Assembly: GCF_010122465.1 (NCBI RefSeq)
Contig: NZ_WLZY01000007.1
Location: 224,934-288,933 of the forward strand
Origin: Phytoactinopolyspora mesophila
GTDB lineage: Bacteria; Actinomycetota; Actinomycetes; Jiangellales; Jiangellaceae
Length of the DNA stretch: 64,000 nt
Direction: 5' to 3'
The number at the start of each line of letters is the position of its first letter. The first letter of the stretch is position 1. A model generated the notes under the pieces. The model saw only the letters and a list, made by a program, of their open reading frames with translations, was not told where the DNA came from and searched no databases. Positions 1-64,000 of this stretch are shown here, one piece after another. Position numbers and translations under genes: made by a program.

Positions 1-216
1 AGCCATGCGGGCAACGTCGCGGTTGTCCTCCCCGGCACCGTTGGTGTCGCCGTAAACGACGTCGGCGATCTCGGCCGGATCCAGCTCGGGTCGACGGCGA
101 ACCAGCTCGGCCAGCGGCAGGGCGGCGAGGTCGTCCACCCGAATGGCGGACAGCCCGCCACGCAGCCGTCCGAACGGTGTCCGGACGGCGTCGAGAATCA
201 GGGCGCGTCGGTCCAT
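1..216 (-). CDS. Thiolase (acetyl-CoA acyltransferase), N-terminal part, cut by window edge
   Basis: Only the first 72 codons are present; the gene runs off the left edge. The N-terminus reads MDRRALILDAVRTPFGRLRG, then a YGDTNGAGEDNRDVARMA-type stretch, which is typical of the thiolase fold (a DAVRTPFGR start and a G-x-x-x-GAGEDNRNVARMA-like region before the active-site Cys). The active-site Cys, His and second Cys lie outside the window. An in-frame ATG at 231 is an alternative start. The gene is divergent from the SDR at 279, and the 62-bp gap holds a candidate operator. Thiolytic cleavage of a beta-ketoacyl-CoA would fit the end of the CoA-dependent aromatic pathway encoded next to it. 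Confidence 0.85.
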   Translation of the reverse strand, partial: MDRRALILDAVRTPFGRLRGGLSAIRVDDLAALPLAELVRRRPELDPAEIADVVYGDTNGAGEDNRDVARMA

Positions 217-242
217 GGTCGTGTCATCCATATGACGCCATC

Positions 243-256
243 TTGACGGTCGTCAC
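243..256 (+). promoter_or_regulatory. Candidate operator site A (TTGAC-N4-GTCAC)
   Basis: TTGACGGTCGTCAC lies between the divergent thiolase and SDR genes. The same arrangement recurs upstream of the CoA ligase (8103-8116) and, on the other strand, upstream of the second SDR (11598-11611). It is followed by a second dyad, CAACAC-N8-GTGTTG (257-276). Function is inferred from recurrence; the nearby PaaX-type regulator is a plausible ligand. Confidence 0.45.
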
Positions 257-278
257 CAACACTTGACAAGGTGTTGAG

Positions 279-1037
279 ATGGGAGAAGCTCGGGTCTGTC
301 TGATCACTGGAGGCGGCCGCGGCATTGGCGCCGCGATCGCCCACCGGCTGGCCGCCGAAGGCCACCGTATCGCCCTGACCGCCCGCTCCGCCGGTCAATT
401 GGACAAGGTCGCAGCCACCTTGCCTGCAGAGACGTGCACCGTTCCGGCCGATCTGACCGCCCCCGGAGCCGTCGACGACGTGTTCACGGCCGTCGAGCGA
501 CGGTGGGGACCGGTCGAGATCCTGATCGCCAACGCCGGCGCGGGCACATCCGCCCCGATCCCCCGGATCACCGATGCCGAATGGCAATCGATGCTCGATC
601 TCAACCTCACCGTGCCGTTCCAGTGTGTGCGCCGGGCACTACCCGCGATGACGGCGGCCGGGTGGGGCAGGATCGTCGCCGTCGCCTCCGTCGCCGCCAA
701 ACGCGGCGAGCCGTACATCGCCGCCTACACCGCCGCCAAGCACGGCTTGCTCGGCCTGGTGCGCGCCGCCGCGGCGGAGACCGCCAGCACCGGCGTCACG
801 GTCAACGCGGTCTGCCCCGCGTATGTCGACACGCCTATGACGGATTCCTCCGTCGACGCCATCGCCGCGACCACAGGCCGCAGTCCGGACGATGCCCGCG
901 CCACCCTGGAGCGCAAGCAACCCATCGGGCGGCTGATCACGCCCGAGGAGGTCGCCGGCACCGTGGCGCTGTGCGTGCAGAACGGCGCCATCACCGGCCA
1001 GGGGATCAACGTCGACGGCGGAGCGGTGCAATCATGA
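279..1037 (+). CDS. SDR-family NAD(P)-dependent oxidoreductase
   Basis: The 252-residue protein is a classical short-chain dehydrogenase. It shows the cofactor motif GGGRGIG (11-17), NAG (85-87), catalytic Ser137 and YTAAK (Tyr150, Lys154), and ends in a typical GQGINVDGG segment. It probably oxidises a hydroxyacyl-CoA or alicyclic alcohol intermediate of the adjacent aromatic pathway, but the substrate cannot be read from sequence. Its stop overlaps the ATG of the RidA-family gene (ATGA), so the two are translationally coupled. The first in-frame ATG at 279 gives a normal SDR N-terminus, although no strong ribosome binding site precedes it, so a leaderless or weakly initiated transcript is possible. 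Confidence 0.9.
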   Translation: MGEARVCLITGGGRGIGAAIAHRLAAEGHRIALTARSAGQLDKVAATLPAETCTVPADLTAPGAVDDVFTAVERRWGPVEILIANAGAGTSAPIPRITDAEWQSMLDLNLTVPFQCVRRALPAMTAAGWGRIVAVASVAAKRGEPYIAAYTAAKHGLLGLVRAAAAETASTGVTVNAVCPAYVDTPMTDSSVDAIAATTGRSPDDARATLERKQPIGRLITPEEVAGTVALCVQNGAITGQGINVDGGAVQS

Positions 1038-1435
1038 GCCATGAGATCATCCAGCCGGCCGAACTGGCTCGCCCGTCCGGCTTCAGCCATGCGGTGGTCA
1101 GCACGGGCGGGCGTACGGTGTGGCTGGCCGGACAGACCGCCCTGGATGCCGACGGGCACATCGTCGCTCCTGGTGACGTCGTCGCCCAGTTCGATCGCGC
1201 GCTGAGCAACCTGCTCATCGCCCTCGAGGCCGCCGGCGGGCGGGCCGACCATCTGGTCACCATGACGACGTACATCGTCGACATGGAGGACTACCGTGCC
1301 CATGCCCGCGAGCTGGGTGCGGTGTGGCGGCGCCTGATCGGCACCCATTACCCGGCCATGGCCGGCATCGGCGTAAGCCGGCTGTGGGACGCGGATGCGC
1401 TCGTGGAGGTCTCCGGCGTCGCCGTCGTCCCATGA
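1034..1435 (+). CDS. RidA/YjgF-family protein lacking the signature arginine
   Basis: The 133-residue protein has the RidA fold signature, with a WLAGQTALDADG strand near the N-terminus and a C-terminal ALVEVSGVAVV strand. Canonical RidA enamine/imine deaminases carry an arginine in a PAR motif before the last strands. Here the equivalent position reads PAM (Met109), as in Rid subfamilies without demonstrated deaminase activity. The gene overlaps the SDR by 4 bp. A Rid protein is attractive in an aminobenzoyl-CoA pathway because the dearomatised product is an enamine, but the missing Arg weakens that assignment. Confidence 0.85.
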   Translation: MSHEIIQPAELARPSGFSHAVVSTGGRTVWLAGQTALDADGHIVAPGDVVAQFDRALSNLLIALEAAGGRADHLVTMTTYIVDMEDYRAHARELGAVWRRLIGTHYPAMAGIGVSRLWDADALVEVSGVAVVP

Positions 1436-1445
1436 TCAACCCGAA

Positions 1446-2318
1446 TCAGTCGCGGACCTGGTCGAGGTAGTCGCGCGCCGGACCGGCCAGCCGCTCACGC
1501 AGCTCGAAGAAGAGCTCGGCCGCCTCGGTCCCCTTCCAGTCGTCCGGGAGCAGCTCGACCGGCAGCCCCGGGTCCATGTACGGCAACCGCCGCCAGTCGG
1601 TCAACGTGCAGACGTAGTCGGTGAACGCCTGCTCTGGATCGACATCACCGGCCGCTCTCCAGCGCTGCAGCGCGGGCCGCCAGGCATCGAGGTACGCGGC
1701 GTAGGACTCCTGCAGCTGGTCGAGATTCCACCACCGGCCGATCTCCTCCGGCAGCTCCGCGAAGCCCAGGTAGCGCGCCTCGAACAGATCGACGTAATCG
1801 GCCAGCCGCAGCCGCGTCAGCACATCACGGGCCTCATCGGCGAGGTGGCCCGGCGCGATCCACACCCCGGGCGCCACCGTGCCGAATCCGAGCCAGGCCA
1901 GCCGGGATCGCAACGTGTGCCGGTGGGCACGCTGACTCTCCGGCACACTGAAGACGGCCAGCACCCAGCCGTCGTCGGCGTGTGCGGTACGGCGGCCGAA
2001 GATCCGCCGGTCACCCTCGCTGAGGATCGCCCGCCCTTCGTCGGACAGCGCATAACCCGCCGCGCCGTCGAGGCGCTCGGCCGCCAGCACGCCCCGGCGT
2101 TTCAGCCGCGATATGGACGAACGCACCGCCGGCTCGTCCACTCCGAGCGCGGCCATCAACCGGATGAGCGTGGCCACCGAAAGCCACCCACCCACGTCAC
2201 GTGCATAGCTGCCGTAGATCGTCACGATCAGCGAGCGCGGCTGAGCGGGGCGCGCGTCGCGGGCGTCGTCGAGGTCCGCGGCCGACAAGGCTATCGAGTC
2301 TTCGTGCACATCCGTCAC
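1446..2318 (-). CDS. PaaX-family transcriptional regulator
   Basis: The 290-residue product has the PaaX layout: an N-terminal winged helix (SLIVTIYGSYAR, then a segment around residues 30-80 with AVRSSISRLKRRGVL), a central PaaX domain with VFSVPESQR and W-L-GFGTVAPGVWIAP, and a C-terminal PaaX_C-type region. Family members repress aromatic catabolic operons and release DNA on binding an aryl-CoA. The start chosen is GTG at 2318, because the long upstream extension in this frame runs antisense through the divergent hydrolase. Only 9 bp separate it from that gene's ATG. It is the obvious local candidate for controlling the aromatic cluster. Confidence 0.88.
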   Translation of the reverse strand: MTDVHEDSIALSAADLDDARDARPAQPRSLIVTIYGSYARDVGGWLSVATLIRLMAALGVDEPAVRSSISRLKRRGVLAAERLDGAAGYALSDEGRAILSEGDRRIFGRRTAHADDGWVLAVFSVPESQRAHRHTLRSRLAWLGFGTVAPGVWIAPGHLADEARDVLTRLRLADYVDLFEARYLGFAELPEEIGRWWNLDQLQESYAAYLDAWRPALQRWRAAGDVDPEQAFTDYVCTLTDWRRLPYMDPGLPVELLPDDWKGTEAAELFFELRERLAGPARDYLDQVRD

Positions 2319-2327
2319 GATAGCGAC

Positions 2328-3155
2328 ATGTCTGATCCTCGAAGTGTCCTGACCCGCCCAGCGCCCCCGCCGGATCTCACCGTCAGCTACGGCCCGCTGC
2401 CCGATCACGTCGCGGACGTGTGGCTGCCCGACGACGCCGGGCCCGCACCGCTGTGTGTCGTCGTGCATGGTGGATTCTGGCGGTCCAAGTTCGACCGCAC
2501 GCACACGGGTCCCCAGTGCGCCGCCTTCGCGGCGGCCGGGCTGGCGACCGTCTCGATCGAGTACCGCCGGACCGGTGACGGCGGCGGCTGGCCGGCGACG
2601 TTCGACGACGTCGCCCTCGCGCTGGACACCATCGCGTCCGTGGTCAGCGCCGCCGCGCCGGGGCGAGTGGATACCGGCCGGGTGGCCCACGTGGGCCATT
2701 CCGCGGGCGGTCACCTGGCGGTCTGGGCAGCCTCGCGGCACCAACTACCGGAGAATTCGCGCTGGTGGCGCCCGAGCCCCGATGCCGCCGTGCGCGGAGT
2801 CGTCTCGCTGGCCGGGGTCATGGACCTGGCGAGCGCCGCCACGGCGCGGCTCGACGACGGCGCAACTCAGACTTTGCTGGGCGGAGATCCAGATACCGTG
2901 CCGGACCGCTACGATCTGTGCGACCCCCTGAGGCTCACCCCGCCTGGGGTTCCCGTGGTCCTGATTCACGGCACCGACGACGACCACGTCCCGCCGGAGT
3001 TCAGCCACCGCTATGCCGCCGTCGCCGGTCAGACCGTCGACCTGGTGTCTTTGCCCGAGATCGAACATTTCGGCGTCATCGACCCCATGTCAACGGCGTG
3101 GCCGGTCGTCCAGGAGCACGTATCAGCTTTGTTGCGTGCTATTGACGACCGCTAG
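2328..3155 (+). CDS. Alpha/beta hydrolase, arylformamidase-like
   Basis: The 275-residue protein has an oxyanion-hole HGGFW motif (47-51), nucleophile elbow GHSAGG (Ser125), acidic residues at IHGTDDDH (217-219) and His247 in EIEHFGV. HGGxW with GHSAGGHLA is typical of kynurenine-formamidase-type (BD-FAE) hydrolases, which produce kynurenine, a precursor of anthranilate. It is divergent from the PaaX regulator with an extremely short spacer. A role in feeding anthranilate or hydrolysing a pathway ester is inference. Confidence 0.8.
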   Translation: MSDPRSVLTRPAPPPDLTVSYGPLPDHVADVWLPDDAGPAPLCVVVHGGFWRSKFDRTHTGPQCAAFAAAGLATVSIEYRRTGDGGGWPATFDDVALALDTIASVVSAAAPGRVDTGRVAHVGHSAGGHLAVWAASRHQLPENSRWWRPSPDAAVRGVVSLAGVMDLASAATARLDDGATQTLLGGDPDTVPDRYDLCDPLRLTPPGVPVVLIHGTDDDHVPPEFSHRYAAVAGQTVDLVSLPEIEHFGVIDPMSTAWPVVQEHVSALLRAIDDR

Positions 3156-3219
3156 TGAAACGCGATAGGACGGCTATCACGCACGACGTCCGATGGATCA
3201 CCCGACCGCGGAGGCGGCC

Positions 3220-4425
3220 ATGCCCGCTCGAACCAACATCACCTGGACGCGCCGAACGCGCCTCCCGCTCATCGCATCTTGCGCTTTGGCGTTGACCCTC
3301 ACCGCTTGCGGCGGCTCCAGCCTCGGCGGCGAGTCGGACAGCGACGACGACGGCCCGGTCCGGATCGGCCTTCTCGTGCCCCAATCCGGCATCTACACGG
3401 CCCTCGGCGACGACATGAAGAACGCGTTCGAGATGTACGTCGATCTCAACGATGGTGAACTCGGCGGCCGCGAGGTGGAGATCATCCTCGCCGACGAAGG
3501 CGAGACCGCCGACTCCGGCCAATCCGCCGCCACCAAGCTGATCAAGTCCGACGACGTCCACGCGGTCACCGGCGTGGTCAGCTCCGCCGTCATGAACGCC
3601 ATCAAGGACATGGTCGAGGGCGACGAGGTGCCCCTGGTGGGCTCCAACGCCTCCCCCACCGACTTGGTCGACGTCGAGTACATCTGGCGCACGTCGTACG
3701 TCAACGACGAGCCCGGAATCGCGCTCGGTGAACACGTCGCCGACGCCGTCGACGGCCCCGTCTATCTGATCGCCGCCGACTACCAGGCCGGCAAGGACGA
3801 GATCGAAGGCTTCAAAGAGACCTTCCTGCCGGCCGGCGGCGAAGTCGAGGCAACGGTGTACACGCCGTTCCCCGGCACCACCAACTTCCAGCCTTATCTG
3901 GCGCAGATCCAGTCCAGTGACGCCGCCGCGGTCTTCGCCTTCTACGCCGGGGGCGCGGCGGTCGACTTCGTCAAGCAGTACGACGACTACGGCCTGGCCG
4001 GCAACATCCCGCTGTACGCGCCCGGCTTCCTCACCGAGGGTGGCGTCCTCGACGCACAGGGAAGCAGCGCGGAGGACATCTACACGTCCATGAACTACTC
4101 CGCCGACCTCGACACCGACGTCAACAACGAATTCGTCGAGGAGTACGTCGAGCGCTTCGACATCGAGCCCACCACCTACGCCGTGGCCTCGTACGACGCC
4201 GCCGCAGTCCTCGACCAGGCCATCGCGGCCGTCGACGGCGACCTCACCCGCGAAAGCCTCAACGAGGCCATCGGCGCCGTCGGCGAGATCAACAGCCCAC
4301 GCGGGCCGTGGCGGTTCAACGAGGGCGGCACCCCTATTCAGACCTGGTATCTGCGCCAGGTGAGCGAGGTGGACGGTGAACTGAAGAACTCCGCGATCGA
4401 CGAACTCGGCGAACTGGGAGACTGA
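3220..4425 (+). CDS. Branched-chain-type ABC transporter substrate-binding lipoprotein
   Basis: A signal peptide ends in the lipobox LTAC (Cys30), followed by an acidic Ser/Asp linker and a Leu/Ile/Val-binding (Peripla_BP_6) domain beginning VRIGLLVPQSG. The ATG at 3220 is preferred because GGAGG lies 5 bp upstream; an in-frame ATG at 3193 would add nine residues. It is the first gene of a five-gene importer operon reaching 7877. LivK homologues in aromatic degradation clusters commonly bind aromatic acids, so the ligand here may be anthranilate or a related acid (inference). Confidence 0.92.
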   Translation: MPARTNITWTRRTRLPLIASCALALTLTACGGSSLGGESDSDDDGPVRIGLLVPQSGIYTALGDDMKNAFEMYVDLNDGELGGREVEIILADEGETADSGQSAATKLIKSDDVHAVTGVVSSAVMNAIKDMVEGDEVPLVGSNASPTDLVDVEYIWRTSYVNDEPGIALGEHVADAVDGPVYLIAADYQAGKDEIEGFKETFLPAGGEVEATVYTPFPGTTNFQPYLAQIQSSDAAAVFAFYAGGAAVDFVKQYDDYGLAGNIPLYAPGFLTEGGVLDAQGSSAEDIYTSMNYSADLDTDVNNEFVEEYVERFDIEPTTYAVASYDAAAVLDQAIAAVDGDLTRESLNEAIGAVGEINSPRGPWRFNEGGTPIQTWYLRQVSEVDGELKNSAIDELGELGD

Positions 4426-4431
4426 CCCCAC

Positions 4432-5307
4432 GTGGATGCCCTGGCCACCAACCTGGTGACCGTCGTCGAGGGGGTTGCCTTCGGGCTGCTCCTGTTCACC
4501 CTGGCCGTCGGATTGTCGCTGGTGTTCGGCATGATGGACGTGCTGAACCTGTCACACGGCACGCTCTACCTGGTCGGCGCCTATGCCGCGTACGCGCTGT
4601 CCGACGGCTCGTGGTGGGGGCTGGTGCTGGCCATCATCGTCGGCACCGCCGCCGGGGTCCTCGGTGGCGGCGTGCTCGCTGGAATGACGCTGCCCCTGTC
4701 CAAGCGCGGCCATCTCGATCAAGCGCTCCTCACCCTCGGGGTGGCGTTCATCGCGGGAGAACTGTTCTTCGAGGCATTCGGTCACGAGGTAGTGCCCACC
4801 GCTCCGCCGGAGGCGCTACGCGGAAGCGTCGAGCTGCTCGGGCGGCCGTATCCGATCTACCGCCTGGTGTTCATCGCGGTAGCGGGCATCCTGGCGCTGG
4901 CGGTGTACATCGCCTTCGAACGCAGCACGCTGGGCGCGCTCGTGCGGGCCACCGTCGCCGACCGCGAGATGGTCCACGCGATGGGAGTGGACACTCGGAA
5001 GGTGCTCTTCGGCGTCTTCGCCGTGGGTGCCGCGCTCGCCGCGCTGGGCGGGACACTCGGCGCGCCGCTGCTGGCGCCTGGACCGGGCATCGACGAACGC
5101 GTACTGGTGCTCTCACTCGTCGTCATCGTGATCGGCGGTCTCGGCTCGGTGCGTGGCGCGTTGCTGGGGGGCCTGCTGATCGGCCAGGTACAGACCCTCG
5201 GCGTGTCGCTGCTTCCGGACCTGGCCCCGTTCCTGCTGTTCGGCGCCATGCTGACGGTCCTGGTGATCAAACCGGCCGGTCTCGTTCCAGCGGGAGGGCG
5301 ACGATGA
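4432..5307 (+). CDS. Branched-chain-type ABC transporter permease (LivH type)
   Basis: This 291-residue polytopic membrane protein has the LivH hallmarks: GLSLVFGMMDVLNLSHGTLY near the N-terminus, and the RATVADREMVHAMGVDT coupling loop, which contacts the ATPase. It starts at GTG 4432, 6 bp after the binding-protein stop, with GGGAG upstream. It forms the membrane channel with the next gene. Confidence 0.93.
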   Translation: MDALATNLVTVVEGVAFGLLLFTLAVGLSLVFGMMDVLNLSHGTLYLVGAYAAYALSDGSWWGLVLAIIVGTAAGVLGGGVLAGMTLPLSKRGHLDQALLTLGVAFIAGELFFEAFGHEVVPTAPPEALRGSVELLGRPYPIYRLVFIAVAGILALAVYIAFERSTLGALVRATVADREMVHAMGVDTRKVLFGVFAVGAALAALGGTLGAPLLAPGPGIDERVLVLSLVVIVIGGLGSVRGALLGGLLIGQVQTLGVSLLPDLAPFLLFGAMLTVLVIKPAGLVPAGGRR

Positions 5308-6341
5308 CCACCCAGACGACCTCCACTGCCGGTTCCGAAGTCGACCTGCGCCGCAGCCTGCGCTTCGGCGCGCGCCCGGGACGACCGTCCATGGTGACCT
5401 GGGCCGTTGTCGTCGTACTGCTGGCGGCGGCGCCGTTCATGCTGAACAACTACCAGGTCAGCACCCTGTCACGGATGCTCGTGTTCGGGCTGCTCGCCAT
5501 CAGCGCGACGCTGCTGACCGGCGTCACCGGGCTGCCGACCCTGGGCCAGGCCGCATACTTCGGAGTCGGGGCCTACACCGCCGCCATCGTCGCCAGAGAC
5601 CTGACCGCGATCGGCCCCGTCCAGGTGGTCCTCGCCGCCTTGATGGCGGCCGTCGTCGCCCTGTTCACCGGGACCCTCGCCACCCGGGCGCGCGGTGTGC
5701 CGTTCCTGATGATCACTCTGGCGATCGGGGAGATAGCGCATAGTGCGGCGACCTCGTGGAGCTCGATCACCGGTGGCTCCGACGGTCTGTCCGGAATCCC
5801 GCGGGTGATCCCGCTGCCCGGCATGGACGAACTGCGCCTCGACGGCCTCGTGTACTACTACGTGCTGGTCATGGCGGTCATCGCCTATCTGCTGGTGCGC
5901 GCTCTGGTGCGCTCGCCGTTCGGGCTGGTGCTACGCGGCGTCCGGGACAACGAGCCGCGAATGCGTGCCATCGGCTACCCCACGGGCCGGTACCTGCTGG
6001 CCGGTTTCACCGTCGCCGGCGGACTCGCGGGTGCCGCCGGGGCGCTCCTGGTGTCGGTGCAACGCTTCGTGTCCCCGGGCGATGTCGGGTTCTCAGTAGC
6101 GGCCGTGGCGCTGCTCGCCGCCATCATCGGCGGCGTCGGCTCGCTACCCGGAGCGATGGCCGGAGCTGCACTGGTCGTCCTCGTCCGCGACTACATCGGC
6201 ACCGACCTGGGCGGGCATGGTCCGCTGCTGGTCGGAGCCATGTTCGTCGCTGTGGTGTACCTCCTGCCGCAGGGCTTGGCCGGCGTCGGCGCGCAAGTAC
6301 GGCGACGAATACGATGGCGTCGAACGGAGCATCCGGCATGA
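5304..6341 (+). CDS. Branched-chain-type ABC transporter permease (LivM type)
   Basis: The 345-residue membrane protein has LivM signatures: LLTGVTGLPTLGQAAYFGVGAYT, the coupling loop RSPFGLVLRGVRDNEPRMRAIGY, and a Gly/Ala-rich terminal helix pair with IIGGVGSLPGA. The ATG at 5304 overlaps the LivH-type stop by 4 bp, and GGGAGG precedes it. Confidence 0.93.
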   Translation: MTTQTTSTAGSEVDLRRSLRFGARPGRPSMVTWAVVVVLLAAAPFMLNNYQVSTLSRMLVFGLLAISATLLTGVTGLPTLGQAAYFGVGAYTAAIVARDLTAIGPVQVVLAALMAAVVALFTGTLATRARGVPFLMITLAIGEIAHSAATSWSSITGGSDGLSGIPRVIPLPGMDELRLDGLVYYYVLVMAVIAYLLVRALVRSPFGLVLRGVRDNEPRMRAIGYPTGRYLLAGFTVAGGLAGAAGALLVSVQRFVSPGDVGFSVAAVALLAAIIGGVGSLPGAMAGAALVVLVRDYIGTDLGGHGPLLVGAMFVAVVYLLPQGLAGVGAQVRRRIRWRRTEHPA

Positions 6342-7126
6342 GCGGTCCGATCGCTGTCTCGCTGCACGACATCACGGTCCGGTTCGGCCGCCTCACCGCG
6401 CTGGACAGCGTCGCGTTCGACGTTCCGGCCGGACAGCATCGCGCGATCATCGGGCCGAATGGCGCAGGCAAGTCCACGCTGTTCGGCGTCGTCGCCGGCA
6501 CCCACCGGCCCACCAGCGGCAGGGTGATCGTCGACGGAGATGACATCACGTCTCTGCCGGTGCACCGCCGGGCTGACGTCGGCGTCATCACGACGTTCCA
6601 GCACTCCAGCCTGTTCCTCCGGGAGACGGTGCTCGAGAATGTCCTGCTCGCGGTGGCTCGCAAGGCCCGGGTCGCACACCGCTGGTTCCGGCCGGCCACG
6701 GCTTACCGCGAGCAACTGGAACGTTCGGCCGAGCTACTGGCCCAGGTAGGACTGGCCGGGCGCGAGGCACTTCCCGCCGGTGCCCTGTCGCACGGCGAGC
6801 GCCGTCAGCTCGAAGTCGGCGTGGCTCTCGCGGCAGAGCCACGGGTGCTGCTGCTCGACGAGCCCGCGGCGGGCATGTCGCCGGCCGAGACGGCACGTCT
6901 GAGCGAGCTGATCCGCGGACTGCCCGCCGAGATGACCGTCCTGCTCGTGGAACACGACCTCGACCTCGTCTTCGATCTCGCGCATGAGGTCACTGTCCTG
7001 CACCTGGGACAGCTGCTCACGACGGGCTCGGTCGCACAGGTCCGGGCCAACGAAGACGTCCAGCGCGCCTACCTCGGTGCGGCCGACGTCGACGAGCTCT
7101 TCTTCGATCGGGAGGAGACTCGATGA
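6338..7126 (+). CDS. Branched-chain-type ABC transporter ATPase (LivG type)
   Basis: The 262-residue nucleotide-binding subunit shows Walker A GPNGAGKST (39-47), Q-loop TFQH, an ABC signature varied to LSHGERRQLEVG, Walker B VLLLDEPAAGMSP, and the H-loop in LLVEHDLDLVF. The ATG overlaps the preceding permease stop by 4 bp. The LSHGE variant of the LSGGQ signature is common in LivG proteins. Confidence 0.94.
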   Translation: MSGPIAVSLHDITVRFGRLTALDSVAFDVPAGQHRAIIGPNGAGKSTLFGVVAGTHRPTSGRVIVDGDDITSLPVHRRADVGVITTFQHSSLFLRETVLENVLLAVARKARVAHRWFRPATAYREQLERSAELLAQVGLAGREALPAGALSHGERRQLEVGVALAAEPRVLLLDEPAAGMSPAETARLSELIRGLPAEMTVLLVEHDLDLVFDLAHEVTVLHLGQLLTTGSVAQVRANEDVQRAYLGAADVDELFFDREETR

Positions 7127-7172
7127 ACGAGCACGCACGAGATCCGATGAGCGACCCCGGAGGAGACCCGAC

Positions 7173-7877
7173 ATGAGCTTCCTCGAGATCCGGGACTTGC
7201 ACAGCGGATACCAGGGATCCACGGTCCTGCAGGGCGTCGACCTCGACGTTGACCACGGCCAGGTGCTGGCCCTGCTCGGGCGTAACGGCGTCGGCAAGTC
7301 CACGCTGATCAACACCATCTGCGGGCTGGTGCGGGCGTCGTCGGGATCCGTGCTGCTGGACGGCCGGGAGCTGGCCGGGCAGCGACCGGATGTTGCCGCC
7401 CGCGCCGGAATCGGCCTCGTCCCGCAGGGACGGCGGGTATTCGCCGGGCTGACTGTGACCGAGCACCTCGAGATCGCCTCCCGCATCGGCCGGGACGGCA
7501 CGTGGGATCGCGCCGCCGTGCTCGACCTCCTCCCCCGCCTGGGTGAACGGCTCTCACACCGCGGTGACCAGTTGTCCGGCGGCGAGCAGCAGATGCTTGC
7601 CATCGCCCGTGCGCTGCTGACGAATCCGCTGGTGTTGCTGCTCGACGAACCGTCCGACGGGCTGGCGCCGCAGCTGGTCTCCCAGGTCGGCACCACGATC
7701 TCGGAGATTGTGCAGGCCGGCACCGCGGTGCTGCTGGTGGAGCAGGACCTGCGGCTGGCGTTCTCGGTCGCCCAGGAGGTCGCCGTCATGGACAAAGGCC
7801 GGATCGTGCTCCGGGAACCGACCATGGACTTCCGCGCCGACTCCACCCGTGCGCGCCGCTTGCTCGGCGTCGGCTGA
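7173..7877 (+). CDS. Branched-chain-type ABC transporter ATPase (LivF type)
   Basis: The 234-residue ATPase has Walker A GRNGVGKST, GLVPQGRRVFAGLTVTEHL (a LivF hallmark), signature LSGGEQQMLAIARAL, Walker B LVLLLDEPSDGLAP and an H-loop that reads VEQD instead of VEHD (typical of LivF proteins). The start at 7173 follows CGGAGGAGA. A 46-bp gap separates it from the LivG-type gene. It completes the importer. Confidence 0.94.
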   Translation: MSFLEIRDLHSGYQGSTVLQGVDLDVDHGQVLALLGRNGVGKSTLINTICGLVRASSGSVLLDGRELAGQRPDVAARAGIGLVPQGRRVFAGLTVTEHLEIASRIGRDGTWDRAAVLDLLPRLGERLSHRGDQLSGGEQQMLAIARALLTNPLVLLLDEPSDGLAPQLVSQVGTTISEIVQAGTAVLLVEQDLRLAFSVAQEVAVMDKGRIVLREPTMDFRADSTRARRLLGVG

Positions 7878-7952
7878 CCAAGCGCTTCTTCGCCTCCCCT
7901 CGCCCCCACCCCACACCTCGCGTCGCCCCACCCACGCGCCCGCACGGCCACA

Positions 7953-7981
7953 CGCCCGCACGCCCGCACGCCCGCACGCCC
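7953..7981. repeat. Short 8-bp tandem repeat (CGCCCGCA)
   Basis: Three exact copies of CGCCCGCA plus a partial fourth copy lie in a C-rich, coding-free stretch (about 7890-8000) after the importer operon. The surrounding sequence repeats shorter CCCACGC-like words, so this looks like slippage-generated low-complexity DNA. I see no gene here. Confidence 0.7.
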
Positions 7982-8007
7982 CGAGACCCACGCGCCCCCA
8001 CTTCTCG

Positions 8008-8071
8008 CGTTGATCATGGGCACGTGGCACCTTCTCGCGGCCGAACAGGTGCCACGTGCCCATGATCAACG
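8008..8071. terminator. Large perfect palindrome with TGATCATG tip (25-bp arms)
   Basis: Positions 8008-8032 and 8047-8071 are perfect reverse complements with a 14-nt loop. The arms contain TTGATCATGGGCACGTGGCA. No U-tract follows. It lies between the importer operon and the CoA ligase and could end the former's transcript. It shares the GATCATG word with palindromes at 14862, 16589, 48714 and 55710. Confidence 0.6.
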
Positions 8072-8102
8072 GGAAAAGATGGGCATCGCGCATCGCGCAC
8101 TA

Positions 8103-8116
8103 TTGACTGTCGTCAA
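8103..8116 (+). promoter_or_regulatory. Candidate operator site B (TTGAC-N4-GTCAA)
   Basis: TTGACTGTCGTCAA is a perfect 5-bp inverted repeat with a 4-bp spacer, 59 bp upstream of the CoA ligase start. It is followed by ACAAACTGACA, closely matching the ACCAACACTTGACA that follows site A. The conserved TGACA could be part of a -35 element. Function is inferred from recurrence. Confidence 0.5.
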
Positions 8117-8174
8117 CAAACTGACAGACTGTCTTATGCCAGGCTTCTTGCGACAAGGCACGCGAGGTGACGTC

Positions 8175-9842
<1,668 letters not shown>

Positions 9843-9873
9843 CCCGAGACCCGGCCCACCCCGGTGAGGCCGG

Positions 9874-10683
9874 TCAGGCGCTCTGGCCGGCCGGTTGCGC
9901 GGACGGCAGCGGCTCGCCGGTCTCCAGCAGCGTCTTCAGACTGGACAGCAGCTCCGTCCAGCCTTGGCCGACCATCTCCAGCAACGTGCTGTCCGGCTCG
10001 AAACCGTCGTGTACAACCGTGAGCTTGACGGCCGCACCATGGGGTTCGATGTCGAAGGTGATCTTGGAGCGTGGTTCACTTCGGAGTTTCTCGTACAGCT
10101 CGTCACTCAGCTCGACAGCCTCGGCGAACTCCGGCGTCACGGTGTGCCAGGTGTAGGACAGCCGCCGGTACGGTTCGGACTCGAGGATCACCTGCGCGGG
10201 ATCGGCCATGGTCACCTCGCCCATGTGCCACGTCATGGTCGATCCCACCGCCCAGTCGGTGTCGAACGTGACACTCCAGTACCGCTTGGTGAACGTGGGG
10301 TCGGTCAAGGCCTGCCACAACTTCTCCGGCGTAGTGTTGATATAGGTCGTGTAGACGAATTCCGGCTTGGTCATCGGTTCCTCCAGGGCTCTCTTCAGTT
10401 CGGCGAGTGCCTGCACCCGCTCGCGGTGGTATCGGTTGATCCAGCGCTCCGAGATGGCGTTGATGGGCTCCGCGTTGAGATAGTGCAGCTTCTCCCGGCC
10501 CTGCCGCGCCACGGTGATGAGGTTGGCCGCCTCGAGCACGGCCAGATGTTTGCTGACCGACTGGCGGGCCATGTCGAGCTCGCCGCACAGCTCCCGCAGA
10601 CTCTGCCCATTGCGAGCGTTGAGGCTGTCTAGCAACCGCCGGCGACCCGGATCCGCCAGCGCCTTGAACACCTCGTCCATCAC
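9874..10683 (-). CDS. ArsR-family HTH fused to SRPBCC (AHSA1-like) domain
   Basis: The 269-residue fusion has an ArsR-type winged helix in residues 1-100 (FKALADPGRRRLLDSL, then MARQSVSKHLAVLEAANLI), followed by an AHSA1-like SRPBCC domain (about 105-255: FVYTTYINTTPEKLWQALTDP, a central strand with MTWHMGEV, and a final helix GWTELLSSLKTLLETGE). The SRPBCC pocket could act as a ligand sensor for the HTH; such fusions are known as regulators, but the ligand here is unknown. No metal-binding cysteine motif typical of ArsR/SmtB is visible. Two palindromes directly upstream suggest autoregulation. It lies convergent to the CoA ligase. Confidence 0.85.
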   Translation of the reverse strand: MMDEVFKALADPGRRRLLDSLNARNGQSLRELCGELDMARQSVSKHLAVLEAANLITVARQGREKLHYLNAEPINAISERWINRYHRERVQALAELKRALEEPMTKPEFVYTTYINTTPEKLWQALTDPTFTKRYWSVTFDTDWAVGSTMTWHMGEVTMADPAQVILESEPYRRLSYTWHTVTPEFAEAVELSDELYEKLRSEPRSKITFDIEPHGAAVKLTVVHDGFEPDSTLLEMVGQGWTELLSSLKTLLETGEPLPSAQPAGQSA

Positions 10684-10694
10684 CTGTCACCTCG

Positions 10695-10720
10695 TAAATG
10701 CAGCCGATCGGCTGCATTTA
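10695..10720. promoter_or_regulatory. Perfect 26-bp palindrome, candidate ArsR-SRPBCC operator 1
   Basis: The palindrome is built on ATGCAGCCGATCGGCTGCAT, extended by TAA/TTA on each side, and starts 12 bp upstream of the ArsR-SRPBCC start codon. A second copy of the core lies 27 bp away centre to centre. Placement and symmetry fit an autoregulatory operator for a dimeric winged-helix protein (inference). Confidence 0.65.
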
Positions 10721-10726
10721 ATTTAG

Positions 10727-10742
10727 GCAGCCGATTGGCTGC
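10727..10742. promoter_or_regulatory. Second palindrome GCAGCC-N4-GGCTGC, candidate operator 2
   Basis: GCAGCCGATTGGCTGC repeats the core of the palindrome at 10695-10720 with one base changed at the centre. The pair would allow two dimers to bind upstream of the ArsR-SRPBCC gene. Confidence 0.6.
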
Positions 10743-10783
10743 ATGTCAAGCCCGCGAGACGCTCGCCCGGCGAGTTGCCGAGG

Positions 10784-11581
10784 CTAGAGCGGCATGAAAC
10801 GGCCGCCGTTGACGTCCAGCACCACGCCGGTGATGTAAGAAGCCTGCCCAGACAGCAGGTAACAGATCGGCTCGACGATCTCGCGCACCTCCGGGAACCG
10901 GGCGAGTGCGATGGCGTCCAGTACAGCGCGCCGGTCGCCGGCCGGCATGTCGTCGTACATCCGCCGCAGCCGCCCGGTGAGGAACAGCCCGGGCGCCACC
11001 GCGTTGACCCGGACCCCGGACGGGCCCCATTCGCTGGCCAGCCGCTTGGTGAGACCCACGACGGCGGCCTTGGAGCTGGCATACGGGACCCCCGTGACCG
11101 GCGACGGCTGCCGCCCGCCGATCGACGAGACCGTGACCACAGCGCCCGCGCCGCCCGCGGCAACCGCCGCCTGAAGGTACGGGCCCGCCGCCTGGCAGCA
11201 ATAGAACGTGCCCTTCAGGTTGACGTCCACCACCAGATCGAGATCATCGGGCCCGATCTCGTCGAGGTCGCGTGGTGTGCCCAGTGAACCTCCGGCCAGC
11301 GTGACGAGAAGGTTGAGCCCGCCGAACTCGGCGGCCACAGATTCGGTGACGGCACGCACCTGCGCCGGGTCCCGCACGTCGACGGCGTAGCCTGCCGAGC
11401 GCGCGCCATTGGCACGCAACTCAGCCGCGACGGCGTCGACCGCATCTTGCTCGAGATCAGTGATGGCCACCGCGGCGCCCCGGCGGGACAGTTCCCGGCA
11501 CACCTCCGCGCCGATCCCACCCGCTCCGCCCGTCACCATGGCGACCTGCCCGCCGAAAACGCCATCGTCGAGGAATCCCAC
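10784..11581 (-). CDS. SDR-family oxidoreductase, FabG-like
   Basis: The 265-residue short-chain dehydrogenase has the cofactor motif TGGAGGIG (17-24), a Ser in VSSIGG (about 152-153), YASSK (Tyr167, Lys171) and a C-terminal GVVLDVNGGRFMPL. The start is GTG 11581 with GGGAG just upstream. It is divergent from the monooxygenase/reductase gene, with candidate operator site C between them. A 3-hydroxyacyl-CoA or alicyclic alcohol dehydrogenase role in the same pathway is likely; the substrate is unknown. Confidence 0.9.
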   Translation of the reverse strand: MGFLDDGVFGGQVAMVTGGAGGIGAEVCRELSRRGAAVAITDLEQDAVDAVAAELRANGARSAGYAVDVRDPAQVRAVTESVAAEFGGLNLLVTLAGGSLGTPRDLDEIGPDDLDLVVDVNLKGTFYCCQAAGPYLQAAVAAGGAGAVVTVSSIGGRQPSPVTGVPYASSKAAVVGLTKRLASEWGPSGVRVNAVAPGLFLTGRLRRMYDDMPAGDRRAVLDAIALARFPEVREIVEPICYLLSGQASYITGVVLDVNGGRFMPL

Positions 11582-11597
11582 TACGTCTCCCGTATTG

Positions 11598-11611
11598 TTG
11601 ACGACCGTCGT
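11598..11611 (-). promoter_or_regulatory. Candidate operator site C (ACGAC-N4-GTCAA on minus strand)
   Basis: Read on the minus strand toward the SDR at 11581, the sequence is ACGACGGTCGTCAACAATAC. It matches the GGTCGTCAMCAA core of sites A and B in the same orientation relative to the downstream gene. The left half-site is degenerate (ACGAC for TTGAC). It could also serve the divergent monooxygenase gene. Confidence 0.45.
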
Positions 11612-11702
11612 AGATACAACATACTCTGAGCTGAGCCGGTACGGAAGGCTGGCGGACTGGACATACGTGGACCGCCGGACCGTTCACGCCCCGAGGAGTT
11701 GT

Positions 11703-14084
11703 ATGCGTATCGCGATCGTCGGTGGCGGACCAGGCGGTCTGTACTTCGCCGCGCTGGCCAAGCGGCTGGACCCGAGCCGCGAGATCACCGTGTGGGAACG
11801 TAACGCCGCCGACGACACCTTCGGCTTCGGTGTCGTCCTGTCCGACGAGACACTCGGCGGCATCGAGCACGCCGACCCGGTGGTCTACGAGGCCATGCAA
11901 CGCCAGTTCGCGCGGTGGGACGACATCGACGTCCACTATCGCGGGCAGGTCGTCACCAGCGGCGGACACGGCTTCGCCGCCATGAGCCGGAAGAAGCTGC
12001 TGGCCGTCCTTCAGCAGCGGTGCGAGGAGCTGGGCGTCACCGTACATTTCCGTACCGCAGCCCCCGATATCGATGAGCTCAGCGCCGGCCACGACCTGGT
12101 GGTCGCCGCCGACGGCGTCAACTCCGGTGTCCGGGCCCGTTACGCCGACGTCTTCCAGCCCGACGTGGAGCAGCGACACTGCCGGTACATGTGGCTCGGC
12201 ACCGACCTGGTCTTCGACTCGTTCAAGTTCTACATCGAGCAGACCCCCTTCGGGGTCATGCAGATCCACGGCTATCCGTACGACGAGCACGGCAGCACGT
12301 TCATCGTCGAAATGCACGACGACGTGTGGAAGGCGGCCGGCTTCGACGCCACCCATGACGACAACGCGCCGCCCGGCACCAGCGACGACGGCGCCATCGC
12401 CCGGATCCGCGAACTCTTTCCGCACGTCCTGGGCGGACACGAGGTCTTCGCGAACAACTCCCGGTGGCTGACCTTCTCCACGGTCCGCAACGCCACCTGG
12501 AGGAACCGCAACATCGTGCTGCTCGGCGACGCCGCGCACACCGCGCACTTCTCCATTGGCTCGGGCACCAAGCTGGCCATGGAAGACGCGCTGGCGCTCG
12601 CCGCCTGCCTGCACGAACAGCCCGACGCCACGACTGCTCTCGACGCCTACGAGGACGAGCGCCGCCCGGTCGTCCTGTCCACTCAGCGGGCCGCCCAGGC
12701 CAGCCTGGAGTGGTTCGAGAACCTCGGCCACTACACCCACCAGGACCCGATCCAGTTCGCCTTCAACATCCTCACCAGGTCCCGGCGGGTCACCTACGAC
12801 AACCTGCGGCTTCGCGATCCGGAATACGTTGACGCCGCCGACGAATGGTTCGCCCGGCACGAAGTGCGGCGGGGGGTCACCCCGGCTCCGGCCATCGCCC
12901 GCCCGCCCATGTTCCAGCCGTTCCGGTTGCGTGAACTGGAATTGAAGAACCGCGTCATCGTCTCGGCCATGGACATGTACTCCGCCGACGACGGCATGCC
13001 CAACGACTTCCACCTGGTGCACCTGGGCAGTAAGGCGCTGGGCGGCGCCGGTCTGGTGATGACCGAGATGGTGTGTGTATCCGAGGCCGGGCGCATCACG
13101 CCGGGCTGTACCGGCCTCTACACCGACACCCAGGAGACCGCCTGGGCTCGTGTCACGGACTTCGTCCATCAACGCTCCACTGCCGCGATCGGGCTGCAGC
13201 TGGGCCACTCCGGCCGTAAAGGGTCCACGAAGCTGATGTGGGAGGGAATCGACGAGCCGCTACCGGGAGGGAACTGGCCACTCGTCGGGCCGTCGCCGCT
13301 GCCCTACTCCCCTGACAGCCAGACGCCGCGGGAGCTCACCCGCGCCGAGATGGCCGAGATCCGGGACCAGTTCGCCGCTGCCGCCCGGCGCGCCGACCGC
13401 GCCGGATTCGACCTGCTGGAACTGCACTGCGCACACGGGTACCTGCTGTCGTCGTTCCTGTCGCCGCTCACCAACCATCGAGGCGACGAGTACGGCGGCT
13501 CGCTTGACGCGCGGCTGCGCTACCCGCTGGAGGTCTTCGACGCCGTCCGCGACGTCTGGCCGGGGCACAAGCCGATGACGGTGCGGATCTCGGCCACCGA
13601 CTGGCATCCGGGCGGCACCGAGGCCGGCGACGCCGTCGCGTTCGCCGAGGCATTCGCCGCCCACGGCGCCGACGCCATCGACGTCTCCACTGGCCAGGTG
13701 GTCAAGGAGGAACGCCCAGCTTATGGGCGCAGCTACCAGACGCCGTACGCCGACCGGATCCGCAACCAGGTGGACACCGCTGTCATCGCCGTCGGCGCGA
13801 TCTCGTCACCGGAAGACGTCAACGCGCTGATCCTGGCCGGGCGGGCCGATCTGTGCGCGCTTGGTCGCACGCATCTGTACGATCCGCACTGGACATTGCA
13901 TGCCGCCGCAGACCAGGATTACACCGGTCCGGGCGCGGACTGGCCGGTGCAATTCCAGGCCGGCCGGCGCAAGCCGCAAGCCGGCCGCAGCGACGGTCCG
14001 AAGCCGCGCCTGGAGCTGATCCGGGAACCGGATGGCGGCATCCGGCACGCCCGCTGGCGACCGACTGCGAAGGAAACGTCATGA
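11703..14084 (+). CDS. Bifunctional FAD monooxygenase / OYE-type reductase (2-aminobenzoyl-CoA or salicylyl-CoA type)
   Basis: The 793-residue fusion has two flavoenzyme domains. The N-terminal half (1 to about 390) is a p-hydroxybenzoate-hydroxylase-type monooxygenase with GGGPGGLYFA (7-16) and the FAD motif LLGDAAHTAHFSIGSG. From about residue 403 an old-yellow-enzyme/2,4-dienoyl-CoA-reductase-like TIM barrel begins (FQPFRLRELELKNRVIVSAM, LQLGHSGRKG, ELHCAHGYLLSSFLSP). This architecture is that of 2-aminobenzoyl-CoA monooxygenase/reductase, which hydroxylates and dearomatises 2-aminobenzoyl-CoA using NAD(P)H and O2, and of related salicylyl-CoA 5-hydroxylases. The start follows GAGGAG. Its stop overlaps the next ATG. 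Sequence alone does not separate amino from hydroxy substrates. Confidence 0.9.
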   Translation: MRIAIVGGGPGGLYFAALAKRLDPSREITVWERNAADDTFGFGVVLSDETLGGIEHADPVVYEAMQRQFARWDDIDVHYRGQVVTSGGHGFAAMSRKKLLAVLQQRCEELGVTVHFRTAAPDIDELSAGHDLVVAADGVNSGVRARYADVFQPDVEQRHCRYMWLGTDLVFDSFKFYIEQTPFGVMQIHGYPYDEHGSTFIVEMHDDVWKAAGFDATHDDNAPPGTSDDGAIARIRELFPHVLGGHEVFANNSRWLTFSTVRNATWRNRNIVLLGDAAHTAHFSIGSGTKLAMEDALALAACLHEQPDATTALDAYEDERRPVVLSTQRAAQASLEWFENLGHYTHQDPIQFAFNILTRSRRVTYDNLRLRDPEYVDAADEWFARHEVRRGVTPAPAIARPPMFQPFRLRELELKNRVIVSAMDMYSADDGMPNDFHLVHLGSKALGGAGLVMTEMVCVSEAGRITPGCTGLYTDTQETAWARVTDFVHQRSTAAIGLQLGHSGRKGSTKLMWEGIDEPLPGGNWPLVGPSPLPYSPDSQTPRELTRAEMAEIRDQFAAAARRADRAGFDLLELHCAHGYLLSSFLSPLTNHRGDEYGGSLDARLRYPLEVFDAVRDVWPGHKPMTVRISATDWHPGGTEAGDAVAFAEAFAAHGADAIDVSTGQVVKEERPAYGRSYQTPYADRIRNQVDTAVIAVGAISSPEDVNALILAGRADLCALGRTHLYDPHWTLHAAADQDYTGPGADWPVQFQAGRRKPQAGRSDGPKPRLELIREPDGGIRHARWRPTAKETS

Positions 14085-14854
14085 CCGTCCTGTCCGACTT
14101 GCTCGACGCCGTCTCCTCCGACCGCATCCAGGTTCTCGACCTCACCGCACCGCTCACGTCCGACACACCGGTCCTTGTCCTCCCGGAACCGTTCGGGCAG
14201 ACCGACCGGTTCCAGCTCGAAGAGATCAGCCGGTACGACGAGCGCGGCCCCGCCTGGTACTGGAACCAGATCAGAACCGGCGAGCACACCGGCACCCATT
14301 TCGATGCCCCGAATCACTGGATCACCGGCCGCGACCGCGAGGACATCTCCCAGGTGCCGGTTGGCCGGCTGGTGGCGCCCGCCGCGGTCATCGACGTCGC
14401 CGAGCAGGCCGCCGCGGACCCGGATTTCCTCCTCGAGGTCGACCACATCAGGGCCTGGGAGGGCGAGCACGGAGCGCTGCCGGAAGGGTGCTGGCTACTG
14501 CTACGCACCGGCTGGGACGCCCGTAGCCACAGCCAGGACGAGTTCCTCAACGCCGACGAGACCGGCCCGCACACGCCGGGCGTGAGTGTGGAGTGTGCCC
14601 GGTGGCTGGCCGACGAGTCGCCGATCGTGGGGCTCGGTGTCGAGACGGTAGGCACCGACGCGGGCGGCGCGCATTCCTTCGAACCCGCCTTCCCCTGCCA
14701 TGCCCTGCTGCTCGGGGCCGGCAAGTACGGGCTGACCCAGTTGCAGAACCTCGCCAAGCTGCCGCCTACCGGAGCCGTCATTGTCGTGGCACCGTTGCCG
14801 ATCGTCGGCGGCTCGGGCAGTCCGACCCGGGTGCTCGCGCTGGTCGAGCGCTAA
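14081..14854 (+). CDS. Cyclase-family (kynurenine formamidase-like) metal-dependent hydrolase
   Basis: The 257-residue protein has the metal-binding motif HTGTHFDAPNHW (HxGTHxDxPxH) characteristic of the KynB/cyclase family, the downstream LLLRTGWD, and a GVETVGTD segment. The family hydrolyses amide or ester bonds and some members act on cyclic substrates. It is translationally coupled to the monooxygenase/reductase gene (ATGA overlap), which suggests that it acts on a pathway product or side product, for example opening an alicyclic dione. Formamidase activity supplying anthranilate from tryptophan is an alternative. Confidence 0.85.
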   Translation: MTVLSDLLDAVSSDRIQVLDLTAPLTSDTPVLVLPEPFGQTDRFQLEEISRYDERGPAWYWNQIRTGEHTGTHFDAPNHWITGRDREDISQVPVGRLVAPAAVIDVAEQAAADPDFLLEVDHIRAWEGEHGALPEGCWLLLRTGWDARSHSQDEFLNADETGPHTPGVSVECARWLADESPIVGLGVETVGTDAGGAHSFEPAFPCHALLLGAGKYGLTQLQNLAKLPPTGAVIVVAPLPIVGGSGSPTRVLALVER

Positions 14855-14861
14855 CCGACCC

Positions 14862-14913
14862 ATGATCATTGGCACTTGACCACCGAATCCGGGGGTTGAT
14901 CGTCAATGATCAT
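14862..14913. repeat. Imperfect TGATCATT palindrome (10-bp arms)
   Basis: ATGATCATTG (14862-14871) and CAATGATCAT (14904-14913) form an inverted repeat with a 32-nt loop between the cyclase and the ThDP enzyme. The left arm continues GGCAC, like the palindrome at 8008. The right side contains TTGATCGTCAA (14896-14906), itself similar to the TTGAC-N4-GTCAA motif. It could be an attenuator or a decayed copy of the palindrome family. Confidence 0.4.
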
Positions 14914-14933
14914 CAGATGAGTCCGGAGGGGTC

Positions 14934-16586
14934 ATGAACGTCGCCGAGGCGGTCGGCCAGGTACTGGCCGACCTGGGGGTCACGCACGCCTTCGGTGTGG
15001 TCGGCAGTGGCAACTTCCATGTCACCAACGCGTTGGCCAACGCAGGGACTCGCTATGTCGCCGCCCGCCACGAGAGTGGTGCGGCCACGATGGCCGACGC
15101 GTACGCCCGGATGAGCGGTGAGGTCGCGGCGCTCACCCTGCACCAAGGCTGCGGGCTCACCAATGCGATGACGGGCATCGCCGAGGCCGCCAAAAGCCGC
15201 ACACCACTGCTCGTGCTGGCCGCCGAGACCACCACACCGACGTCGAACTTCTTCGTCGACCAGCCAGGGCTTGCGCGGTCGGTGGGCGCCGAGACCGTCC
15301 GGATCACCTCAGGCGCCACGGCGGTCGACGACGCCGTCCGGGCCTTCACCATGGCGCGCGACCAGCGGCGGACCGTCGTCGTCAACCTGCCTCTGGACGT
15401 CCAGGCGACGTCGCTGCCAGACGTACCGGTCGTCCCCACCCCGGTTGCCGCACGTTCTCAACCACCCCCGGCAGCCGAGGACGTCACCGCCCTGGCCGGC
15501 CTGCTTGCCGCCGCGCAGCGCCCGGTGCTCATCGCAGGCCGTGGCGCCCGGCACGCCCGCGCCGAGCTGATCGCGCTGGCCGACGCCTGCGGAGCACTGC
15601 TCGCGACGTCGGCGGTGGCGAAGGGGCTGTTCCGGGACGTGCCGTGGTCTCTCGACGTGTCCGGGGGCTTCGCCTCGCCGCTGGCGGCGGAGCTGATCAG
15701 CGGCGCGGACGTGATCGTCGGCTTCGGCTGCGCGCTGAACATGTGGACCATGCGGCACGGGCGGCTGATCGGCCCCGATGCTCGCGTCGTTCAGGTGGAC
15801 CTGGAGCCGGACGCCCTCGGGCGCAACCGCCCCGTGGATGTCGGTGTGGTGGGCGACAGCGCCGCTGTGGCTGCCGCCGTTGTGCGGGCGCTGGGTGACA
15901 ACCGCTCCGCGGCCGCCACCCAATACCGCGGTGACGCCCTCCGCCGCCGTATCGCCGAGGAACTGCGCTGGCGAGACGTGCCGTTTGAGGACTGGGGCAC
16001 GGGCGACGGCGCGTCGGCCCGTATCGATCCACGCACCCTGACCATCGGCCTGGATGATCTGCTCCCGGCCGAGCGGGTGGTGGCCGTCGACTCGGGCAAC
16101 TTCATGGGTTATCCGAGCATGTTCCTGTCCGTGCCGGACGAGCTCGGGTTCTGTTTCACGCAGGCGTTCCAGTCGATCGGGCTGGGCCTGGCCACCGCGA
16201 TCGGCGCGGGGCTGGCCCAGCCGGACCGGTTGCCTGTCGCCGCGCTGGGCGACGGTGGCGCACTGATGGCGGCGGCCGAGCTGGACACGGTTCGCCGGCT
16301 CGGCTTGCCGATGGTCGTCGTCGTGTACAACGACAGCGCATACGGCGCCGAGGTGCACCACTTCACCGAAGGAGAACCGCTCGACACCGTCATCTTCCCG
16401 GAGACCGACATCGCCGCTGTCGGGGCAGGATACGGCTTCGAACCGGTGACGGTGCGCGCTCCGGCCGATCTGGAAGACGTACGACGATGGGTCGACGGCC
16501 CACGGGACCGGCCGCTGCTGATCGACGCCAAGATCGCCGCCCCGCGCGGCGCGTGGTGGCTGGAAGAGGCCTTCCGCGGCCACTAA
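14934..16586 (+). CDS. Thiamine diphosphate-dependent enzyme (acetolactate synthase-like)
   Basis: The 550-residue protein has the three-domain ThDP layout. The catalytic Glu lies in RHESGAATMADAYAR (Glu47), a central Rossmann-like domain covers about 190-330, and the ThDP motif GDGGALM...YNDSAYG lies at about 439-471. A GGAGG-like site lies 8 bp upstream of the ATG. Family members include acetolactate synthase, benzoylformate decarboxylase and cyclohexane-1,2-dione hydrolase, which cleaves alicyclic diones. In this context a C-C cleaving ring-opening role is attractive but unproven. It is convergent with the M14-type gene, with a palindrome between them. Confidence 0.85.
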   Translation: MNVAEAVGQVLADLGVTHAFGVVGSGNFHVTNALANAGTRYVAARHESGAATMADAYARMSGEVAALTLHQGCGLTNAMTGIAEAAKSRTPLLVLAAETTTPTSNFFVDQPGLARSVGAETVRITSGATAVDDAVRAFTMARDQRRTVVVNLPLDVQATSLPDVPVVPTPVAARSQPPPAAEDVTALAGLLAAAQRPVLIAGRGARHARAELIALADACGALLATSAVAKGLFRDVPWSLDVSGGFASPLAAELISGADVIVGFGCALNMWTMRHGRLIGPDARVVQVDLEPDALGRNRPVDVGVVGDSAAVAAAVVRALGDNRSAAATQYRGDALRRRIAEELRWRDVPFEDWGTGDGASARIDPRTLTIGLDDLLPAERVVAVDSGNFMGYPSMFLSVPDELGFCFTQAFQSIGLGLATAIGAGLAQPDRLPVAALGDGGALMAAAELDTVRRLGLPMVVVVYNDSAYGAEVHHFTEGEPLDTVIFPETDIAAVGAGYGFEPVTVRAPADLEDVRRWVDGPRDRPLLIDAKIAAPRGAWWLEEAFRGH

Positions 16587-16588
16587 CC

Positions 16589-16647
16589 CCCGATGATCAT
16601 GAACACTAGATGACCATATTGGTCACTTAGTGTTCATGATCATCGGG
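16589..16647. terminator. Bidirectional terminator-like palindrome with TGATCATG tip
   Basis: Positions 16589-16615 and 16621-16647 pair over 27 positions with two mismatches and a 5-nt AT-rich loop. The arm contains CGATGATCATGAACACTA. It lies at the junction of the convergent ThDP enzyme (stop at 16586) and M14-type gene (stop at 16627), overlapping the last codons of the latter, as expected of a shared terminator. Confidence 0.65.
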
Positions 16648-18858
16648 AATCGGGGACTGGGACCTGACGGCGTTGGCCAGCAGCCGAGCGCTGTAAGGGC
16701 TGAGGCTGCGGTAGGTGGGGTTGACCGCGAACAGGGTGACGGTTCCCCGTCCGTGCCGGCCACGCACAATAGCAGCGCGTCGACGGCTCGAGCCGTCGGG
16801 CAGCGTGCCGCCGAAGTGGCTCACTCCCGGGACGGGAAGCAACTGACTGTAGGTCGCCAGAACCTCGACGTCAGTGCCCGCGTCCAGCACGATCGCGCCG
16901 AACTCCTGCAACCAGGCTTCGCAGTCCGTCATGGCGTAGATCAGCCCGTCGCGCCACCGGCCCGCCTCATCCCAGGAACCCGGCAGACCGGCGAAGAGCC
17001 GGTCGCCCGGCACGGTTGTCGCCAGTTCGACGAGGCCGGTTCCCAGGTTTTCCGCGGATATGCCGCAGTCGATCAGTCCGAGGTGTCGCGCCGTCGCCAG
17101 CGCGGCACCCCCGCCGTCGATACCCACGTAGTGTCCGCCGCGATCAACAAAGGCCCGGATTGCTGCCACACCAGCCACTCCCAGACCGCGCGGTTCCTCT
17201 TCCGGCTGCCACGGCGGGCCGTACCACAGCGGGCCTGGTTGGCTGCCGTTGAGGATGGCGGTGGCGTCCCCTTTGGGTATGACCAGGACGTCGACACCGT
17301 CAAGGCACCCTTCCGCCACGTCGCCGGCCTCGATGAGGACAAAAGGTATGCCTTCGTGTTCAAGCAGCCTGCGCACCGACCCAAGATGCCCCTCCGCTGC
17401 GAAGTCCTTCACACCTTGCCCGGCATACAACGCGACCCGCGGTGAACGGCCAGCGCCGTCGGACGGTGAGTCAGGCTTGTCCGTATCCGGTTCGTTGAGC
17501 CACGGCGCGTCCAGCCCGGACCAGGGCGGAAGCGCCCGCCGGTCCGGTGCCGGACCTGCCGCGGACTCGACCACACGCAGGCCGAGCGTGGCCACCAGGC
17601 TCTGGTGACGTCCCCGCACGAGCGAGAGCAGGATCTCCGCGGTGGTGCCCCGCGCCTGAGCCTTCGGAATGACGAAGGATCCATCATCCTCCTGCAGGAT
17701 TTCGACGTCATGTAGCCCTAGTGTCCACACGGCGCGGTCGACGACGTGACGGTCCTGGCCACTCGGGATGACGAAGTACCCGGCTGGCCCATTCGCTCCG
17801 GACATACCCACCTCGCGCACGAGCGAGGTGAGGGCGGCGACGTCGCCGGCCGCCGTCTCCGCCACTGCCAGCCCCGCTGCCACCTTCTGCCCGACGCGCT
17901 CCTCCCAGGTCTGGGTGCCGGGACGCCGGGCGCTCTCGGTGATGAACGTCGTCACACCACGCAGCGCCATGGCCCGGGTGAACCTCGTCTCCGGGTGTTT
18001 GGCGACCTCTTCCAGGCCGGTGTCAGCGGGGCCGGGCCAGCCGTGCCGGCCGTCCGGATCGTGCAACAGTCGATATCCCCGCGTCCGCCACGCCTCCGCG
18101 ATGGCCGCGCCATACTTCACTTCCTGTTGCCAAAGCCGGGGGTCGTTGTCGCCCGGCGAGCTGGCCACCCAGGATCCGATAGCGTCACTAGGCGACATCG
18201 GAGGGCAAAGGCAGTTCTCCGCGAAGGTACGGCCCAGATTGATCGAGTCCTCGTGTAATTCCCAGACCAGCATCGGGTGCCACCGTGACACGACGTCGGC
18301 CAGGGCAGCGCTCTCCGGCTCGATGACATGCAAGTACTCACGTGCCACCTGGATGTCGTAATGATTGCCGTACGCGGTCAGCCCGGTCGCCAACGGGTGG
18401 TGCCGCCACGTGGCCAGGGCGCGCTCGCGGCCGTCCGGGTTGAGCAGGGGGACCACCAGCACAACCAGTCTGCGCAGTAGCTGCTCGTTGCCCGGGGTCG
18501 GCTCGGCGAGCCGGGCCGCCACCTCGAGCAGCGCTTCGGTCTGGGCGGCTTCATTGCCGTAGTTGCTGGCCAGGAACAACACCGGCACTGGGCAGTCGGG
18601 GTCCCACCCGGCGTCGCTGCCCACGTCGGCTCTCGGCAGCGACCATCGACGAGCCTGCTCCTGGACGGCACGGGGATCGGCGACGACGTCCGGGCGGCCG
18701 ATCACCAGCGCGTCGATGCTACGGCCTTCCCGGCTACGCCCGAGTTCCTCCACCCGTACGTGTGGGCGCTCGGCGAGACGCTCCATCGCGTCCACGACTT
18801 CTTTGTGGCCGAGCAGCTGATCCGCCGGCGGCTGGATACGGGACAGGGGCACGCTCAT
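16627..18858 (-). CDS. M14-type (zinc carboxypeptidase-like) protein A with amidotransferase-like domain; zinc His replaced
   Basis: The 743-residue protein has an M14-like domain in about residues 1-320 and a class-I glutamine amidotransferase-like (BPL_N/ThuA-like) domain at about 473-650. M14 enzymes bind zinc through HxxE plus a later His and use a catalytic Glu. Here the first motif reads NYGNE (Tyr100 for His, Glu103 kept), NPDG is intact (140-143), the third ligand is His202 in ELHED, and the catalytic Glu is present in ITESA (Glu308). The second domain's nucleophile elbow reads GIDGGGAA, without Cys. No signal peptide is seen, so it is probably cytoplasmic. It is the last gene of the peptide operon, 68 bp after the iminopeptidase-like gene, with GGAAGG upstream. 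Hydrolytic activity is doubtful. Confidence 0.8.
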   Translation of the reverse strand: MSVPLSRIQPPADQLLGHKEVVDAMERLAERPHVRVEELGRSREGRSIDALVIGRPDVVADPRAVQEQARRWSLPRADVGSDAGWDPDCPVPVLFLASNYGNEAAQTEALLEVAARLAEPTPGNEQLLRRLVVLVVPLLNPDGRERALATWRHHPLATGLTAYGNHYDIQVAREYLHVIEPESAALADVVSRWHPMLVWELHEDSINLGRTFAENCLCPPMSPSDAIGSWVASSPGDNDPRLWQQEVKYGAAIAEAWRTRGYRLLHDPDGRHGWPGPADTGLEEVAKHPETRFTRAMALRGVTTFITESARRPGTQTWEERVGQKVAAGLAVAETAAGDVAALTSLVREVGMSGANGPAGYFVIPSGQDRHVVDRAVWTLGLHDVEILQEDDGSFVIPKAQARGTTAEILLSLVRGRHQSLVATLGLRVVESAAGPAPDRRALPPWSGLDAPWLNEPDTDKPDSPSDGAGRSPRVALYAGQGVKDFAAEGHLGSVRRLLEHEGIPFVLIEAGDVAEGCLDGVDVLVIPKGDATAILNGSQPGPLWYGPPWQPEEEPRGLGVAGVAAIRAFVDRGGHYVGIDGGGAALATARHLGLIDCGISAENLGTGLVELATTVPGDRLFAGLPGSWDEAGRWRDGLIYAMTDCEAWLQEFGAIVLDAGTDVEVLATYSQLLPVPGVSHFGGTLPDGSSRRRAAIVRGRHGRGTVTLFAVNPTYRSLSPYSARLLANAVRSQSPIPDDHEH

Positions 18859-18926
18859 GAACAGGGCTTTCCTTCCAGTGATGGTGATCTACGACGGCCG
18901 GGGCGTGAAGGGGGACAGACCACTCG

Positions 18927-19838
18927 TCATGGCGCGTCGATGCCGGTCAAGAACGTCCGCACGCTGGAGCAGAACGTCTCCGGGTCCTCGTAGAAGGGGG
19001 TGTGCGAGCCCCCGTCGATGATCACGCAGCGCGCATCAGGAATGGCCGTGGCCATGAACCGGGCGATGGCCGGTGACGCCATATCCTCAGAACCGGTGAT
19101 GACCAAGACAGGTATGCCGATCTCCGGGAGCCGGTCCACCACACTCCATCCGCGGAGGCGGCCGTTCATCTCGAAGCTTCGTCCCCCGGGCCCCCACATG
19201 ATTCGTGCGATCTCCGGATTACCACCCGCTCGAGCCCGCTCGATCGAGGCCGGCAGCGGACGGATCGTGCACGTGAACTCTTCGAGGAACTGCCGGTAGG
19301 CGTCGGCGTACTCCGGACTGTCGGTGGTGCCGGCCCGTTCGTGCCGGTCGAGAACGGCCCGCGTCTGCGCGGGCAGCGAGTCCCTGATCCGCCTACCTTC
19401 AGCCAGGTACATCTCTGCATCGGGAGCCGTGTCCGCCAAGACGATTCCGCGCAAACCGGTGGGCTGGCGTAACGCATATTCCTGTGTGACCCAACCCCCG
19501 TAACTGTGTCCGAGCACTGCCACGCTGGCCAGACCGTACGCCGCACGTATCGCGTCGATCTGGTCGCAGACGAGGTCGTTCCTCCACAACGACGGATCAT
19601 CCGGGCGTGACGACCGGCCGCATCCCAGTTGATCGAAGAAGATGACCTGCCGGCCGTCGGCGGCGATACCTTCCAGCGGTTCCAGCCCTTCGTGCGAGAC
19701 CGCGCCAGGCCCTCCATGCAGGCACAACAGCGGCGTCCGGTCCCGGTCCGCACCGACCCACCTGGTGTAGAGCTGCTGTCCCGGGCCGAATTCGACGTAG
19801 AGTTCGCCGCTGTTCGCGGCCGGTTCATCCGGGTGCAT
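18927..19838 (-). CDS. Proline iminopeptidase-like alpha/beta hydrolase (S33)
   Basis: The 303-residue protein has the S33 oxyanion motif LHGGPG (40-45), the DQLGCGRSSRP segment typical of proline iminopeptidases, nucleophile elbow GHSYGG (Ser112), an acidic residue in VITGSED and a His in GGSHTPF near the C-terminus. No signal peptide is present, so it should act in the cytoplasm, removing N-terminal proline or similar residues from imported peptides. It overlaps the upstream ATPase by 14 bp, with GGAGAC before its ATG. Confidence 0.87.
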   Translation of the reverse strand: MHPDEPAANSGELYVEFGPGQQLYTRWVGADRDRTPLLCLHGGPGAVSHEGLEPLEGIAADGRQVIFFDQLGCGRSSRPDDPSLWRNDLVCDQIDAIRAAYGLASVAVLGHSYGGWVTQEYALRQPTGLRGIVLADTAPDAEMYLAEGRRIRDSLPAQTRAVLDRHERAGTTDSPEYADAYRQFLEEFTCTIRPLPASIERARAGGNPEIARIMWGPGGRSFEMNGRLRGWSVVDRLPEIGIPVLVITGSEDMASPAIARFMATAIPDARCVIIDGGSHTPFYEDPETFCSSVRTFLTGIDAP

Positions 19839-20676
19839 GGACTGTCTCCTCTTCTCCGCCGTGGCGGCCGGGCACCGCGGCGAGCAGTTCCTGGGTGTAC
19901 GGATGCTGTGGGTTGTCGATGACCTCGATGGCCGGACCGGTTTCGACGACGCGGCCGCGGCGCATCACGGCGACGCGGTCACAGAAGTACCGGGCGACGG
20001 CGAGGTCGTGCAGCACGACTACGTAGGTCAGCGAAAGCCTTGCCTGCATCTCTCGCAGCATGTTGATGATCTGCGCCTGGACCGAGACGTCCAGGGCGGA
20101 CACCGGCTCATCGAGAACCACCAGTTCGGGGTTGAGGATGAGTGCCCGGGCCAGGGCGATCCGCTGGCGTTGACCACCGGAGAAAGTGTGCGCACGCCGT
20201 CCGCCGAACACCGGGTCGATCCCGACCAGCCGCAGCATCTCTTCCGCCGCGTGCCGGCGCTGCTGGCGGCTCATTCTCCGGTGCGCAGTCAGGGGCTCGG
20301 CGACGATGTCTCGCACCGACATCCGGGAGTCCAATGACGAGTACGGGTCCTGGAAGAGCACCTGCATGCGGGCTCGAAGCGTTCGAAGCTCGGGACCGGA
20401 GAGGGCCAGGACATCGTCGCCGCCGAACGTCACCGCGCCGGACGTGGGTTCGACCAACCGCAGCAGGCAGCGGATCGCAGTGGTCTTCCCGCTGCCGGAC
20501 TCACCGATCAAGCCGAACGTCTCACCTCGCTCGACCTGGAAGCTCACCTGATCCACGGCGACGACCGGTTCGGCCCTCCTGGCGCGCCTGGCTTCGAAGA
20601 CCTTGGTCAGGCCGCGTACGTCGAGCAGTGGCGCCACAACGTCCGGAGCCGCGTCCGGCAGGCGATCAGCCGTCAT
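19825..20676 (-). CDS. Oligopeptide/dipeptide ABC transporter ATPase (DppF/OppF type)
   Basis: The 283-residue ATPase has Walker A GESGSGKTT, Q-loop VLFQDPYSSLDSRM, signature FSGGQRQRIALARAL, Walker B LVVLDEPVSALDVS and the C-terminal NPQHPYTQELLAAVP typical of OppF/DppF. The ATG at 20676 is preferred over longer upstream starts because GGAGGTG precedes it and it gives an ATGA overlap with the preceding gene. Confidence 0.93.
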   Translation of the reverse strand: MTADRLPDAAPDVVAPLLDVRGLTKVFEARRARRAEPVVAVDQVSFQVERGETFGLIGESGSGKTTAIRCLLRLVEPTSGAVTFGGDDVLALSGPELRTLRARMQVLFQDPYSSLDSRMSVRDIVAEPLTAHRRMSRQQRRHAAEEMLRLVGIDPVFGGRRAHTFSGGQRQRIALARALILNPELVVLDEPVSALDVSVQAQIINMLREMQARLSLTYVVVLHDLAVARYFCDRVAVMRRGRVVETGPAIEVIDNPQHPYTQELLAAVPGRHGGEEETVHAPG

Positions 20677-21746
20677 CCGGACACCTCCGCGTGCTGGTTG
20701 CGACTGATGGAGTGCTGCTCGGAGGCGAAGTGGCACCGGCTGATCCACGTCCGGTCCCCACTCACCTCGACGACGGGCGGGGACACCGTGTGACACTCGC
20801 TCCGGCCAGCGCTCAGCGGACAGCGTGGAGCCAACGCGCACCCGGCCGCCTCAATGCTCAAGTCAGGGGGCAGCCCGTCCAGCGTCGGCAGCGGGGCGGC
20901 GCGATCCGCCTCAAGCGACGGCACTGATGCCAGCAATGCCGCCGTGTACGGATGTGCCGGCGCGTTCAGTACGTCGGCGCATCTTCCTCGTTCGACGACC
21001 TGCCCCGCGTACATCACCTGGATCGTGTCGCAGAAGTCGGCCACGAGGTCGACGTTGTGAGTGATCAGGATGACGGCGGTGTGCCGCTCGGCGACTACCC
21101 GGTCGATCAGCCGCATGATCTGACCTTGGGTGGTAACGTCCAGCGCTGTTGTCGGCTCGTCCGCGATCAAGACGTCCGGCGAGTTCGCCAATGCCACGGC
21201 TATCATGACGCGCTGGCGCATTCCGCCGGACAACTGATGTGGGTACGCCCGGTAAGCCTGCTCCGGTCGTGGGAGGTCCACGTCTGTGAGCAGGTCGATC
21301 GCGCGTCTTCTGGCATCGGCACGGGTCACGTCGCTGTGCATCGTGATCACCTCGGCTATCTGCGGCCCGATCCGCCGGACCGGATTCAGGGCCGTCAGCG
21401 GGTCCTGGAAAACCACACTGATCTCCTGACCGCGCACCCGATTCAGCTGGCGCTCTGTCAACGTCCGCAGATCGCGCCCGTTGAGCCAGACGTGACCATC
21501 GACGACGTTCCCGGGCGGCTCGATGAGACCGAGGATGGACAGCGCCAGGGCCGACTTGCCCGATCCTGACTCACCGACCACTCCCAGACGTTCACCGCGC
21601 TGAAGCGTGAAGCCGACGCCGCGCACGGCGTGGACACGGCCACGTTCGGTGGCGAACTCGGTGTTCAGGCCGCGAACGCTCAGTACCGGAGCGATCCTCG
21701 CTGGCGGGTGGTCGGTCGCCGGGACTCCGGTCGCCGGGCCGGTCAT
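20673..21746 (-). CDS. Oligopeptide/dipeptide ABC transporter ATPase (DppD/OppD type)
   Basis: The 357-residue ATPase shows Walker [11 protein letters not shown]-loop [13 protein letters not shown], signature [15 protein letters not shown], Walker [14 protein letters not shown] and the C-terminal oligopeptide region with cysteines ([17 protein letters not shown]...SRCHF) that usually holds an iron-sulfur cluster in DppD-like proteins. ATG 21746 has AGGGAG upstream; a GTG at 21767 overlapping the permease stop is an alternative. Confidence 0.93.
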
Positions 21747-21763
21747 GGCCTCATCTCCCTGTG

Positions 21764-22783
21764 TCACGTCGCCCGCACCCGGATGCGCGGATCGATGACG
21801 CCGTAGAGCAGGTCGGTCAGCACCGTGACCGTCACGGTGATGCAGGCGCTGACCATGATGAATGCCTGCACTACCGCGAAGTCCTGCTGCAGTATCGCGT
21901 CGGTCACCAAACGTCCGATGCCGGGCCAGTTGAATACGGTCTCGACCAGGACAGTGCTGGTCAGAAGTTCAGCGGTGATCAACCCTCCGGCGGTCACCGC
22001 TGGCAGCAGAGCATTCGGCATGACGTCGCGGACCACCACGCCCCATCGCCCACGGCCTTTGCTCCGCGCGACCAGGGCGAACGGCTCCCGGACGAACTCG
22101 AGCACGCCCGACCGCATCATCCGCACCAGCCACGCGTAGATGACCAGCGCCAGTGTGCACCCAGGCAGGATGAGGTGCTGAAGGCTGTCCCACCAGGTCG
22201 ACCATTGGCCGGCGACCAGCGAATCCAGCAGATAGAACCCGGTGACCCGCGGTGGCGGCGCGGTGCCCGGAGACAATCTCCCTTCCGGTCCGGGCAGCAC
22301 CTGAAGCCGCTCGAAGAAGACGATCAGAACCAGTAGTCCCAGCCAGAACGGTGCGGTTCCCAGACCGATGTACGACGACGCCCGGACCGCTCCGTCCAGG
22401 ACACCTCCACGGGACCACCCGGTCACCGCCGCGCCGATCACGGCGGCGGTGAATGCGAGCGCTACCGCGAAGAACGCGATCTCGAGGGTGGCCGGGAGCG
22501 CGGCGACGAACTGGTCGAGCACCGGTTGTCCCCGGGAGTGTGAGAAGCCCCAGTCACCCCGCACGAAATCGCCGATGTACGTCAGGTACTGCTGCCAGAA
22601 CGGATCATCCAGACCGAGCTGGGCTCGCTGGATCTCGATGGCCGCCTCGCTGGCGTACTCCCCCGCGATGAGCCGTGCCGGATCGCCCGGCAGCATCCGC
22701 ATGAAGAAGAACGCGACGATCGAAGCTCCGATGACGGTGAGCAACCCGCTGAACACACGTACCAGGAGGAACCGGCCCATCAT
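21764..22783 (-). CDS. Peptide ABC transporter permease (DppB type)
   Basis: The 339-residue integral membrane protein starts with the DppB-like segment RFLLVRVFSGLLTVIGASIVAFF followed by MLPGDPARL and a LGLDDPFWQQYLTYI periplasmic-loop motif. It has about six membrane helices and a coupling loop with ARSKGRGRWGVVVRDVMPNAL. The ATG overlaps the preceding permease stop (ATGA). In most Dpp/Opp operons the B-type gene precedes the C-type gene; here the order is reversed. Confidence 0.92.
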   Translation of the reverse strand: MMGRFLLVRVFSGLLTVIGASIVAFFFMRMLPGDPARLIAGEYASEAAIEIQRAQLGLDDPFWQQYLTYIGDFVRGDWGFSHSRGQPVLDQFVAALPATLEIAFFAVALAFTAAVIGAAVTGWSRGGVLDGAVRASSYIGLGTAPFWLGLLVLIVFFERLQVLPGPEGRLSPGTAPPPRVTGFYLLDSLVAGQWSTWWDSLQHLILPGCTLALVIYAWLVRMMRSGVLEFVREPFALVARSKGRGRWGVVVRDVMPNALLPAVTAGGLITAELLTSTVLVETVFNWPGIGRLVTDAILQQDFAVVQAFIMVSACITVTVTVLTDLLYGVIDPRIRVRAT

Positions 22784-23640
22784 CGGCTCCGGACCGTGGC
22801 GAAGGAACCACGTGGGTCCAGCACGTCACGCAGCCGATCGGACAACACATTGGTACAGGTCACCACGAGGAGCATGCCCAGCCCTGGGAACAGCGCCACC
22901 CACCATGCTCCGGTCAGCGCAGGTTCCAGGCCTTCGGTGATGATCGCTCCCCACTCGGGGGTGGGCACCTGCGCTCCGAGCCCGAGGAAGCCCAGCGCCG
23001 CCACCGCGAGGATCACCGCGCCATAGGCGGAGGTCGCCTGGATCATCAGCAACGAGATCATGTGCGGCACCACGTGCCTGCGCACGAGCTGCAGACGGCG
23101 CAGCCCCAATGCCCTGGCCGCCTCGATCATGGGCAGCGCCACGATACGCAACGTCTCACCACGGGCCATCCGCGCCACCCATGGGACGACGCCCAGCGTC
23201 ACCCCCACCGTCGCCGATTGCAGGCCCCGGCCGAAGCCGATGGTCACCGCCATCGCGAGCATCAGCGCGGGAAACGCCATCAGCGCGTCCATGGCCCGCA
23301 TGAGGATGTTGTCGATTAGACCCCGGGACAACCCGGCCACCACCCCGATGACCGCCCCCGCGAGCGCTCCGGCGACCACTGCCACCAATCCGATGAGCAG
23401 CGATATCCGCGCCCCCGCGGCGAACCGTGCCAGCATGTCGCGGCCGACGCCGTCGGTCCCCATCGGATGTGCCAGGGACGGAGGCTGCATCGTGGCGGTG
23501 AAGTCGGTGGCGATTGCGCTGTGCGGCCACAGCGGCGGCACAGCCAATGCCACCGCTATGACCAAGCACAGCCCGGCGATCGCCAGAGTGGCTCCACTGC
23601 GCCAGCCACCTGTACCCCGTGCCAGCTTCATCGCCGTCAC
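22780..23640 (-). CDS. Peptide ABC transporter permease (DppC type)
   Basis: The 286-residue membrane protein has the DppC hallmark HPMGTDGVGRDMLARFAAGAR after the first membrane helix, and the coupling loop EAARALGLRRLQLVRRHVVPH. It starts at GTG 23640 directly after the stop of the binding-protein gene, so the two are translationally coupled. Confidence 0.92.
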   Translation of the reverse strand: MTAMKLARGTGGWRSGATLAIAGLCLVIAVALAVPPLWPHSAIATDFTATMQPPSLAHPMGTDGVGRDMLARFAAGARISLLIGLVAVVAGALAGAVIGVVAGLSRGLIDNILMRAMDALMAFPALMLAMAVTIGFGRGLQSATVGVTLGVVPWVARMARGETLRIVALPMIEAARALGLRRLQLVRRHVVPHMISLLMIQATSAYGAVILAVAALGFLGLGAQVPTPEWGAIITEGLEPALTGAWWVALFPGLGMLLVVTCTNVLSDRLRDVLDPRGSFATVRSR

Positions 23641-25278
23641 TCACTGCCAGCTGTGGAAGTTCGGGTGGATCGCGTGATGCAGCGAGGTCACCGACTCATC
23701 CATGACAACCATCGCCGGGATCGACCAGAACTTGAGCTTCGGTGAGACAGCGGTCCACTCTTCGGTCACCCGGTCCCAGTACGCTTGCCGCTGCGCTTCG
23801 TCGTGGGTCTGCCGCGCGATCTCCCAGTTCTCGTCGGCCTCGGGGACACAGATCCCCGTGATGTTGCTCGGCGACGCGCACGACATGTCATAGGCGAGGA
23901 AGTACCCGGGGTCGACCATCGCGGGCCCGCCGGCGATCACTATCGCATCGTAGGCGCCGCTGTTGAGTATCTCGGCTCGCTCGGACGGGGCGATCTCCCG
24001 GACCGTGACCGCCACGTCGATGTCCGCGAGTACGCTCTGCACCGCGGTCGCGAATTCGGCGAGTTCCTCCTGGCCAGCTGGAATAGACAGCTCGAACTCG
24101 AGCGGCAACTCGACGCCGGATTCGGCGAGCAGTTCCCGGGCTCGTTCCGGGTCGTATTCGCGCTGCTGGCTGAGCTCGGCGCTGAACCCCGGCAGGTCCG
24201 GAGCCAGCGGCCCGTAGAAGACCTCCCCGTACCCGTGCCCGACCGAGGCCAGCATGTCCTCGTACGGGAAGGCGTGGGTCAGCGCTTCGCGCACCCGCAC
24301 GTCGGCGAATGGCTCGAAGTCCCAGTTCAACGCGATGTCGAGAGCCAGTGCGGACGAGAACGGCATGACTGTGCAGCACGGATCGTCCTCCAGGCTTCGT
24401 GCCGCCGCCTTCGAGATCCCGACGCTCACGTGCGCCGTGCCGTTGCGCGCCTGCAACAGCATCGTCGACGTGTCGGTGATGAAGTTGACGTGAATCCGTT
24501 CCGACGCCGGAGGCTCACCGTGGTAGTCCGGGTTGGCAACGAGGACCGCGCTCTTGCCGGGCTCGTAATCGTCGAGCAGGAAGGGCCCCGTCGCCCCTGC
24601 GGAGTTGTTGGCGAAGTACTCGTTCGCGGTTCCGGGCTCCACGCCCCCGTTGGCCTCGATCAAACCAGGATCGACGATGGCGGCAGCCGGCTGAGCGAGT
24701 GCCTGCAGGAAGTTGAGATTCGGCTGGCGCAGCGTGATCCGCAGCGTGGTGGCGTCCACTGCTTCGGTGTTCTCGATCAGCGGCGGGTCGACGAACTGGT
24801 CGTTCAGATACGAGTTCCCGCACAGGCCCATCTCCATCGCCCGGTCTAGCGAGTACTTCACGACGCTCGCGTCGATCGGATCACCCGACGGGAGCGTCAC
24901 GTCGTCCGGCAGCAGGAACGTATAGACCAGACCGTCCTCGCTGATCTCCCACGATTCCGCCAGCGACGGCTCGTATGTCGTGGGATCGAAGACAGTTGTC
25001 CCCGGCGCCGGTCCCGGCTCCACGCCGTAGTCGACCAGCCTGGCGTATAGGTTGTCGGCCAGGTGCATGTCGTTGACGCCGCAGGCCGCGGCCGGGTCGA
25101 TCGTGGTAGGCGCGCCGAGAATGTTGACAACCAGAGTGCCGTCCCGGCCACCGTTGGCCTCCGCGGCCGTCGACTCTCCGGCCGGCTCGACTTCGGTGTT
25201 ACTCCCGCAACCCGCGACGACTAACGCAAGACCGACGCCTACGGCAGCGCATCGCCATCGAACACTGATATTGCTCAT
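23641..25278 (-). CDS. Peptide ABC transporter substrate-binding lipoprotein (family 5)
   Basis: The 545-residue protein has an N-terminal signal peptide with lipobox VAGC (Cys24), an acidic linker, then an SBP_bac_5 domain (TLVVNILGAPTTIDPAAA, YEPSLAESWEISEDGLVYTFLL, and later FADVRVREALTHAF). It delivers di- or oligopeptides to the neighbouring permeases. Its ATG overlaps the stop of M14-type protein B. Two consecutive cysteines (DDPCCTV) and further Cys pairs may form disulfides outside the cell. Confidence 0.92.
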   Translation of the reverse strand: MSNISVRWRCAAVGVGLALVVAGCGSNTEVEPAGESTAAEANGGRDGTLVVNILGAPTTIDPAAACGVNDMHLADNLYARLVDYGVEPGPAPGTTVFDPTTYEPSLAESWEISEDGLVYTFLLPDDVTLPSGDPIDASVVKYSLDRAMEMGLCGNSYLNDQFVDPPLIENTEAVDATTLRITLRQPNLNFLQALAQPAAAIVDPGLIEANGGVEPGTANEYFANNSAGATGPFLLDDYEPGKSAVLVANPDYHGEPPASERIHVNFITDTSTMLLQARNGTAHVSVGISKAAARSLEDDPCCTVMPFSSALALDIALNWDFEPFADVRVREALTHAFPYEDMLASVGHGYGEVFYGPLAPDLPGFSAELSQQREYDPERARELLAESGVELPLEFELSIPAGQEELAEFATAVQSVLADIDVAVTVREIAPSERAEILNSGAYDAIVIAGGPAMVDPGYFLAYDMSCASPSNITGICVPEADENWEIARQTHDEAQRQAYWDRVTEEWTAVSPKLKFWSIPAMVVMDESVTSLHHAIHPNFHSWQ

Positions 25279-27656
25279 GGTCGTTCGCTCCTTGGATGTG
25301 AGTAATGTGCCGTACGGATACCGGTGCGCAGCAGTGCGTGGCTGAGCAGCCGAGCCGTTCGCAACGCCATCGTTGTACGTGTGGGATCGAAACCGAACAG
25401 GACGACCGTCCCGTCCCCGACGTCGCCTTCGACGATCGGGGCACCGCCGGAGGTGCGCTCACCCGGCACCGGCACGTACGACGCCAGCCGGCGCACGGAG
25501 GGACCGTGACTGAACGCGGTTCCGCCGGACGCCGCGACGACCGGCCCGATGCCGGCGAACAACAGGTCGCCGACGTCCTCGGGCGCCGGTCCGATCCGGT
25601 GCTGGGCATCACCGACCTCGGCAATGCCGACGTCCAGCAAGTGTGCATGGTCCCGGGTCGCGAGCCAGCCGCCGCCCGCACCGATGCCGATGAACGCTCC
25701 CCCGCCTTCGACGAACCTGCGAATGGCCGAGATTCCTTCGCCGGCCAGGCCCTCCGGCTCACCTGGGGTCTCCCACGGGAATCGGCGCAGGATGTCCGCG
25801 TCGTTCCAGCCGCGTAGTATCTCCCGCGCATCCCCGGCCGGCACCAGCAGCACGTCCAGGGCGGCCAAGGCACCGGCCGCGATGTCACGAGGTTCGACTA
25901 GCACGCTGTCGAACTCGTTGACCCGCATGAACCATCGGGCCGGTCCGAGCCCTCCGGCCCACGGCATATCCTTGACCCCCTGCCCGGAGAAGACTCCGAT
26001 CCGTGGGGTGCGGACGAGCTCGAAGCCTCCGTCGGGTCCGGCCCCGTCAAGGTACATCGGAGACAGCCCTCGCATGACACTCGCGAGCCGGCCCTCGCCG
26101 CCTGGGGCACGCACTCTGAACGACCCATCCGGCAGCCAGGACACTCCGGTGCCAGGTAGCCGGAGGAGGCGGTTGACGGCAACCACCGCGTGTAGCCCAC
26201 CGAAGCGCACCTCCCCCGGCCGGTTCTCAACCGTGCCCGGTGGTTGGTCAGGCCGTCCACCGGGCGCGGACTGGCTAGCGCCGGCGGTCGTCCTGCGTTC
26301 AGCCGCACGGGGCACGACGACCTTGAGGCCGAGCGCCGAGACGAGCGACGCGTCGCCCCCGTGTGCCTCGGAAAGCAACAGGTCGGCGAGGGCACTGAAT
26401 GGTTGGCGACGCGGAACGAAGATGTCTCCCTGGCCTCCGGGCAGACACACCTGGATGTCGGTGCGGTTGAGCAGCGCCACCGCCCGGCTCAGTACCGCTG
26501 GATCTTGGGCCGCCGGCAGCACGTAGCAACTCTCCGGCTCGTGCTCCATCGCGCGCCGCAAGAAAGCGCGCCGAGCCTGGAGGATGTCCGCCCGCATACC
26601 GCTGGCCTGCTCAAGAATGGTGCGGCCGGCGATGTGTTTTTGCTCGTTTCGATCGATCCACGGTTGGCTCCCAGGCGTGCGGCAGTTGGCCGTGACCAAC
26701 GAGACCACCCCGAGCAATGACAGCACGCGAGACAACCGGAGGCGTGGACTCCGGTGGAGTTCGACGCCGTCGCCGCGACCAGGCCATCCGTGGCGGCCAT
26801 CGTGGTTGGGGAGGACGTCGTACCCTCTTGCTCGCCAAGCATCCGCGATCGCCGCCCCGATTCGCTGCTCGACCGACCAGATCGCCGCGGCGGAGTCGTC
26901 GTCGGATTCCGCCTCTGCCGGTCCCGCCGTCGTCACCTCCGGAAAGGCTCGCCCTAGGCCGGTGACGTCCTCATGCGGTTGCCACACCACCCCCGGCTGC
27001 CATCGCGAAATCAACGATCGCAGTGCCACCGTCTCCGGCTGGTCGGAGTGCAGGTACTCACCGCTCACCCCAACGCCATAATGATTGCCGCCGCCCGAAA
27101 GGCCACTGCTGAACGGGTGCGTCCTCCACTCTGCGCGGCTGCGCTCGTACCCGTCGGGGGAAGCAACGGGGATCACCAGGACAACGAGTGTCCTCAGCAG
27201 GTCGTCGATCCAAGGGTCGGTAGCGGCAGCCAGATACTCGGAGAGTTCCAGGAGCGCGGATACCTGAGACGCCTCGAAGCCGTGGTCGCTGGAGAGGAAG
27301 AGAACCGGGAGCGGACCGTCGTCGCAGCCGTCGGCGAGGGTGTCGCCCGGTGCGGGTACCGCCCTTGCCAGGTGGCCCCGTCGCACAGCCTCACCGTCGG
27401 CGATCACGTCGCGATGGCTGATGGTGATGAGCGGAATCGCGCGGCCCTCATGGGTCGTCCCGATCATGCTGACCTGAACCCGTTCGGACTGGCCGAGTTC
27501 GTCCAACCTGGACAATAGCGCCGAATGTGAGAGTAGTTCGTCACCCGGCGGCTGAGTCGATTCCCGGGGAACCCGTAGGCGGGCGGAAGGCACGTCCATG
27601 CCAGTTGCCAGCCGGCGTCCTGGCGACGCTGACTGCGGCGAACCGGCGTACTGCAT
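25275..27656 (-). CDS. M14-type (zinc carboxypeptidase-like) protein B with amidotransferase-like domain; catalytic Glu replaced
   Basis: The 793-residue paralogue of the 16627-18858 protein leads the peptide operon. Its M14-like domain keeps the zinc motif HGFE (His125, Glu128) and third ligand His228 in WQPHED, but the NPDG motif reads SPDG (Ser166) and the TES catalytic site reads TAN (Ala323 in place of Glu). The amidotransferase-like domain covers about 551-720, and its elbow reads GIGAGGGWLA without Cys. No signal peptide is seen. ATG 27656 is preferred over a GTG at 27665 because GAAAGG sits 8 bp upstream. It overlaps the binding-protein gene by 4 bp. Confidence 0.8.
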   Translation of the reverse strand: MQYAGSPQSASPGRRLATGMDVPSARLRVPRESTQPPGDELLSHSALLSRLDELGQSERVQVSMIGTTHEGRAIPLITISHRDVIADGEAVRRGHLARAVPAPGDTLADGCDDGPLPVLFLSSDHGFEASQVSALLELSEYLAAATDPWIDDLLRTLVVLVIPVASPDGYERSRAEWRTHPFSSGLSGGGNHYGVGVSGEYLHSDQPETVALRSLISRWQPGVVWQPHEDVTGLGRAFPEVTTAGPAEAESDDDSAAAIWSVEQRIGAAIADAWRARGYDVLPNHDGRHGWPGRGDGVELHRSPRLRLSRVLSLLGVVSLVTANCRTPGSQPWIDRNEQKHIAGRTILEQASGMRADILQARRAFLRRAMEHEPESCYVLPAAQDPAVLSRAVALLNRTDIQVCLPGGQGDIFVPRRQPFSALADLLLSEAHGGDASLVSALGLKVVVPRAAERRTTAGASQSAPGGRPDQPPGTVENRPGEVRFGGLHAVVAVNRLLRLPGTGVSWLPDGSFRVRAPGGEGRLASVMRGLSPMYLDGAGPDGGFELVRTPRIGVFSGQGVKDMPWAGGLGPARWFMRVNEFDSVLVEPRDIAAGALAALDVLLVPAGDAREILRGWNDADILRRFPWETPGEPEGLAGEGISAIRRFVEGGGAFIGIGAGGGWLATRDHAHLLDVGIAEVGDAQHRIGPAPEDVGDLLFAGIGPVVAASGGTAFSHGPSVRRLASYVPVPGERTSGGAPIVEGDVGDGTVVLFGFDPTRTTMALRTARLLSHALLRTGIRTAHYSHPRSERP

Positions 27657-27732
27657 GGGTGGCACCTTTCCGTACCCGGGCTGTGCGGCTGGTCCAGATA
27701 TCGTCCAGTCGCGGGCGTCCGGCCTGCATCAT

Positions 27733-27783
27733 GTGAATGCCCCATTCCCATCGGGGATGCGCTGGCGGACATGGGGAATTCAC
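27733..27783. promoter_or_regulatory. Inverted repeat in the divergent region between M14-B and STAND/LuxR regulator
   Basis: GTGAATGCCCCAT (27733-27745) pairs with ATGGGGAATTCAC (27771-27783) with one mismatch across a 25-nt spacer. It lies in the short divergent region and overlaps the first candidate start codon of the regulator, so either the repeat is an autoregulatory operator or the true start is further downstream. Confidence 0.4.
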
Positions 27784-30284
27784 ACCACTGGGCTGCCCGG
27801 CCGATCGTGCCGGACAACAGAAGATGCGATACTGCCGAATCGGCCACCATCTCCTGTCCGACAGGGAGGACGAGTCCCACGACCCGAGAACCCGCTCGGC
27901 CTTCGCCTTTGCCACGGCCGCTGACCCCGGTCTTCGGCCGTGCGTCCGAGCTCGCCCGCATTCGCTCGTCGATCCAGTCTGGTACCCGCCTGATGACGAT
28001 CACGGGAACGGCCGGCGTCGGCAAGACAAGGCTGGCGATCGCGGCCGGGAACGACCTCGGGGAGCATTTCGCCGGGGCGGTGGGCTTCGTCGATCTCGCC
28101 GCGGTGCCGGACAGCGGCCTGGTGGTGCCGACCATGGCCGCCGCCCTCGGCCTGACCATACCGGTAGGCGCCGACGGCGCTCTCGACGCGTTCCTCGCGA
28201 TGCCCCACGACCGCCAGCGAACACTCGTCGTTCTCGACAACTTCGAACACGTCGTTGACGCCGGCAGTGACCTGGCGCGGGTGCTGTCGTACTGTCCGTG
28301 GCTTCAGCTCCTGGTCACCAGCCGGGAACGGCTGCGGTTACGGGGGGAGCAGGAGATCGAGGTTCCGCCACTCCCGGTGCCTGATCCAGCGATGGTCTCC
28401 GACACCTGGACCGTGCGGGAGAATCCAGCGATCGCGCTGTTCGTGCACAGCACCCAGGCCATCGTTCCGGGTTTCGACGTCGAGGAGTCCAACGCGCAAA
28501 CTCTCGCCGAACTGGTGCGACGGCTGGAGGGCGTTCCGCTGGCAGTCGAGCTTGCCGCTGGTCATATGAGCATGCTCTCGGCGGCCCAGATTCTGGACCG
28601 CCTACAGCAGCCATTGGACGTGTTGAGCAACGGCCCCCGCGATCTCCCGGAGCGCCAGCGGACATTGAGGTCAGCTCTGGACTGGAGCTACCACCTGCTC
28701 GATGAGGAGGAACGACGGGTCTTCCGTTGCTTGAGTGTCTTCCGCGGCGGTTGCGACATCGCGTCCGCCGCGGAGATCGTCGGCGCGCCGGATTCGTCGG
28801 CGATCCTCCCGGTCATCCGGTCCCTGATGGACAAAAGCCTGGTCATCCGGGTGGCCGGAAGCGCCACTACCCCGCGCCTGGGCATGCTGGAGTACATCCG
28901 CGAGTACGCCGCTGAACTACTGCGGCACGCCGGAGAACTCGACGCCTGCCGTGATGCACACGCCACGAGGTTCGCCGCCCTGGCCGCCGACGGAGGCCGG
29001 GCGCTGATCACCCGGGGTGGCCAGGGCGCCTGGCTCGACCGCCTGGAGCTCGACCACGACAACCTCAGGGCCGCCCTGGAGTGGACCAGCGCTGGCCCAG
29101 AACCCGTTCGCCGTTTGAACGCCCTCGCCATGAGCACATCACTGGCTGAGTTCTGGTTCATCAGAGGGTACTTCGAAGAGGGCGCCCGATGGCTGCGGGT
29201 GGCGGTCGAAGGAGCCGGCGCTGCGGAGCCGCCTCTGCTCGCCATGGCGCTCGCCGCGTCCGGCCGGATCGCTTTCGGGCAGGGCCGGTATGCCGAGGCC
29301 AGCTCCTACTATCAGGAGGCGATCGACCGGGCCAGGCAGGGCGATCTCCACGCTGAGCTGGCGGCCGCACTGACCGGCATGGCCGAGGTGCACGCATATC
29401 TCGGTACCTATGGCTCCGCACTCGAGCTGCTGCGTGACAGCGCGGCCATCCACCAAACCCTCGGCGATGCCGCCGGACACGCGCGGGTCACCAACAGCCT
29501 CGGCCTGGTCCACCTGCACCAAGGACGTAATCAGGATGCGCTGTCACTGTTCCAGCGCGGGCTCGTGCTCTTCGGGGAGCTCGACGACACGTGGGGCATG
29601 GCGTGGAGCCTCAGCAATGCCGCCGATGCGGAACGCTCTCTCGGACAGCTCGATTCCGCTGAACAGCATTACACCCAAGCTCTGGAAACCGCCGGGAGAA
29701 TTGGGCTGAGTGCGGCGATGGCCGCGTCCCTGGAAGGTCTGTCCGCGATCGACGCGGCTCGAGGGCATCACGTCGACGCGATCCGGCGCTACGCCGCTGC
29801 CCGCGAGATCCGGGACTCAATCGGATCGTCCACCTCGCCGGACCGGCACGCGGTCCTCGAACGCGTGGTCGACCAGTCGCGCGCGATCCTCGGCCTTGAA
29901 CGCTTCGATGCCGCCTGGGCGGAGGGCCGGGCCGCATCCGCCCGTCACACGTTCACCACCGCGTTCAGCCGGGAAACCAACCCGGACACGCACGGTAGCG
30001 CCGATCCCCCAATAGACGCCGCCGGCGCCGTTGGCGGCGCCGGCGCAGTGGCGATCAGCAACCGGGAGCGTGAAGTCGCCGCCCTGGTCGCACGTGGCAT
30101 GACCAACCGCCGTCTCGCCCGCGCACTCGGCATATCCGAGAACACCGTAGGCAGGCACCTGGAGAACATCTACCGCAAGCTCAGCATCCGCTCGCGTACC
30201 GAACTCGCCGCTTGGGCCTTCAATGGCGGCCTTCCTGAGCTGACCAGTTCGGGCAACGAGCGACATGCCGACCTCTCGCTGTAA
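27771..30284 (+). CDS. STAND ATPase regulator with TPR repeats and C-terminal LuxR HTH
   Basis: The product of up to 837 residues has a STAND/NB-ARC-like ATPase domain (VFGRASELARIRSSI, Walker A GTAGVGKTRLA near 85-95, LVVLDNFEHV), a winged-helix segment (LDWSYHLLDEEERRVFRCLSVF), a TPR array (about 480-680) and a C-terminal LuxR HTH (SNREREVAALVARGMTNRRL...RHLENIYRKL, about 765-820). Such proteins use ligand and ATP binding to control transcription. The start is uncertain: the ATG at 27771 sits in an inverted-repeat arm and no strong ribosome binding site is evident. Its divergent position makes it the likely regulator of the peptide operon. Confidence 0.85.
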   Translation: MGNSHHWAARPIVPDNRRCDTAESATISCPTGRTSPTTREPARPSPLPRPLTPVFGRASELARIRSSIQSGTRLMTITGTAGVGKTRLAIAAGNDLGEHFAGAVGFVDLAAVPDSGLVVPTMAAALGLTIPVGADGALDAFLAMPHDRQRTLVVLDNFEHVVDAGSDLARVLSYCPWLQLLVTSRERLRLRGEQEIEVPPLPVPDPAMVSDTWTVRENPAIALFVHSTQAIVPGFDVEESNAQTLAELVRRLEGVPLAVELAAGHMSMLSAAQILDRLQQPLDVLSNGPRDLPERQRTLRSALDWSYHLLDEEERRVFRCLSVFRGGCDIASAAEIVGAPDSSAILPVIRSLMDKSLVIRVAGSATTPRLGMLEYIREYAAELLRHAGELDACRDAHATRFAALAADGGRALITRGGQGAWLDRLELDHDNLRAALEWTSAGPEPVRRLNALAMSTSLAEFWFIRGYFEEGARWLRVAVEGAGAAEPPLLAMALAASGRIAFGQGRYAEASSYYQEAIDRARQGDLHAELAAALTGMAEVHAYLGTYGSALELLRDSAAIHQTLGDAAGHARVTNSLGLVHLHQGRNQDALSLFQRGLVLFGELDDTWGMAWSLSNAADAERSLGQLDSAEQHYTQALETAGRIGLSAAMAASLEGLSAIDAARGHHVDAIRRYAAAREIRDSIGSSTSPDRHAVLERVVDQSRAILGLERFDAAWAEGRAASARHTFTTAFSRETNPDTHGSADPPIDAAGAVGGAGAVAISNREREVAALVARGMTNRRLARALGISENTVGRHLENIYRKLSIRSRTELAAWAFNGGLPELTSSGNERHADLSL

Positions 30285-30691
30285 TGATCATGGGTGGAAC
30301 ATCGTAGGCGGCCGACTCACCGGCTTCAGCTCCAAATGAGGCGCCTGCGGCATGTGCGCGGGTGAGTTCATGCGGGCCGCTGCTGGCGGGTTGTTCCCCG
30401 GGGGTTTCGGCGGGGTCCAGTTGTGGTGTGTCGCGTTCGGGGAGTGGTTGCCGCTGGTTGTGAAGATCGTCGTGTGAATCACGACGGGCCGCCGGAGCGG
30501 TATTCGGGGTCGTGGAGATCGTCGTGCCAGCCAACGCCGCTGTACGCCGTTCGGATTCACACGACTGGGCACACACCCGTCGTCCAGGCGCCTCCGCCCA
30601 CGGACACGACAGAAGCGCCCCAAAATGATCACGATCTGAAGATTATGTTGCCTTCTTGACGGCGGTGATGGAAACGTGACAACGTCAGATC
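30285..30691. other. 407-bp stretch without a convincing gene; internal repeats
   Basis: No open frame here has family features or a credible start. The stretch contains two related words, TTGTGAAGATCGTCGTG and TCGTGGAGATCGTCGTG (around 30458 and 30507), and a perfect 12-bp inverted repeat GTCGTGTGAATC / GATTCACACGAC (30469-30480, 30554-30565). An isolated AATGATCATGGG follows the upstream stop. At its right end, TTGACGG (30656) and GTGACA precede the acyl-CoA synthetase. It may be decayed coding DNA or a structured leader. Confidence 0.5.
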
Positions 30692-32800
30692 ATGCGTAGC
30701 CAGGAGACGCACGATCTCCGGGTGCTCTGGGATGCCCGGTCCATCGCCGTGATCGGCGCCACCGACCGCCCCAGAGCACTCGGCCGGCTACCCGTCGAGT
30801 TTCTGCTCCGGTATGGCTACGGCGGCCGGATCGTCCCGGTGAACCCGAAGGGCGGCACGGTCTGCGGCTTGCCCGCCGCCACCGAGCTCACCGAACGGGT
30901 GGATCTGGCGCTGGTCATGGTCCCCGCCGCCGCCGTTGTCGACGTGGTCCGCCGGTGCGGGCGGGTGGGCGTGCCAGTCGCCATCATCATGTCCAGTGGG
31001 TTCGTCGAGGCAGGTGACGACGGCGCGGCACTCCAGCGCGAGCTGGTCGATACCGCCCGCGAGGCGGGGGTGTGCGTCGTCGGCCCGAACTGCATCGGTT
31101 CCGTCGGCTTCAGAACCGGACAGACCGCCACATTCAGCCCGCTCTTCGGGGCAGCCGACCTACCCAGGGTGCCGGGCCGGGTCGGGTTCGCCACCCAGTC
31201 CGGTGCGCTGGGATTCGGCACCGTCAGCCTCGCGCTCGAACGCGGGATCGGCCTGCACTCTGCCGTCAACACAGGCAACGAAGCCGCGGTCAGCACCCTT
31301 GACGCCCTCGAGGCGCTGGCCGCCGAGCCTGAGGTCGACGCCCTGCTCGGCTATACCGAGACCCTGGCCGACGGTGCGGCACTGCGCCGCCTGGCCGCGA
31401 CCGGAAAGCCACTGGCCCTGCTCAAAGCCGGTTCGAGCGACGCCGGTTCCAAAGCCGCCGCCAGCCACACCGGCGCGCTCGCCACCAGTGACCGGGTCGT
31501 CGACGCCGCCTTCCGCCAGCTCGGGATAGCCCGCGCCCGCGACATCGACGAACTGCTGGACCTCGGTGCGGCTTTCAGCAGCCCGCACCTTCCGCGCGGA
31601 CCCCGGGTGGCAGTGGTGACGACCTCGGGCGGCTCCGGCATCCTGGCCGCCGACGCGATCGAGACCACCGGCGAGCTCACCCTCGCCACACTCGATCCCG
31701 CGACCACGAGCGCGCTGAACGCGATCGTGCCCGCCTTCGGCGCGACCGCCAACCCGGTGGACGTCACTGCCGCCGTGATGAGCGACCGCGAACTGCTGCG
31801 GCGGGCGCTGGACGTGGTGGTGGACGACGACGGCGTCGACGCCGTCGTGACCTGTTTCTGTGTGCTCACCGGCGACCAGGTGATGGACATCGTCACCGCC
31901 GTGGGCGAGGCCGCTGACCGGGCGGGCAAACCCGTGTTCGTCGCCCGTACCGGTGCAGACTTCCTCGCTCCGGAGGCAACCGAGGCGCTGCGCAAGGCCG
32001 GTCTTCCCGCCTACCCGACGCCGGCCCGGGCGGTACGCGCGCTCGCGGGCCGGTGGCGAACCGCCCGTGCGACGGCCGGCACGGGCGCCTCAGCCCCCGT
32101 CCCCGCGGCGGGAACAGCCCTGGTCGAGGCTCCGCCTCCGTCGCCGGGCAACCCGGCACCACAGCGAAGCGACGAGCCCGGTCTCAAGGCACTGCTGGCC
32201 GACCACGGCGTGGCCGTCCCGGCCGGGCGACTGGCACACGATCCGGACGACGCCGTCGCCGCCGTGGCCGAGCTCGGCGGTCACGCCGTCGTCAAGGCTG
32301 TCGTGCCAGGACTGATCCACAAGAGTGAGGCCGGTGGCGTCGTCGGCGGCGTCACTGCCGAGACCGCGCGGAACGCCTACACGAAGGTCGCTCGGCTCGG
32401 TGGCGCGGTGCTGGTCGAGGAGATGGTGACGGCCGAGCACAGTCTGGAGGTACTGGTAGGCGTCGCAGCCAGCCCACTCGGCCAGGTTCTCACGGTCGCG
32501 CTCGGCGGCGTGCTGACCGAGGTGCTCGACGACGCGTCGTCCCGCCTGTTGCCGTTGTCCCGCGAGGACGCCACCGAGATGGTGGCCGAATTGCGCGGCG
32601 CCCGTCTGCTGGCCGGGTATCGTGGCGCTCCCCCACTGGACACCGCAGCGCTGATCGACCTGATCACCGCCGTCTCCGAGATGACCATCGGATGGCCGGA
32701 CGGCTTCGAACTCGATCTCAACCCCGTCCTCGTACTCCCCCGCGGCGTGCGGGTGCTCGACGCCGCCTACATACCAGCCACACCGCAACCGGACCGGTGA
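30692..32800 (+). CDS. Acyl-CoA synthetase, ADP-forming (acetate-CoA ligase family), single-chain
   Basis: The 702-residue protein fuses both subunits of ADP-forming acyl-CoA synthetases. It has an N-terminal CoA-binding Rossmann domain (IAVIGATDRPRALGRLPVEF), a succinyl-CoA-ligase-like domain with the phospho-His in SHTGAL (about His258), a second ligase domain, a Pro/Ala-rich linker at about 465-495, and a C-terminal ATP-grasp domain (GHAVVKAVVPGLIHKSEAGGV). The reaction is acid + CoA + ATP to acyl-CoA + ADP + Pi, or the reverse. It leads a three-gene operon with an AMP-forming ligase and a B12-dependent mutase; the acid is unknown. Confidence 0.88.
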   Translation: MRSQETHDLRVLWDARSIAVIGATDRPRALGRLPVEFLLRYGYGGRIVPVNPKGGTVCGLPAATELTERVDLALVMVPAAAVVDVVRRCGRVGVPVAIIMSSGFVEAGDDGAALQRELVDTAREAGVCVVGPNCIGSVGFRTGQTATFSPLFGAADLPRVPGRVGFATQSGALGFGTVSLALERGIGLHSAVNTGNEAAVSTLDALEALAAEPEVDALLGYTETLADGAALRRLAATGKPLALLKAGSSDAGSKAAASHTGALATSDRVVDAAFRQLGIARARDIDELLDLGAAFSSPHLPRGPRVAVVTTSGGSGILAADAIETTGELTLATLDPATTSALNAIVPAFGATANPVDVTAAVMSDRELLRRALDVVVDDDGVDAVVTCFCVLTGDQVMDIVTAVGEAADRAGKPVFVARTGADFLAPEATEALRKAGLPAYPTPARAVRALAGRWRTARATAGTGASAPVPAAGTALVEAPPPSPGNPAPQRSDEPGLKALLADHGVAVPAGRLAHDPDDAVAAVAELGGHAVVKAVVPGLIHKSEAGGVVGGVTAETARNAYTKVARLGGAVLVEEMVTAEHSLEVLVGVAASPLGQVLTVALGGVLTEVLDDASSRLLPLSREDATEMVAELRGARLLAGYRGAPPLDTAALIDLITAVSEMTIGWPDGFELDLNPVLVLPRGVRVLDAAYIPATPQPDR

Positions 32801-32839
32801 TCATGAGCCGGCAAAGGCGAACCAGGGAAAGGGGCAGAT

Positions 32840-34432
32840 GTGGACATCGCGACACTGGTCGACCGGGCGGCTCGCCGGTTCGGCGACCGGATCGCCGTCG
32901 AGGGCCCTGATGCGGCCGGATCGTGGCAGCAGCTGAGTTTCGCCGCCCTCGGCGAACGTGTGGCACGGCTCGCCGTGGGCCTGCGGCGGCTCGGTCTGGA
33001 GCCGGGTGATCGCGTCCTCGACCTGCAGACCAACTCGACGACATACCTGGAGACCGACCTCGCGATCCGCGCCGCCGGACTGGTCCGGGTGGCGCTCAAC
33101 CATCGGCTGCACCCCGACGACTGGGCCCGCATCGCCGCCGACTGCCGCGCGACCACCCTGATCCACGACGTCAGGTTCTCCGGCGACGTCGTCGGCCTGG
33201 CCGCTGACATGGAGCACGTTCTGGTCGTCGGCGTCACGGGTGACGACGCGGCCCGGGCGGGCGGGCCGTCGTCGTGCCTGGAGACGCTGCTGGACACGCC
33301 GGCTCCGGCCGCCCCGTTCTCCAGCGAGGCTGACGCGTTGTGCGGACTGCACTACTCGTCGGGCACAACGGGTCATCCGAAGGGTGCGCAGCGCACCCAC
33401 CGCAACTGGCTGGCCGGCACCATCAACATGACACACGACGTGCTCGGCGGGCCACCCAGCGAGACGGACGTGTACTGCCACGCCGGGCCGATCACCCACA
33501 CGTCCGGGCTGTTTGTCCTGCCGTTCCTGGTTGCCGGGGCACGTCAGCTGATCATGCCGAAATGGGATCCGGAACGTTTCGCTGACGCCGTCACCCGGCA
33601 CGGAGTCACCCACACAGCGGTGGTCCCGACCATGGTTTCCCGGCTGCTGGCCCTGGCCGACGACACACTGGGACCGCTTCGGGACCGGATGAAGATGCTG
33701 GGCTACGCCGGGGCGCCCATGCCGACGGAGGTCATCCGGGCCGCACATGAGCGCATCACCGCCAACCTCGTGCAGTACTACGGGCTGGTCGAGGCGATCC
33801 CGCCGGTGACCGTGCTGGACGCCGCTGACCATGCCAGAGGCCTGGCCGGCGAGCCTGACCTGCTGGCCAGCGCGGGCCGCACCGCACTCGGGGTAGAGCT
33901 GCGTGTGGTCGACTCCGCCGGTCAGTCGCTGCCGGAAGGCGAGGTCGGCGAAGTGATCACCCGTGGGGACCACGTGATGCGGGGATACTGGAACGGGTCC
34001 GGGCGTACTGATCTGGGCAAGGCCGTGGTAGACGGCTGGCTGCACACCGGTGACCTCGGGCGGATGGACAACGCCGGACGGCTGTGGCTGGTGGACCGGG
34101 TCGGCGACATGATCATCACCGGGGGTTACAACGTGTATCCGCGGGAGGTGGAAGACGTGGTCGCCGAGGTGCCGGGGGTGTCCCAGGTGGCCGTCCTCGG
34201 CGTCACCGATCCGGACTGGGGTCAGCGGGTCGTCGCGTTGTACACCGGCGAGCCCGACGTCGGCGAAGACGCCGTGATCAGCCACTGCCGGGCCCGGCTC
34301 GCGTCGTACAAGCGCCCGAAGCAGGCGATCCGAGTGGAGGCGTTCCCGCTGAACAGCACCCAGAAGATCGCGAAGAAGGTGCTGCGCGAGCGGCTGGAGC
34401 GCGGCGAGGAGGTGGCCTCATGGACCGGCTGA
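32840..34432 (+). CDS. AMP-forming acyl-CoA ligase (ANL superfamily)
   Basis: The 530-residue enzyme has P-loop YSSGTTGHPKGAQRTH (about 173-188), the YGLVEA adenine motif (about 314), WLHTGDLGRMD, the hinge DRVGDMIITGGYNVYPREVE and a C-terminal catalytic Lys in STQKIAKK. It starts at GTG 32840 with AAAGGGG upstream, 39 bp after the ADP-forming synthetase, and its 3' end overlaps the mutase gene by 13 bp. The tight coupling to the mutase suggests it makes the acyl-CoA that is rearranged. The substrate, probably a short or branched acid, is not readable from sequence. Confidence 0.9.
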   Translation: MDIATLVDRAARRFGDRIAVEGPDAAGSWQQLSFAALGERVARLAVGLRRLGLEPGDRVLDLQTNSTTYLETDLAIRAAGLVRVALNHRLHPDDWARIAADCRATTLIHDVRFSGDVVGLAADMEHVLVVGVTGDDAARAGGPSSCLETLLDTPAPAAPFSSEADALCGLHYSSGTTGHPKGAQRTHRNWLAGTINMTHDVLGGPPSETDVYCHAGPITHTSGLFVLPFLVAGARQLIMPKWDPERFADAVTRHGVTHTAVVPTMVSRLLALADDTLGPLRDRMKMLGYAGAPMPTEVIRAAHERITANLVQYYGLVEAIPPVTVLDAADHARGLAGEPDLLASAGRTALGVELRVVDSAGQSLPEGEVGEVITRGDHVMRGYWNGSGRTDLGKAVVDGWLHTGDLGRMDNAGRLWLVDRVGDMIITGGYNVYPREVEDVVAEVPGVSQVAVLGVTDPDWGQRVVALYTGEPDVGEDAVISHCRARLASYKRPKQAIRVEAFPLNSTQKIAKKVLRERLERGEEVASWTG

Positions 34433-35943
34433 GAACCGACTACGCACCTGACGGGTCCGAGCGGCCCGGCGAGTACCCGTACACCCGTGGCATCAGCGAT
34501 ACGCCACGGGTATGGACGATGGGCCAGTACGCGGGGTTCGGCTCAGCCGCTGAATCGAACCGCCGGTTCCGTGCCCTCCTCGATGCTGGCGGCACCGGCT
34601 TCTCAGTGGCGCTGGACCTACCAACACAGATGGGCATGGACTCCGACGACGCCCGCGCCGCCGGGGAGGTTGGCCGGGTCGGGGTGGCCATCGATTCGCT
34701 GGCCGACATCGAGATCCTGATGGACGGCATCCCGCTCGAAGAGATCTCCCAGGTGCGCACCACGGCCAACTCGATCGGCTATGTCTGGGCGGCGCTGTTC
34801 CTGGCGCTGGCCCGCAAACGTGGCGTCGATCCGAACGAGTTCGGCATGTTCATCCAGAATGACGTGCTCAAGGAGTACATCGCTCGCGGGACCCAGATGT
34901 TCCCGCCGGAACCCTCGCTGCGGCTGGCCGTGGACACCATCGAACACTGCGCCACGCATGTTTCACGCTGGGTTCCACTGGCGATGAGCGGCTACCACAT
35001 CCGCGAGTCGGGCGCCGACGCCGTACAGGAGGTGGCGTGGACGTTCGCCAATGCCCGGGCCTACCTCGACGAGGCGCGCCGCCGAGGTGTCAGCATCGAT
35101 GCGGTTGCCCCCACACTGTTCACCTTCTTGTCGGTGACGATCGACGTGCTGCCCGAGGTAGCCAAACTCCGAGCGGCCCGGCGGGTGTGGGCGCGGCTCA
35201 TGCGCGAGACCTACGGCGCGGTTGACCCCCGCTCCATGCAATTGCGGATCTTCGCCTTCACCGCCGGGTCCACGTTCACCGCCCAACAGCCTATGAACAA
35301 CGTGGTCCGGGCCTCCGTGGAAGCAACGGTGGCCGCGCTGGCAGGCGTACAGACCCTGCACGTATCCGCCTACGACGAGGCACTCGGCGTGCCGACCGAG
35401 GCCGCGGCGACCCTGGCGTTGCGCACCCAGCAAGTGGTCGCCTATGAAACCGGCCTCACCGAGACCGTCGACCCGCTGGCCGGCTCCTACGCTATCGAGG
35501 CGCTCACCGACGACCTCGAGCGGCGGATGTGGGACACGTTGCGCGACATCGAGCAGCGCGGCGGTGCGCTTCGGTGCATCGAGTCGGGGTTCTTCGCCGA
35601 TCAGCTGTCCGAATCGGCCTACCGCCACGCACAAGAGGTGGACAGCGGGGAACGCGTGGTGGTGGGGGTCAACCGGTTCCCGGCTGAAGCGGACCCACTA
35701 GAAGTGTTCATGCCTGATCCGGCGACCGAGAACGCCCAGGCGGCAGCGGTCCGGGAGGTGCGCAGCCGCAGGGACGAATCCAGGTGGCAGGCGGCCATGG
35801 AGCGGCTGGGCGAGAGCGCCCGCGGTGACGAGAACATCCTGCCCGCGTGTGTGGAGGCGGTATCCGCTTACGCGACCGTTGGTGAGATCTGCACCACGCT
35901 GCGGGAGATCCACGGCAGTTGGGTCCCCACCACGGTCTACTGA
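34420..35943 (+). CDS. Acyl-CoA mutase large subunit (methylmalonyl-CoA mutase type), no B12-binding domain
   Basis: The 507-residue protein covers only the TIM-barrel catalytic domain (QYAGFGSAAESNRRFRALLD, FIQNDVLKEYIARGTQMFPPEPS, SGYHIRESGAD). Position 37 is Tyr and 156 is Arg; by spacing these match Tyr89 and Arg207 of methylmalonyl-CoA mutase, residues that become Phe and Gln in isobutyryl-CoA mutase. His193 matches His244. The C-terminal cobalamin domain (DxHxxG...SxL...GG) is absent and no small subunit is encoded in the window, so a partner must lie elsewhere. GGAGG precedes ATG 34420. A radical B12-dependent carbon-skeleton rearrangement is expected. Confidence 0.88.
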   Translation: MDRLRTDYAPDGSERPGEYPYTRGISDTPRVWTMGQYAGFGSAAESNRRFRALLDAGGTGFSVALDLPTQMGMDSDDARAAGEVGRVGVAIDSLADIEILMDGIPLEEISQVRTTANSIGYVWAALFLALARKRGVDPNEFGMFIQNDVLKEYIARGTQMFPPEPSLRLAVDTIEHCATHVSRWVPLAMSGYHIRESGADAVQEVAWTFANARAYLDEARRRGVSIDAVAPTLFTFLSVTIDVLPEVAKLRAARRVWARLMRETYGAVDPRSMQLRIFAFTAGSTFTAQQPMNNVVRASVEATVAALAGVQTLHVSAYDEALGVPTEAAATLALRTQQVVAYETGLTETVDPLAGSYAIEALTDDLERRMWDTLRDIEQRGGALRCIESGFFADQLSESAYRHAQEVDSGERVVVGVNRFPAEADPLEVFMPDPATENAQAAAVREVRSRRDESRWQAAMERLGESARGDENILPACVEAVSAYATVGEICTTLREIHGSWVPTTVY

Positions 35944-35950
35944 CACGCAC

Positions 35951-36009
35951 GATCGATCAGATGACCGGCACCCCCGCGCCGAGGCGGCGTGCCGGTCATC
36001 TGATCGATC
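35951..36009. terminator. Bidirectional terminator-like palindrome (21-bp perfect arms)
   Basis: Positions 35951-35971 and 35989-36009 are perfect reverse complements (arm core ATCAGATGACCGGCAC) with a GC-rich 17-nt loop. It lies between the convergent mutase and CsbD-like genes, as expected for a shared terminator. It resembles the other palindromes in the window in size but has GATCGATC, not GATCATG, at the tip. Confidence 0.6.
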
Positions 36010-36053
36010 TGGGAGGTGGTTGCGCGCTCCTACGAGTTCACAACCGCAGAAGC

Positions 36054-36248
36054 TCAGCGCTTGAACGCGTCCTTCGCATCCTCGCCGGCTTCCTTGATCT
36101 TCTCGCCGGCCTTCTTGAACTTGGACTTGGCCTGCTCACTGGCGCCTTCAGCCTGGGCTTGTTCGTTGCCCGTGGCCTCGCCGGCCTTCTCCTTGGCCTT
36201 GCCCTTGACGTCTTCGGCTTCGTGCTTCATGCGGTCTTTCTCAGCCAT
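36054..36248 (-). CDS. Small CsbD-like stress protein
   Basis: This 64-residue, highly charged protein (MAEKDRMKHEAEDVKGKAKE, then GEATGNEQAQAEG) has the lysine/glutamate-rich helical character and KGKxKExxGxxTGxE pattern of CsbD-like general-stress proteins. A GGAGGTTAACC site lies just upstream of its ATG. The function of the family is unknown; expression under envelope or osmotic stress is typical in other bacteria. Confidence 0.8.
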   Translation of the reverse strand: MAEKDRMKHEAEDVKGKAKEKAGEATGNEQAQAEGASEQAKSKFKKAGEKIKEAGEDAKDAFKR

Positions 36249-36394
36249 TGGTTAACCTCCGTCGATAGCTTCCGCTGTCGTTGGCAGCCGGCACCTGTGC
36301 CGAACCGCTCTTGACCACAGCCGTTACCCAATCGACGTGGCACTACACGAGGCGAGCGCACACTTCTCCGTCATCATGAACGCCGGGCAGGTGG

Positions 36395-37594
36395 TCAGCC
36401 GAGCAAGCCGTCGACGAACTCCTCGGGATCGAACGGCGCGAGATCGTCAGCGCCCTCCCCCAGGCCGACCAGTTTGACCGGAACACCCAGTTCACGCTGG
36501 ACAGCGACGACGATGCCGCCTTTGGCCGTGCCGTCAAGCTTGGTCAGCACGACGCCGGTGACGTCCACGACCTCGCCGAAGACACGTGCCTGCATCATGC
36601 CGTTCTGGCCGGTGGTGGCGTCGAGCACGAGCAGGACCTCATCCACCGGGCCGTGCTTCTCCACGACCCGCTTGATCTTGCCTAGTTCGTCCATCAGCCC
36701 GACCTTGGTCTGCAGCCGGCCCGCGGTGTCGATGAGTACGACGTCGGCCTCCGCGTCGGCGCCGGTTTTCACCGCGTCGAAGGCCACGCTGGCGGGATCG
36801 CCGCCCTCCGGGCCACGGACGGTGGGGACACCGACCCGGTCACCCCAGGTGGTCAGCTGATCCGCGGCGGCAGCACGGAAGGTGTCCGCGGCGGCGAGTA
36901 TCACGTCGCGGTCCTCGGCGACCAGCACCCGAGCGAGCTTGCCGACGGTTGTGGTCTTGCCGGTCCCATTGACGCCGACGACGAGTACCACCGCCGGACG
37001 GTTGCCGTCGATGTGCCGGTCGGTGCGCAGCGCGCGGTCCATCGTCGGATCGACGAGCGCGACCAGTTCCTCGCGCAGCACGGTGCGAGCGTGTGCCGGG
37101 TCCGCGATGCCCTCGACTCGGACCCGCTCCCTGAGCCGTTCCACGAGCTCCTGGGTGGGAGCCACGCCGAGGTCCGCTGCCAGCAGCGTGTCCTCGATCT
37201 CTTCCCAGGTGTCTTCGTCCAGGCGGTCCTTGGAGAGCAGTGACAGCAGGCCCTTGCCAAGAGTGGACTGCGACTTGGCGAGCCGGGCTCGCAGCCGCGA
37301 CAGCCGCCCGGCAGCCGGCTCCGGCCGCTCGACCGGAGTGGCGACGATCTCGTCGACGGCGCCTTCGTCCGGTTCGACCTCTGGTTGAGGAGTGATCGTG
37401 ACGTCCTCGACCAGCCGGCGGGGCTCGTCGACCACGCTGGTGGCGTCGTCCCCTACCCCCGGGGCGTAATCGGCACCAGGGCGCGGCCGATCAGCCTGCT
37501 CCTGGATCCGCTTCTTCCGGCGCGGGACGACGAAGGCCAGCAACCCGCCGATCAGGACAACCGCGACGGCAACACCTATGAGCACGTATTCCAC
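36395..37594 (-). CDS. ftsY: Signal recognition particle receptor FtsY
   Basis: The 399-residue protein has an N-terminal membrane segment (EYVLIGVAVAVVLIGGLLAF), an acidic variable A region, then the NG GTPase domains with G1 GVNGTGKTTT, DTAGRLQTK (G3) and TKLDGTAKGG (G4). It receives SRP-ribosome complexes at the membrane for co-translational insertion. GTG 37594 is preferred over 37612 because GGAGGA lies 9 bp upstream. In many actinobacteria ftsY directly follows smc; here about 7 kb separates them. Confidence 0.96.
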   Translation of the reverse strand: MEYVLIGVAVAVVLIGGLLAFVVPRRKKRIQEQADRPRPGADYAPGVGDDATSVVDEPRRLVEDVTITPQPEVEPDEGAVDEIVATPVERPEPAAGRLSRLRARLAKSQSTLGKGLLSLLSKDRLDEDTWEEIEDTLLAADLGVAPTQELVERLRERVRVEGIADPAHARTVLREELVALVDPTMDRALRTDRHIDGNRPAVVLVVGVNGTGKTTTVGKLARVLVAEDRDVILAAADTFRAAAADQLTTWGDRVGVPTVRGPEGGDPASVAFDAVKTGADAEADVVLIDTAGRLQTKVGLMDELGKIKRVVEKHGPVDEVLLVLDATTGQNGMMQARVFGEVVDVTGVVLTKLDGTAKGGIVVAVQRELGVPVKLVGLGEGADDLAPFDPEEFVDGLLG

Positions 37595-37650
37595 AGCGGC
37601 CAATCCTCCCACGCCGACCCGAGGCCAGGTTCATGACCCGCGCGAGTCTG

Positions 37651-37944
37651 TCAGCGCGTCTGCATCATCGCTGGAACACTTGCCCGCACGCCCGCAGCCG
37701 GCCGAGGTAGTTGCACTGGGGCCGGCCGGCTCAGTTGCCCGGCCAGCGAACGCCGGCTGAGGCGCAGGCCGCGCACGACGAGGCCGGTGAGCGCGTCGGT
37801 CCGGGCGTCAATGGCATCGCGCCGTCGACGCATCCAGCGGCGGCCGCGGCGCGACCGGGTCAGCTCATGCATGAGGCCCACGAAAGCCAGCACAGCGGAG
37901 GCGAGCAGCACGCTGCCCAACATGGCGAGGGCGATCGCTGTCAT
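37651..37944 (-). CDS. Small membrane protein of unknown function
   Basis: The 97-residue product begins with one hydrophobic helix (about 3-27, MTAIALAMLGSVLLASAVLA) followed by a very arginine-rich stretch (SRRGRRWMRRRRDAIDAR), so it is probably a single-pass protein with its basic tail inside the cell. GGAG lies upstream of the ATG. It is on the same strand as ftsY, 56 bp before it. I do not recognise a family. Confidence 0.6.
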   Translation of the reverse strand: MTAIALAMLGSVLLASAVLAFVGLMHELTRSRRGRRWMRRRRDAIDARTDALTGLVVRGLRLSRRSLAGQLSRPAPVQLPRPAAGVRASVPAMMQTR

Positions 37945-38255
37945 GTGGACTCCTTCAAGACGCGGGGCATTTTAGTCACATGAGTAACACCAGCCACGTC
38001 AGAATACGCGAGCATCATGGATAACAGCTTCAGGACGCCGGTGACGGCGTGTCGCCACCGTCCAGTCGCCGGGGCCGGCCCACTGACAGCGAGGTATCAG
38101 CGATCTGTGCGCCACCTGTCAGCGCAGGGCCGCACGATAGTCACCAGCGACGGCAGCAACGTCCTGCACGCCGAGCGCTATGGGGCTCGGCCGGCAGGAC
38201 GCAACGCACCTTCGGGCGAATGCACGTCAACTGAACCGATCTAGAGGAGACCGAT
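37945..38255. other. 311-bp intergenic region upstream of ABC exporter
   Basis: It separates the divergent small membrane protein and the DrrAB-type exporter, so it must hold promoters in both directions. An inverted repeat CTGACAG (38083-38089) / CTGTCAG (38116-38122) is a possible operator. TCTAGAGGAG provides the exporter's ribosome binding site. I see no gene. Confidence 0.5.
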
Positions 38256-39239
38256 ATGTCGCACGCAACGACGGATCTCGCGATCCGCGCCGAAGGGCTG
38301 GTCAAGCACTTCGGCGAGACCAAAGCTCTCAACGGCGTCGACCTGAGCGCACCCGCCGGGACGGTTCTCGGCGTCCTCGGCCCCAACGGCGCAGGTAAGA
38401 CCACCGCCGTCCGGGTGCTTACGTCGCTGTTGAAGCCCGACGCCGGACATGCCGAGGTCGGTGGCTACGACGTCCTCACCCAGGCGCATCAGGTACGCCA
38501 GCTGATCGGCCTCACCGGCCAGTACGCCGCCGTGGACGAAAGTCTCACCGGCGTTGAAAACCTCCTGCTGATCGGCCGGTTGCTCGGCATGGATCGCCAG
38601 CAGGCACGCCGCCGGGCAGAGGAGCTGCTGGCCGCCTTCAGTCTCAGTGACGCCGGGCACCGCGCCGCCAGCACCTTCTCCGGAGGCATGCGCCGCCGGC
38701 TCGACCTCGCTTCCAGCCTGGTCGGACGGCCCCGTTTCCTCTTCCTCGACGAGCCCACCACCGGTCTCGACCCGCGGGCCCGGATCGAGTTGTGGGACAT
38801 CATCCGCAACCTCGTATCGGAGGGCGTGACCGTCCTGCTCACCACCCAGTACCTGGAGGAGGCCGACGAACTCGCCGACGACATCGCGGTCATCGACCAC
38901 GGCCGGGTGATCGCCCGGGGCGCACCAGACGAGCTCAAGGCGGCAGCCGGCACCCGGACACTCGTGGTACGTCCGAGTGAACAGGCCCACGTCCCCACCG
39001 TTCGCGCCGTCGTCGGGGAGCTCGCACAAACGACACCGGACGTCGACGGCCAGCTTGTCACCGCGCCGGTGGCCGATCCGGCAGTGCTGCCGGCAGTCGT
39101 CCGCCGACTCGACGACGCCGGTGTCACCGTCACCGAGCTGACGCTGCGCTCGGCCAGCCTCGACGAGGTGTTCCTCTCCCTGACCGGCAAACCCACCGAC
39201 CAGAACGACGACAACCAGGCCGAAAGGATTCCGGCATGA
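38256..39239 (+). CDS. ABC transporter ATPase, DrrA/daunorubicin-resistance type
   Basis: The 327-residue ATPase has Walker A GPNGAGKTT, Q-loop LTGQYAAVDESLTG (the DrrA-type hallmark), signature FSGGMRRRLDLASSL, Walker B FLFLDEPTTGLDPR and H-loop LLTTQYLEEAD (Gln in the His position, usual for this family). The C-terminal domain of about 80 residues ends with LDEVFLSLTGKP. It energises export of hydrophobic compounds with the permease that follows. GAGGAG precedes the ATG. Confidence 0.93.
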   Translation: MSHATTDLAIRAEGLVKHFGETKALNGVDLSAPAGTVLGVLGPNGAGKTTAVRVLTSLLKPDAGHAEVGGYDVLTQAHQVRQLIGLTGQYAAVDESLTGVENLLLIGRLLGMDRQQARRRAEELLAAFSLSDAGHRAASTFSGGMRRRLDLASSLVGRPRFLFLDEPTTGLDPRARIELWDIIRNLVSEGVTVLLTTQYLEEADELADDIAVIDHGRVIARGAPDELKAAAGTRTLVVRPSEQAHVPTVRAVVGELAQTTPDVDGQLVTAPVADPAVLPAVVRRLDDAGVTVTELTLRSASLDEVFLSLTGKPTDQNDDNQAERIPA

Positions 39240-40075
39240 GCACCACCACCACGCCCCGCGACTACTACGTCCGGGACAGCTCCGACCAGGAACCCGAGAT
39301 CGAAACGAAGGTCGGCCTGCTCAAGGGCATCCAGCAAAGCTTCACCCTCGCGTGGCGGACCGTCGTCCAGGTCCGGCACAACCCGCAAGAGCTGGGCGAC
39401 TTCAGCATTCAGCCGATCATGTTCGTTCTGCTGTTCACCTTCATGTTCGGCGGCGCGATCATGGGCGACTGGCAGGAGTACCTCACGTTCATGCTGCCAG
39501 GCATGGTGGTCATGAACATGCTTTTCGTCACGATGTACGTCGGCCAAGGCCTCAACGCCGACCTCACCAAGGGTGTGTTCGACCGGTTCCGCTCACTGCC
39601 GATCGCCCGCTGGGCGCCATTGGCCGGCCGCATCCTCGCCGATCAGGTCAAACAGGTCTGGTCCATCATCCTCATTCTCGCGGTAGGAGTTGCCCTGGGC
39701 TTCCGGTTCGAGAACAACGCGCTGGCGGTCCTCGGGGCGGTCGGCCTGCTGCTGGTGTTCGCGCTGGCGTTCTCCTGGGTTGGTGTTCTCGTTGGCATCG
39801 TGGCCAGAGACCCGGAACGAGTACAGATCTACGGCTTCACCGCATTGTTCCCAGTGACGTTCATCAGCAACGTATTCGTGCCGGTGGAGACGCTGCCGAG
39901 CTGGCTGGAGCCGGTGGTCGACAACAATCCGGTGTCGACGATCGCCGACGCCGCCCGTGGTTTGATGATGACCGGCGCCGAGACCGGACCCATCATCCAG
40001 ACTCTGCTCTGGGGGCTCGCGATCGCCGTCGTCTTCGCCCCGCTGTCGCTCCGGGCGCTCAAGCGCCGGGTATGA
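39236..40075 (+). CDS. ABC-2 type transporter permease, DrrB type
   Basis: The 279-residue membrane protein has about six helices and family motifs such as QPIMFVLLFTFMFGGAI, KGVFDRFRSLPIARWAPLAGRI and FPVTFISNVFVPVETLPSWL. The ATG overlaps the ATPase stop by 4 bp. With DrrA it forms an exporter of the antibiotic-resistance type; the substrate is unknown. Confidence 0.93.
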   Translation: MSTTTTPRDYYVRDSSDQEPEIETKVGLLKGIQQSFTLAWRTVVQVRHNPQELGDFSIQPIMFVLLFTFMFGGAIMGDWQEYLTFMLPGMVVMNMLFVTMYVGQGLNADLTKGVFDRFRSLPIARWAPLAGRILADQVKQVWSIILILAVGVALGFRFENNALAVLGAVGLLLVFALAFSWVGVLVGIVARDPERVQIYGFTALFPVTFISNVFVPVETLPSWLEPVVDNNPVSTIADAARGLMMTGAETGPIIQTLLWGLAIAVVFAPLSLRALKRRV

Positions 40076-40089
40076 GCCGGGCCTGCCCA

Positions 40090-40137
40090 CCCTCGGTGAT
40101 CAGTCGGGCACCCCAGCCTCTTGACGATCACCGAGGG
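40090..40137. terminator. 12-bp inverted repeat between convergent genes
   Basis: CCCTCGGTGATC (40090-40101) and GATCACCGAGGG (40126-40137) pair perfectly with a 24-nt loop, spanning the junction of the exporter operon and the AfsR-type gene and overlapping the latter's stop codon. A bidirectional terminator is likely. Confidence 0.45.
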
Positions 40138-43100
40138 CGGGACCGGCCAAGCCGGCCATGTCTCGGATACGAAGCACCGCGGCGGTTATCTCCAGCGTGG
40201 CTCCGGTGTTGTACACCCGCTCGAACTCGTCGTCGCCCAGAGCCCGTCGGGCCTGACGGTCGGCAGCTGCTCGCTCCGGGCTTCCGAGGTCGGGTTCTCC
40301 GCGCACCAAGGTGGTGATTCCGAGAAGTTGGGCGGCTTGCTCGTACTGACCTCGCGCTACCGCCAGCGAAGCCCAGGCCTGGGTCAGCCCCGCGAGCCCA
40401 GCCCGGTCCGGCGCCCCCGCCCTGGCCCGGCTGCTGCCGTCCAAAGCCAGGTCCACGCCCGAACGCAACGCCTGTTCCGCCGCATCCAGGTCGCCGAGAG
40501 AGATCTGCACCTCGGCGTGGAGCGGCCAGATGGACATCCAGAGAGCCATGTCGACGGCGTTTGGCGAGCCCATCGCCGCCGTGGCCCGATCGAGAGCGTG
40601 AATGGCAGCCTCGTGTTCACCTTCTCGGTGACTGAGCCACGCCTGCGCCATGTGCACCGCGAAACTCGCCTCTATCGCACCGGAGCGGCATGCCTCGGCG
40701 TGAGCCTGCTCGAGGAAGCGCCTGGCCGAGGCGTGATCACCGAGATCGGCGTAATTCTGAGCGAGTTCGGCCAGCAGCGGCGGGAGGTCGTCCACGGTAC
40801 CGAGCTCGCGGGTCATCCGCAGCGCTTCCTCGAGCGCCCGGGCGGCCGCGCCGTGGTCGCCCGAGGCGGCCAGGTAGCTGGCTCGGCTGCGCTGGATCAA
40901 CGCCATGCCCATACGATCCCCCGCCGCGCCGAAGCTCTCCATAGCCAGCTCGATCTCGCGGTCACGTGTCTCGATGTCGCCGTCGCTGACGGCCATGAAC
41001 ACTCCCGCGGTGTGAACGACGCCTCTGGTCCACGCATCGGTCGGCACCGGCATGGCGGCCAGGCGTGCCCGGGCGTGCGGCCGGCCGTCGATGCCGGCCA
41101 GCCATAACGTCTCCACCAACGTGTGAACCGGGAACGCCGGGTCCGGTTCGCAGCGCCGGCACACCCGCCGTGCACGTGCCAGCGAACGAACGCCATGCCT
41201 CGCATCACCGTCGCCCATGATGTTCGCGCAGTCGAAAAGGTGGACCAGCGCTCGCCGCGAGGTCGGCTCGGCGCCTGGAAGCGCCAGCGTCTCCTGGAGC
41301 CACACCCCACTCTCGCGCCGGCCGCCGCGCAGCATCCAGTAGTAGCCCATCACCGCGGCGATTCGGACAGCCAGATCTGCCTGGCCCTGCTGAATGGCCC
41401 ACCTGAGCGCGCTGATCAGGTTCTCGTAGTCTTCGGTGAGGCGCGCCATCCATTCCAGCTGCTCCGCCCGGCGAAGGTAGGGATCGGCCCGTTCGAGCAA
41501 GTCGCGGTAGTAGGCGGCGTGACGGTCGGCCAGGCCACTGCGCTCGCCGGCGTGATCGAGGCGCTCGGCGGCATACGCCCGAACCGTCTCCAGCAGCCGG
41601 TAGCGCACCTCCCGGCCCGCGGTGTCGGAGCCGGCTTCGACCAGCGACTTGTCCACCAATGACGCGACGGTATCGAGTGTGTCCTCGACGTCTACGCCGT
41701 CGCCGGAACAGATCTGTTCAATGGCGTCCAATGATGCGCCACCCGAGAAGACGGCTAGGCGACGCAGCAGGATCCGTTCCGGCTTCTCAAGCAGCTCCCA
41801 GCTCCATTCGACGACGGCGCGCAGTGTCTGCTGCCGGGGCAGTGCCGTGCGCCCGCCATTGGTCAGCAGGCGGAACCGGTCATCGAGGCGGTCGGAGATC
41901 TGCGCCGGCGTCAGGGCCCGGACCCGCGCCGCTGCCAGTTCGATCGCCAGGGGCATCCCGTCGAGCCGGCGGCATGCTTCGACGACGGGACCGACGTTCG
42001 ACTCGTCCACCTGGAATCCAGGAAGCACGGCGGCGGCGCGGTCGGTGAACAGGCGGACGGCCGCGAACGTGCGTGCGTGCTCCGGCGTGAGGTCTTCGTT
42101 GCCGTCCGGGAGCTCCAACGGACCCACCGGATAGAGCTGCTCACCTTCGACACCAAGGGGCTCGCGACTGGTGGCGACCAGCCGCAACTTCGGACAGGCG
42201 GCCAGCAACGAGTCGGCGAGCGCGGCGACCGAGCCGATCACATGCTCACAGTTGTCAAGCACGACGACGGAGTTCTTGTCACGCAGCGCGTCGGCGAGCC
42301 GTTTGCCGGCTTCGCGTACCAGTGGCATCCGCTCACGCAACCCCTCCACGGTTGCAGCGGAGGCTTCGCCCAGTCCGAGCACCGACAGCACGGCCGGGCC
42401 GACCTCCTGGGGGTCCCCCACACCAGCGAGTTCGACGAACCAGACGCCGTCAGCGCCGGCACTCGAGGCATGGTCGGCCAGGTGCCGCGCGAACTCGAGC
42501 GCAAGGCGCGTCTTACCCGCACCGCCAGGCCCGTGCAAGGTCAGCATCCGAGCCTGGTCGAGAGCCGTCGTCAGACCTTCGACGTCAGCGTCTCGACCAA
42601 CGAAGCTGGTCCGCGGTGCCGGCAGGGCGGCCTTGGCCAACGGCGCCGCGCCAGTTGCCGGCCCAGAGCGAATCTCGCCCACCTCCGCGCCGGGCGGCGC
42701 AGCGGCCAGCTCACCGCGCAGAAGTGCGAGGTGAATGTTCTGAAGCTCAGCCGACGGATCGATTCCGAGTTCTTCGGCAAGCGTGTTCCTGGTGCGCTCG
42801 TACAACTGCACGGCCTCGGCCTGCCGGCCGGAAGCGGCAAGCGCCCGGATCAGCAGCCCGCAGACACGCTCGCGGAGCGGATGCTCCCTGGCCAGCGCCT
42901 CCAGCTCCGGCACCACGTCGAGGTGCCAGCCGAGCAGCAACGCGGCATCGTGGCGATCCTCGACCACGGAGAGCCGGGTCTCTTCGAAACGCGCGGCCGC
43001 CGTACCTACAAATGGCGCGTCGCCGAGATCGGAGAGCATCGGTCCCCGCCACAGACTCAACGCCTCGGTGAGCGCGGCGTGGGCCGTGGCGGCATCGCCG

Positions 43101-43462
43101 GCGAGCAGCGCTTCACGTCCGGCTCTGGCGTGTTCTTCGAACCGGGTCACGTCCACGTCGCGGGTGTCGACGGCGAGCACATACCCAGCGTGTCGCGACT
43201 CGATCACCGGCGAGGCACTCGCGCCATCGACGCCGCCCTGGAGCGAGCGCCGCAGCCGGGAGACAACGGTTTGCAGGGCGTTGGCCACCCCGGACGGCGG
43301 TTCGTCTTCCCACAACGCGTCGACGAGCGCATCGGCATTCACTACGCGGCCAGGATCCAGCGCCAGCCGGGCCAGCAGCGTGCGCGGCCGGCCCCCGCCA
43401 ATCTCGACAGGGCGGCCGGTGTTGTCCCAGACCTGCAGCGGCCCCAATATTCCGATGCGCAC
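40100..43462 (-). CDS. AfsR/SARP-type regulator: HTH-BTAD-STAND ATPase-TPR
   Basis: The 1120-residue regulator begins MRIGILGPLQVW, a SARP signature, followed by an OmpR-type winged helix (about 20-95), a bacterial transcriptional activation domain (about 100-245), an NB-ARC/STAND ATPase (FVGRDADVEGL, Walker A GPGGAGKTRLA, VVLDNCEHV) and a C-terminal TPR region. The GTG at 43462 fits the usual SARP N-terminus better than starts further upstream. Such proteins activate secondary metabolite or export genes; the convergent DrrAB-type exporter is a possible target, although no biosynthetic cluster is visible. Confidence 0.9.
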   Translation of the reverse strand: MRIGILGPLQVWDNTGRPVEIGGGRPRTLLARLALDPGRVVNADALVDALWEDEPPSGVANALQTVVSRLRRSLQGGVDGASASPVIESRHAGYVLAVDTRDVDVTRFEEHARAGREALLAGDAATAHAALTEALSLWRGPMLSDLGDAPFVGTAAARFEETRLSVVEDRHDAALLLGWHLDVVPELEALAREHPLRERVCGLLIRALAASGRQAEAVQLYERTRNTLAEELGIDPSAELQNIHLALLRGELAAAPPGAEVGEIRSGPATGAAPLAKAALPAPRTSFVGRDADVEGLTTALDQARMLTLHGPGGAGKTRLALEFARHLADHASSAGADGVWFVELAGVGDPQEVGPAVLSVLGLGEASAATVEGLRERMPLVREAGKRLADALRDKNSVVVLDNCEHVIGSVAALADSLLAACPKLRLVATSREPLGVEGEQLYPVGPLELPDGNEDLTPEHARTFAAVRLFTDRAAAVLPGFQVDESNVGPVVEACRRLDGMPLAIELAAARVRALTPAQISDRLDDRFRLLTNGGRTALPRQQTLRAVVEWSWELLEKPERILLRRLAVFSGGASLDAIEQICSGDGVDVEDTLDTVASLVDKSLVEAGSDTAGREVRYRLLETVRAYAAERLDHAGERSGLADRHAAYYRDLLERADPYLRRAEQLEWMARLTEDYENLISALRWAIQQGQADLAVRIAAVMGYYWMLRGGRRESGVWLQETLALPGAEPTSRRALVHLFDCANIMGDGDARHGVRSLARARRVCRRCEPDPAFPVHTLVETLWLAGIDGRPHARARLAAMPVPTDAWTRGVVHTAGVFMAVSDGDIETRDREIELAMESFGAAGDRMGMALIQRSRASYLAASGDHGAAARALEEALRMTRELGTVDDLPPLLAELAQNYADLGDHASARRFLEQAHAEACRSGAIEASFAVHMAQAWLSHREGEHEAAIHALDRATAAMGSPNAVDMALWMSIWPLHAEVQISLGDLDAAEQALRSGVDLALDGSSRARAGAPDRAGLAGLTQAWASLAVARGQYEQAAQLLGITTLVRGEPDLGSPERAAADRQARRALGDDEFERVYNTGATLEITAAVLRIRDMAGLAGPALGDRQEAGVPD

Positions 43463-43609
43463 GGCACAAGCTTGGCACGTGGCACTGTCAGCGTCACCGA
43501 CGCCATACATGCCCATTCCAAGGACAGCGGGACGGAGGATATTCCAGGCCGATCAGGTCTCACCAAGTGGGACGGCGGTGAGCCGGATCGAGCGAGCACC
43601 AGTGCCGCG

Positions 43610-44350
43610 TCACCCTGGCGAGCGCGGCTCGATGATCTCCGCCAGCAGCCTTCCTGCGCGGATCAGGGCGAGCGCGCGTCGGCCGATGGCTTCCAGCCGG
43701 GTGTCGAGCGCCGCCATTGAGTGGCTCACGTCGTTGAGGTCGCGGACTGCGGCCAGAGCGTTCTGCACGTCCGGAATGCGGTAGCCACTGGCGCGCAGCG
43801 CGGCGGTGATACGCGCCTCTCGGATGGCGGTGAGGGGGTAGCGCCGCGCCGTACCCGCTCGCGTCTTGACCCGCTCGGGCGTGAGAAGACCGGCCTTCTC
43901 CCAGAAGCGGAGCGTGGACGGTCTCACACCGAGCGCCTGCGACAGTTCGGTGATGGTCATCGAGTCCGCTTCGACGGGTTCGGCTTCGGTTGTCGCCTCG
44001 GCCCGGATGGACTCCAGCGCATGGCGGGCCGCGAGTGCCTTCTCTCGCTCGTCGTTGAGCCGGGCATGGAACCCGCAGATCAACGCCGCCCCTCGGTCCG
44101 GCGGCTGGTGGCGGATCTCGCGCATCGCGCGCCGGGCTTCGATGGGCCCCACGGCCTGAGCAAGGGCGCGGTACGCGCGAAGGGCGTGGATGTGTCCTTG
44201 GGAGAACTGCCGGTACCCGTTGTGTGACCTACCCGCCGGTGGGATGACGCCCAGCGCCTCCAGGTCACGGACCTGTTGTGCGGAGTATCCCGATGCTGCC
44301 GCGACAACGGCGGTGTTCATCGAGGCAACCGATTCGGCGGCCCGGCCCAT
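43610..44350 (-). CDS. Tandem MerR-type regulator (two MerR HTH domains)
   Basis: The 246-residue protein carries two MerR-like winged helices. The first (about 12-80) reads YSAQQVRDLEALGVIPPAGR...GYRQFSQGHI; the second (about 131-205) reads MTITELSQALGVRPSTLRFWEKAGLL...RRYPLTAIREARI. A linker helix (95-128) joins them. Canonical MerR proteins have one HTH and dimerise, so this looks like an internal fusion. ATG 44350 follows GGAGGG. It is divergent from the DUF6194 gene with only 40 bp between starts, so it probably controls that gene. Confidence 0.82.
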   Translation of the reverse strand: MGRAAESVASMNTAVVAAASGYSAQQVRDLEALGVIPPAGRSHNGYRQFSQGHIHALRAYRALAQAVGPIEARRAMREIRHQPPDRGAALICGFHARLNDEREKALAARHALESIRAEATTEAEPVEADSMTITELSQALGVRPSTLRFWEKAGLLTPERVKTRAGTARRYPLTAIREARITAALRASGYRIPDVQNALAAVRDLNDVSHSMAALDTRLEAIGRRALALIRAGRLLAEIIEPRSPG

Positions 44351-44370
44351 CTCCAACCCTCCAGAAGCAC

Positions 44371-44388
44371 TTCAACTACATGCTTGAA
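44371..44388. promoter_or_regulatory. Dyad TTCAA-N8-TTGAA between MerR and DUF6194 genes
   Basis: TTCAA (44371-44375) and TTGAA (44384-44388) form a short inverted repeat in the 40-bp divergent gap. It is a plausible MerR-type operator, but the arms are only 5 bp. Confidence 0.3.
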
Positions 44389-44390
44389 CC

Positions 44391-44870
44391 ATGAGTATGG
44401 AACAACTCCTCGAGGCAATCCGAGAATTCGACGGTCTACTCGAACTCGCCCCCGGCGAAGGCAGCACGTTCCCCGAGATCGCGTGGGGCGACCACTTCTT
44501 CTACTACGCTCCCGACGGCCAGGTGCCGCAGCGAGAGCAGCCCTACGCCACGATCGTCACGAAGAACTACCCCGGCGATACATCGTGCGAGCTGGACCAT
44601 CCGGATCGCTGGCGACTGAACATCCACGTCGGCAAAGACGCGTTCGTGGAACTCATGGGTGAGGACCCAAGGGCCGAGGCCTCACTCAGGGACTACACCG
44701 CCGTGGACGTCGTCCTGCCTCATCCTGCGCACCGCGCGCAGGGATGGGTTTCGATCACCAATCCAGGCACCAACACCCACCTGCTGGCGCTCCGCCTCCT
44801 GCGGACAGCACACGAGGATGCCAAACGTCGTGCGCACCGCCGGCGGCCCGGCACCGTCAGCAGCGAGTGA
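44391..44870 (+). CDS. DUF6194-family protein
   Basis: The 159-residue cytoplasmic protein has the pattern MEQLLEAIREFDGLLELAPG, FPEIAWGDHFFYYAPDG, QPYATIVTKNYPGDTS and RWRLNIHVGK, which I recognise as the actinobacterial DUF6194 family. No function is established. The ATG is 41 bp from the divergent MerR start; no strong ribosome binding site is visible. Confidence 0.75.
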   Translation: MSMEQLLEAIREFDGLLELAPGEGSTFPEIAWGDHFFYYAPDGQVPQREQPYATIVTKNYPGDTSCELDHPDRWRLNIHVGKDAFVELMGEDPRAEASLRDYTAVDVVLPHPAHRAQGWVSITNPGTNTHLLALRLLRTAHEDAKRRAHRRRPGTVSSE

Positions 44871-44877
44871 ATGTTTT

Positions 44878-44902
44878 GTCCGCCACCGCCGACGTGGTGG
44901 AC
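44878..44902. terminator. Terminator-like hairpin between DUF6194 and smc
   Basis: GTCCGCCAC (44878-44886) pairs with GTGGTGGAC (44894-44902) with one mismatch and a 7-nt loop, flanked on the left by TTTT. It lies between convergent stop codons at 44870 and 44929. The T-run on the left fits termination of the smc transcript. Confidence 0.5.
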
Positions 44903-44928
44903 TCGTTTGCTCGACAACCTGTCAAGGC

Positions 44929-47900
44929 TCAGGCGGGCTCGGATTCGCGGATTCGCTGGCTGATCACGGCCGTGACGCCGTCGCCGCGCATCGACACGCC
45001 GTACAAAGCGTCGGTGATTTCCATGGTGCGCTTCTGATGGGTGATCACGATCAGCTGGCTGCGCTCGCGAAGCTCCTCGTAGATGCCTAGCAGCCGGCCG
45101 AGGTTGGTGTCGTCGAGGGCGGCTTCGACCTCGTCCAGGATGTAGAACGGGCTGGGTCGAGCCTTGAACAACGCGACCAGGAAAGCCACCGCCACCAGCG
45201 ACCGCTCACCGCCAGAGAGCAGCGACAGCCGCTTCACCTTCTTGCCGGGCGGGCGCGCCTCGACGTCGATACCGGTGACCAGCATGTCGTCAGGTTCGGT
45301 GAGGATCAGCCGCCCTTCCCCGCCCGGGAAAAGCCTGGAGAACACCGACGCGAACTCCCGTGCGGTGTCTTCGTAGGCGCTCGTGAAGACCTCTTGAACG
45401 CGGTCGTCGACTTCCTTGACGATGTCGAGCAGATCTTTCCTGGTGCGCTTGAGGTCCTCGAGCTGCTCGGCCAGGAAGGAGTGGCGCTCCTCCAGGGCGG
45501 CGTACTCTTCCAGCGCCAGCGGGTTGACCTTGCCGAGCTTGTTGAGCTCGCGCTCGGCCTTGCGAGCCCGCTTCTCCTGTTCTTCACGGACGAAGGGCAC
45601 CGTCCGATGCGGTGGATCGCCGGTGTCCGAGACATCCTGGGCGTCACCTCGCGTGGGCTCGCCGTTGGCGCTGCCCGGGCCGGCACCAGGGCCGGGCTGA
45701 GCGGGCGCTTCCAGGACGGGGATCATCAGGTGCGGGCCGTACTCGTCTACGAGCGACTCAGGGTCGACGCCCAGTTCCTCGAGTGCCTTGGTCTCCAGGG
45801 CCTCGACCCGCATCCGGTGCTGGGCGCGGGCGAGTTCGTCCCGGTGCACCGACGAGGTCACTTCCTCGAGCTCGGCGGCGATGGTGCGGGTCCGTTCCCG
45901 CTCGGTGGACAGCGCGGCATCGCGTTCGGCGCGCGCCTGCTCGGCTTCGGTGCGCTCGGCGTCAGCCACCTCGATGGACTCTTCGACCCTGTTCAGCAGG
46001 ATCTGCGCCCCCTGAGCCACGGCACGCGCTATCGATGCTGCCTGAGCGCGCTTCTTCGCCAGCGTCTCGGCGCGAGCCCTGCTCTCCCGCTCTTCTCGTG
46101 CCGCACGCTCCAGGCTCTCCGCCCGGCCCGCCAGCGCGCGGACTCGTTCCTCGCCTGTGCGCAGCGAAAGCCTGGCCTCGGTCTCGCGCTGCCGGGCGAT
46201 CCGGACGATCTCGGCCAGCCGGTCACGCTCCTCGGTGGACGGCTCGACAGCTTCTTCGTCGCCGGCGTCTTCGGCCGCTTCCAGCCGTTCCTCCATCTCG
46301 GCCAGAGCCGCGACGTGGCGATCCCGTGCCTCCTCGGCTTCGGTGACAGCGGTGGCGAGCCGTTCGGCTTCCTCGTTCGCCGATCGCGCGGCGTGCCCCA
46401 GCCGGCCGAGTTGCTCGGCGACCGCGGACAGTTCGGCGTCGGATTCGTGCAGCTTGCTCAGCGCCGCCGCCTCGGTGGCGGCGGCCTTGTCCCGCCGTTG
46501 CGTGGCCGCTGCCAGCTCACGACGCAGCCGCTCGGCCCGGCCGGTAGCCGCGGCAAGTTGGTCGGCGGCTTCGTCGACCGCGGCTTGAACCTCCAGCAAG
46601 CTCGGCGCGCTCGAGGATCCGCCGTAGGCGCGACCACGGGCGAGAAGATCGCCATCACGCGTGACGGCACACAGGTCGGGGTATTCGGCGACCAGCGCCC
46701 GGGCCGAGGCGAGGTCTTCGACCGCCACCATCGCGCGCAGCAGGCTGGTCAGCGCCGGGCGAAGTTCGGCTGGCGCCGTCACGACGTCGACCACGTAGCG
46801 CATACCAGCGGGCAAAGTGGTCCAGGCGCCGGGATCGTCGTACGGAGCGCCACCCACGAGCAGCCCTGCCTGGCCGAGGTCTTCGTCGCGGAGCATTCTC
46901 AGCGCCGCCACGGCATCATCGACCGACCCGACCGCCACCGCGTCCGAGGCCGAGCCGAGCGCAGTGGCGACGGTGGTCTCCCAGCCTGGTTCGACGGTCA
47001 GCAGGGCCGCCACCGAACCCATGATGCCGGACACCCGCTCGGAAGCGGCGAGCAGCGAGGCGGCGCCGTCCTTGCGCGACAGGCCGATCTCGAGCGCCTC
47101 CTTACGAGCGGCCAGGGTGGCCCGTTCCCGCTCGGCCGAGCGCTCCTGTTCCTGCAGCGACTCGACGGCTTGCTCGGCCTCGGCCAGCTCGGCCGCCACT
47201 CGCTCGTATTCCGCGTCGAGGCCTTCTTCCCCCACAGAGAGTCCGGCGATGGTGGTTTCGAGGCTGGTGAATTCCCGCTCAGCTTCGGCGGCACGCGCCT
47301 GCGCCTCGGTGCGGGCGGTGATCAGCCGTGCCAATTCGGCCTCAGCCGCGGACGCCTGCCGTCGCAGCCCTTCTACCTGCCCGGAGAGCCGGGCGCGTCC
47401 CTCACGCCGATCAGCGGCCGCCCGGACCAAGGCGGCGAGCTGCCGTTCCTCGGCTTCGACAGCTTCCTCGGCCTCGCTGCGCTGAGCGATGGCTTCGTCG
47501 AGGGTCTCGCGTGCTTCCTCGATCTGCTCCGCGAGCTCGACCTCCTGCTCGCGGATGGCAGCGGCTTCTTCCTCCAGCTCATCCGGATCACGTCCCTGAG
47601 GAGCAGCGCTCTCTGCGGTCTCCAGATGGCGTCCACGCTCGGCGGCCAGCGATGCCGTGCCTCGGACCCGTTCGCGCAAGCTGGACAGGCCGTACCAGGC
47701 GTCCTGGGCCCGCGCCAGCAGTGGAGCGACCTCTTTGGTCTCTGCTTCGAGCCGCGCCTCGGCCGCACGTGCCTGTTCAAGTGCCTGGGTGAGTTCGGAT
47801 TGCCTGGCTTTCAGGGCGGTCTCGTCGGCGACCTCCTGCTCGAAGCTGGCACGGGCCTGCACTAGATCGTCAGCCAGCAGCCGCAGCCTGGCATCGCGCA

Positions 47901-48564
47901 GATCGGCCTGGATGGTCTGTGCCCTGCGGGCCAGTTCAGCCTGCTTTCCGAGCGGCCCGAGCTGGCGGCGTAGCTCAGCGGTGAGATCCTGCAACCTGGT
48001 GAGGTTGGCCTGCATCGCCTCCAGTTTGCGCAGCGCCTTCTCTTTACGCTTGCGATGCTTGAGCACCCCGGCGGCTTCTTCGACGAACCCGCGGCGGCCT
48101 TCCGGCGTGGCCGACAGGATGGAATCGAGTTGCCCCTGGCCGACGATCACGTGCATCTCGCGGCCGATACCCGAGTCGGACAACAGCTCCTGGACATCGA
48201 GCAAGCGGCAGCCCTGGCCGTTGATCGAGTACTCGGATCCGCCGTTGCGGAACATCGTCCGCGAGATGGTGACCTCGGAGTACTCGATGGGCAACGCGCC
48301 GTCGGCGTTGTCGATAGTCAAGATCACTTCGGCGCGACCCAGCGCCGGCCGGCCGGCGGTACCGGCGAAGATGACGTCCTCCATCTTCCCGCCGCGAAGG
48401 CTCTTGGCACCTTGTTCGCCCATGACCCACGCCAGGGCGTCGACGACGTTCGACTTGCCCGAGCCGTTGGGCCCCACAACGCAGGTGATCCCCGGCTCGA
48501 ATTGCAGCGTCGTCGACGACGCGAAGGACTTGAACCCCCGCAACGTCAAGCTCTTCAGATGCAA
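44929..48564 (-). CDS. smc: Chromosome segregation ATPase SMC
   Basis: The 1211-residue protein has Walker A GPNGSGKSN (31-39) in the N-terminal ATPase head, two long coiled coils rich in Glu/Ala/Arg, a hinge in the middle (around 500-680), and the C-terminal head with signature LSGGERSLVAVAFL and Walker B FYILDEVEAALDD. It condenses and segregates the chromosome with ScpA/ScpB, which are not in the window. TTG 48564 gives the standard N-terminus (HLKSLTLRGFKSFA) and has GAGGAG 9 bp upstream; an upstream start would add ten atypical residues. Confidence 0.96.
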   Translation of the reverse strand: MHLKSLTLRGFKSFASSTTLQFEPGITCVVGPNGSGKSNVVDALAWVMGEQGAKSLRGGKMEDVIFAGTAGRPALGRAEVILTIDNADGALPIEYSEVTISRTMFRNGGSEYSINGQGCRLLDVQELLSDSGIGREMHVIVGQGQLDSILSATPEGRRGFVEEAAGVLKHRKRKEKALRKLEAMQANLTRLQDLTAELRRQLGPLGKQAELARRAQTIQADLRDARLRLLADDLVQARASFEQEVADETALKARQSELTQALEQARAAEARLEAETKEVAPLLARAQDAWYGLSSLRERVRGTASLAAERGRHLETAESAAPQGRDPDELEEEAAAIREQEVELAEQIEEARETLDEAIAQRSEAEEAVEAEERQLAALVRAAADRREGRARLSGQVEGLRRQASAAEAELARLITARTEAQARAAEAEREFTSLETTIAGLSVGEEGLDAEYERVAAELAEAEQAVESLQEQERSAERERATLAARKEALEIGLSRKDGAASLLAASERVSGIMGSVAALLTVEPGWETTVATALGSASDAVAVGSVDDAVAALRMLRDEDLGQAGLLVGGAPYDDPGAWTTLPAGMRYVVDVVTAPAELRPALTSLLRAMVAVEDLASARALVAEYPDLCAVTRDGDLLARGRAYGGSSSAPSLLEVQAAVDEAADQLAAATGRAERLRRELAAATQRRDKAAATEAAALSKLHESDAELSAVAEQLGRLGHAARSANEEAERLATAVTEAEEARDRHVAALAEMEERLEAAEDAGDEEAVEPSTEERDRLAEIVRIARQRETEARLSLRTGEERVRALAGRAESLERAAREERESRARAETLAKKRAQAASIARAVAQGAQILLNRVEESIEVADAERTEAEQARAERDAALSTERERTRTIAAELEEVTSSVHRDELARAQHRMRVEALETKALEELGVDPESLVDEYGPHLMIPVLEAPAQPGPGAGPGSANGEPTRGDAQDVSDTGDPPHRTVPFVREEQEKRARKAERELNKLGKVNPLALEEYAALEERHSFLAEQLEDLKRTRKDLLDIVKEVDDRVQEVFTSAYEDTAREFASVFSRLFPGGEGRLILTEPDDMLVTGIDVEARPPGKKVKRLSLLSGGERSLVAVAFLVALFKARPSPFYILDEVEAALDDTNLGRLLGIYEELRERSQLIVITHQKRTMEITDALYGVSMRGDGVTAVISQRIRESEPA

Positions 48565-48887
48565 CGAACTACTCTCCTCGCCGTGCCCCCGCACGAGCAG
48601 CTTTCGAGTATGACATGGGGAAGATGCCCGTCACACTACAGGCTTCCGGCGCCCAACGTGTGTATTTGCCGCAGCCCTGCGCTGATCAAGAGCAAGATTC
48701 CGCTCTGGACGCCGGTGATCATGAGCGGATCCAGGACGCTATAGCAACGTGATCGTGTTCATGATCACCATGCGCGCGGAGCCGACTTGCTCTCAGAGCG
48801 CTTCACGGCGTACCTTCCGGCTACTTGACTCACAGTGCCGGGCGGCGTCATGTGGGTCGTAGCCGGTGAGAACGACAGGAGTAGCGC
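48565..48887. other. 323-bp intergenic region between smc and GltS-like gene
   Basis: Divergent genes flank this stretch, so it must hold promoters for both. The only structure I see is the TGATCATG inverted repeat at 48714-48769. The GltS-like gene has AGGAG upstream of its ATG. No gene is visible. Confidence 0.5.
48714..48769. repeat. TGATCATG inverted repeat (11-bp arms)
   Basis: GGTGATCATGA (48714-48724) and TCATGATCACC (48759-48769) pair perfectly across a 34-nt loop. It shares the TGATCATG word with other intergenic palindromes here but lies between divergent genes, where a terminator is not needed. Confidence 0.5.
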
Positions 48888-50312
48888 ATGTCCGCTGACG
48901 TCGTCGGGATGGCATTGCTGCTCCTCGGGCTGGTCCTGGTGGTCGCCAAGCTCGTCCGGCTGCGCAGCCGCTGGTGCCAGCGGCTGTTCCTGCCGAGCTC
49001 GATCATCGGCGGATTCCTCGCGCTCCTACTCGGCCCGGAGATCCTGGGACGCATCGCCGGGGCATTCGGTTATGACGGCTGGGGCGACGGTGGGATGTTC
49101 GGCAGCCAGATCCTGGAGGTCTGGAGCACGCTGCCGGGTCTGCTGATCAGCGTCGTTTTCGCCACACTGTTCCTCGGCGAGCGGATCCCCAACCCGAAGG
49201 ACGCGGCCAAGCTCGTCGGCCCCCAGATGTCCTTCGGCGTCGCGCTGGGCGCCGGTCAATACGTCATCGGCCTACTGCTCGCTATTCTGCTGCTTGCTCC
49301 GTTGTTCGACATCGACCCGATGGCCGGGGCGCTGATCGAGATCTCGTTCGAGGGCGGGCACGGGACCGCAGCGGGCATGCGCGACGCCATGGCCGCCAAC
49401 GGTTTCCCCGAGGGCGCCGACCTCGCCCTCGGGCTGGCTACCGTAGGTGTCGTATCCGGCATCGTCATCGGTGTCGGCGTGATCAACTGGGCCGTCCGTC
49501 GCGGCCATACCGTCTTCTTGAAGGGCGATGCGCAGACCTCCGTCGAGGAGCAACGCGGGCTCTACCTCAAAGACGAGCAGCACCCGGCCGCCACCATGAC
49601 CGTACGTCCGTCCTCGGTCGAGCCGCTGGCGATCCACTTCTCGATCGTCGCCGTCGCCATCCTGATCGGCCACGTCATGCTCAGCGCGTTGCGCGGTATC
49701 GAAGAAGCGCTCTGGAAAGACGACGTCGAGCTCTTCGCCCACGTGCCGTTGTTTCCGCTGGCGATGCTGGGCGGGGTCGTCGTCCAGCTCGCCATCGACC
49801 GGCTCGACCGTACCGGCATCGTCGACCGGCTGATGATGTTGCGCATCCAGGGACTCGCGCTGGATCTACTCATCATCAGCGCCCTCGCGACGCTGTCCAT
49901 TCAGGCGATCGCGGACCAGCTCGGGCCGTTCCTCCTGCTGGCGGGTGTGGGGATCGCGTGGAACGTCCTGGCGCTGGTGTACATCGCCCGCCGGATCATC
50001 CCGCGCTACTGGTTCGAGCGCGGCATAGGAGACTTCGGCCAGTCGATGGGCGTGACCGCCACCGGCCTGATCCTGATGCGAGTAGCCGACCCCGAGGCGA
50101 AGAGTCCCGCCTTCGAAGCCTTCGGATACAAACAACTCCTGTTCGAGCCGTTCTTCGGCGGGGGTTTGATCACCGCCGCATCCATCCCGCTGATCTCGCA
50201 GTTCGGGCCCGAACCGTTCCTCCTGGCGATGGCGGCGTTGCTGGTCTTCGCGCTGGCCACTGGGCTGCTGTACTTCGGCAAACAACGTGCCGAACCAAGT
50301 GGGAAGCCCTAG
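48888..50312 (+). CDS. Sodium/glutamate symporter-like membrane transporter (GltS family)
   Basis: The 474-residue polytopic protein has about ten membrane helices. GltS-like features include LFLPSSIIGGFLALLLGPE near the N-terminus, EGGHGTAAGMRDA in the middle (a glycine-rich re-entrant motif) and GDFGQSMGVTATGLILMR in the second half, giving the inverted two-repeat layout. It probably takes up glutamate or a related dicarboxylate with sodium. The substrate is inferred from family only. Confidence 0.82.
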   Translation: MSADVVGMALLLLGLVLVVAKLVRLRSRWCQRLFLPSSIIGGFLALLLGPEILGRIAGAFGYDGWGDGGMFGSQILEVWSTLPGLLISVVFATLFLGERIPNPKDAAKLVGPQMSFGVALGAGQYVIGLLLAILLLAPLFDIDPMAGALIEISFEGGHGTAAGMRDAMAANGFPEGADLALGLATVGVVSGIVIGVGVINWAVRRGHTVFLKGDAQTSVEEQRGLYLKDEQHPAATMTVRPSSVEPLAIHFSIVAVAILIGHVMLSALRGIEEALWKDDVELFAHVPLFPLAMLGGVVVQLAIDRLDRTGIVDRLMMLRIQGLALDLLIISALATLSIQAIADQLGPFLLLAGVGIAWNVLALVYIARRIIPRYWFERGIGDFGQSMGVTATGLILMRVADPEAKSPAFEAFGYKQLLFEPFFGGGLITAASIPLISQFGPEPFLLAMAALLVFALATGLLYFGKQRAEPSGKP

Positions 50313-50399
50313 CAACGAAGCCGCTGAAAACTCACTCGACGCGGACTTCGCGGGCAGCCCACAGCACCTGCCGGCAGTTCACGACAGGGCGCAAAAGCA

Positions 50400-50430
50400 A
50401 TAGGTCTGGCAGCCAGGCTGCCAGACCTAT
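50400..50430. terminator. Strong terminator hairpin between GltS-like and coiled-coil genes
   Basis: ATAGGTCTGGCAGCC (50400-50414) and GGCTGCCAGACCTAT (50416-50430) are perfect reverse complements around one base. On the minus strand the stem is followed by TGCTTTTGC, so it should end the coiled-coil gene's transcript; convergent placement suggests it also serves the transporter gene. Confidence 0.75.
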
Positions 50431-50431
50431 G

Positions 50432-50635
50432 TCATGTCAGAGCGGGTTCGCGGACCGACGACTCGTCGAGGACCAAGCTCTCGTGCTCGAGGGCCGCTTG
50501 GGCGAGATCGTCGTTCACCGCCTGGAGCCGGCCGACCTCGGCTTCGAGGTCATCGACCCGGCGACGGAGCCTCTGTACCTCGGTGATGAGCCGCGGATCC
50601 GGGCCCCCCACATGTCCGAACAGCGCCTTTGCCAT
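50432..50635 (-). CDS. Small coiled-coil protein, conserved in actinobacteria
   Basis: The 67-residue protein starts MAKALFGHVGGPDPRLITEV and continues with a heptad coiled coil (VQRLRRRVDDLEAEVGRLQAVNDDLA). Similar short proteins starting MAKALLG...DPR occur in many actinobacteria, without a known function that I can name. It would dimerise through the coiled coil. Confidence 0.7.
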   Translation of the reverse strand: MAKALFGHVGGPDPRLITEVQRLRRRVDDLEAEVGRLQAVNDDLAQAALEHESLVLDESSVREPALT

Positions 50636-50865
50636 CGCTGGTGCCCTCCACAGGCTAAATGCTCAAGAATGATGGATACGGTCACAGGGCCGGCCCGCAC
50701 GCTCCGAATCACTTCACGGCAGGCACATGGCTCCGCAACAACATATACAAGCATCTCATCCTGTCCGGCACTGGTCAAGCCAGCACTAGACACTAGGGGA
50801 CTCAACTTTGCAGCAAAACAGCCTAAACGGGGGCATCTTGCGCCGTGTGATTGGGGACACGGAGC

Positions 50866-51732
50866 TCACCAATGAGCTCGCCGGGGCCGGGGCTGACACC
50901 GCGGGCAGGTGTAGGAGGAGCGATTCATGAAAGGATCACGACGGATCGGTGTGCCGCAACGCCGGCACGGACGGTCAGCCCTGCCGTACGCCTGCAATGA
51001 TCGGTCGAAGAAACCACTCTCACCGTTGACGTTGACGTATAGCTGGTCGAATGAGGTTCCGCCTTCCGCCAACGCAGCGGCCATCACCTCGCGCACAGCT
51101 TCAATCAGCCGCGACGTCTCCGGCGCGCGCAACGTCTCTGTCGGCCGGGCATAATGCAGCCGAGCCCGCCACAAGGCCTCGTCGGCGTAGATGTTCCCAA
51201 CGCCGGAGATCAACGACTGGTCGAGCAGCGCGCGCTTCACACCGGTGCGCCGCCGGCGCAGCGCGGCGGCGAACGCGGGCACATCGAACTCCGGATCCAT
51301 CGGATCACGGGCGATATGCGCGATCTCGACCGGCAGTCCACTCCGATCCACCGGCTGAACCGCCAGGCCACCGAAAGTACGCTGGTCGACGAAGCGTAGT
51401 TGCGGCCCGGCATCGTCGAAGACGAACCTGACCCGCAGATGGGCGCCGTCAGGCACCGACTCCTGCTGCAAGATGAGCTGCCCACTCATGCCGAGATGAC
51501 CGAGGATCGCGCGGTCGGCAGGGTCGTCGTCCAACGGCAGCCACAAGTATTTCCCACGCCGCCGCACCGCCATGATCCGAGTGCCGGCCAGCACCGACTC
51601 GAAGTCGGACGCGCCGGCCGGATGGCGGCGCACCGCCCGCGGATGAAGAACCTCGACACGCTGGATGCGCCGTCCCGCGACGTGGCGTTCCAGACCTCGG
51701 CGGACTACCTCGACCTCGGGAAGCTCCGGCAC
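50866..51732 (-). CDS. mutM: Formamidopyrimidine-DNA glycosylase
   Basis: The 288-residue enzyme has the catalytic N-terminus PELPEVE (Pro2, Glu3 after Met removal), a conserved Lys in RRGKYLWL, the helix-two-turn-helix segment [16 protein letters not shown], and the C-terminal zinc finger CRRC...CPRC with a conserved Arg in NRSSYTC. It excises 8-oxoguanine and nicks the abasic site. It is part of the conserved rnc-mutM-smc block; the start lies 10 bp after the rnc stop. Confidence 0.96.
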
Positions 51733-51741
51733 GGTCGGCCT

Positions 51742-52509
51742 TCAGGAAACGTCGGATTCGGCCTCGAGCACGGATCCGGAATGCGCGGCGGCGTTGTCAT
51801 CCGCGGCTTCATCCCCGGAGCGCGAATTCAGCGCACTCCACGCCAGCTCCGCGGCGTTGGCCTCGGCTTCCTTCTTGCTTCGGCCCTGACCGCTGCCATG
51901 GACCACGCCGCCGAGAAGAACCTCGGCGGTGAACGTCTTCTGGTGGTCGGGGCCTTCCTCGCTCACGTGATACTCGGGCACCCCGAGCGAATGCCGTGAC
52001 GTGTACTCCTGCAACGACGTCTTCCAGTCGAGCCCGGCACCCAAGGTGGCCGAGACGTCGATGAGATCGTCGACCAGGCGATGAACCAGCGCCGTAGCGT
52101 CAGCCATTCCCCGATCGACGTAGACCGCCCCGATGAGCGCCTCGACGGTGTCGGCGAGGATGGAGGCTTTGTCCCGCCCACCGGTGGTCTCCTCACCACG
52201 GCCCAGCCGGAGGAAATCGCCGAGGCGTAGGGCACGGCCGACGCCAGCCAACGCGCGCATGTTGACTACAGCCGCGCGTAGCTTCGCCAGCTGCCCTTCC
52301 GACAGATCAGGGTGCCGGTGATACAGCGAATCGGTCACCACCAGGCCAAGAACTGCATCGCCGAGAAACTCGAGCCGTTCGTTGGTGGGCAACCCGCCGT
52401 GCTCGTACGCATACGAACGATGCGTCAATGCCTGTTCGAGGAGCTTCGCATCAACGGAAAGTCCAAGCAGTGCCTCGAGCTCAGCGTTCACCTTCGGCTC
52501 GGCCGTCAT
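51742..52509 (-). CDS. rnc: Ribonuclease III
   Basis: The 255-residue protein has the RNase III signature [12 protein letters not shown] (catalytic Glu and Asp), a second acidic site [13 protein letters not shown], and a C-terminal double-stranded RNA-binding domain (about 165-235, [20 protein letters not shown]...[16 protein letters not shown]). It processes rRNA precursors and structured mRNAs. It follows rpmF by 12 bp in the operon. Confidence 0.96.
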
Positions 52510-52521
52510 CGCGGGATCCGA

Positions 52522-52725
52522 TCAGGCGTCGCCAACCTGCCGCCCGTTGTACTCCTTGTACAGCGCAGTGCCCTGCGAGTCTTCAACGACGTGCGCACGG
52601 TGCGACACCACCCAGGTGGTGCGTCCGTTGACGGTACGACGCTGGATCTGCGGCAGCTTGGCCTTCCACTGCGAACGGCGGTGGCGGGTGTTGCTCCTGG
52701 ACATCTTGCGCTTGGGGACGGCCAC
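52522..52725 (-). CDS. rpmF: 50S ribosomal protein L32, cysteine-free form
   Basis: The 67-residue protein starts [20 protein letters not shown], diagnostic of L32. The rest contains no cysteine, so the usual zinc-ribbon CxxC pairs are missing. Many actinobacteria have zinc-binding and zinc-independent L32 paralogues; this is the cysteine-free type. It sits directly after the DUF177 gene, the standard DUF177-rpmF order. Confidence 0.94.
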
Positions 52726-52727
52726 GG

Positions 52728-53324
52728 CTACTTCTCCTCAGTCGGGCCGGCCCCGCTGGAGCCGGACTCGTTCGTGTCATCAGTGAGCAGCTCGGCCAGA
52801 GCCGCCCACCGTGGATCGGTTTTCTCGTGCGTGTGGGACGGATCATCCGCAAGCCGCGCCCCGCACTCGGAGCACAAACCCGGGCAATCCTCCCGGCAGA
52901 CCGGCGCCGACGGCAGCGCTAAGACAATCGCGTCGCGTACCGGCTGCTCGAGGTCGATCTTGTCCTCGACAACGAACAGATCGTCCTCTCCGGCCTCCTG
53001 GCCAGGCTCATTCTCGGGGTAAGCGTACAGCTCCTGAATGTCGACGACCACTTCACCACCGACGGCATCCAGGCACCGTACACACTCACCACTGAACGAC
53101 GTACGTGCCGTTCCCGAAGCGAGCACGCCCTCCATGACCGCCTCGAGCCGTACCTTCAGCTCGACGTCGGTCCCTTCGGGTGCCTCGACCACACCGCCGA
53201 GTCCGAGGTCTGCCGGCGCCGGCACATCACGCGAGACCCTACGCATTGAACCGGGGCGTCGCCCCAGCTCATGGATGTCGAGCACGAAGGGTGCTCGAGA
53301 ATCGAGGGCGCTCAGGACAGTCAA
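52728..53324 (-). CDS. DUF177 (YceD-like) protein
   Basis: The 198-residue protein has the DUF177 core: [27 protein letters not shown], then [11 protein letters not shown], and a cysteine cluster [16 protein letters not shown]. The YceD family is always linked to rpmF and affects 23S rRNA or plastid ribosome assembly. The start is uncertain: TTG 53324 gives [21 protein letters not shown], close to usual N-termini, while GTG 53285 is the alternative. Confidence 0.85.
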
Positions 53325-53460
53325 CTCTCGTGCGATGCGGGCAGGCGAACCATGGCCTCGGCGAGAGGCCTCATCTAGATTACAAGACCAGCGAGGATGC
53401 GCAAAACCAGTTCTGGCCCAGGACGGCAGGTCCGGCTGGAACAACCCGCCGAGGAGCTGC

Positions 53461-54393
53461 TCAGGGATCGCTGCGGCCGCGTTCGATCTCATCCTCGTCC
53501 GAGGTGCCTTCCGGCGGCGCGGTATCACCCGGGGCGCTATGCGCGTCGTCCGCCGAGCCACCGTCCGGGCCAGCACCGTCCTCGATCCATGTGCTGTCCG
53601 CCGCGCCGGCGCCGGCGCCTGCCACCGAATCGTCGTCGGACCAGATGCCCGTCTCCGCCTCGGCTGCGCTGGCAGCCCAGGGGTTTGCCTCAGCACCGCT
53701 CGCGGCCCAGGTGTCTGCCGCCGTGGGGTCCCCGGCCCCGGCCGGCGCGCCGCTTCCGTAGCCGGCCCGGGCCTCACCCAGCGCGTCCGTCGCACCGCCA
53801 TCTGCTTGGGCTCCGGCTTCGACGGGCCGTCCACCCGGAGTCCCGCTCGGCGCATCCGGCAGCGGGTCCACGGCGTCACGTAGCAGTTCGGAGGCTCCGA
53901 CGGACGCGCCCAGCGGCGAGCCGTCCTCGGTGGCCAGTTCATCGAACGGCCCGCTGCGGCGCAGCTGATCCCTGCCGTCGCGGACAGTGGCCACGATGCG
54001 CTCGGCGACGAGTTCGACATGCGCGAGCTTCGCATCGACGTGGTCGTCCAGCGCGACGCGCATCGCCTCGATCTCCTGCCGCGTCTGCTCCAGCGTCCGG
54101 CCCCGCTCACGGCGAGCCTCGACCAGCACCGTGTGGTCGCCGACCAGCCGTGCCTGCTCGGCCCGGGCATCAGTGATCATCCTTGATGCGTTGTTCCGGG
54201 CCTCCTCGAGAAGTTCTTCACGCTGTTCGATAACCGTGTCGGCGGCCGAGAGACTGTTGGGCAGCATGTCGCGTACCTGCTTGACCAGCGAGAGCACCTC
54301 GGTCTTGTTGAGAATGGCCGACGACGACATCGGCATCGTCCGGGCCGACTCGACCAATTCGATCAGCTCATCGAGCTTCTTGTGAATCTCCAC
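53461..54393 (-). CDS. Coiled-coil cell-division-initiation-type (DivIVA-like) protein
   Basis: The 310-residue protein starts with a coiled-coil region (EIHKKLDELIELVESARTMP, then EQREELLEEARNNASRMITDARAEQARLV) to about residue 140, followed by an acidic, Ala/Gly/Asp-rich disordered tail. Proteins of this type lie between coaD and DUF177 in many actinobacteria and are usually annotated as cell division initiation or DivIVA-like. The start is GTG. The low-complexity tail is longer than the helical part. Confidence 0.75.
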   Translation of the reverse strand: MEIHKKLDELIELVESARTMPMSSSAILNKTEVLSLVKQVRDMLPNSLSAADTVIEQREELLEEARNNASRMITDARAEQARLVGDHTVLVEARRERGRTLEQTRQEIEAMRVALDDHVDAKLAHVELVAERIVATVRDGRDQLRRSGPFDELATEDGSPLGASVGASELLRDAVDPLPDAPSGTPGGRPVEAGAQADGGATDALGEARAGYGSGAPAGAGDPTAADTWAASGAEANPWAASAAEAETGIWSDDDSVAGAGAGAADSTWIEDGAGPDGGSADDAHSAPGDTAPPEGTSDEDEIERGRSDP

Positions 54394-54457
54394 AGCTTTC
54401 TTCCCCTGTTGTTGCCGTCAGCGCCGTCCCGAGGTCCGGGACCACACTCACCACAAA

Positions 54458-54952
54458 TCACGCGCCTCGCGACGATTCCCCACCGAAACGCTCACGCAGC
54501 CGGTCGAGTACCACCTTGGGCACCAGCCCGCTGACGTCTCCCCCATACGAGGCAACTTCTTTGACCAGGCTCGACGACAGATACGAGTACTCAGGATTGG
54601 TGGCGACGAAGAACGTCTCCAGCCCCGTGAGCCGATGGTTCATCTGTGCCATCGACAGCTCGTAGTCGAAGTCGGTCATGGCCCGTAGGCCCTTGAGCAC
54701 CACCGGGATGCCGTTCTGCTGAGCGAAGTCCACCAGAAGACCCTGGAAGCCCAGGATCCGCACGTTGCCCATATGAGCGCAGACCTCCCCCAGGATGCGG
54801 AGCCGCTCTTCATGCTCGAACAGGCCCTTTTTCGAGGCATTGACCAGGACAGCCACGACTACCTCGTCGAAGAGCCCGGCCGCCCGTTCGATGACGTCCA
54901 AGTGCCCGTTGGTCACGGGGTCGAACGATCCCGGGCAGACGCATCGGCGCAA
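54458..54952 (-). CDS. coaD: Phosphopantetheine adenylyltransferase
   Basis: The 164-residue enzyme starts with RRCVCPGSFDPVTNGHLDVIERA, including the TxGH nucleotidyltransferase motif (TNGH), and has the C-terminal YSYLSSSLVKEVA segment. It makes dephospho-CoA from 4'-phosphopantetheine and ATP. TTG 54952 is preferred over the upstream GTG because AGGAGG lies about 4 bp before it and the length then matches the family (about 160). Confidence 0.95.
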   Translation of the reverse strand: MRRCVCPGSFDPVTNGHLDVIERAAGLFDEVVVAVLVNASKKGLFEHEERLRILGEVCAHMGNVRILGFQGLLVDFAQQNGIPVVLKGLRAMTDFDYELSMAQMNHRLTGLETFFVATNPEYSYLSSSLVKEVASYGGDVSGLVPKVVLDRLRERFGGESSRGA

Positions 54953-55000
54953 CTTGCCTCCTAGAGGTTCCACCCGCGTCACGGCGCGGTTGACTCCGTC

Positions 55001-55693
55001 TCAGCCCGGTACGTCCGTACCAGCTGAGCGACCGTACCAAAGCACAGTCTCTCCATATGCCCGATCCCGCAACCCATTCACCCCATCCGGCCAGCGGATC
55101 GGCCCGCTCTTGCGGTCACGTTCGACGACCAGGACGGCGCCGGCCTCCAGCCAGACGTCGGCCAGCAACGTCAGCGCGTCATGCAGGTCGTCCGTAGCCA
55201 GGGCGTACGGCGGATCGGCCAGCACGACGTCATACCGAGAACCTGGGGTCGCCGGTTGTTTCTCCAGCTCAACAGGGTCAGGCGTCCGAACCGGGCGGGC
55301 GCCCGGGTCCTCCGGCTCAGGTCCCTCCGGCAGTTCGCCCGCCGGACCCGGAAGGTCCCGCACCCGGCTCGACAAGAACCTCTCGACGCGGTCGCGAACC
55401 ACCGTCGCTCCGGGGATACCGACGGCTGCCAGGTTCGCCTCAATGGTCCGGACCGCCCTCGCCTCGGACTCGACCAGCGTGACGCACGTCGCACCCCGCG
55501 AGAGCGCTTCCAGCCCGAGCGCGCCGCTGCCGGCATACAGATCGAGCACCCGCAGGCCGTGGAAACCACCCAGCATCGACTCCAGCGCCGAGAACATCGC
55601 CTCGCGCACCCGGTCGGACGTGGGCCGGGTCATTTCTCCGGACGGAACACGTAGCCGCCGCCCGCGGGCCGCACCCGCGACTATCCTCGTCAC
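55001..55693 (-). CDS. rsmD: 16S rRNA (guanine966-N2)-methyltransferase RsmD
   Basis: The 230-residue protein has MTRIVAGAARGRRLRVP at the N-terminus, the SAM-binding motif DLYAGSGALGLEALSRGA and the catalytic DPPYALA motif. A proline/glutamate-rich insertion (about 115-155, PGPAGELPEGPEPEDPGARP) separates the SAM domain from the DPPY strand. It precedes coaD in the usual recG-rsmD-coaD order. Confidence 0.93.
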   Translation of the reverse strand: MTRIVAGAARGRRLRVPSGEMTRPTSDRVREAMFSALESMLGGFHGLRVLDLYAGSGALGLEALSRGATCVTLVESEARAVRTIEANLAAVGIPGATVVRDRVERFLSSRVRDLPGPAGELPEGPEPEDPGARPVRTPDPVELEKQPATPGSRYDVVLADPPYALATDDLHDALTLLADVWLEAGAVLVVERDRKSGPIRWPDGVNGLRDRAYGETVLWYGRSAGTDVPG

Positions 55694-55709
55694 CCGCCCC
55701 TCCTCCTTC

Positions 55710-55765
55710 CCATGATCATGAGCTGTTCGCCGGGTGGTCGCCCGGCGAACAGCTCATGATCATGG
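55710..55765. terminator. Large perfect palindrome with TGATCATG tip (25-bp arms)
   Basis: Positions 55710-55734 and 55741-55765 are perfect reverse complements around a 6-nt loop; the arm contains ATGATCATGAGCTGTTCGCC. It lies between the recG stop (55776) and rsmD start (55693), both minus strand, so it would end the recG transcript. No U-tract follows. It is the tightest hairpin of the TGATCATG family here. Confidence 0.65.
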
Positions 55766-55775
55766 CCTTGGCAAC

Positions 55776-58016
55776 TCATGCCTTGTCGATGTAGTCCTCG
55801 TCCTGCGCGGCGAGCACCGTGTCGATCGCGGCGGCCAGCTCCGGGTGCTCCCGCAGCTCAGGGTCGGCCGAGATCACCCCGACGGCGGCGTCGCGGGCGT
55901 CGCGGATGACATCCTCGTCGCGGATCACCTTCAGGAACTTCAAACTGGACCGGCGCCCGGACTGGGCAGCGCCGAGCACATCGCCCTCTCGCCGCTGCTC
56001 CAGATCCACCCGGGCCAGCTCGAATCCGTTACGGGTCCCGGCCACCGCTTCGAGCCGTTCGCGAGCTGGCGTCTCCGGCAGCGCGTCGGTCACGAGCAGG
56101 CAGACACCGGGTATACCGCCTCGCCCGATCCGGCCTCGTAGCTGGTGCAGCTGAGAGACGCCGAACCGGTCCGCGTCCATGATCACCATCATCGACGCGT
56201 TCGACACGTCCACGCCGACCTCGACGACGGTGGTGGCGAGCAGCACCGGCGCTTTGCCCGTGGCGAAGCGCCGCATCGCGGCGTCCTTGGCCTCCGGGGG
56301 CATCCGGCCATGCAAGATCTCGGTCTCGACGTCGGCCAGCGGCCCGGAACGCAATGTCTCGGCCAGCTCCAGCACCGCGACCGGCCGGCGCCGGTCCGGC
56401 TCCACACCGTCGAGGTCGCCGCTGGAGAGGTCCGCACCATCGCTGTCGGCGACGGCCATCATGACGGCGTCGTCGTGCTCGTCACCGATCCTCGGGCAAA
56501 CGATATATACGCCGTGACCGGCGGCCGCCTCCTCGCGGGCGCGCTGCCACGCCCGGTCCAGGAAGTGCGGCTTCTCCTGCATCGGCACCACGTGCGTCGT
56601 GACCTCGGCCCGCCCGGCCGGCACCTCTGACAGGGTGGAGATCTCCAGATCACCGAAGACGGTCATCGCCACCGTGCGCGGGATGGGGGTCGCGGTCATA
56701 ACGAGCACGTGTGGTCGGGTGCCGTTGCGGCTCTTCGCCGCAAGCGCTGCCCGTTGTTCCACGCCGAAACGGTGCTGCTCGTCGACGACCACGAGGCCAA
56801 GGTCGAAGAATTGGACCTGTTCCTCGAGCAGAGCATGGGTGCCGACGACGATGCCGGCGTCGCCGACCCCGATGTCCAGTAGTGCTTCCTTGCGCGCTTT
56901 GGTCCCCATGGAACCGGTGACCAGAGCGACCCTGGTGCCGATGTCGAGGCCGCCGAGCATCCCGCGCTGGGCGAGCGGCCCGAGCAGTTCCATCAACGAC
57001 CGGTGATGCTGCTGGGCCAGCACTTCGGTCGGCGCCAGCAAGGCCGCCTGGCCGCCCGCATCCACGACCGACAGCATGGCGCGCAGCGCGACGACGGTCT
57101 TACCCGCGCCGACCTCTCCCTGGAGCAAGCGGTGCATCGGGTGGTCTTCGGCAAGGTCCGCCGCGATCGCCTCGCCGATCTGCCGCTGGCCGTCGGTGAG
57201 GTCGAACGGCAACTGCGCGTCGAGTGCTTCGAGAACGCCGCCCGGTGTGGCACGTCGCGGCTGCGCCGGCAGCGCCGCCGTGGACGCGCGTCTCCTGGCC
57301 AGCTCGGCCTGGAGCACGAAAGCCTCCTCGAACCGCAGCCTCGCCCGGGCCTGCCGGACCTGCTGCATGTCCGCGGGACGGTGGACCGCGCGTAGAGCCT
57401 CGGCCAGGCCGGGCAGACCGCGCTTCTCCCGGACGGCTGCCGGCAGCGGATCGGGCACGTCGTCGAGCTGGTCGACGACGATGCGCAAACACTGTTCGAT
57501 CCGCCACGAGGCCATCCGCCTCGTGGACGGGTAGACGGGGATGATCTCGTCGGCGAACTCCTGGGCGGCCTCACGCAGATCACCCGCGCCCTCGGGAGCC
57601 ATCTGATAGTCCGGATGGGCGAACTGCCGCTGTCCGCGGAAGGTCCCCACCTTGCCGGCGAACATGCCCACCCGGCCGGGACGGAGGTCCTTCAGCCTCC
57701 AGTCCTGGTTGAAGAAGACGAGCTGCACGTCGCTGGTGCCATCGGTGACGACGACCTCCAGGCGTTTGCTGGGCCGCCGCTGCCCTTGGCCACGTTGCCG
57801 GAACTCGCGTACCTGCGCGGTCTTGACCATGGCCAGCACCGTGACGTGGTCGTCCTCACGCAGGGACGCGAGCTCGGTGAGTTCGCCCCGCTCGATGTAG
57901 CGGCGCGGATAGTGGCGAAGCAAATCGCCGACGGTGCGCAGTTCGAGCTCTTTCGACAGCACAGCCGCTGTCTTGTCGCCCAGCGTGGCCCGCAGATCCT
58001 CGTCGAGGTCAGTCAT
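55776..58016 (-). CDS. recG: ATP-dependent DNA helicase RecG
   Basis: The 746-residue helicase has an N-terminal wedge/OB domain (about 50-160), Walker A GEVGAGKTVVA, DEQH box VVVDEQHRFG, MTATPIPRT (motif III) and a helicase C domain with GVDVSNASMMVIMDADRFGVSQLHQLRGRIGR. It remodels stalled forks and branched DNA. ATG 58016 has GGAG upstream at good spacing; a GTG at 58043 is possible. The stretch AVADSDGADLSSGDLDGVEPD is a small acidic insertion in the C-terminal helicase domain. Confidence 0.96.
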   Translation of the reverse strand: MTDLDEDLRATLGDKTAAVLSKELELRTVGDLLRHYPRRYIERGELTELASLREDDHVTVLAMVKTAQVREFRQRGQGQRRPSKRLEVVVTDGTSDVQLVFFNQDWRLKDLRPGRVGMFAGKVGTFRGQRQFAHPDYQMAPEGAGDLREAAQEFADEIIPVYPSTRRMASWRIEQCLRIVVDQLDDVPDPLPAAVREKRGLPGLAEALRAVHRPADMQQVRQARARLRFEEAFVLQAELARRRASTAALPAQPRRATPGGVLEALDAQLPFDLTDGQRQIGEAIAADLAEDHPMHRLLQGEVGAGKTVVALRAMLSVVDAGGQAALLAPTEVLAQQHHRSLMELLGPLAQRGMLGGLDIGTRVALVTGSMGTKARKEALLDIGVGDAGIVVGTHALLEEQVQFFDLGLVVVDEQHRFGVEQRAALAAKSRNGTRPHVLVMTATPIPRTVAMTVFGDLEISTLSEVPAGRAEVTTHVVPMQEKPHFLDRAWQRAREEAAAGHGVYIVCPRIGDEHDDAVMMAVADSDGADLSSGDLDGVEPDRRRPVAVLELAETLRSGPLADVETEILHGRMPPEAKDAAMRRFATGKAPVLLATTVVEVGVDVSNASMMVIMDADRFGVSQLHQLRGRIGRGGIPGVCLLVTDALPETPARERLEAVAGTRNGFELARVDLEQRREGDVLGAAQSGRRSSLKFLKVIRDEDVIRDARDAAVGVISADPELREHPELAAAIDTVLAAQDEDYIDKA

Positions 58017-58089
58017 CACTGCGCTCCGCTCCCCAGAGGTCACCGGCCGCGGCGCGCGTGCCCGCCCGGAGACCCGATGTCAGCCACAC

Positions 58090-59745
58090 CTATTCCACCC
58101 CCAGCAGCAGTGGATAACGCGGTTGGCCACCTTCGTAGACGACCGTATCGACTTCCGGATGACTGTGCCGGACCGACACCTCGACGCCGGCCGCCAGTGA
58201 CACATCGGCACCAGCCCCAGTCACGACCGTCACCAGCTCCCCTCCAGCCGACAGCATGCGCCTGACCACCTCTTGGGCCACCTCCAGCAAGTCGGACCCG
58301 ATCACCGCGAAATCGCCTTCGACGACGCCGAGTACGTCGCCGGGCCGGCAGATCCCCGCCATTGTCACGGCCTCGCGCGAGGCAACCGTCACGGCGCCGT
58401 GACGGGCGTGACCCGCGGCTGTGGTCATCGCGACGACATCGGCGTCGAACGAACGCCCGGGCTCGTGTACGGCCACCGCGGCAAGCCCTTGGACCTGGGC
58501 GATCGTTGGTATGACCGCCACCCGCCGGTGCTGCGCGCGCAGTTCGGCGGCCGCAGCTTCGGCCACTGGTACCGCATCGCGCTCGTTCGGCAGGATGATC
58601 ACCTCGCCGGCGGAGTCGTCACCAACCGCTGCCAGCATCTCCGTGGTCGACGGACGATGCCCGGCCGGTGTCGAGGCGACAACCGCGCCGGCCGAAGCGA
58701 ACAGCTCGGCCAGCCCCGGTCCCGCCGCGAACGCGACGACGACCCTGCCGTCGCCGGGCGCGGGGGTGGCCGCGACGGTCCGGCCCTGCGCCGCGAGATG
58801 AGTGACGCTGATGCGATGCGGACGTCCGGCCTGGAGGCCCGCCTCGATCACCGCTCCGGCGTCGTCGGCATGCACATGGACGTTCCACTCGTCCCCGCCT
58901 CCGACCACCACGAGGGAGTCGCCGAGTTCGGACAACGTCTGCCGCAGCCCCGGAATGGCCTCGCTGGGCGCCCGCAGCAGGAACATCACCTCGTACGCCG
59001 GGGCCGCGGCGCCGGCCGGTGTGGCAGCGGCGGCAGAGTCCGGGCAAGGTCGAGACGCCGGCCCGGCCGGAATCGGGACGTGATGGTCGCCGACGCGCCG
59101 GGGCGCCGGAAGCGGCCGGCGTCCCGTCAGCACGGTGTCGAAGGCGTCAAGTAGCACGGTCAAACCACGGCCCCCGGCGTCGACCACACCGGCGTCGCGC
59201 AACACGTCGAGTTGCCGCGGTGTGGCGGCCAGCGCACGGCGAGCCGCCCGGGCCGCCGCCAGAGCCACCTCAGCGAGCCCGTACGGCTGTTCGGCCAGCC
59301 GGGCCTGGGCGGCTGCTCCGGCGGCCCGGGCCACCGTCAGGATGGTGCCCTCGACCGGCTTGTAGACGGCGGCGTAGGCGGCCGACGCAGCATGGTCGAG
59401 CGCCGCAGCCAGCCCCGACCCGTCGGCGAGCGTCGCGCCTTCACGGCCGAGCACGTCGGCCACACCACGCAGCATCTGCGCCAAGATGATCCCCGAGTTC
59501 CCTCTGGCGCCCAGCAGAGCGCCCCGGGCCATCGCGTCGGCGACCTCGTGAACCGCCGCCTCGGATGGGCAACGCTCCACCGCCGCGGCGGCGGCTTCCA
59601 TCGTCAGATACAGATTGGTGCCGGTATCGCTGTCCGGCACCGGATAGACGTTCAACGCGTCGATCTCTTCACGGGCCTCGGCAAGGCCGTCCAAACCCGC
59701 ACGGCACCAGCGGCGGACGATGTCAGCGTCCGGGATCTGCTGCAC
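58090..59745 (-). CDS. DAK2-domain (YloV/FakA-like) protein
   Basis: The 551-residue protein has an N-terminal DAK2 (dihydroxyacetone kinase L-like) domain with NVYPVPDSDTGTNLYLTM and GALLGARGNSGIILAQMLRG, a middle region with VDAGGRGL, and a C-terminal DegV-like domain (IILPNERD, AVIPTIAQVQGLAAV). FakA homologues phosphorylate fatty acids bound to FakB; the standard position is between rpmB and recG. GTG 59745 is preferred because GGGAGG precedes it; starts at 59766 or 59808 are alternatives. Confidence 0.88.
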   Translation of the reverse strand: MQQIPDADIVRRWCRAGLDGLAEAREEIDALNVYPVPDSDTGTNLYLTMEAAAAAVERCPSEAAVHEVADAMARGALLGARGNSGIILAQMLRGVADVLGREGATLADGSGLAAALDHAASAAYAAVYKPVEGTILTVARAAGAAAQARLAEQPYGLAEVALAAARAARRALAATPRQLDVLRDAGVVDAGGRGLTVLLDAFDTVLTGRRPLPAPRRVGDHHVPIPAGPASRPCPDSAAAATPAGAAAPAYEVMFLLRAPSEAIPGLRQTLSELGDSLVVVGGGDEWNVHVHADDAGAVIEAGLQAGRPHRISVTHLAAQGRTVAATPAPGDGRVVVAFAAGPGLAELFASAGAVVASTPAGHRPSTTEMLAAVGDDSAGEVIILPNERDAVPVAEAAAAELRAQHRRVAVIPTIAQVQGLAAVAVHEPGRSFDADVVAMTTAAGHARHGAVTVASREAVTMAGICRPGDVLGVVEGDFAVIGSDLLEVAQEVVRRMLSAGGELVTVVTGAGADVSLAAGVEVSVRHSHPEVDTVVYEGGQPRYPLLLGVE

Positions 59746-59874
59746 CTCACACCTCCCATCCGCCATCACGAACCCTTGTCGGTGGAGCGTATCGCTGACC
59801 GGACGCACCCACGGCCGGCACCGGCTTGGCTTAGAGGCCGCCTCTAAGGTGTTGTGCGCCGCCTCCGGGCCGGT

Positions 59875-59903
59875 TTGGGTCTTGGGCGCTCAACCGGTAC
59901 TCT
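59875..59903 (+). promoter_or_regulatory. Candidate rpmB promoter
   Basis: TTGGGT (59875-59880) and TACTCT (59898-59903) are separated by 17 bp, about 85 bp upstream of the rpmB start. A short hairpin CTTAGAGG-CCG-CCTCTAAG (59830-59848) lies just upstream. Assignment is by consensus and spacing only. Confidence 0.35.
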
Positions 59904-59988
59904 AGAGCGGTTGCCTCGGTCGCGGCGGTTACGCCGGAACGCAGGCACATCATTGGACCAGACAATTCATTCTCCGGAGGAGTTACCC

Positions 59989-60180
59989 GTGGCTGCCAAC
60001 TGCGACGTCTGCGGCAAAGGCCCGGGCTTCGGCAACAAGATCTCGCACTCGCACCGCCGGACCCCGCGTCGTTGGAACCCCAATATCCAATCCGTGCGGA
60101 CCGTCGTAGGCGGCACTCCGAAGCGGATCAACGCCTGCACCTCGTGCATCAAGGCCGGCAAGGTCGTCCGCTCGGCCTGA
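59989..60180 (+). CDS. rpmB: 50S ribosomal protein L28, zinc-binding form
   Basis: The 63-residue protein starts at GTG 59989 with GGAGGAG upstream. It contains [20 protein letters not shown] and a second pair CTSC, giving the four cysteines of the zinc-ribbon L28. [16 protein letters not shown] is the family core. It is divergent from the DAK2 gene, as usual for actinobacteria, and is followed by a strong terminator. Confidence 0.96.
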
Positions 60181-60192
60181 TTCTTCACGCTG

Positions 60193-60220
60193 TGGCCGGG
60201 TAGCTCATGCTGCCCGGCCA
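60193..60220 (+). terminator. Rho-independent-type terminator of rpmB
   Basis: TGGCCGGGTAGC (60193-60204) pairs with GCTGCCCGGCCA (60209-60220) with one wobble position and a TCAT loop, followed by TTT, 12 bp after the rpmB stop. Confidence 0.75.
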
Positions 60221-60247
60221 TTTCGGCGTTGCAGGCGTCTCGAGAGA

Positions 60248-60421
60248 GCCCTCTAAGCGTTCCAGCAGATGGAGTCTCTCCTCGCCCGCGGACTCGCTCG
60301 TGCCTCGCTCGCCAGCCGATGGTCGCGCTCGCCGGCTCCCTCGTGCCTCGTCCGACGGCTCGCCGCTCAACATGCCCGCCACACCATGGAGAGACTCCAT
60401 CTGCTGGAACGCTTAGAGGGC
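60248..60421. repeat. 34-bp perfect inverted repeat enclosing 106 bp
   Basis: Positions 60248-60281 and 60388-60421 are perfect reverse complements; the arm contains CGTTCCAGCAGATGGAGTCT. The loop is rich in CTCGCTCG/CTCGTGCCTCG words. The right arm includes the last codons and stop of the GNAT gene, so the left arm is an inverted copy of that gene end. It resembles the termini of a small non-autonomous mobile element, but no clear target duplication is visible. Confidence 0.75.
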
Positions 60422-60886
60422 GAGTTTGAAACCGGTGTGCGACGCCTCGAACCCCAGCCTCTCGTAGAAGCGGTGCGCGTCGGACCGGCTGGCGTCCGAA
60501 GTCAACTGGACCAGCGCGGCACCACGCCGGCGAGCTTCGTCGATCGCCCAGCTGATCAGCTGGCGGCCGAGACCCGAACCACGGGCGGACGAATGCACCC
60601 GCACCGCTTCCAGCTGTGCCCGGGTGGCCCCTTGGCGTGACAACCCGGAAATGAAGGTCAGCTGGAAGGTACCGACGACCTCGCCGTCTCGTTCGGCAAC
60701 CGCCAGGAACTGATGCGGATCGGCGTCGATCGTCTCGAACGCCGCCACATACCGCTCGAGCTCTTCCGGAGCCTCCCGGGCCGCGCCGAGGGGATCGTCG
60801 GCGAGCATCGCCACTATCTTCGCGACGTCGTCTCCACGAGCCGCCCGGACCCTCAAGGCACCGACGCCGGTATCCACATTCGTCAC
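60413..60886 (-). CDS. GNAT-family N-acetyltransferase
   Basis: The 157-residue protein has an LRVRAARGDDVAKIVAMLADD start, acetyl-CoA-binding motif A in VRVHSSARGSGLGRQLISWA and the terminal RFYERLGFEASHTGFKLAL. It would acetylate a small molecule or protein; the substrate is unknown. It starts at GTG 60886 without a clear ribosome binding site. Its 3' end lies inside the 34-bp inverted repeat. Confidence 0.85.
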   Translation of the reverse strand: MTNVDTGVGALRVRAARGDDVAKIVAMLADDPLGAAREAPEELERYVAAFETIDADPHQFLAVAERDGEVVGTFQLTFISGLSRQGATRAQLEAVRVHSSARGSGLGRQLISWAIDEARRRGAALVQLTSDASRSDAHRFYERLGFEASHTGFKLAL

Positions 60887-61004
60887 CAGACGACCCTATC
60901 CCGCCCACCTGGTCATGGCCCGGCCGGACGGCCGCGATCCGGCGTCGTGTGACAATGCTCGGGTGCCCTCAAGCTCGCCCGAAGCCCAGGAGACCAGAGC
61001 GCTC

Positions 61005-61952
61005 ATGCGCAACATCGCCGTCTTCAGCGGAAGTGCCCATCCGGAGCTCGCCGAGGAGATCTGCACCCATCTCGACGCGCCGTTGCATCCGGTCAGCATC
61101 CAGCGCTTCGCCAACGACTGCCTGCAGGTACAGCTTCAGGCCAACTGCCGTGAGCACGACGTCTTCCTGATCCAGCCCATCGTTCCGCCCGTGCAAGAAA
61201 ACCTGGTGGAGCTGTTCCTCATGCTCGACGCCGCCCGTGGCGCGTCGGCGGCCCGGATCACCGTCGTGATGCCGCACTACGCCTACGCACGTTCGGACAA
61301 GAAGGACGCGCCGCGCATCTCGATCGGTGGCCGCCTGATGGCCGATCTGATGGCCACCGCCGGGGCCAGCCGGGTGCTGGCCATGACGCTGCACTCGCCC
61401 CAGGTCCACGGCTTCTTCAGCACGCCCGTGGACCAGTTGCACGCGCTGCGCGAGCTGGCCGGGCACTTCCGTGCCAACAACGACCTCTCCAACTCCGTGG
61501 TCGTCTCACCGGATCTCGGCAACGCCAAACCCGCCTCGGCTTTCGCCCAGATCCTCGGCGTACCGGTGGCGGCCGGCGCCAAGCAGCGTTTCGCCGACGA
61601 CCACGTCAGCATCAGCGCGATCATCGGTGACGTCGCCGGCCGCGACATCATCGTCCTGGACGACGAGATAGCCAAAGGCAGCACGGTCATCGAGCTGATC
61701 CAGCGGCTGCGCGAGCACGGTGTGCAGTCCATCCGGATCGCATGCACTCACGGGCTGTTCACCGGCAAGGCGCTCGAACGAATCGGCGAGTTCGACGACG
61801 TCCGGGAGATCGTCTGCACCAATACCGTTCCGATACCCGAGGCCGAGCGGCACCCGAAGCTGAAGGTGCTATCGGTGGCGCCACAGCTGGCCGAGGCGAT
61901 CAGACGTATCCACAAGGGTGAATCGGTGAGTGTCCTCTTCCACGACATCTAG
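61005..61952 (+). CDS. Divergent PRPP synthetase paralogue
   Basis: The 315-residue protein aligns along its full length with ribose-phosphate pyrophosphokinases: PHYAYARSDKKDAPRISIGGRL (90-111), His130 in MTLHSPQVHGFF, and a flexible-loop Lys193/Arg195 (KQR). The ribose-phosphate/PRPP loop differs from the usual DDxIDTAGT: here DDEIAKGST (219-227). DLGNAKPASAFA also departs from the usual DxGGxxRAR. A GTG at 60963 would add 14 residues. Because the motifs diverge and the main prs gene usually sits near glmU, this is probably a paralogue with altered function. Confidence 0.8.
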   Translation: MRNIAVFSGSAHPELAEEICTHLDAPLHPVSIQRFANDCLQVQLQANCREHDVFLIQPIVPPVQENLVELFLMLDAARGASAARITVVMPHYAYARSDKKDAPRISIGGRLMADLMATAGASRVLAMTLHSPQVHGFFSTPVDQLHALRELAGHFRANNDLSNSVVVSPDLGNAKPASAFAQILGVPVAAGAKQRFADDHVSISAIIGDVAGRDIIVLDDEIAKGSTVIELIQRLREHGVQSIRIACTHGLFTGKALERIGEFDDVREIVCTNTVPIPEAERHPKLKVLSVAPQLAEAIRRIHKGESVSVLFHDI

Positions 61953-62009
61953 GCTCGCCCCACCCCTGTCCACCCTTCTCACCCTTCCACCACCTCACGA
62001 CCGGGCGGG

Positions 62010-62954
62010 TCAGGAGAAATGGACATGGCCGGCATCGCCCTCATACGGCGCTCCATCGACCCGCACACCTTCACCGTCATACACCCGGCCGATCACCCGC
62101 CACCGTTCCGGAAGCGGCACCTGGGCCGGGAACGTGGCCAGCATCGCGTTGTCGTCGCCGCCGGTGAGCACCCACGTCATCGGGTCTGCCCCCAGTGCGC
62201 TGCCGACCTCGCGCATCGCCTCGGTGATCTCCAGCCGCTCGCGCTCGATGTCGATGCGCACATGGCTCGATTCGGCGAGGTGCCCCGCGTCGGCCAGCAA
62301 GCCATCGCTGACGTCACACATGGCGGTAGCACCGAGCGTCGCGGCTTCGGGCCCCGCGTCGTACGGCACCTCTGGACAGCGATGAGCGTCGACCAGCGCG
62401 CGTGGTGACCGGAATCCCCGGCTGAGTACCCGCAAGCCGGCCTCGGCCCAGCCCAGCCGCCCGCACACCGCGAGTACATCGCCGGCACGAGCGCCAGAAC
62501 GCAACACCGGCTCCAGGCCGTCGAGCTCGCCGAGGGCGGTGATCGCGAGCACCACCGTCTCCGAGCTCACCATGTCGCCACCGATCACCGAGGCTCCTAC
62601 CCGGGCACATTCGTCCCGCATTCCATCCGCCAACTCCAAGGTCCACGCCACGTCGAGGTCGCCCGGAGCGCCTAGGCCGACCGTGATGGCCGTAGCGCGC
62701 GCCCCCATGGCCGCGATGTCGGACAGATTCTGGGCGGCCGCCTTGCGGCCGATGTCTCGCGCGGACGACCAGTCGCGCCGGAAATGTCGGCCCTCGACCA
62801 ACATGTCAGTTGTCACGACGACGCGTCCGCTGCCCACTGCGATGATCGCCGCGTCGTCACCCGGACCGACGACAACCCCGTCTCCCTGCGGAAACCGGGC
62901 TGTCACCGCGTCGATCAGACCGAATTCGCCCACATCGGAAACGCTGTCGGGCAC
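62010..62954 (-). CDS. thiL: Thiamine-monophosphate kinase
   Basis: The 314-residue protein has the N-terminal VGPGDDAAIIAV and TTDMLVEGRHFRRDW motifs, AAQNLSDIAAMGA and C-terminal DVSDGLLADAGHLAESS. It phosphorylates thiamine monophosphate to the diphosphate, the cofactor of the ThDP enzyme encoded at 14934 among others. Divergent from the RAM-domain gene. Confidence 0.95.
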   Translation of the reverse strand: MPDSVSDVGEFGLIDAVTARFPQGDGVVVGPGDDAAIIAVGSGRVVVTTDMLVEGRHFRRDWSSARDIGRKAAAQNLSDIAAMGARATAITVGLGAPGDLDVAWTLELADGMRDECARVGASVIGGDMVSSETVVLAITALGELDGLEPVLRSGARAGDVLAVCGRLGWAEAGLRVLSRGFRSPRALVDAHRCPEVPYDAGPEAATLGATAMCDVSDGLLADAGHLAESSHVRIDIERERLEITEAMREVGSALGADPMTWVLTGGDDNAMLATFPAQVPLPERWRVIGRVYDGEGVRVDGAPYEGDAGHVHFS

Positions 62955-63030
62955 ACTGACTCCTCATTGGTCGCGGACAGGCGGTAGGTTGGCGCTCGGA
63001 CCATCTTTCCCTAGAGCTGGAGGCCAACCC

Positions 63031-63267
63031 GTGGTGGTACAGGCATACATCCTGATACAGACCGAGGTCGGCAAGGCGGCCGACGTCGCCCGGCAGATCG
63101 CCGAGATCGACGGCGTCACCCTCGCCGAAGACGTCACCGGGCCCTACGACGTCATCGTGCGCGCCGAAGCCGACAACGTCGACGACCTCGGAAAGCTGGT
63201 TGTCGCCCGCGTTCAGGCCATCGACGGCATCACCCGAACCCTGACGTGCCCCGTCGTACATCTCTGA
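63031..63267 (+). CDS. Stand-alone Lrp/AsnC ligand-binding (RAM) domain protein
   Basis: The 78-residue protein consists only of the RAM fold (QAYILIQTEVGKAADVARQI, GPYDVIVRAEADNVDDLGKLV, ITRTLTCPVVHL), with no DNA-binding helix-turn-helix. GGAGG lies 7 bp upstream of GTG 63031. Such proteins may oligomerise with full-length Lrp members or act as small-molecule-binding switches. Its 3' end overlaps the DUF3515 gene by 22 bp. Confidence 0.9.
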   Translation: MVVQAYILIQTEVGKAADVARQIAEIDGVTLAEDVTGPYDVIVRAEADNVDDLGKLVVARVQAIDGITRTLTCPVVHL

Positions 63268-63701
63268 TTCTCGCCCTGCTCGCTCTCACCGTGTCGGGGT
63301 GCGGATTCGGCGCGGTCTCCATCGAGCCGCACACCGCAGAAGCTGGCAGCGAAGAGACCTGCACGGCGTTGCTGAAGGACCTACCTGAGGTTGTCAGTGA
63401 CGCTGTTCGCCGTGACGTCGCCCCCGAGGCAGCTCTGGCCACCGCGTGGGGTCAGCCGCCGATAGTGCTGCGTTGCGGCGTCTCCATGCCTTCTGCTTAC
63501 CGGCCGGACACACAGCTCATAGACGTCGGAGGGGTCGGCTGGTTCGCCGAAGAAGGCGACGGCGGGGTCTTTTTCACCGCCACCGACCGGGAAGTCTTGG
63601 TTGAAGTAGCCGTGCCGGACGACTACGCGCCGGCAGGGTTCGTCCTGGACGACATCTCCCCCACCGTCGCGTCCCACATCCCCGAGCGCGGCCTGCGCTG
63701 A
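63246..63701 (+). CDS. DUF3515 lipoprotein
   Basis: The 151-residue protein has a signal peptide and lipobox VSGC (Cys19) and the DUF3515 core (CTALLKDLPEVVSDAVRR, WGQPPIVLRCGVSMP, DYAPAGFVLDDISPTVASHIP). The function of the family is unknown. It lies between the RAM-domain gene and ddl, a conserved actinobacterial neighbourhood near thiL. The start is a GTG within the upstream gene. Confidence 0.88.
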   Translation: MPRRTSLILALLALTVSGCGFGAVSIEPHTAEAGSEETCTALLKDLPEVVSDAVRRDVAPEAALATAWGQPPIVLRCGVSMPSAYRPDTQLIDVGGVGWFAEEGDGGVFFTATDREVLVEVAVPDDYAPAGFVLDDISPTVASHIPERGLR

Positions 63702-63717
63702 ACGGGAGCGGGCCGGC

Positions 63718-64000
63718 TCAGCGTAGGCCCAGCGGCCGTTTGAGCGCGGTGGTGATCATCCGGTCCACCAACGCGCCGTAGTCCAGTCCCGACTTCTCCC
63801 ACAGCATCGGGAACATCGATGTAGGCGTGAAGCCGGGCATCGTGTTGACCTCATTGACGACGACGCTCCCATCCGGGCGCAAGAAGAAGTCGACCCGGGC
63901 CAGGCTCTCACACGACAACGCCTTGAACGCCGCCACAGCCATCCGGCGCATCCGCTCGGAGACCCCGGCCGGGACGTCTGCGGGGATGTCGAGCTGGACG
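63718..64000 (-). CDS. ddl: D-alanine-D-alanine ligase, C-terminal part, cut by window edge
   Basis: About 94 codons of the 3' end are present. The sequence RMAVAAFKALSCESLARVDFFLRPDGSVVVNEVNTMPGFTPTSMFPMLWEKSGLDY is the ATP-grasp C-terminus of Ddl, with the metal-binding NEVNTMPGFT motif. It joins two D-alanines for peptidoglycan. It is convergent to the DUF3515 gene, with 16 bp between the stops. Confidence 0.95.
   Translation of the reverse strand, partial: VQLDIPADVPAGVSERMRRMAVAAFKALSCESLARVDFFLRPDGSVVVNEVNTMPGFTPTSMFPMLWEKSGLDYGALVDRMITTALKRPLGLR

Follow-up and report, generated by a model that had tools for sequence, protein, structure and literature searches.

A long inverted repeat lies between rpmB and a convergent gene for a GNAT acetyltransferase in the 64,000-nt stretch of Phytoactinopolyspora mesophila DNA analysed here (the window), and the first-pass annotation offered two origins for it: an inverted duplication of the end of the GNAT gene, or the insertion of a small element with terminal inverted repeats. 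The locus thereby raises the question of which of the two applies, and to which part of the hairpin.

The hairpin between rpmB and the GNAT gene

The two arms are exact reverse complements over 34 bp, without mismatches and with 106 nt between them (Table 1), as first described. The GNAT stop codon (TAA at 60413-60415, - strand) does lie within the right arm, together with the last two codons of the ORF at 60413-60886, and the interior, which had been called repeat-rich, contains two 34-nt direct repeats that are 76% alike. The inverted repeat is beyond chance: RNA folding gave z = -7.5 for the + strand and z = -7.9 for the - strand, and neither strand was equalled in stability by any of 200 shuffles. 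The expectation of a very stable RNA or cruciform holds at the level of prediction: RNA folding predicts a hairpin on both strands, the RNA and the cruciform themselves being putative. No Rfam family reached its gathering score anywhere in the window.

Table 1. Features of the hairpin and of its neighbours, in window positions
Feature	Position	Strand	Remarks
Left arm of stem (P1), 34 bp	60248-60281	.	exact inverted repeat of 60388-60421
Right arm of stem (P1), 34 bp	60388-60421	.	exact inverted repeat of left arm
Left arm, outer 12 bp: GNAT gene end repeated in inverse orientation (two codons, stop codon and 3 nt)	60248-60259	.	
GNAT last two codons and TAA stop, inside right arm	60413-60421	-	
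Conserved core, 5' segment (ATGGTGTGGCGGGCAT)	60372-60387	-	
Nested 58-nt unit inserted in core	60314-60371	-	
P2 hairpin and 3' segment of conserved core (GGCGAGCGAGGCACGAGCGAGTCCGC-GGGCGA)	60282-60313	-	
GNAT acetyltransferase gene, convergent neighbour	60413-60886	-	PF00583, E 4.7e-20
rpmB (ribosomal protein L28), convergent neighbour	59989-60180	+	PF00830; GTG start picked by eye
Small hairpin, likely rpmB terminator, outside the element	60194-60219	.	read by eye from sequence

A genome-wide family shares the core as well as the 22 inner bp of the arms; in the right arm, these 22 bp are similar to the consensus drawn from the arms of 39 copies (CTCC type) of the window genome. The outer 12 bp (GCCCTCTAAGCG) are peculiar to the locus, one arm's copy being the end of the GNAT gene, and because the coding end of GNAT recurs in orthologues, the left arm was taken to be the copy and the right arm the original. 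The 106-nt interior is a long version, since a 58-nt unit is nested in the core. Units similar to it are found alone elsewhere in the genome (L011-L013 and L022), apparently inside coding genes, which for L011-L013 we take by eye to be recN-like and valS-like; in the relative G005, a 58-nt-like unit forms a 58-bp tandem array (L061).

A hairpin family of the Jiangellaceae

The hairpin belongs to a multi-copy family with a conserved core and long, near-perfect arms that vary from locus to locus, located mostly downstream of genes. A covariance model was based on 14 copies, of which 6 came from the window genome and 8 from relatives. It had 86 matches at E<=0.01 in the window genome, where BLAST with the region of the inverted repeat returned 90 pieces. 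Of the model matches, 82 were fetched as separate loci, 77 of which have an inverted repeat score of at least 10 around the core, the five without a detectable inverted repeat being left out of the counts. The same model had 118 matches at E<=1e-6 in 11 relatives, of which 110 were analysed as loci and 8 left out; the 187 copies placed relative to genes do not include that of the window. Six loci in which the core pattern did not turn up were also left out. At E<=1e-6 there are 75 copies in the window genome against 24, 17, 4 and 4 in four congeners, counts which are biased towards the types of the window genome (6 of the 14 model sequences). A class-wide sample was searched at E<=1e-5 with stricter filters, under which weak matches are lost; 18 of 296 genomes matched, all within the 22 of the window's family, the Jiangellaceae, compared with 0 of the 274 others. 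The DNA pattern of the core occurs in 22 stretches of a species-representative collection, found only in Haloactinopolyspora alba, three Phytoactinopolyspora species (both genera being Jiangellaceae) and one metagenome-assembled actinomycete. No description of a Jiangellaceae hairpin family was found in the titles and abstracts of open-licence papers, and Rfam, at a threshold of E<=1, gave for 12 element loci two matches to one cobalamin riboswitch, three sub-threshold miRNA models and nothing else. The riboswitch (RF00174, E 5.3e-19) is situated beside two element copies, in the same place (L112 538-721 and L117 1309-1492).

Each of the two proposed origins holds in part. A one-off inverted duplication at the window locus, with no mobile family involved, is refuted for the core and inner stem by the 90 BLAST pieces and the model matches elsewhere in the genome, and the probability left to it is negligible; what survives of it is the outer 12 bp, where the left arm repeats, locally and in inverse orientation, the constrained end of the gene (GCCCTC-TAA). 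That a small inverted-repeat element was inserted is favoured by the multi-copy family, by a congener (L032) in which GNAT adjoins rpmB with no element, and by two sister copies that are present or absent among close relatives, with the amendment that this is not an ordinary element with terminal inverted repeats, the core being conserved between copies and the arms not. L032 is too diverged to show the junction itself, two other loci (L034 and L036) have other neighbours, and the window copy is without a closely related empty site. The window copy is not a single-copy sequence kept at the same place in distant relatives; some sister copies do occupy one site across several genera. In two genomes of another family (L035 and L037), hairpins downstream of GNAT contain TGTTTCACGTGAAACA, presumably a parS-like palindrome.

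On the best-folding strand, the copies are laid out as arm - A[TG]GG...GGNCGGGCATC - P2 hairpin - CGCGGGCGR - arm', with 40-75 nt between the arms in 182 of 187 copies. The arms have a median length of 24 bp (stems of 12-44 bp) and contain no mismatch in 74 of the 187 copies and at most two in 166. P2 typically reads GGC-GA-G-GNA-C-GA-GCC, and 119 of 216 cores have the apical GA-x-GNA-y-GA motif with two or more pairs flanking it; the 97 remaining cores fall outside this pattern, and P2 is longer in many of them. Both RNA and DNA are known to contain tandem G.A pairs and GNA loops. In an alignment of 14 copies, 93.5% of the stem cells are paired, 20 of 22 pairs have changed on both sides and 0 of 500 shuffles were as good; the stem structure was partly derived from these same copies, and sliding the partner by 1-3 columns gave 39-49% pairing. 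The arms in the window genome are of the CTCC-ending type in 39 copies and not in 34, 7 of 73 have no similar arm among the rest, and in places their identity drops away from the core while pairing stays at about 95%. Half elements consisting of one arm and the 5' part of the core directly adjoin full elements at L019/L218, L064, L076, L104/L216, L185 and L217, and look as if they were leftovers of partial copying.

One reading of this architecture is a cis-acting structured RNA, whose folded core, lying in the 3' ends of mRNAs, would stop transcription, stabilise the message or bind a protein, and whose pairing would be kept by selection alone. It would agree with the composition of the P2 pair next to the loop (x-y), which in the 119 cores is G-C in 112, C-G in 5 and unpaired in 2, and with the arm mismatches that could be G.T, of which 64 are on the core strand and 25 on the other (p 4e-5), yet 64 of 4459 stem pairs is a share of G.T that we judged, without a control, to be low for an RNA-selected helix. 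The position of the copies also bears on this reading in both directions. Among the 187 copies, 80 are between convergent genes, 54 and 30 between genes on the same strand (core strand antisense, '--', and sense, '++', respectively; p 0.012), a single one between divergent genes, 21 within a predicted gene (leaving 166 that are not) and 1 is undetermined. The right-hand stop codon is at a median distance of 14 nt, and 7 of the 187 copies, the window copy not among them, overlap a flanking stop codon. These gene calls, from a finder self-trained on the loci, are approximate; a finder trained on five genes led to the same conclusions on position, with L174 being '++' there and '--' with the self-trained one. 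The downstream location, with a single copy between divergent genes, is as expected of an RNA acting in 3' ends; against it, the core is mostly antisense to the mRNA of same-strand genes, and for 64 of 80 convergent pairs it is the stop codon on the core's 3' side, the antisense one, that lies nearer (p 6e-8). Taken with the behaviour of orthologous copies described below, we regard a structured RNA as unlikely.

The same 3'-end location and convergent-gene enrichment could be accounted for by a dispersed DNA site at gene ends to which a nucleoid or topology protein binds, a role of the kind proposed for REP/BIME elements. Conservation of the core on one strand and an orientation that is not fixed at orthologous sites are in line with such a site; no binding protein was identified, and the wide variation in copy number among congeners, subject to the model bias given above, argues against it, which makes this explanation distinctly improbable in our view. 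A replication-strand bias of the core was considered and rejected: with the origin placed at dnaA and the terminus at half of the length, co-directional copies were 7/9, 6/18 and 1/8 in three single-contig genomes, with no consistent bias. In three genomes (L113, L155 and L164), the element is located inside an ABC transporter gene and is seemingly read through in frame.

Changes at orthologous sites

At orthologous sites, changes in one arm are mirrored in the other, and the core may be inverted at a site, or lost while the stem stays. Twenty-two orthologous pairs were chosen from close relatives with flanks that are 82-96% identical; they overlap and are not independent, and pairs with unalignable stems were left out. 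They contain 60 left-arm and 54 right-arm changes, and 49 of the 60 left-arm changes are identical in the right arm (6 of these 49 being gap columns), the other 11 being unmirrored. The difference per site is 0.118 in the arms and 0.024 in the core; the slow core may be explained by function in place or by repeated conversion. The same 2-bp deletion is found in both arms when L309 is compared with L280. Identity just outside the stem is 69%, compared with 45% in a shuffled control (14 pairs). For L303/L274 and L308/L168, nearly the entire stem differs, and in L308/L168 the core is inverted as well. For these two pairs, separate insertions into one spot are conceivable.

Mirrored deletions are hard to obtain by compensation one change at a time and arise readily by template switching, and the changes were read as template switching. 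According to published work, this process homogenises arms and inverts spacers (PMC8604942), and creates and keeps perfect stems (PMC8794818). It would be expected to leave multi-base changes and indels that recur in the opposite arm, as is the case here. The difference from quasipalindrome mutagenesis is that there a mutational process acts at isolated repeats, while here a whole dispersed family is involved, around a conserved core. For a structured RNA, conservation of the core at orthologous sites is a favourable point, as is a covarying P2 pair; the 2-bp deletion in both arms and the inversion of the core at two orthologous sites are unfavourable to it.

The P2 covariation and a core inversion are both found at the rpsM-rpsK (S13/S11) site, where the element is old, with a copy in four genomes (L174, L231, L271 and L298) of three genera or lineages. 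The arms are wholly different between these copies, and a rare short P2 is shared by three of the four; the covarying pair is that of L271, where GGC/GCC has become TGC/GCA. The core of the window genome (L174) is inverted relative to the other three. Here, as in L308/L168, core inversion comes with differing arms. Further shared copies are located near a gene which we take to be phosphate-acetyltransferase-like, after a presumably ftsB-like gene, and inside the ABC transporter gene. Shared sites across genera, together with a core that changes more slowly than the arms, look like function in place and not like pure mobility.

The presence of the element at a given site can differ between a species and its close relatives. 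The L301 site carries an element in G018 and a stem without core in G017, and in G021 the two stop codons are about 4 bp apart; in seven of the nine other genomes only one flank was present. An insertion into the loop of a pre-existing terminator was first favoured because the arms look locus-specific. The core-less stem of G017 has element-typical arm sequence and was therefore read as probable core loss and not as an ancestral terminator; on this basis, insertion into a terminator loop was tentatively rejected. At the L148 site, G018 has the element, G010 a core-truncated version and six genomes a short junction without it, while G012, G013 and G020 are too diverged to align cleanly; a separate hairpin, seen by eye, is already present after the stop codon. 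G017 (L350) has a different long perfect hairpin in the same intergenic spot as the element of G018, which suggests that this spot is a hot spot for hairpins. At the L322 site, the element is present in G012 and absent from G010 and G016. No target-site duplication is visible at two presence/absence sites, where the junctions have diverged, and for some of the empty sites loss instead of gain could be the explanation, which would weigh against mobility.

Proposed mode of spread and likeness to known elements

We consider it probable that the window feature is a copy of a non-autonomous, dispersed mobile hairpin of the Jiangellaceae, with arms rewritten by template switching. Copies would have spread by an ssDNA- or hairpin-based process recognising the folded core, after which polymerase template switching within the hairpin would rewrite one arm from the other. 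This would keep the stem perfect and make it specific to its locus, and could also invert the core and let the stem grow into adjacent DNA. Growth of this kind appears to have carried 9 bp from the end of the GNAT gene, plus 3 nt, from the right arm of the window copy into the left arm. Judging from its position between rpmB and GNAT, the long stem is probably also a transcription barrier or an mRNA 3'-end hairpin. In this it is like intrinsic terminators, which share the long GC-rich hairpin near stop codons and differ from the Jiangellaceae element in that the latter has a large conserved core.

The caveat to mobility is that a profile search found no Y1 transposase (PF01797) in the window's own genome or in the 22 family genomes, with matches in 5 of 14 named genomes as a control. 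Retro-mobility by an RVT_1 reverse transcriptase was rejected, as RVT_1 is present in only 3 of the 22 family genomes, and the element-rich G011, G018, G001 and G002 are without it. The window genome has two reverse transcriptase domains (PF00078; G000:C1:1372847-1373542 and G000:C17:921-1592), while its congeners have none.

By their distribution, REP elements are the nearest known kind. They are described in PMC3733652 as high-copy palindromes that are mostly between convergent or same-strand genes, downstream of them and sometimes intragenic; GTAG REPs are associated there with RAYT transposases and CGTC REPs with no known transposase. The Jiangellaceae element is likewise palindromic, extragenic and 3' of genes, occasionally inside them, a distribution that would suit a REP/RAYT system as in gamma-Proteobacteria. 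It is not a palindrome of 20-40 bp with a short loop, however: stems are 12-44 bp and cores mostly 40-75 nt, compared with the 5-13 bp stems and 2-20 bp loops given for REPs in that source (PMC3733652). The stem is 2-5 times longer and differs between copies, and the conserved part is an internal core. Nor is there, by eye on the 187 copies, a constant GTAG (or CGTC) tag, GTAGG being found inside the core in some genomes only, and with PF01797 in 0 of the 22 family genomes, a REP/RAYT system is very improbable.

The element is also like a MITE in being short, non-coding, bounded by inverted repeats, dispersed, and present or absent between relatives. The arms of MITEs are conserved because the transposase reads them, whereas those of the Jiangellaceae element diverge and only their pairing is kept, a subfamily of 39 copies sharing part of the arm. 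Some copies of Rickettsia palindromic elements lie in frame inside genes, and the same is true of some Jiangellaceae copies or nested units (the three in the ABC transporter gene), but most Jiangellaceae copies are intergenic.

A more specific version of the mobile-hairpin reading is put forward tentatively, as a possibility that we rate on the doubtful side. It supposes a mobile hairpin of a new kind, recognised by its folded single-strand core, with arms that are rebuilt and not inherited and an enzyme that is neither Y1 nor RVT_1. A GNA loop would close the core helix with its tandem G.A pairs, and template switching would rebuild a perfect, site-specific stem in every copy, carry it into neighbouring genes and flip the core. 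If the main reading, a mobile hairpin with arms rewritten by template switching, is right, compensatory stem changes, the customary proof that an RNA structure is under selection, would here arise largely by mutation, and the arms of a dispersed DNA element would change in concert, even by indels, around a core that is held. It would also point to palindrome spread in actinomycetes without a RAYT transposase. The family provides many natural replicates, at orthologous sites whose flanks are 82-96% identical, for the rate of hairpin rewriting and for the circumstances of gene-end swallowing and of core inversion or loss.

A second set of long, near-perfect hairpins whose arms contain TGATCAT(G/T) and whose loops are short or unrelated was noted by eye in the window (8001-8078, 16589-16647 and 55710-55765) and at L115, L184, L185, L189, L196 and L206. 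They are possibly another family with locus-specific stems.
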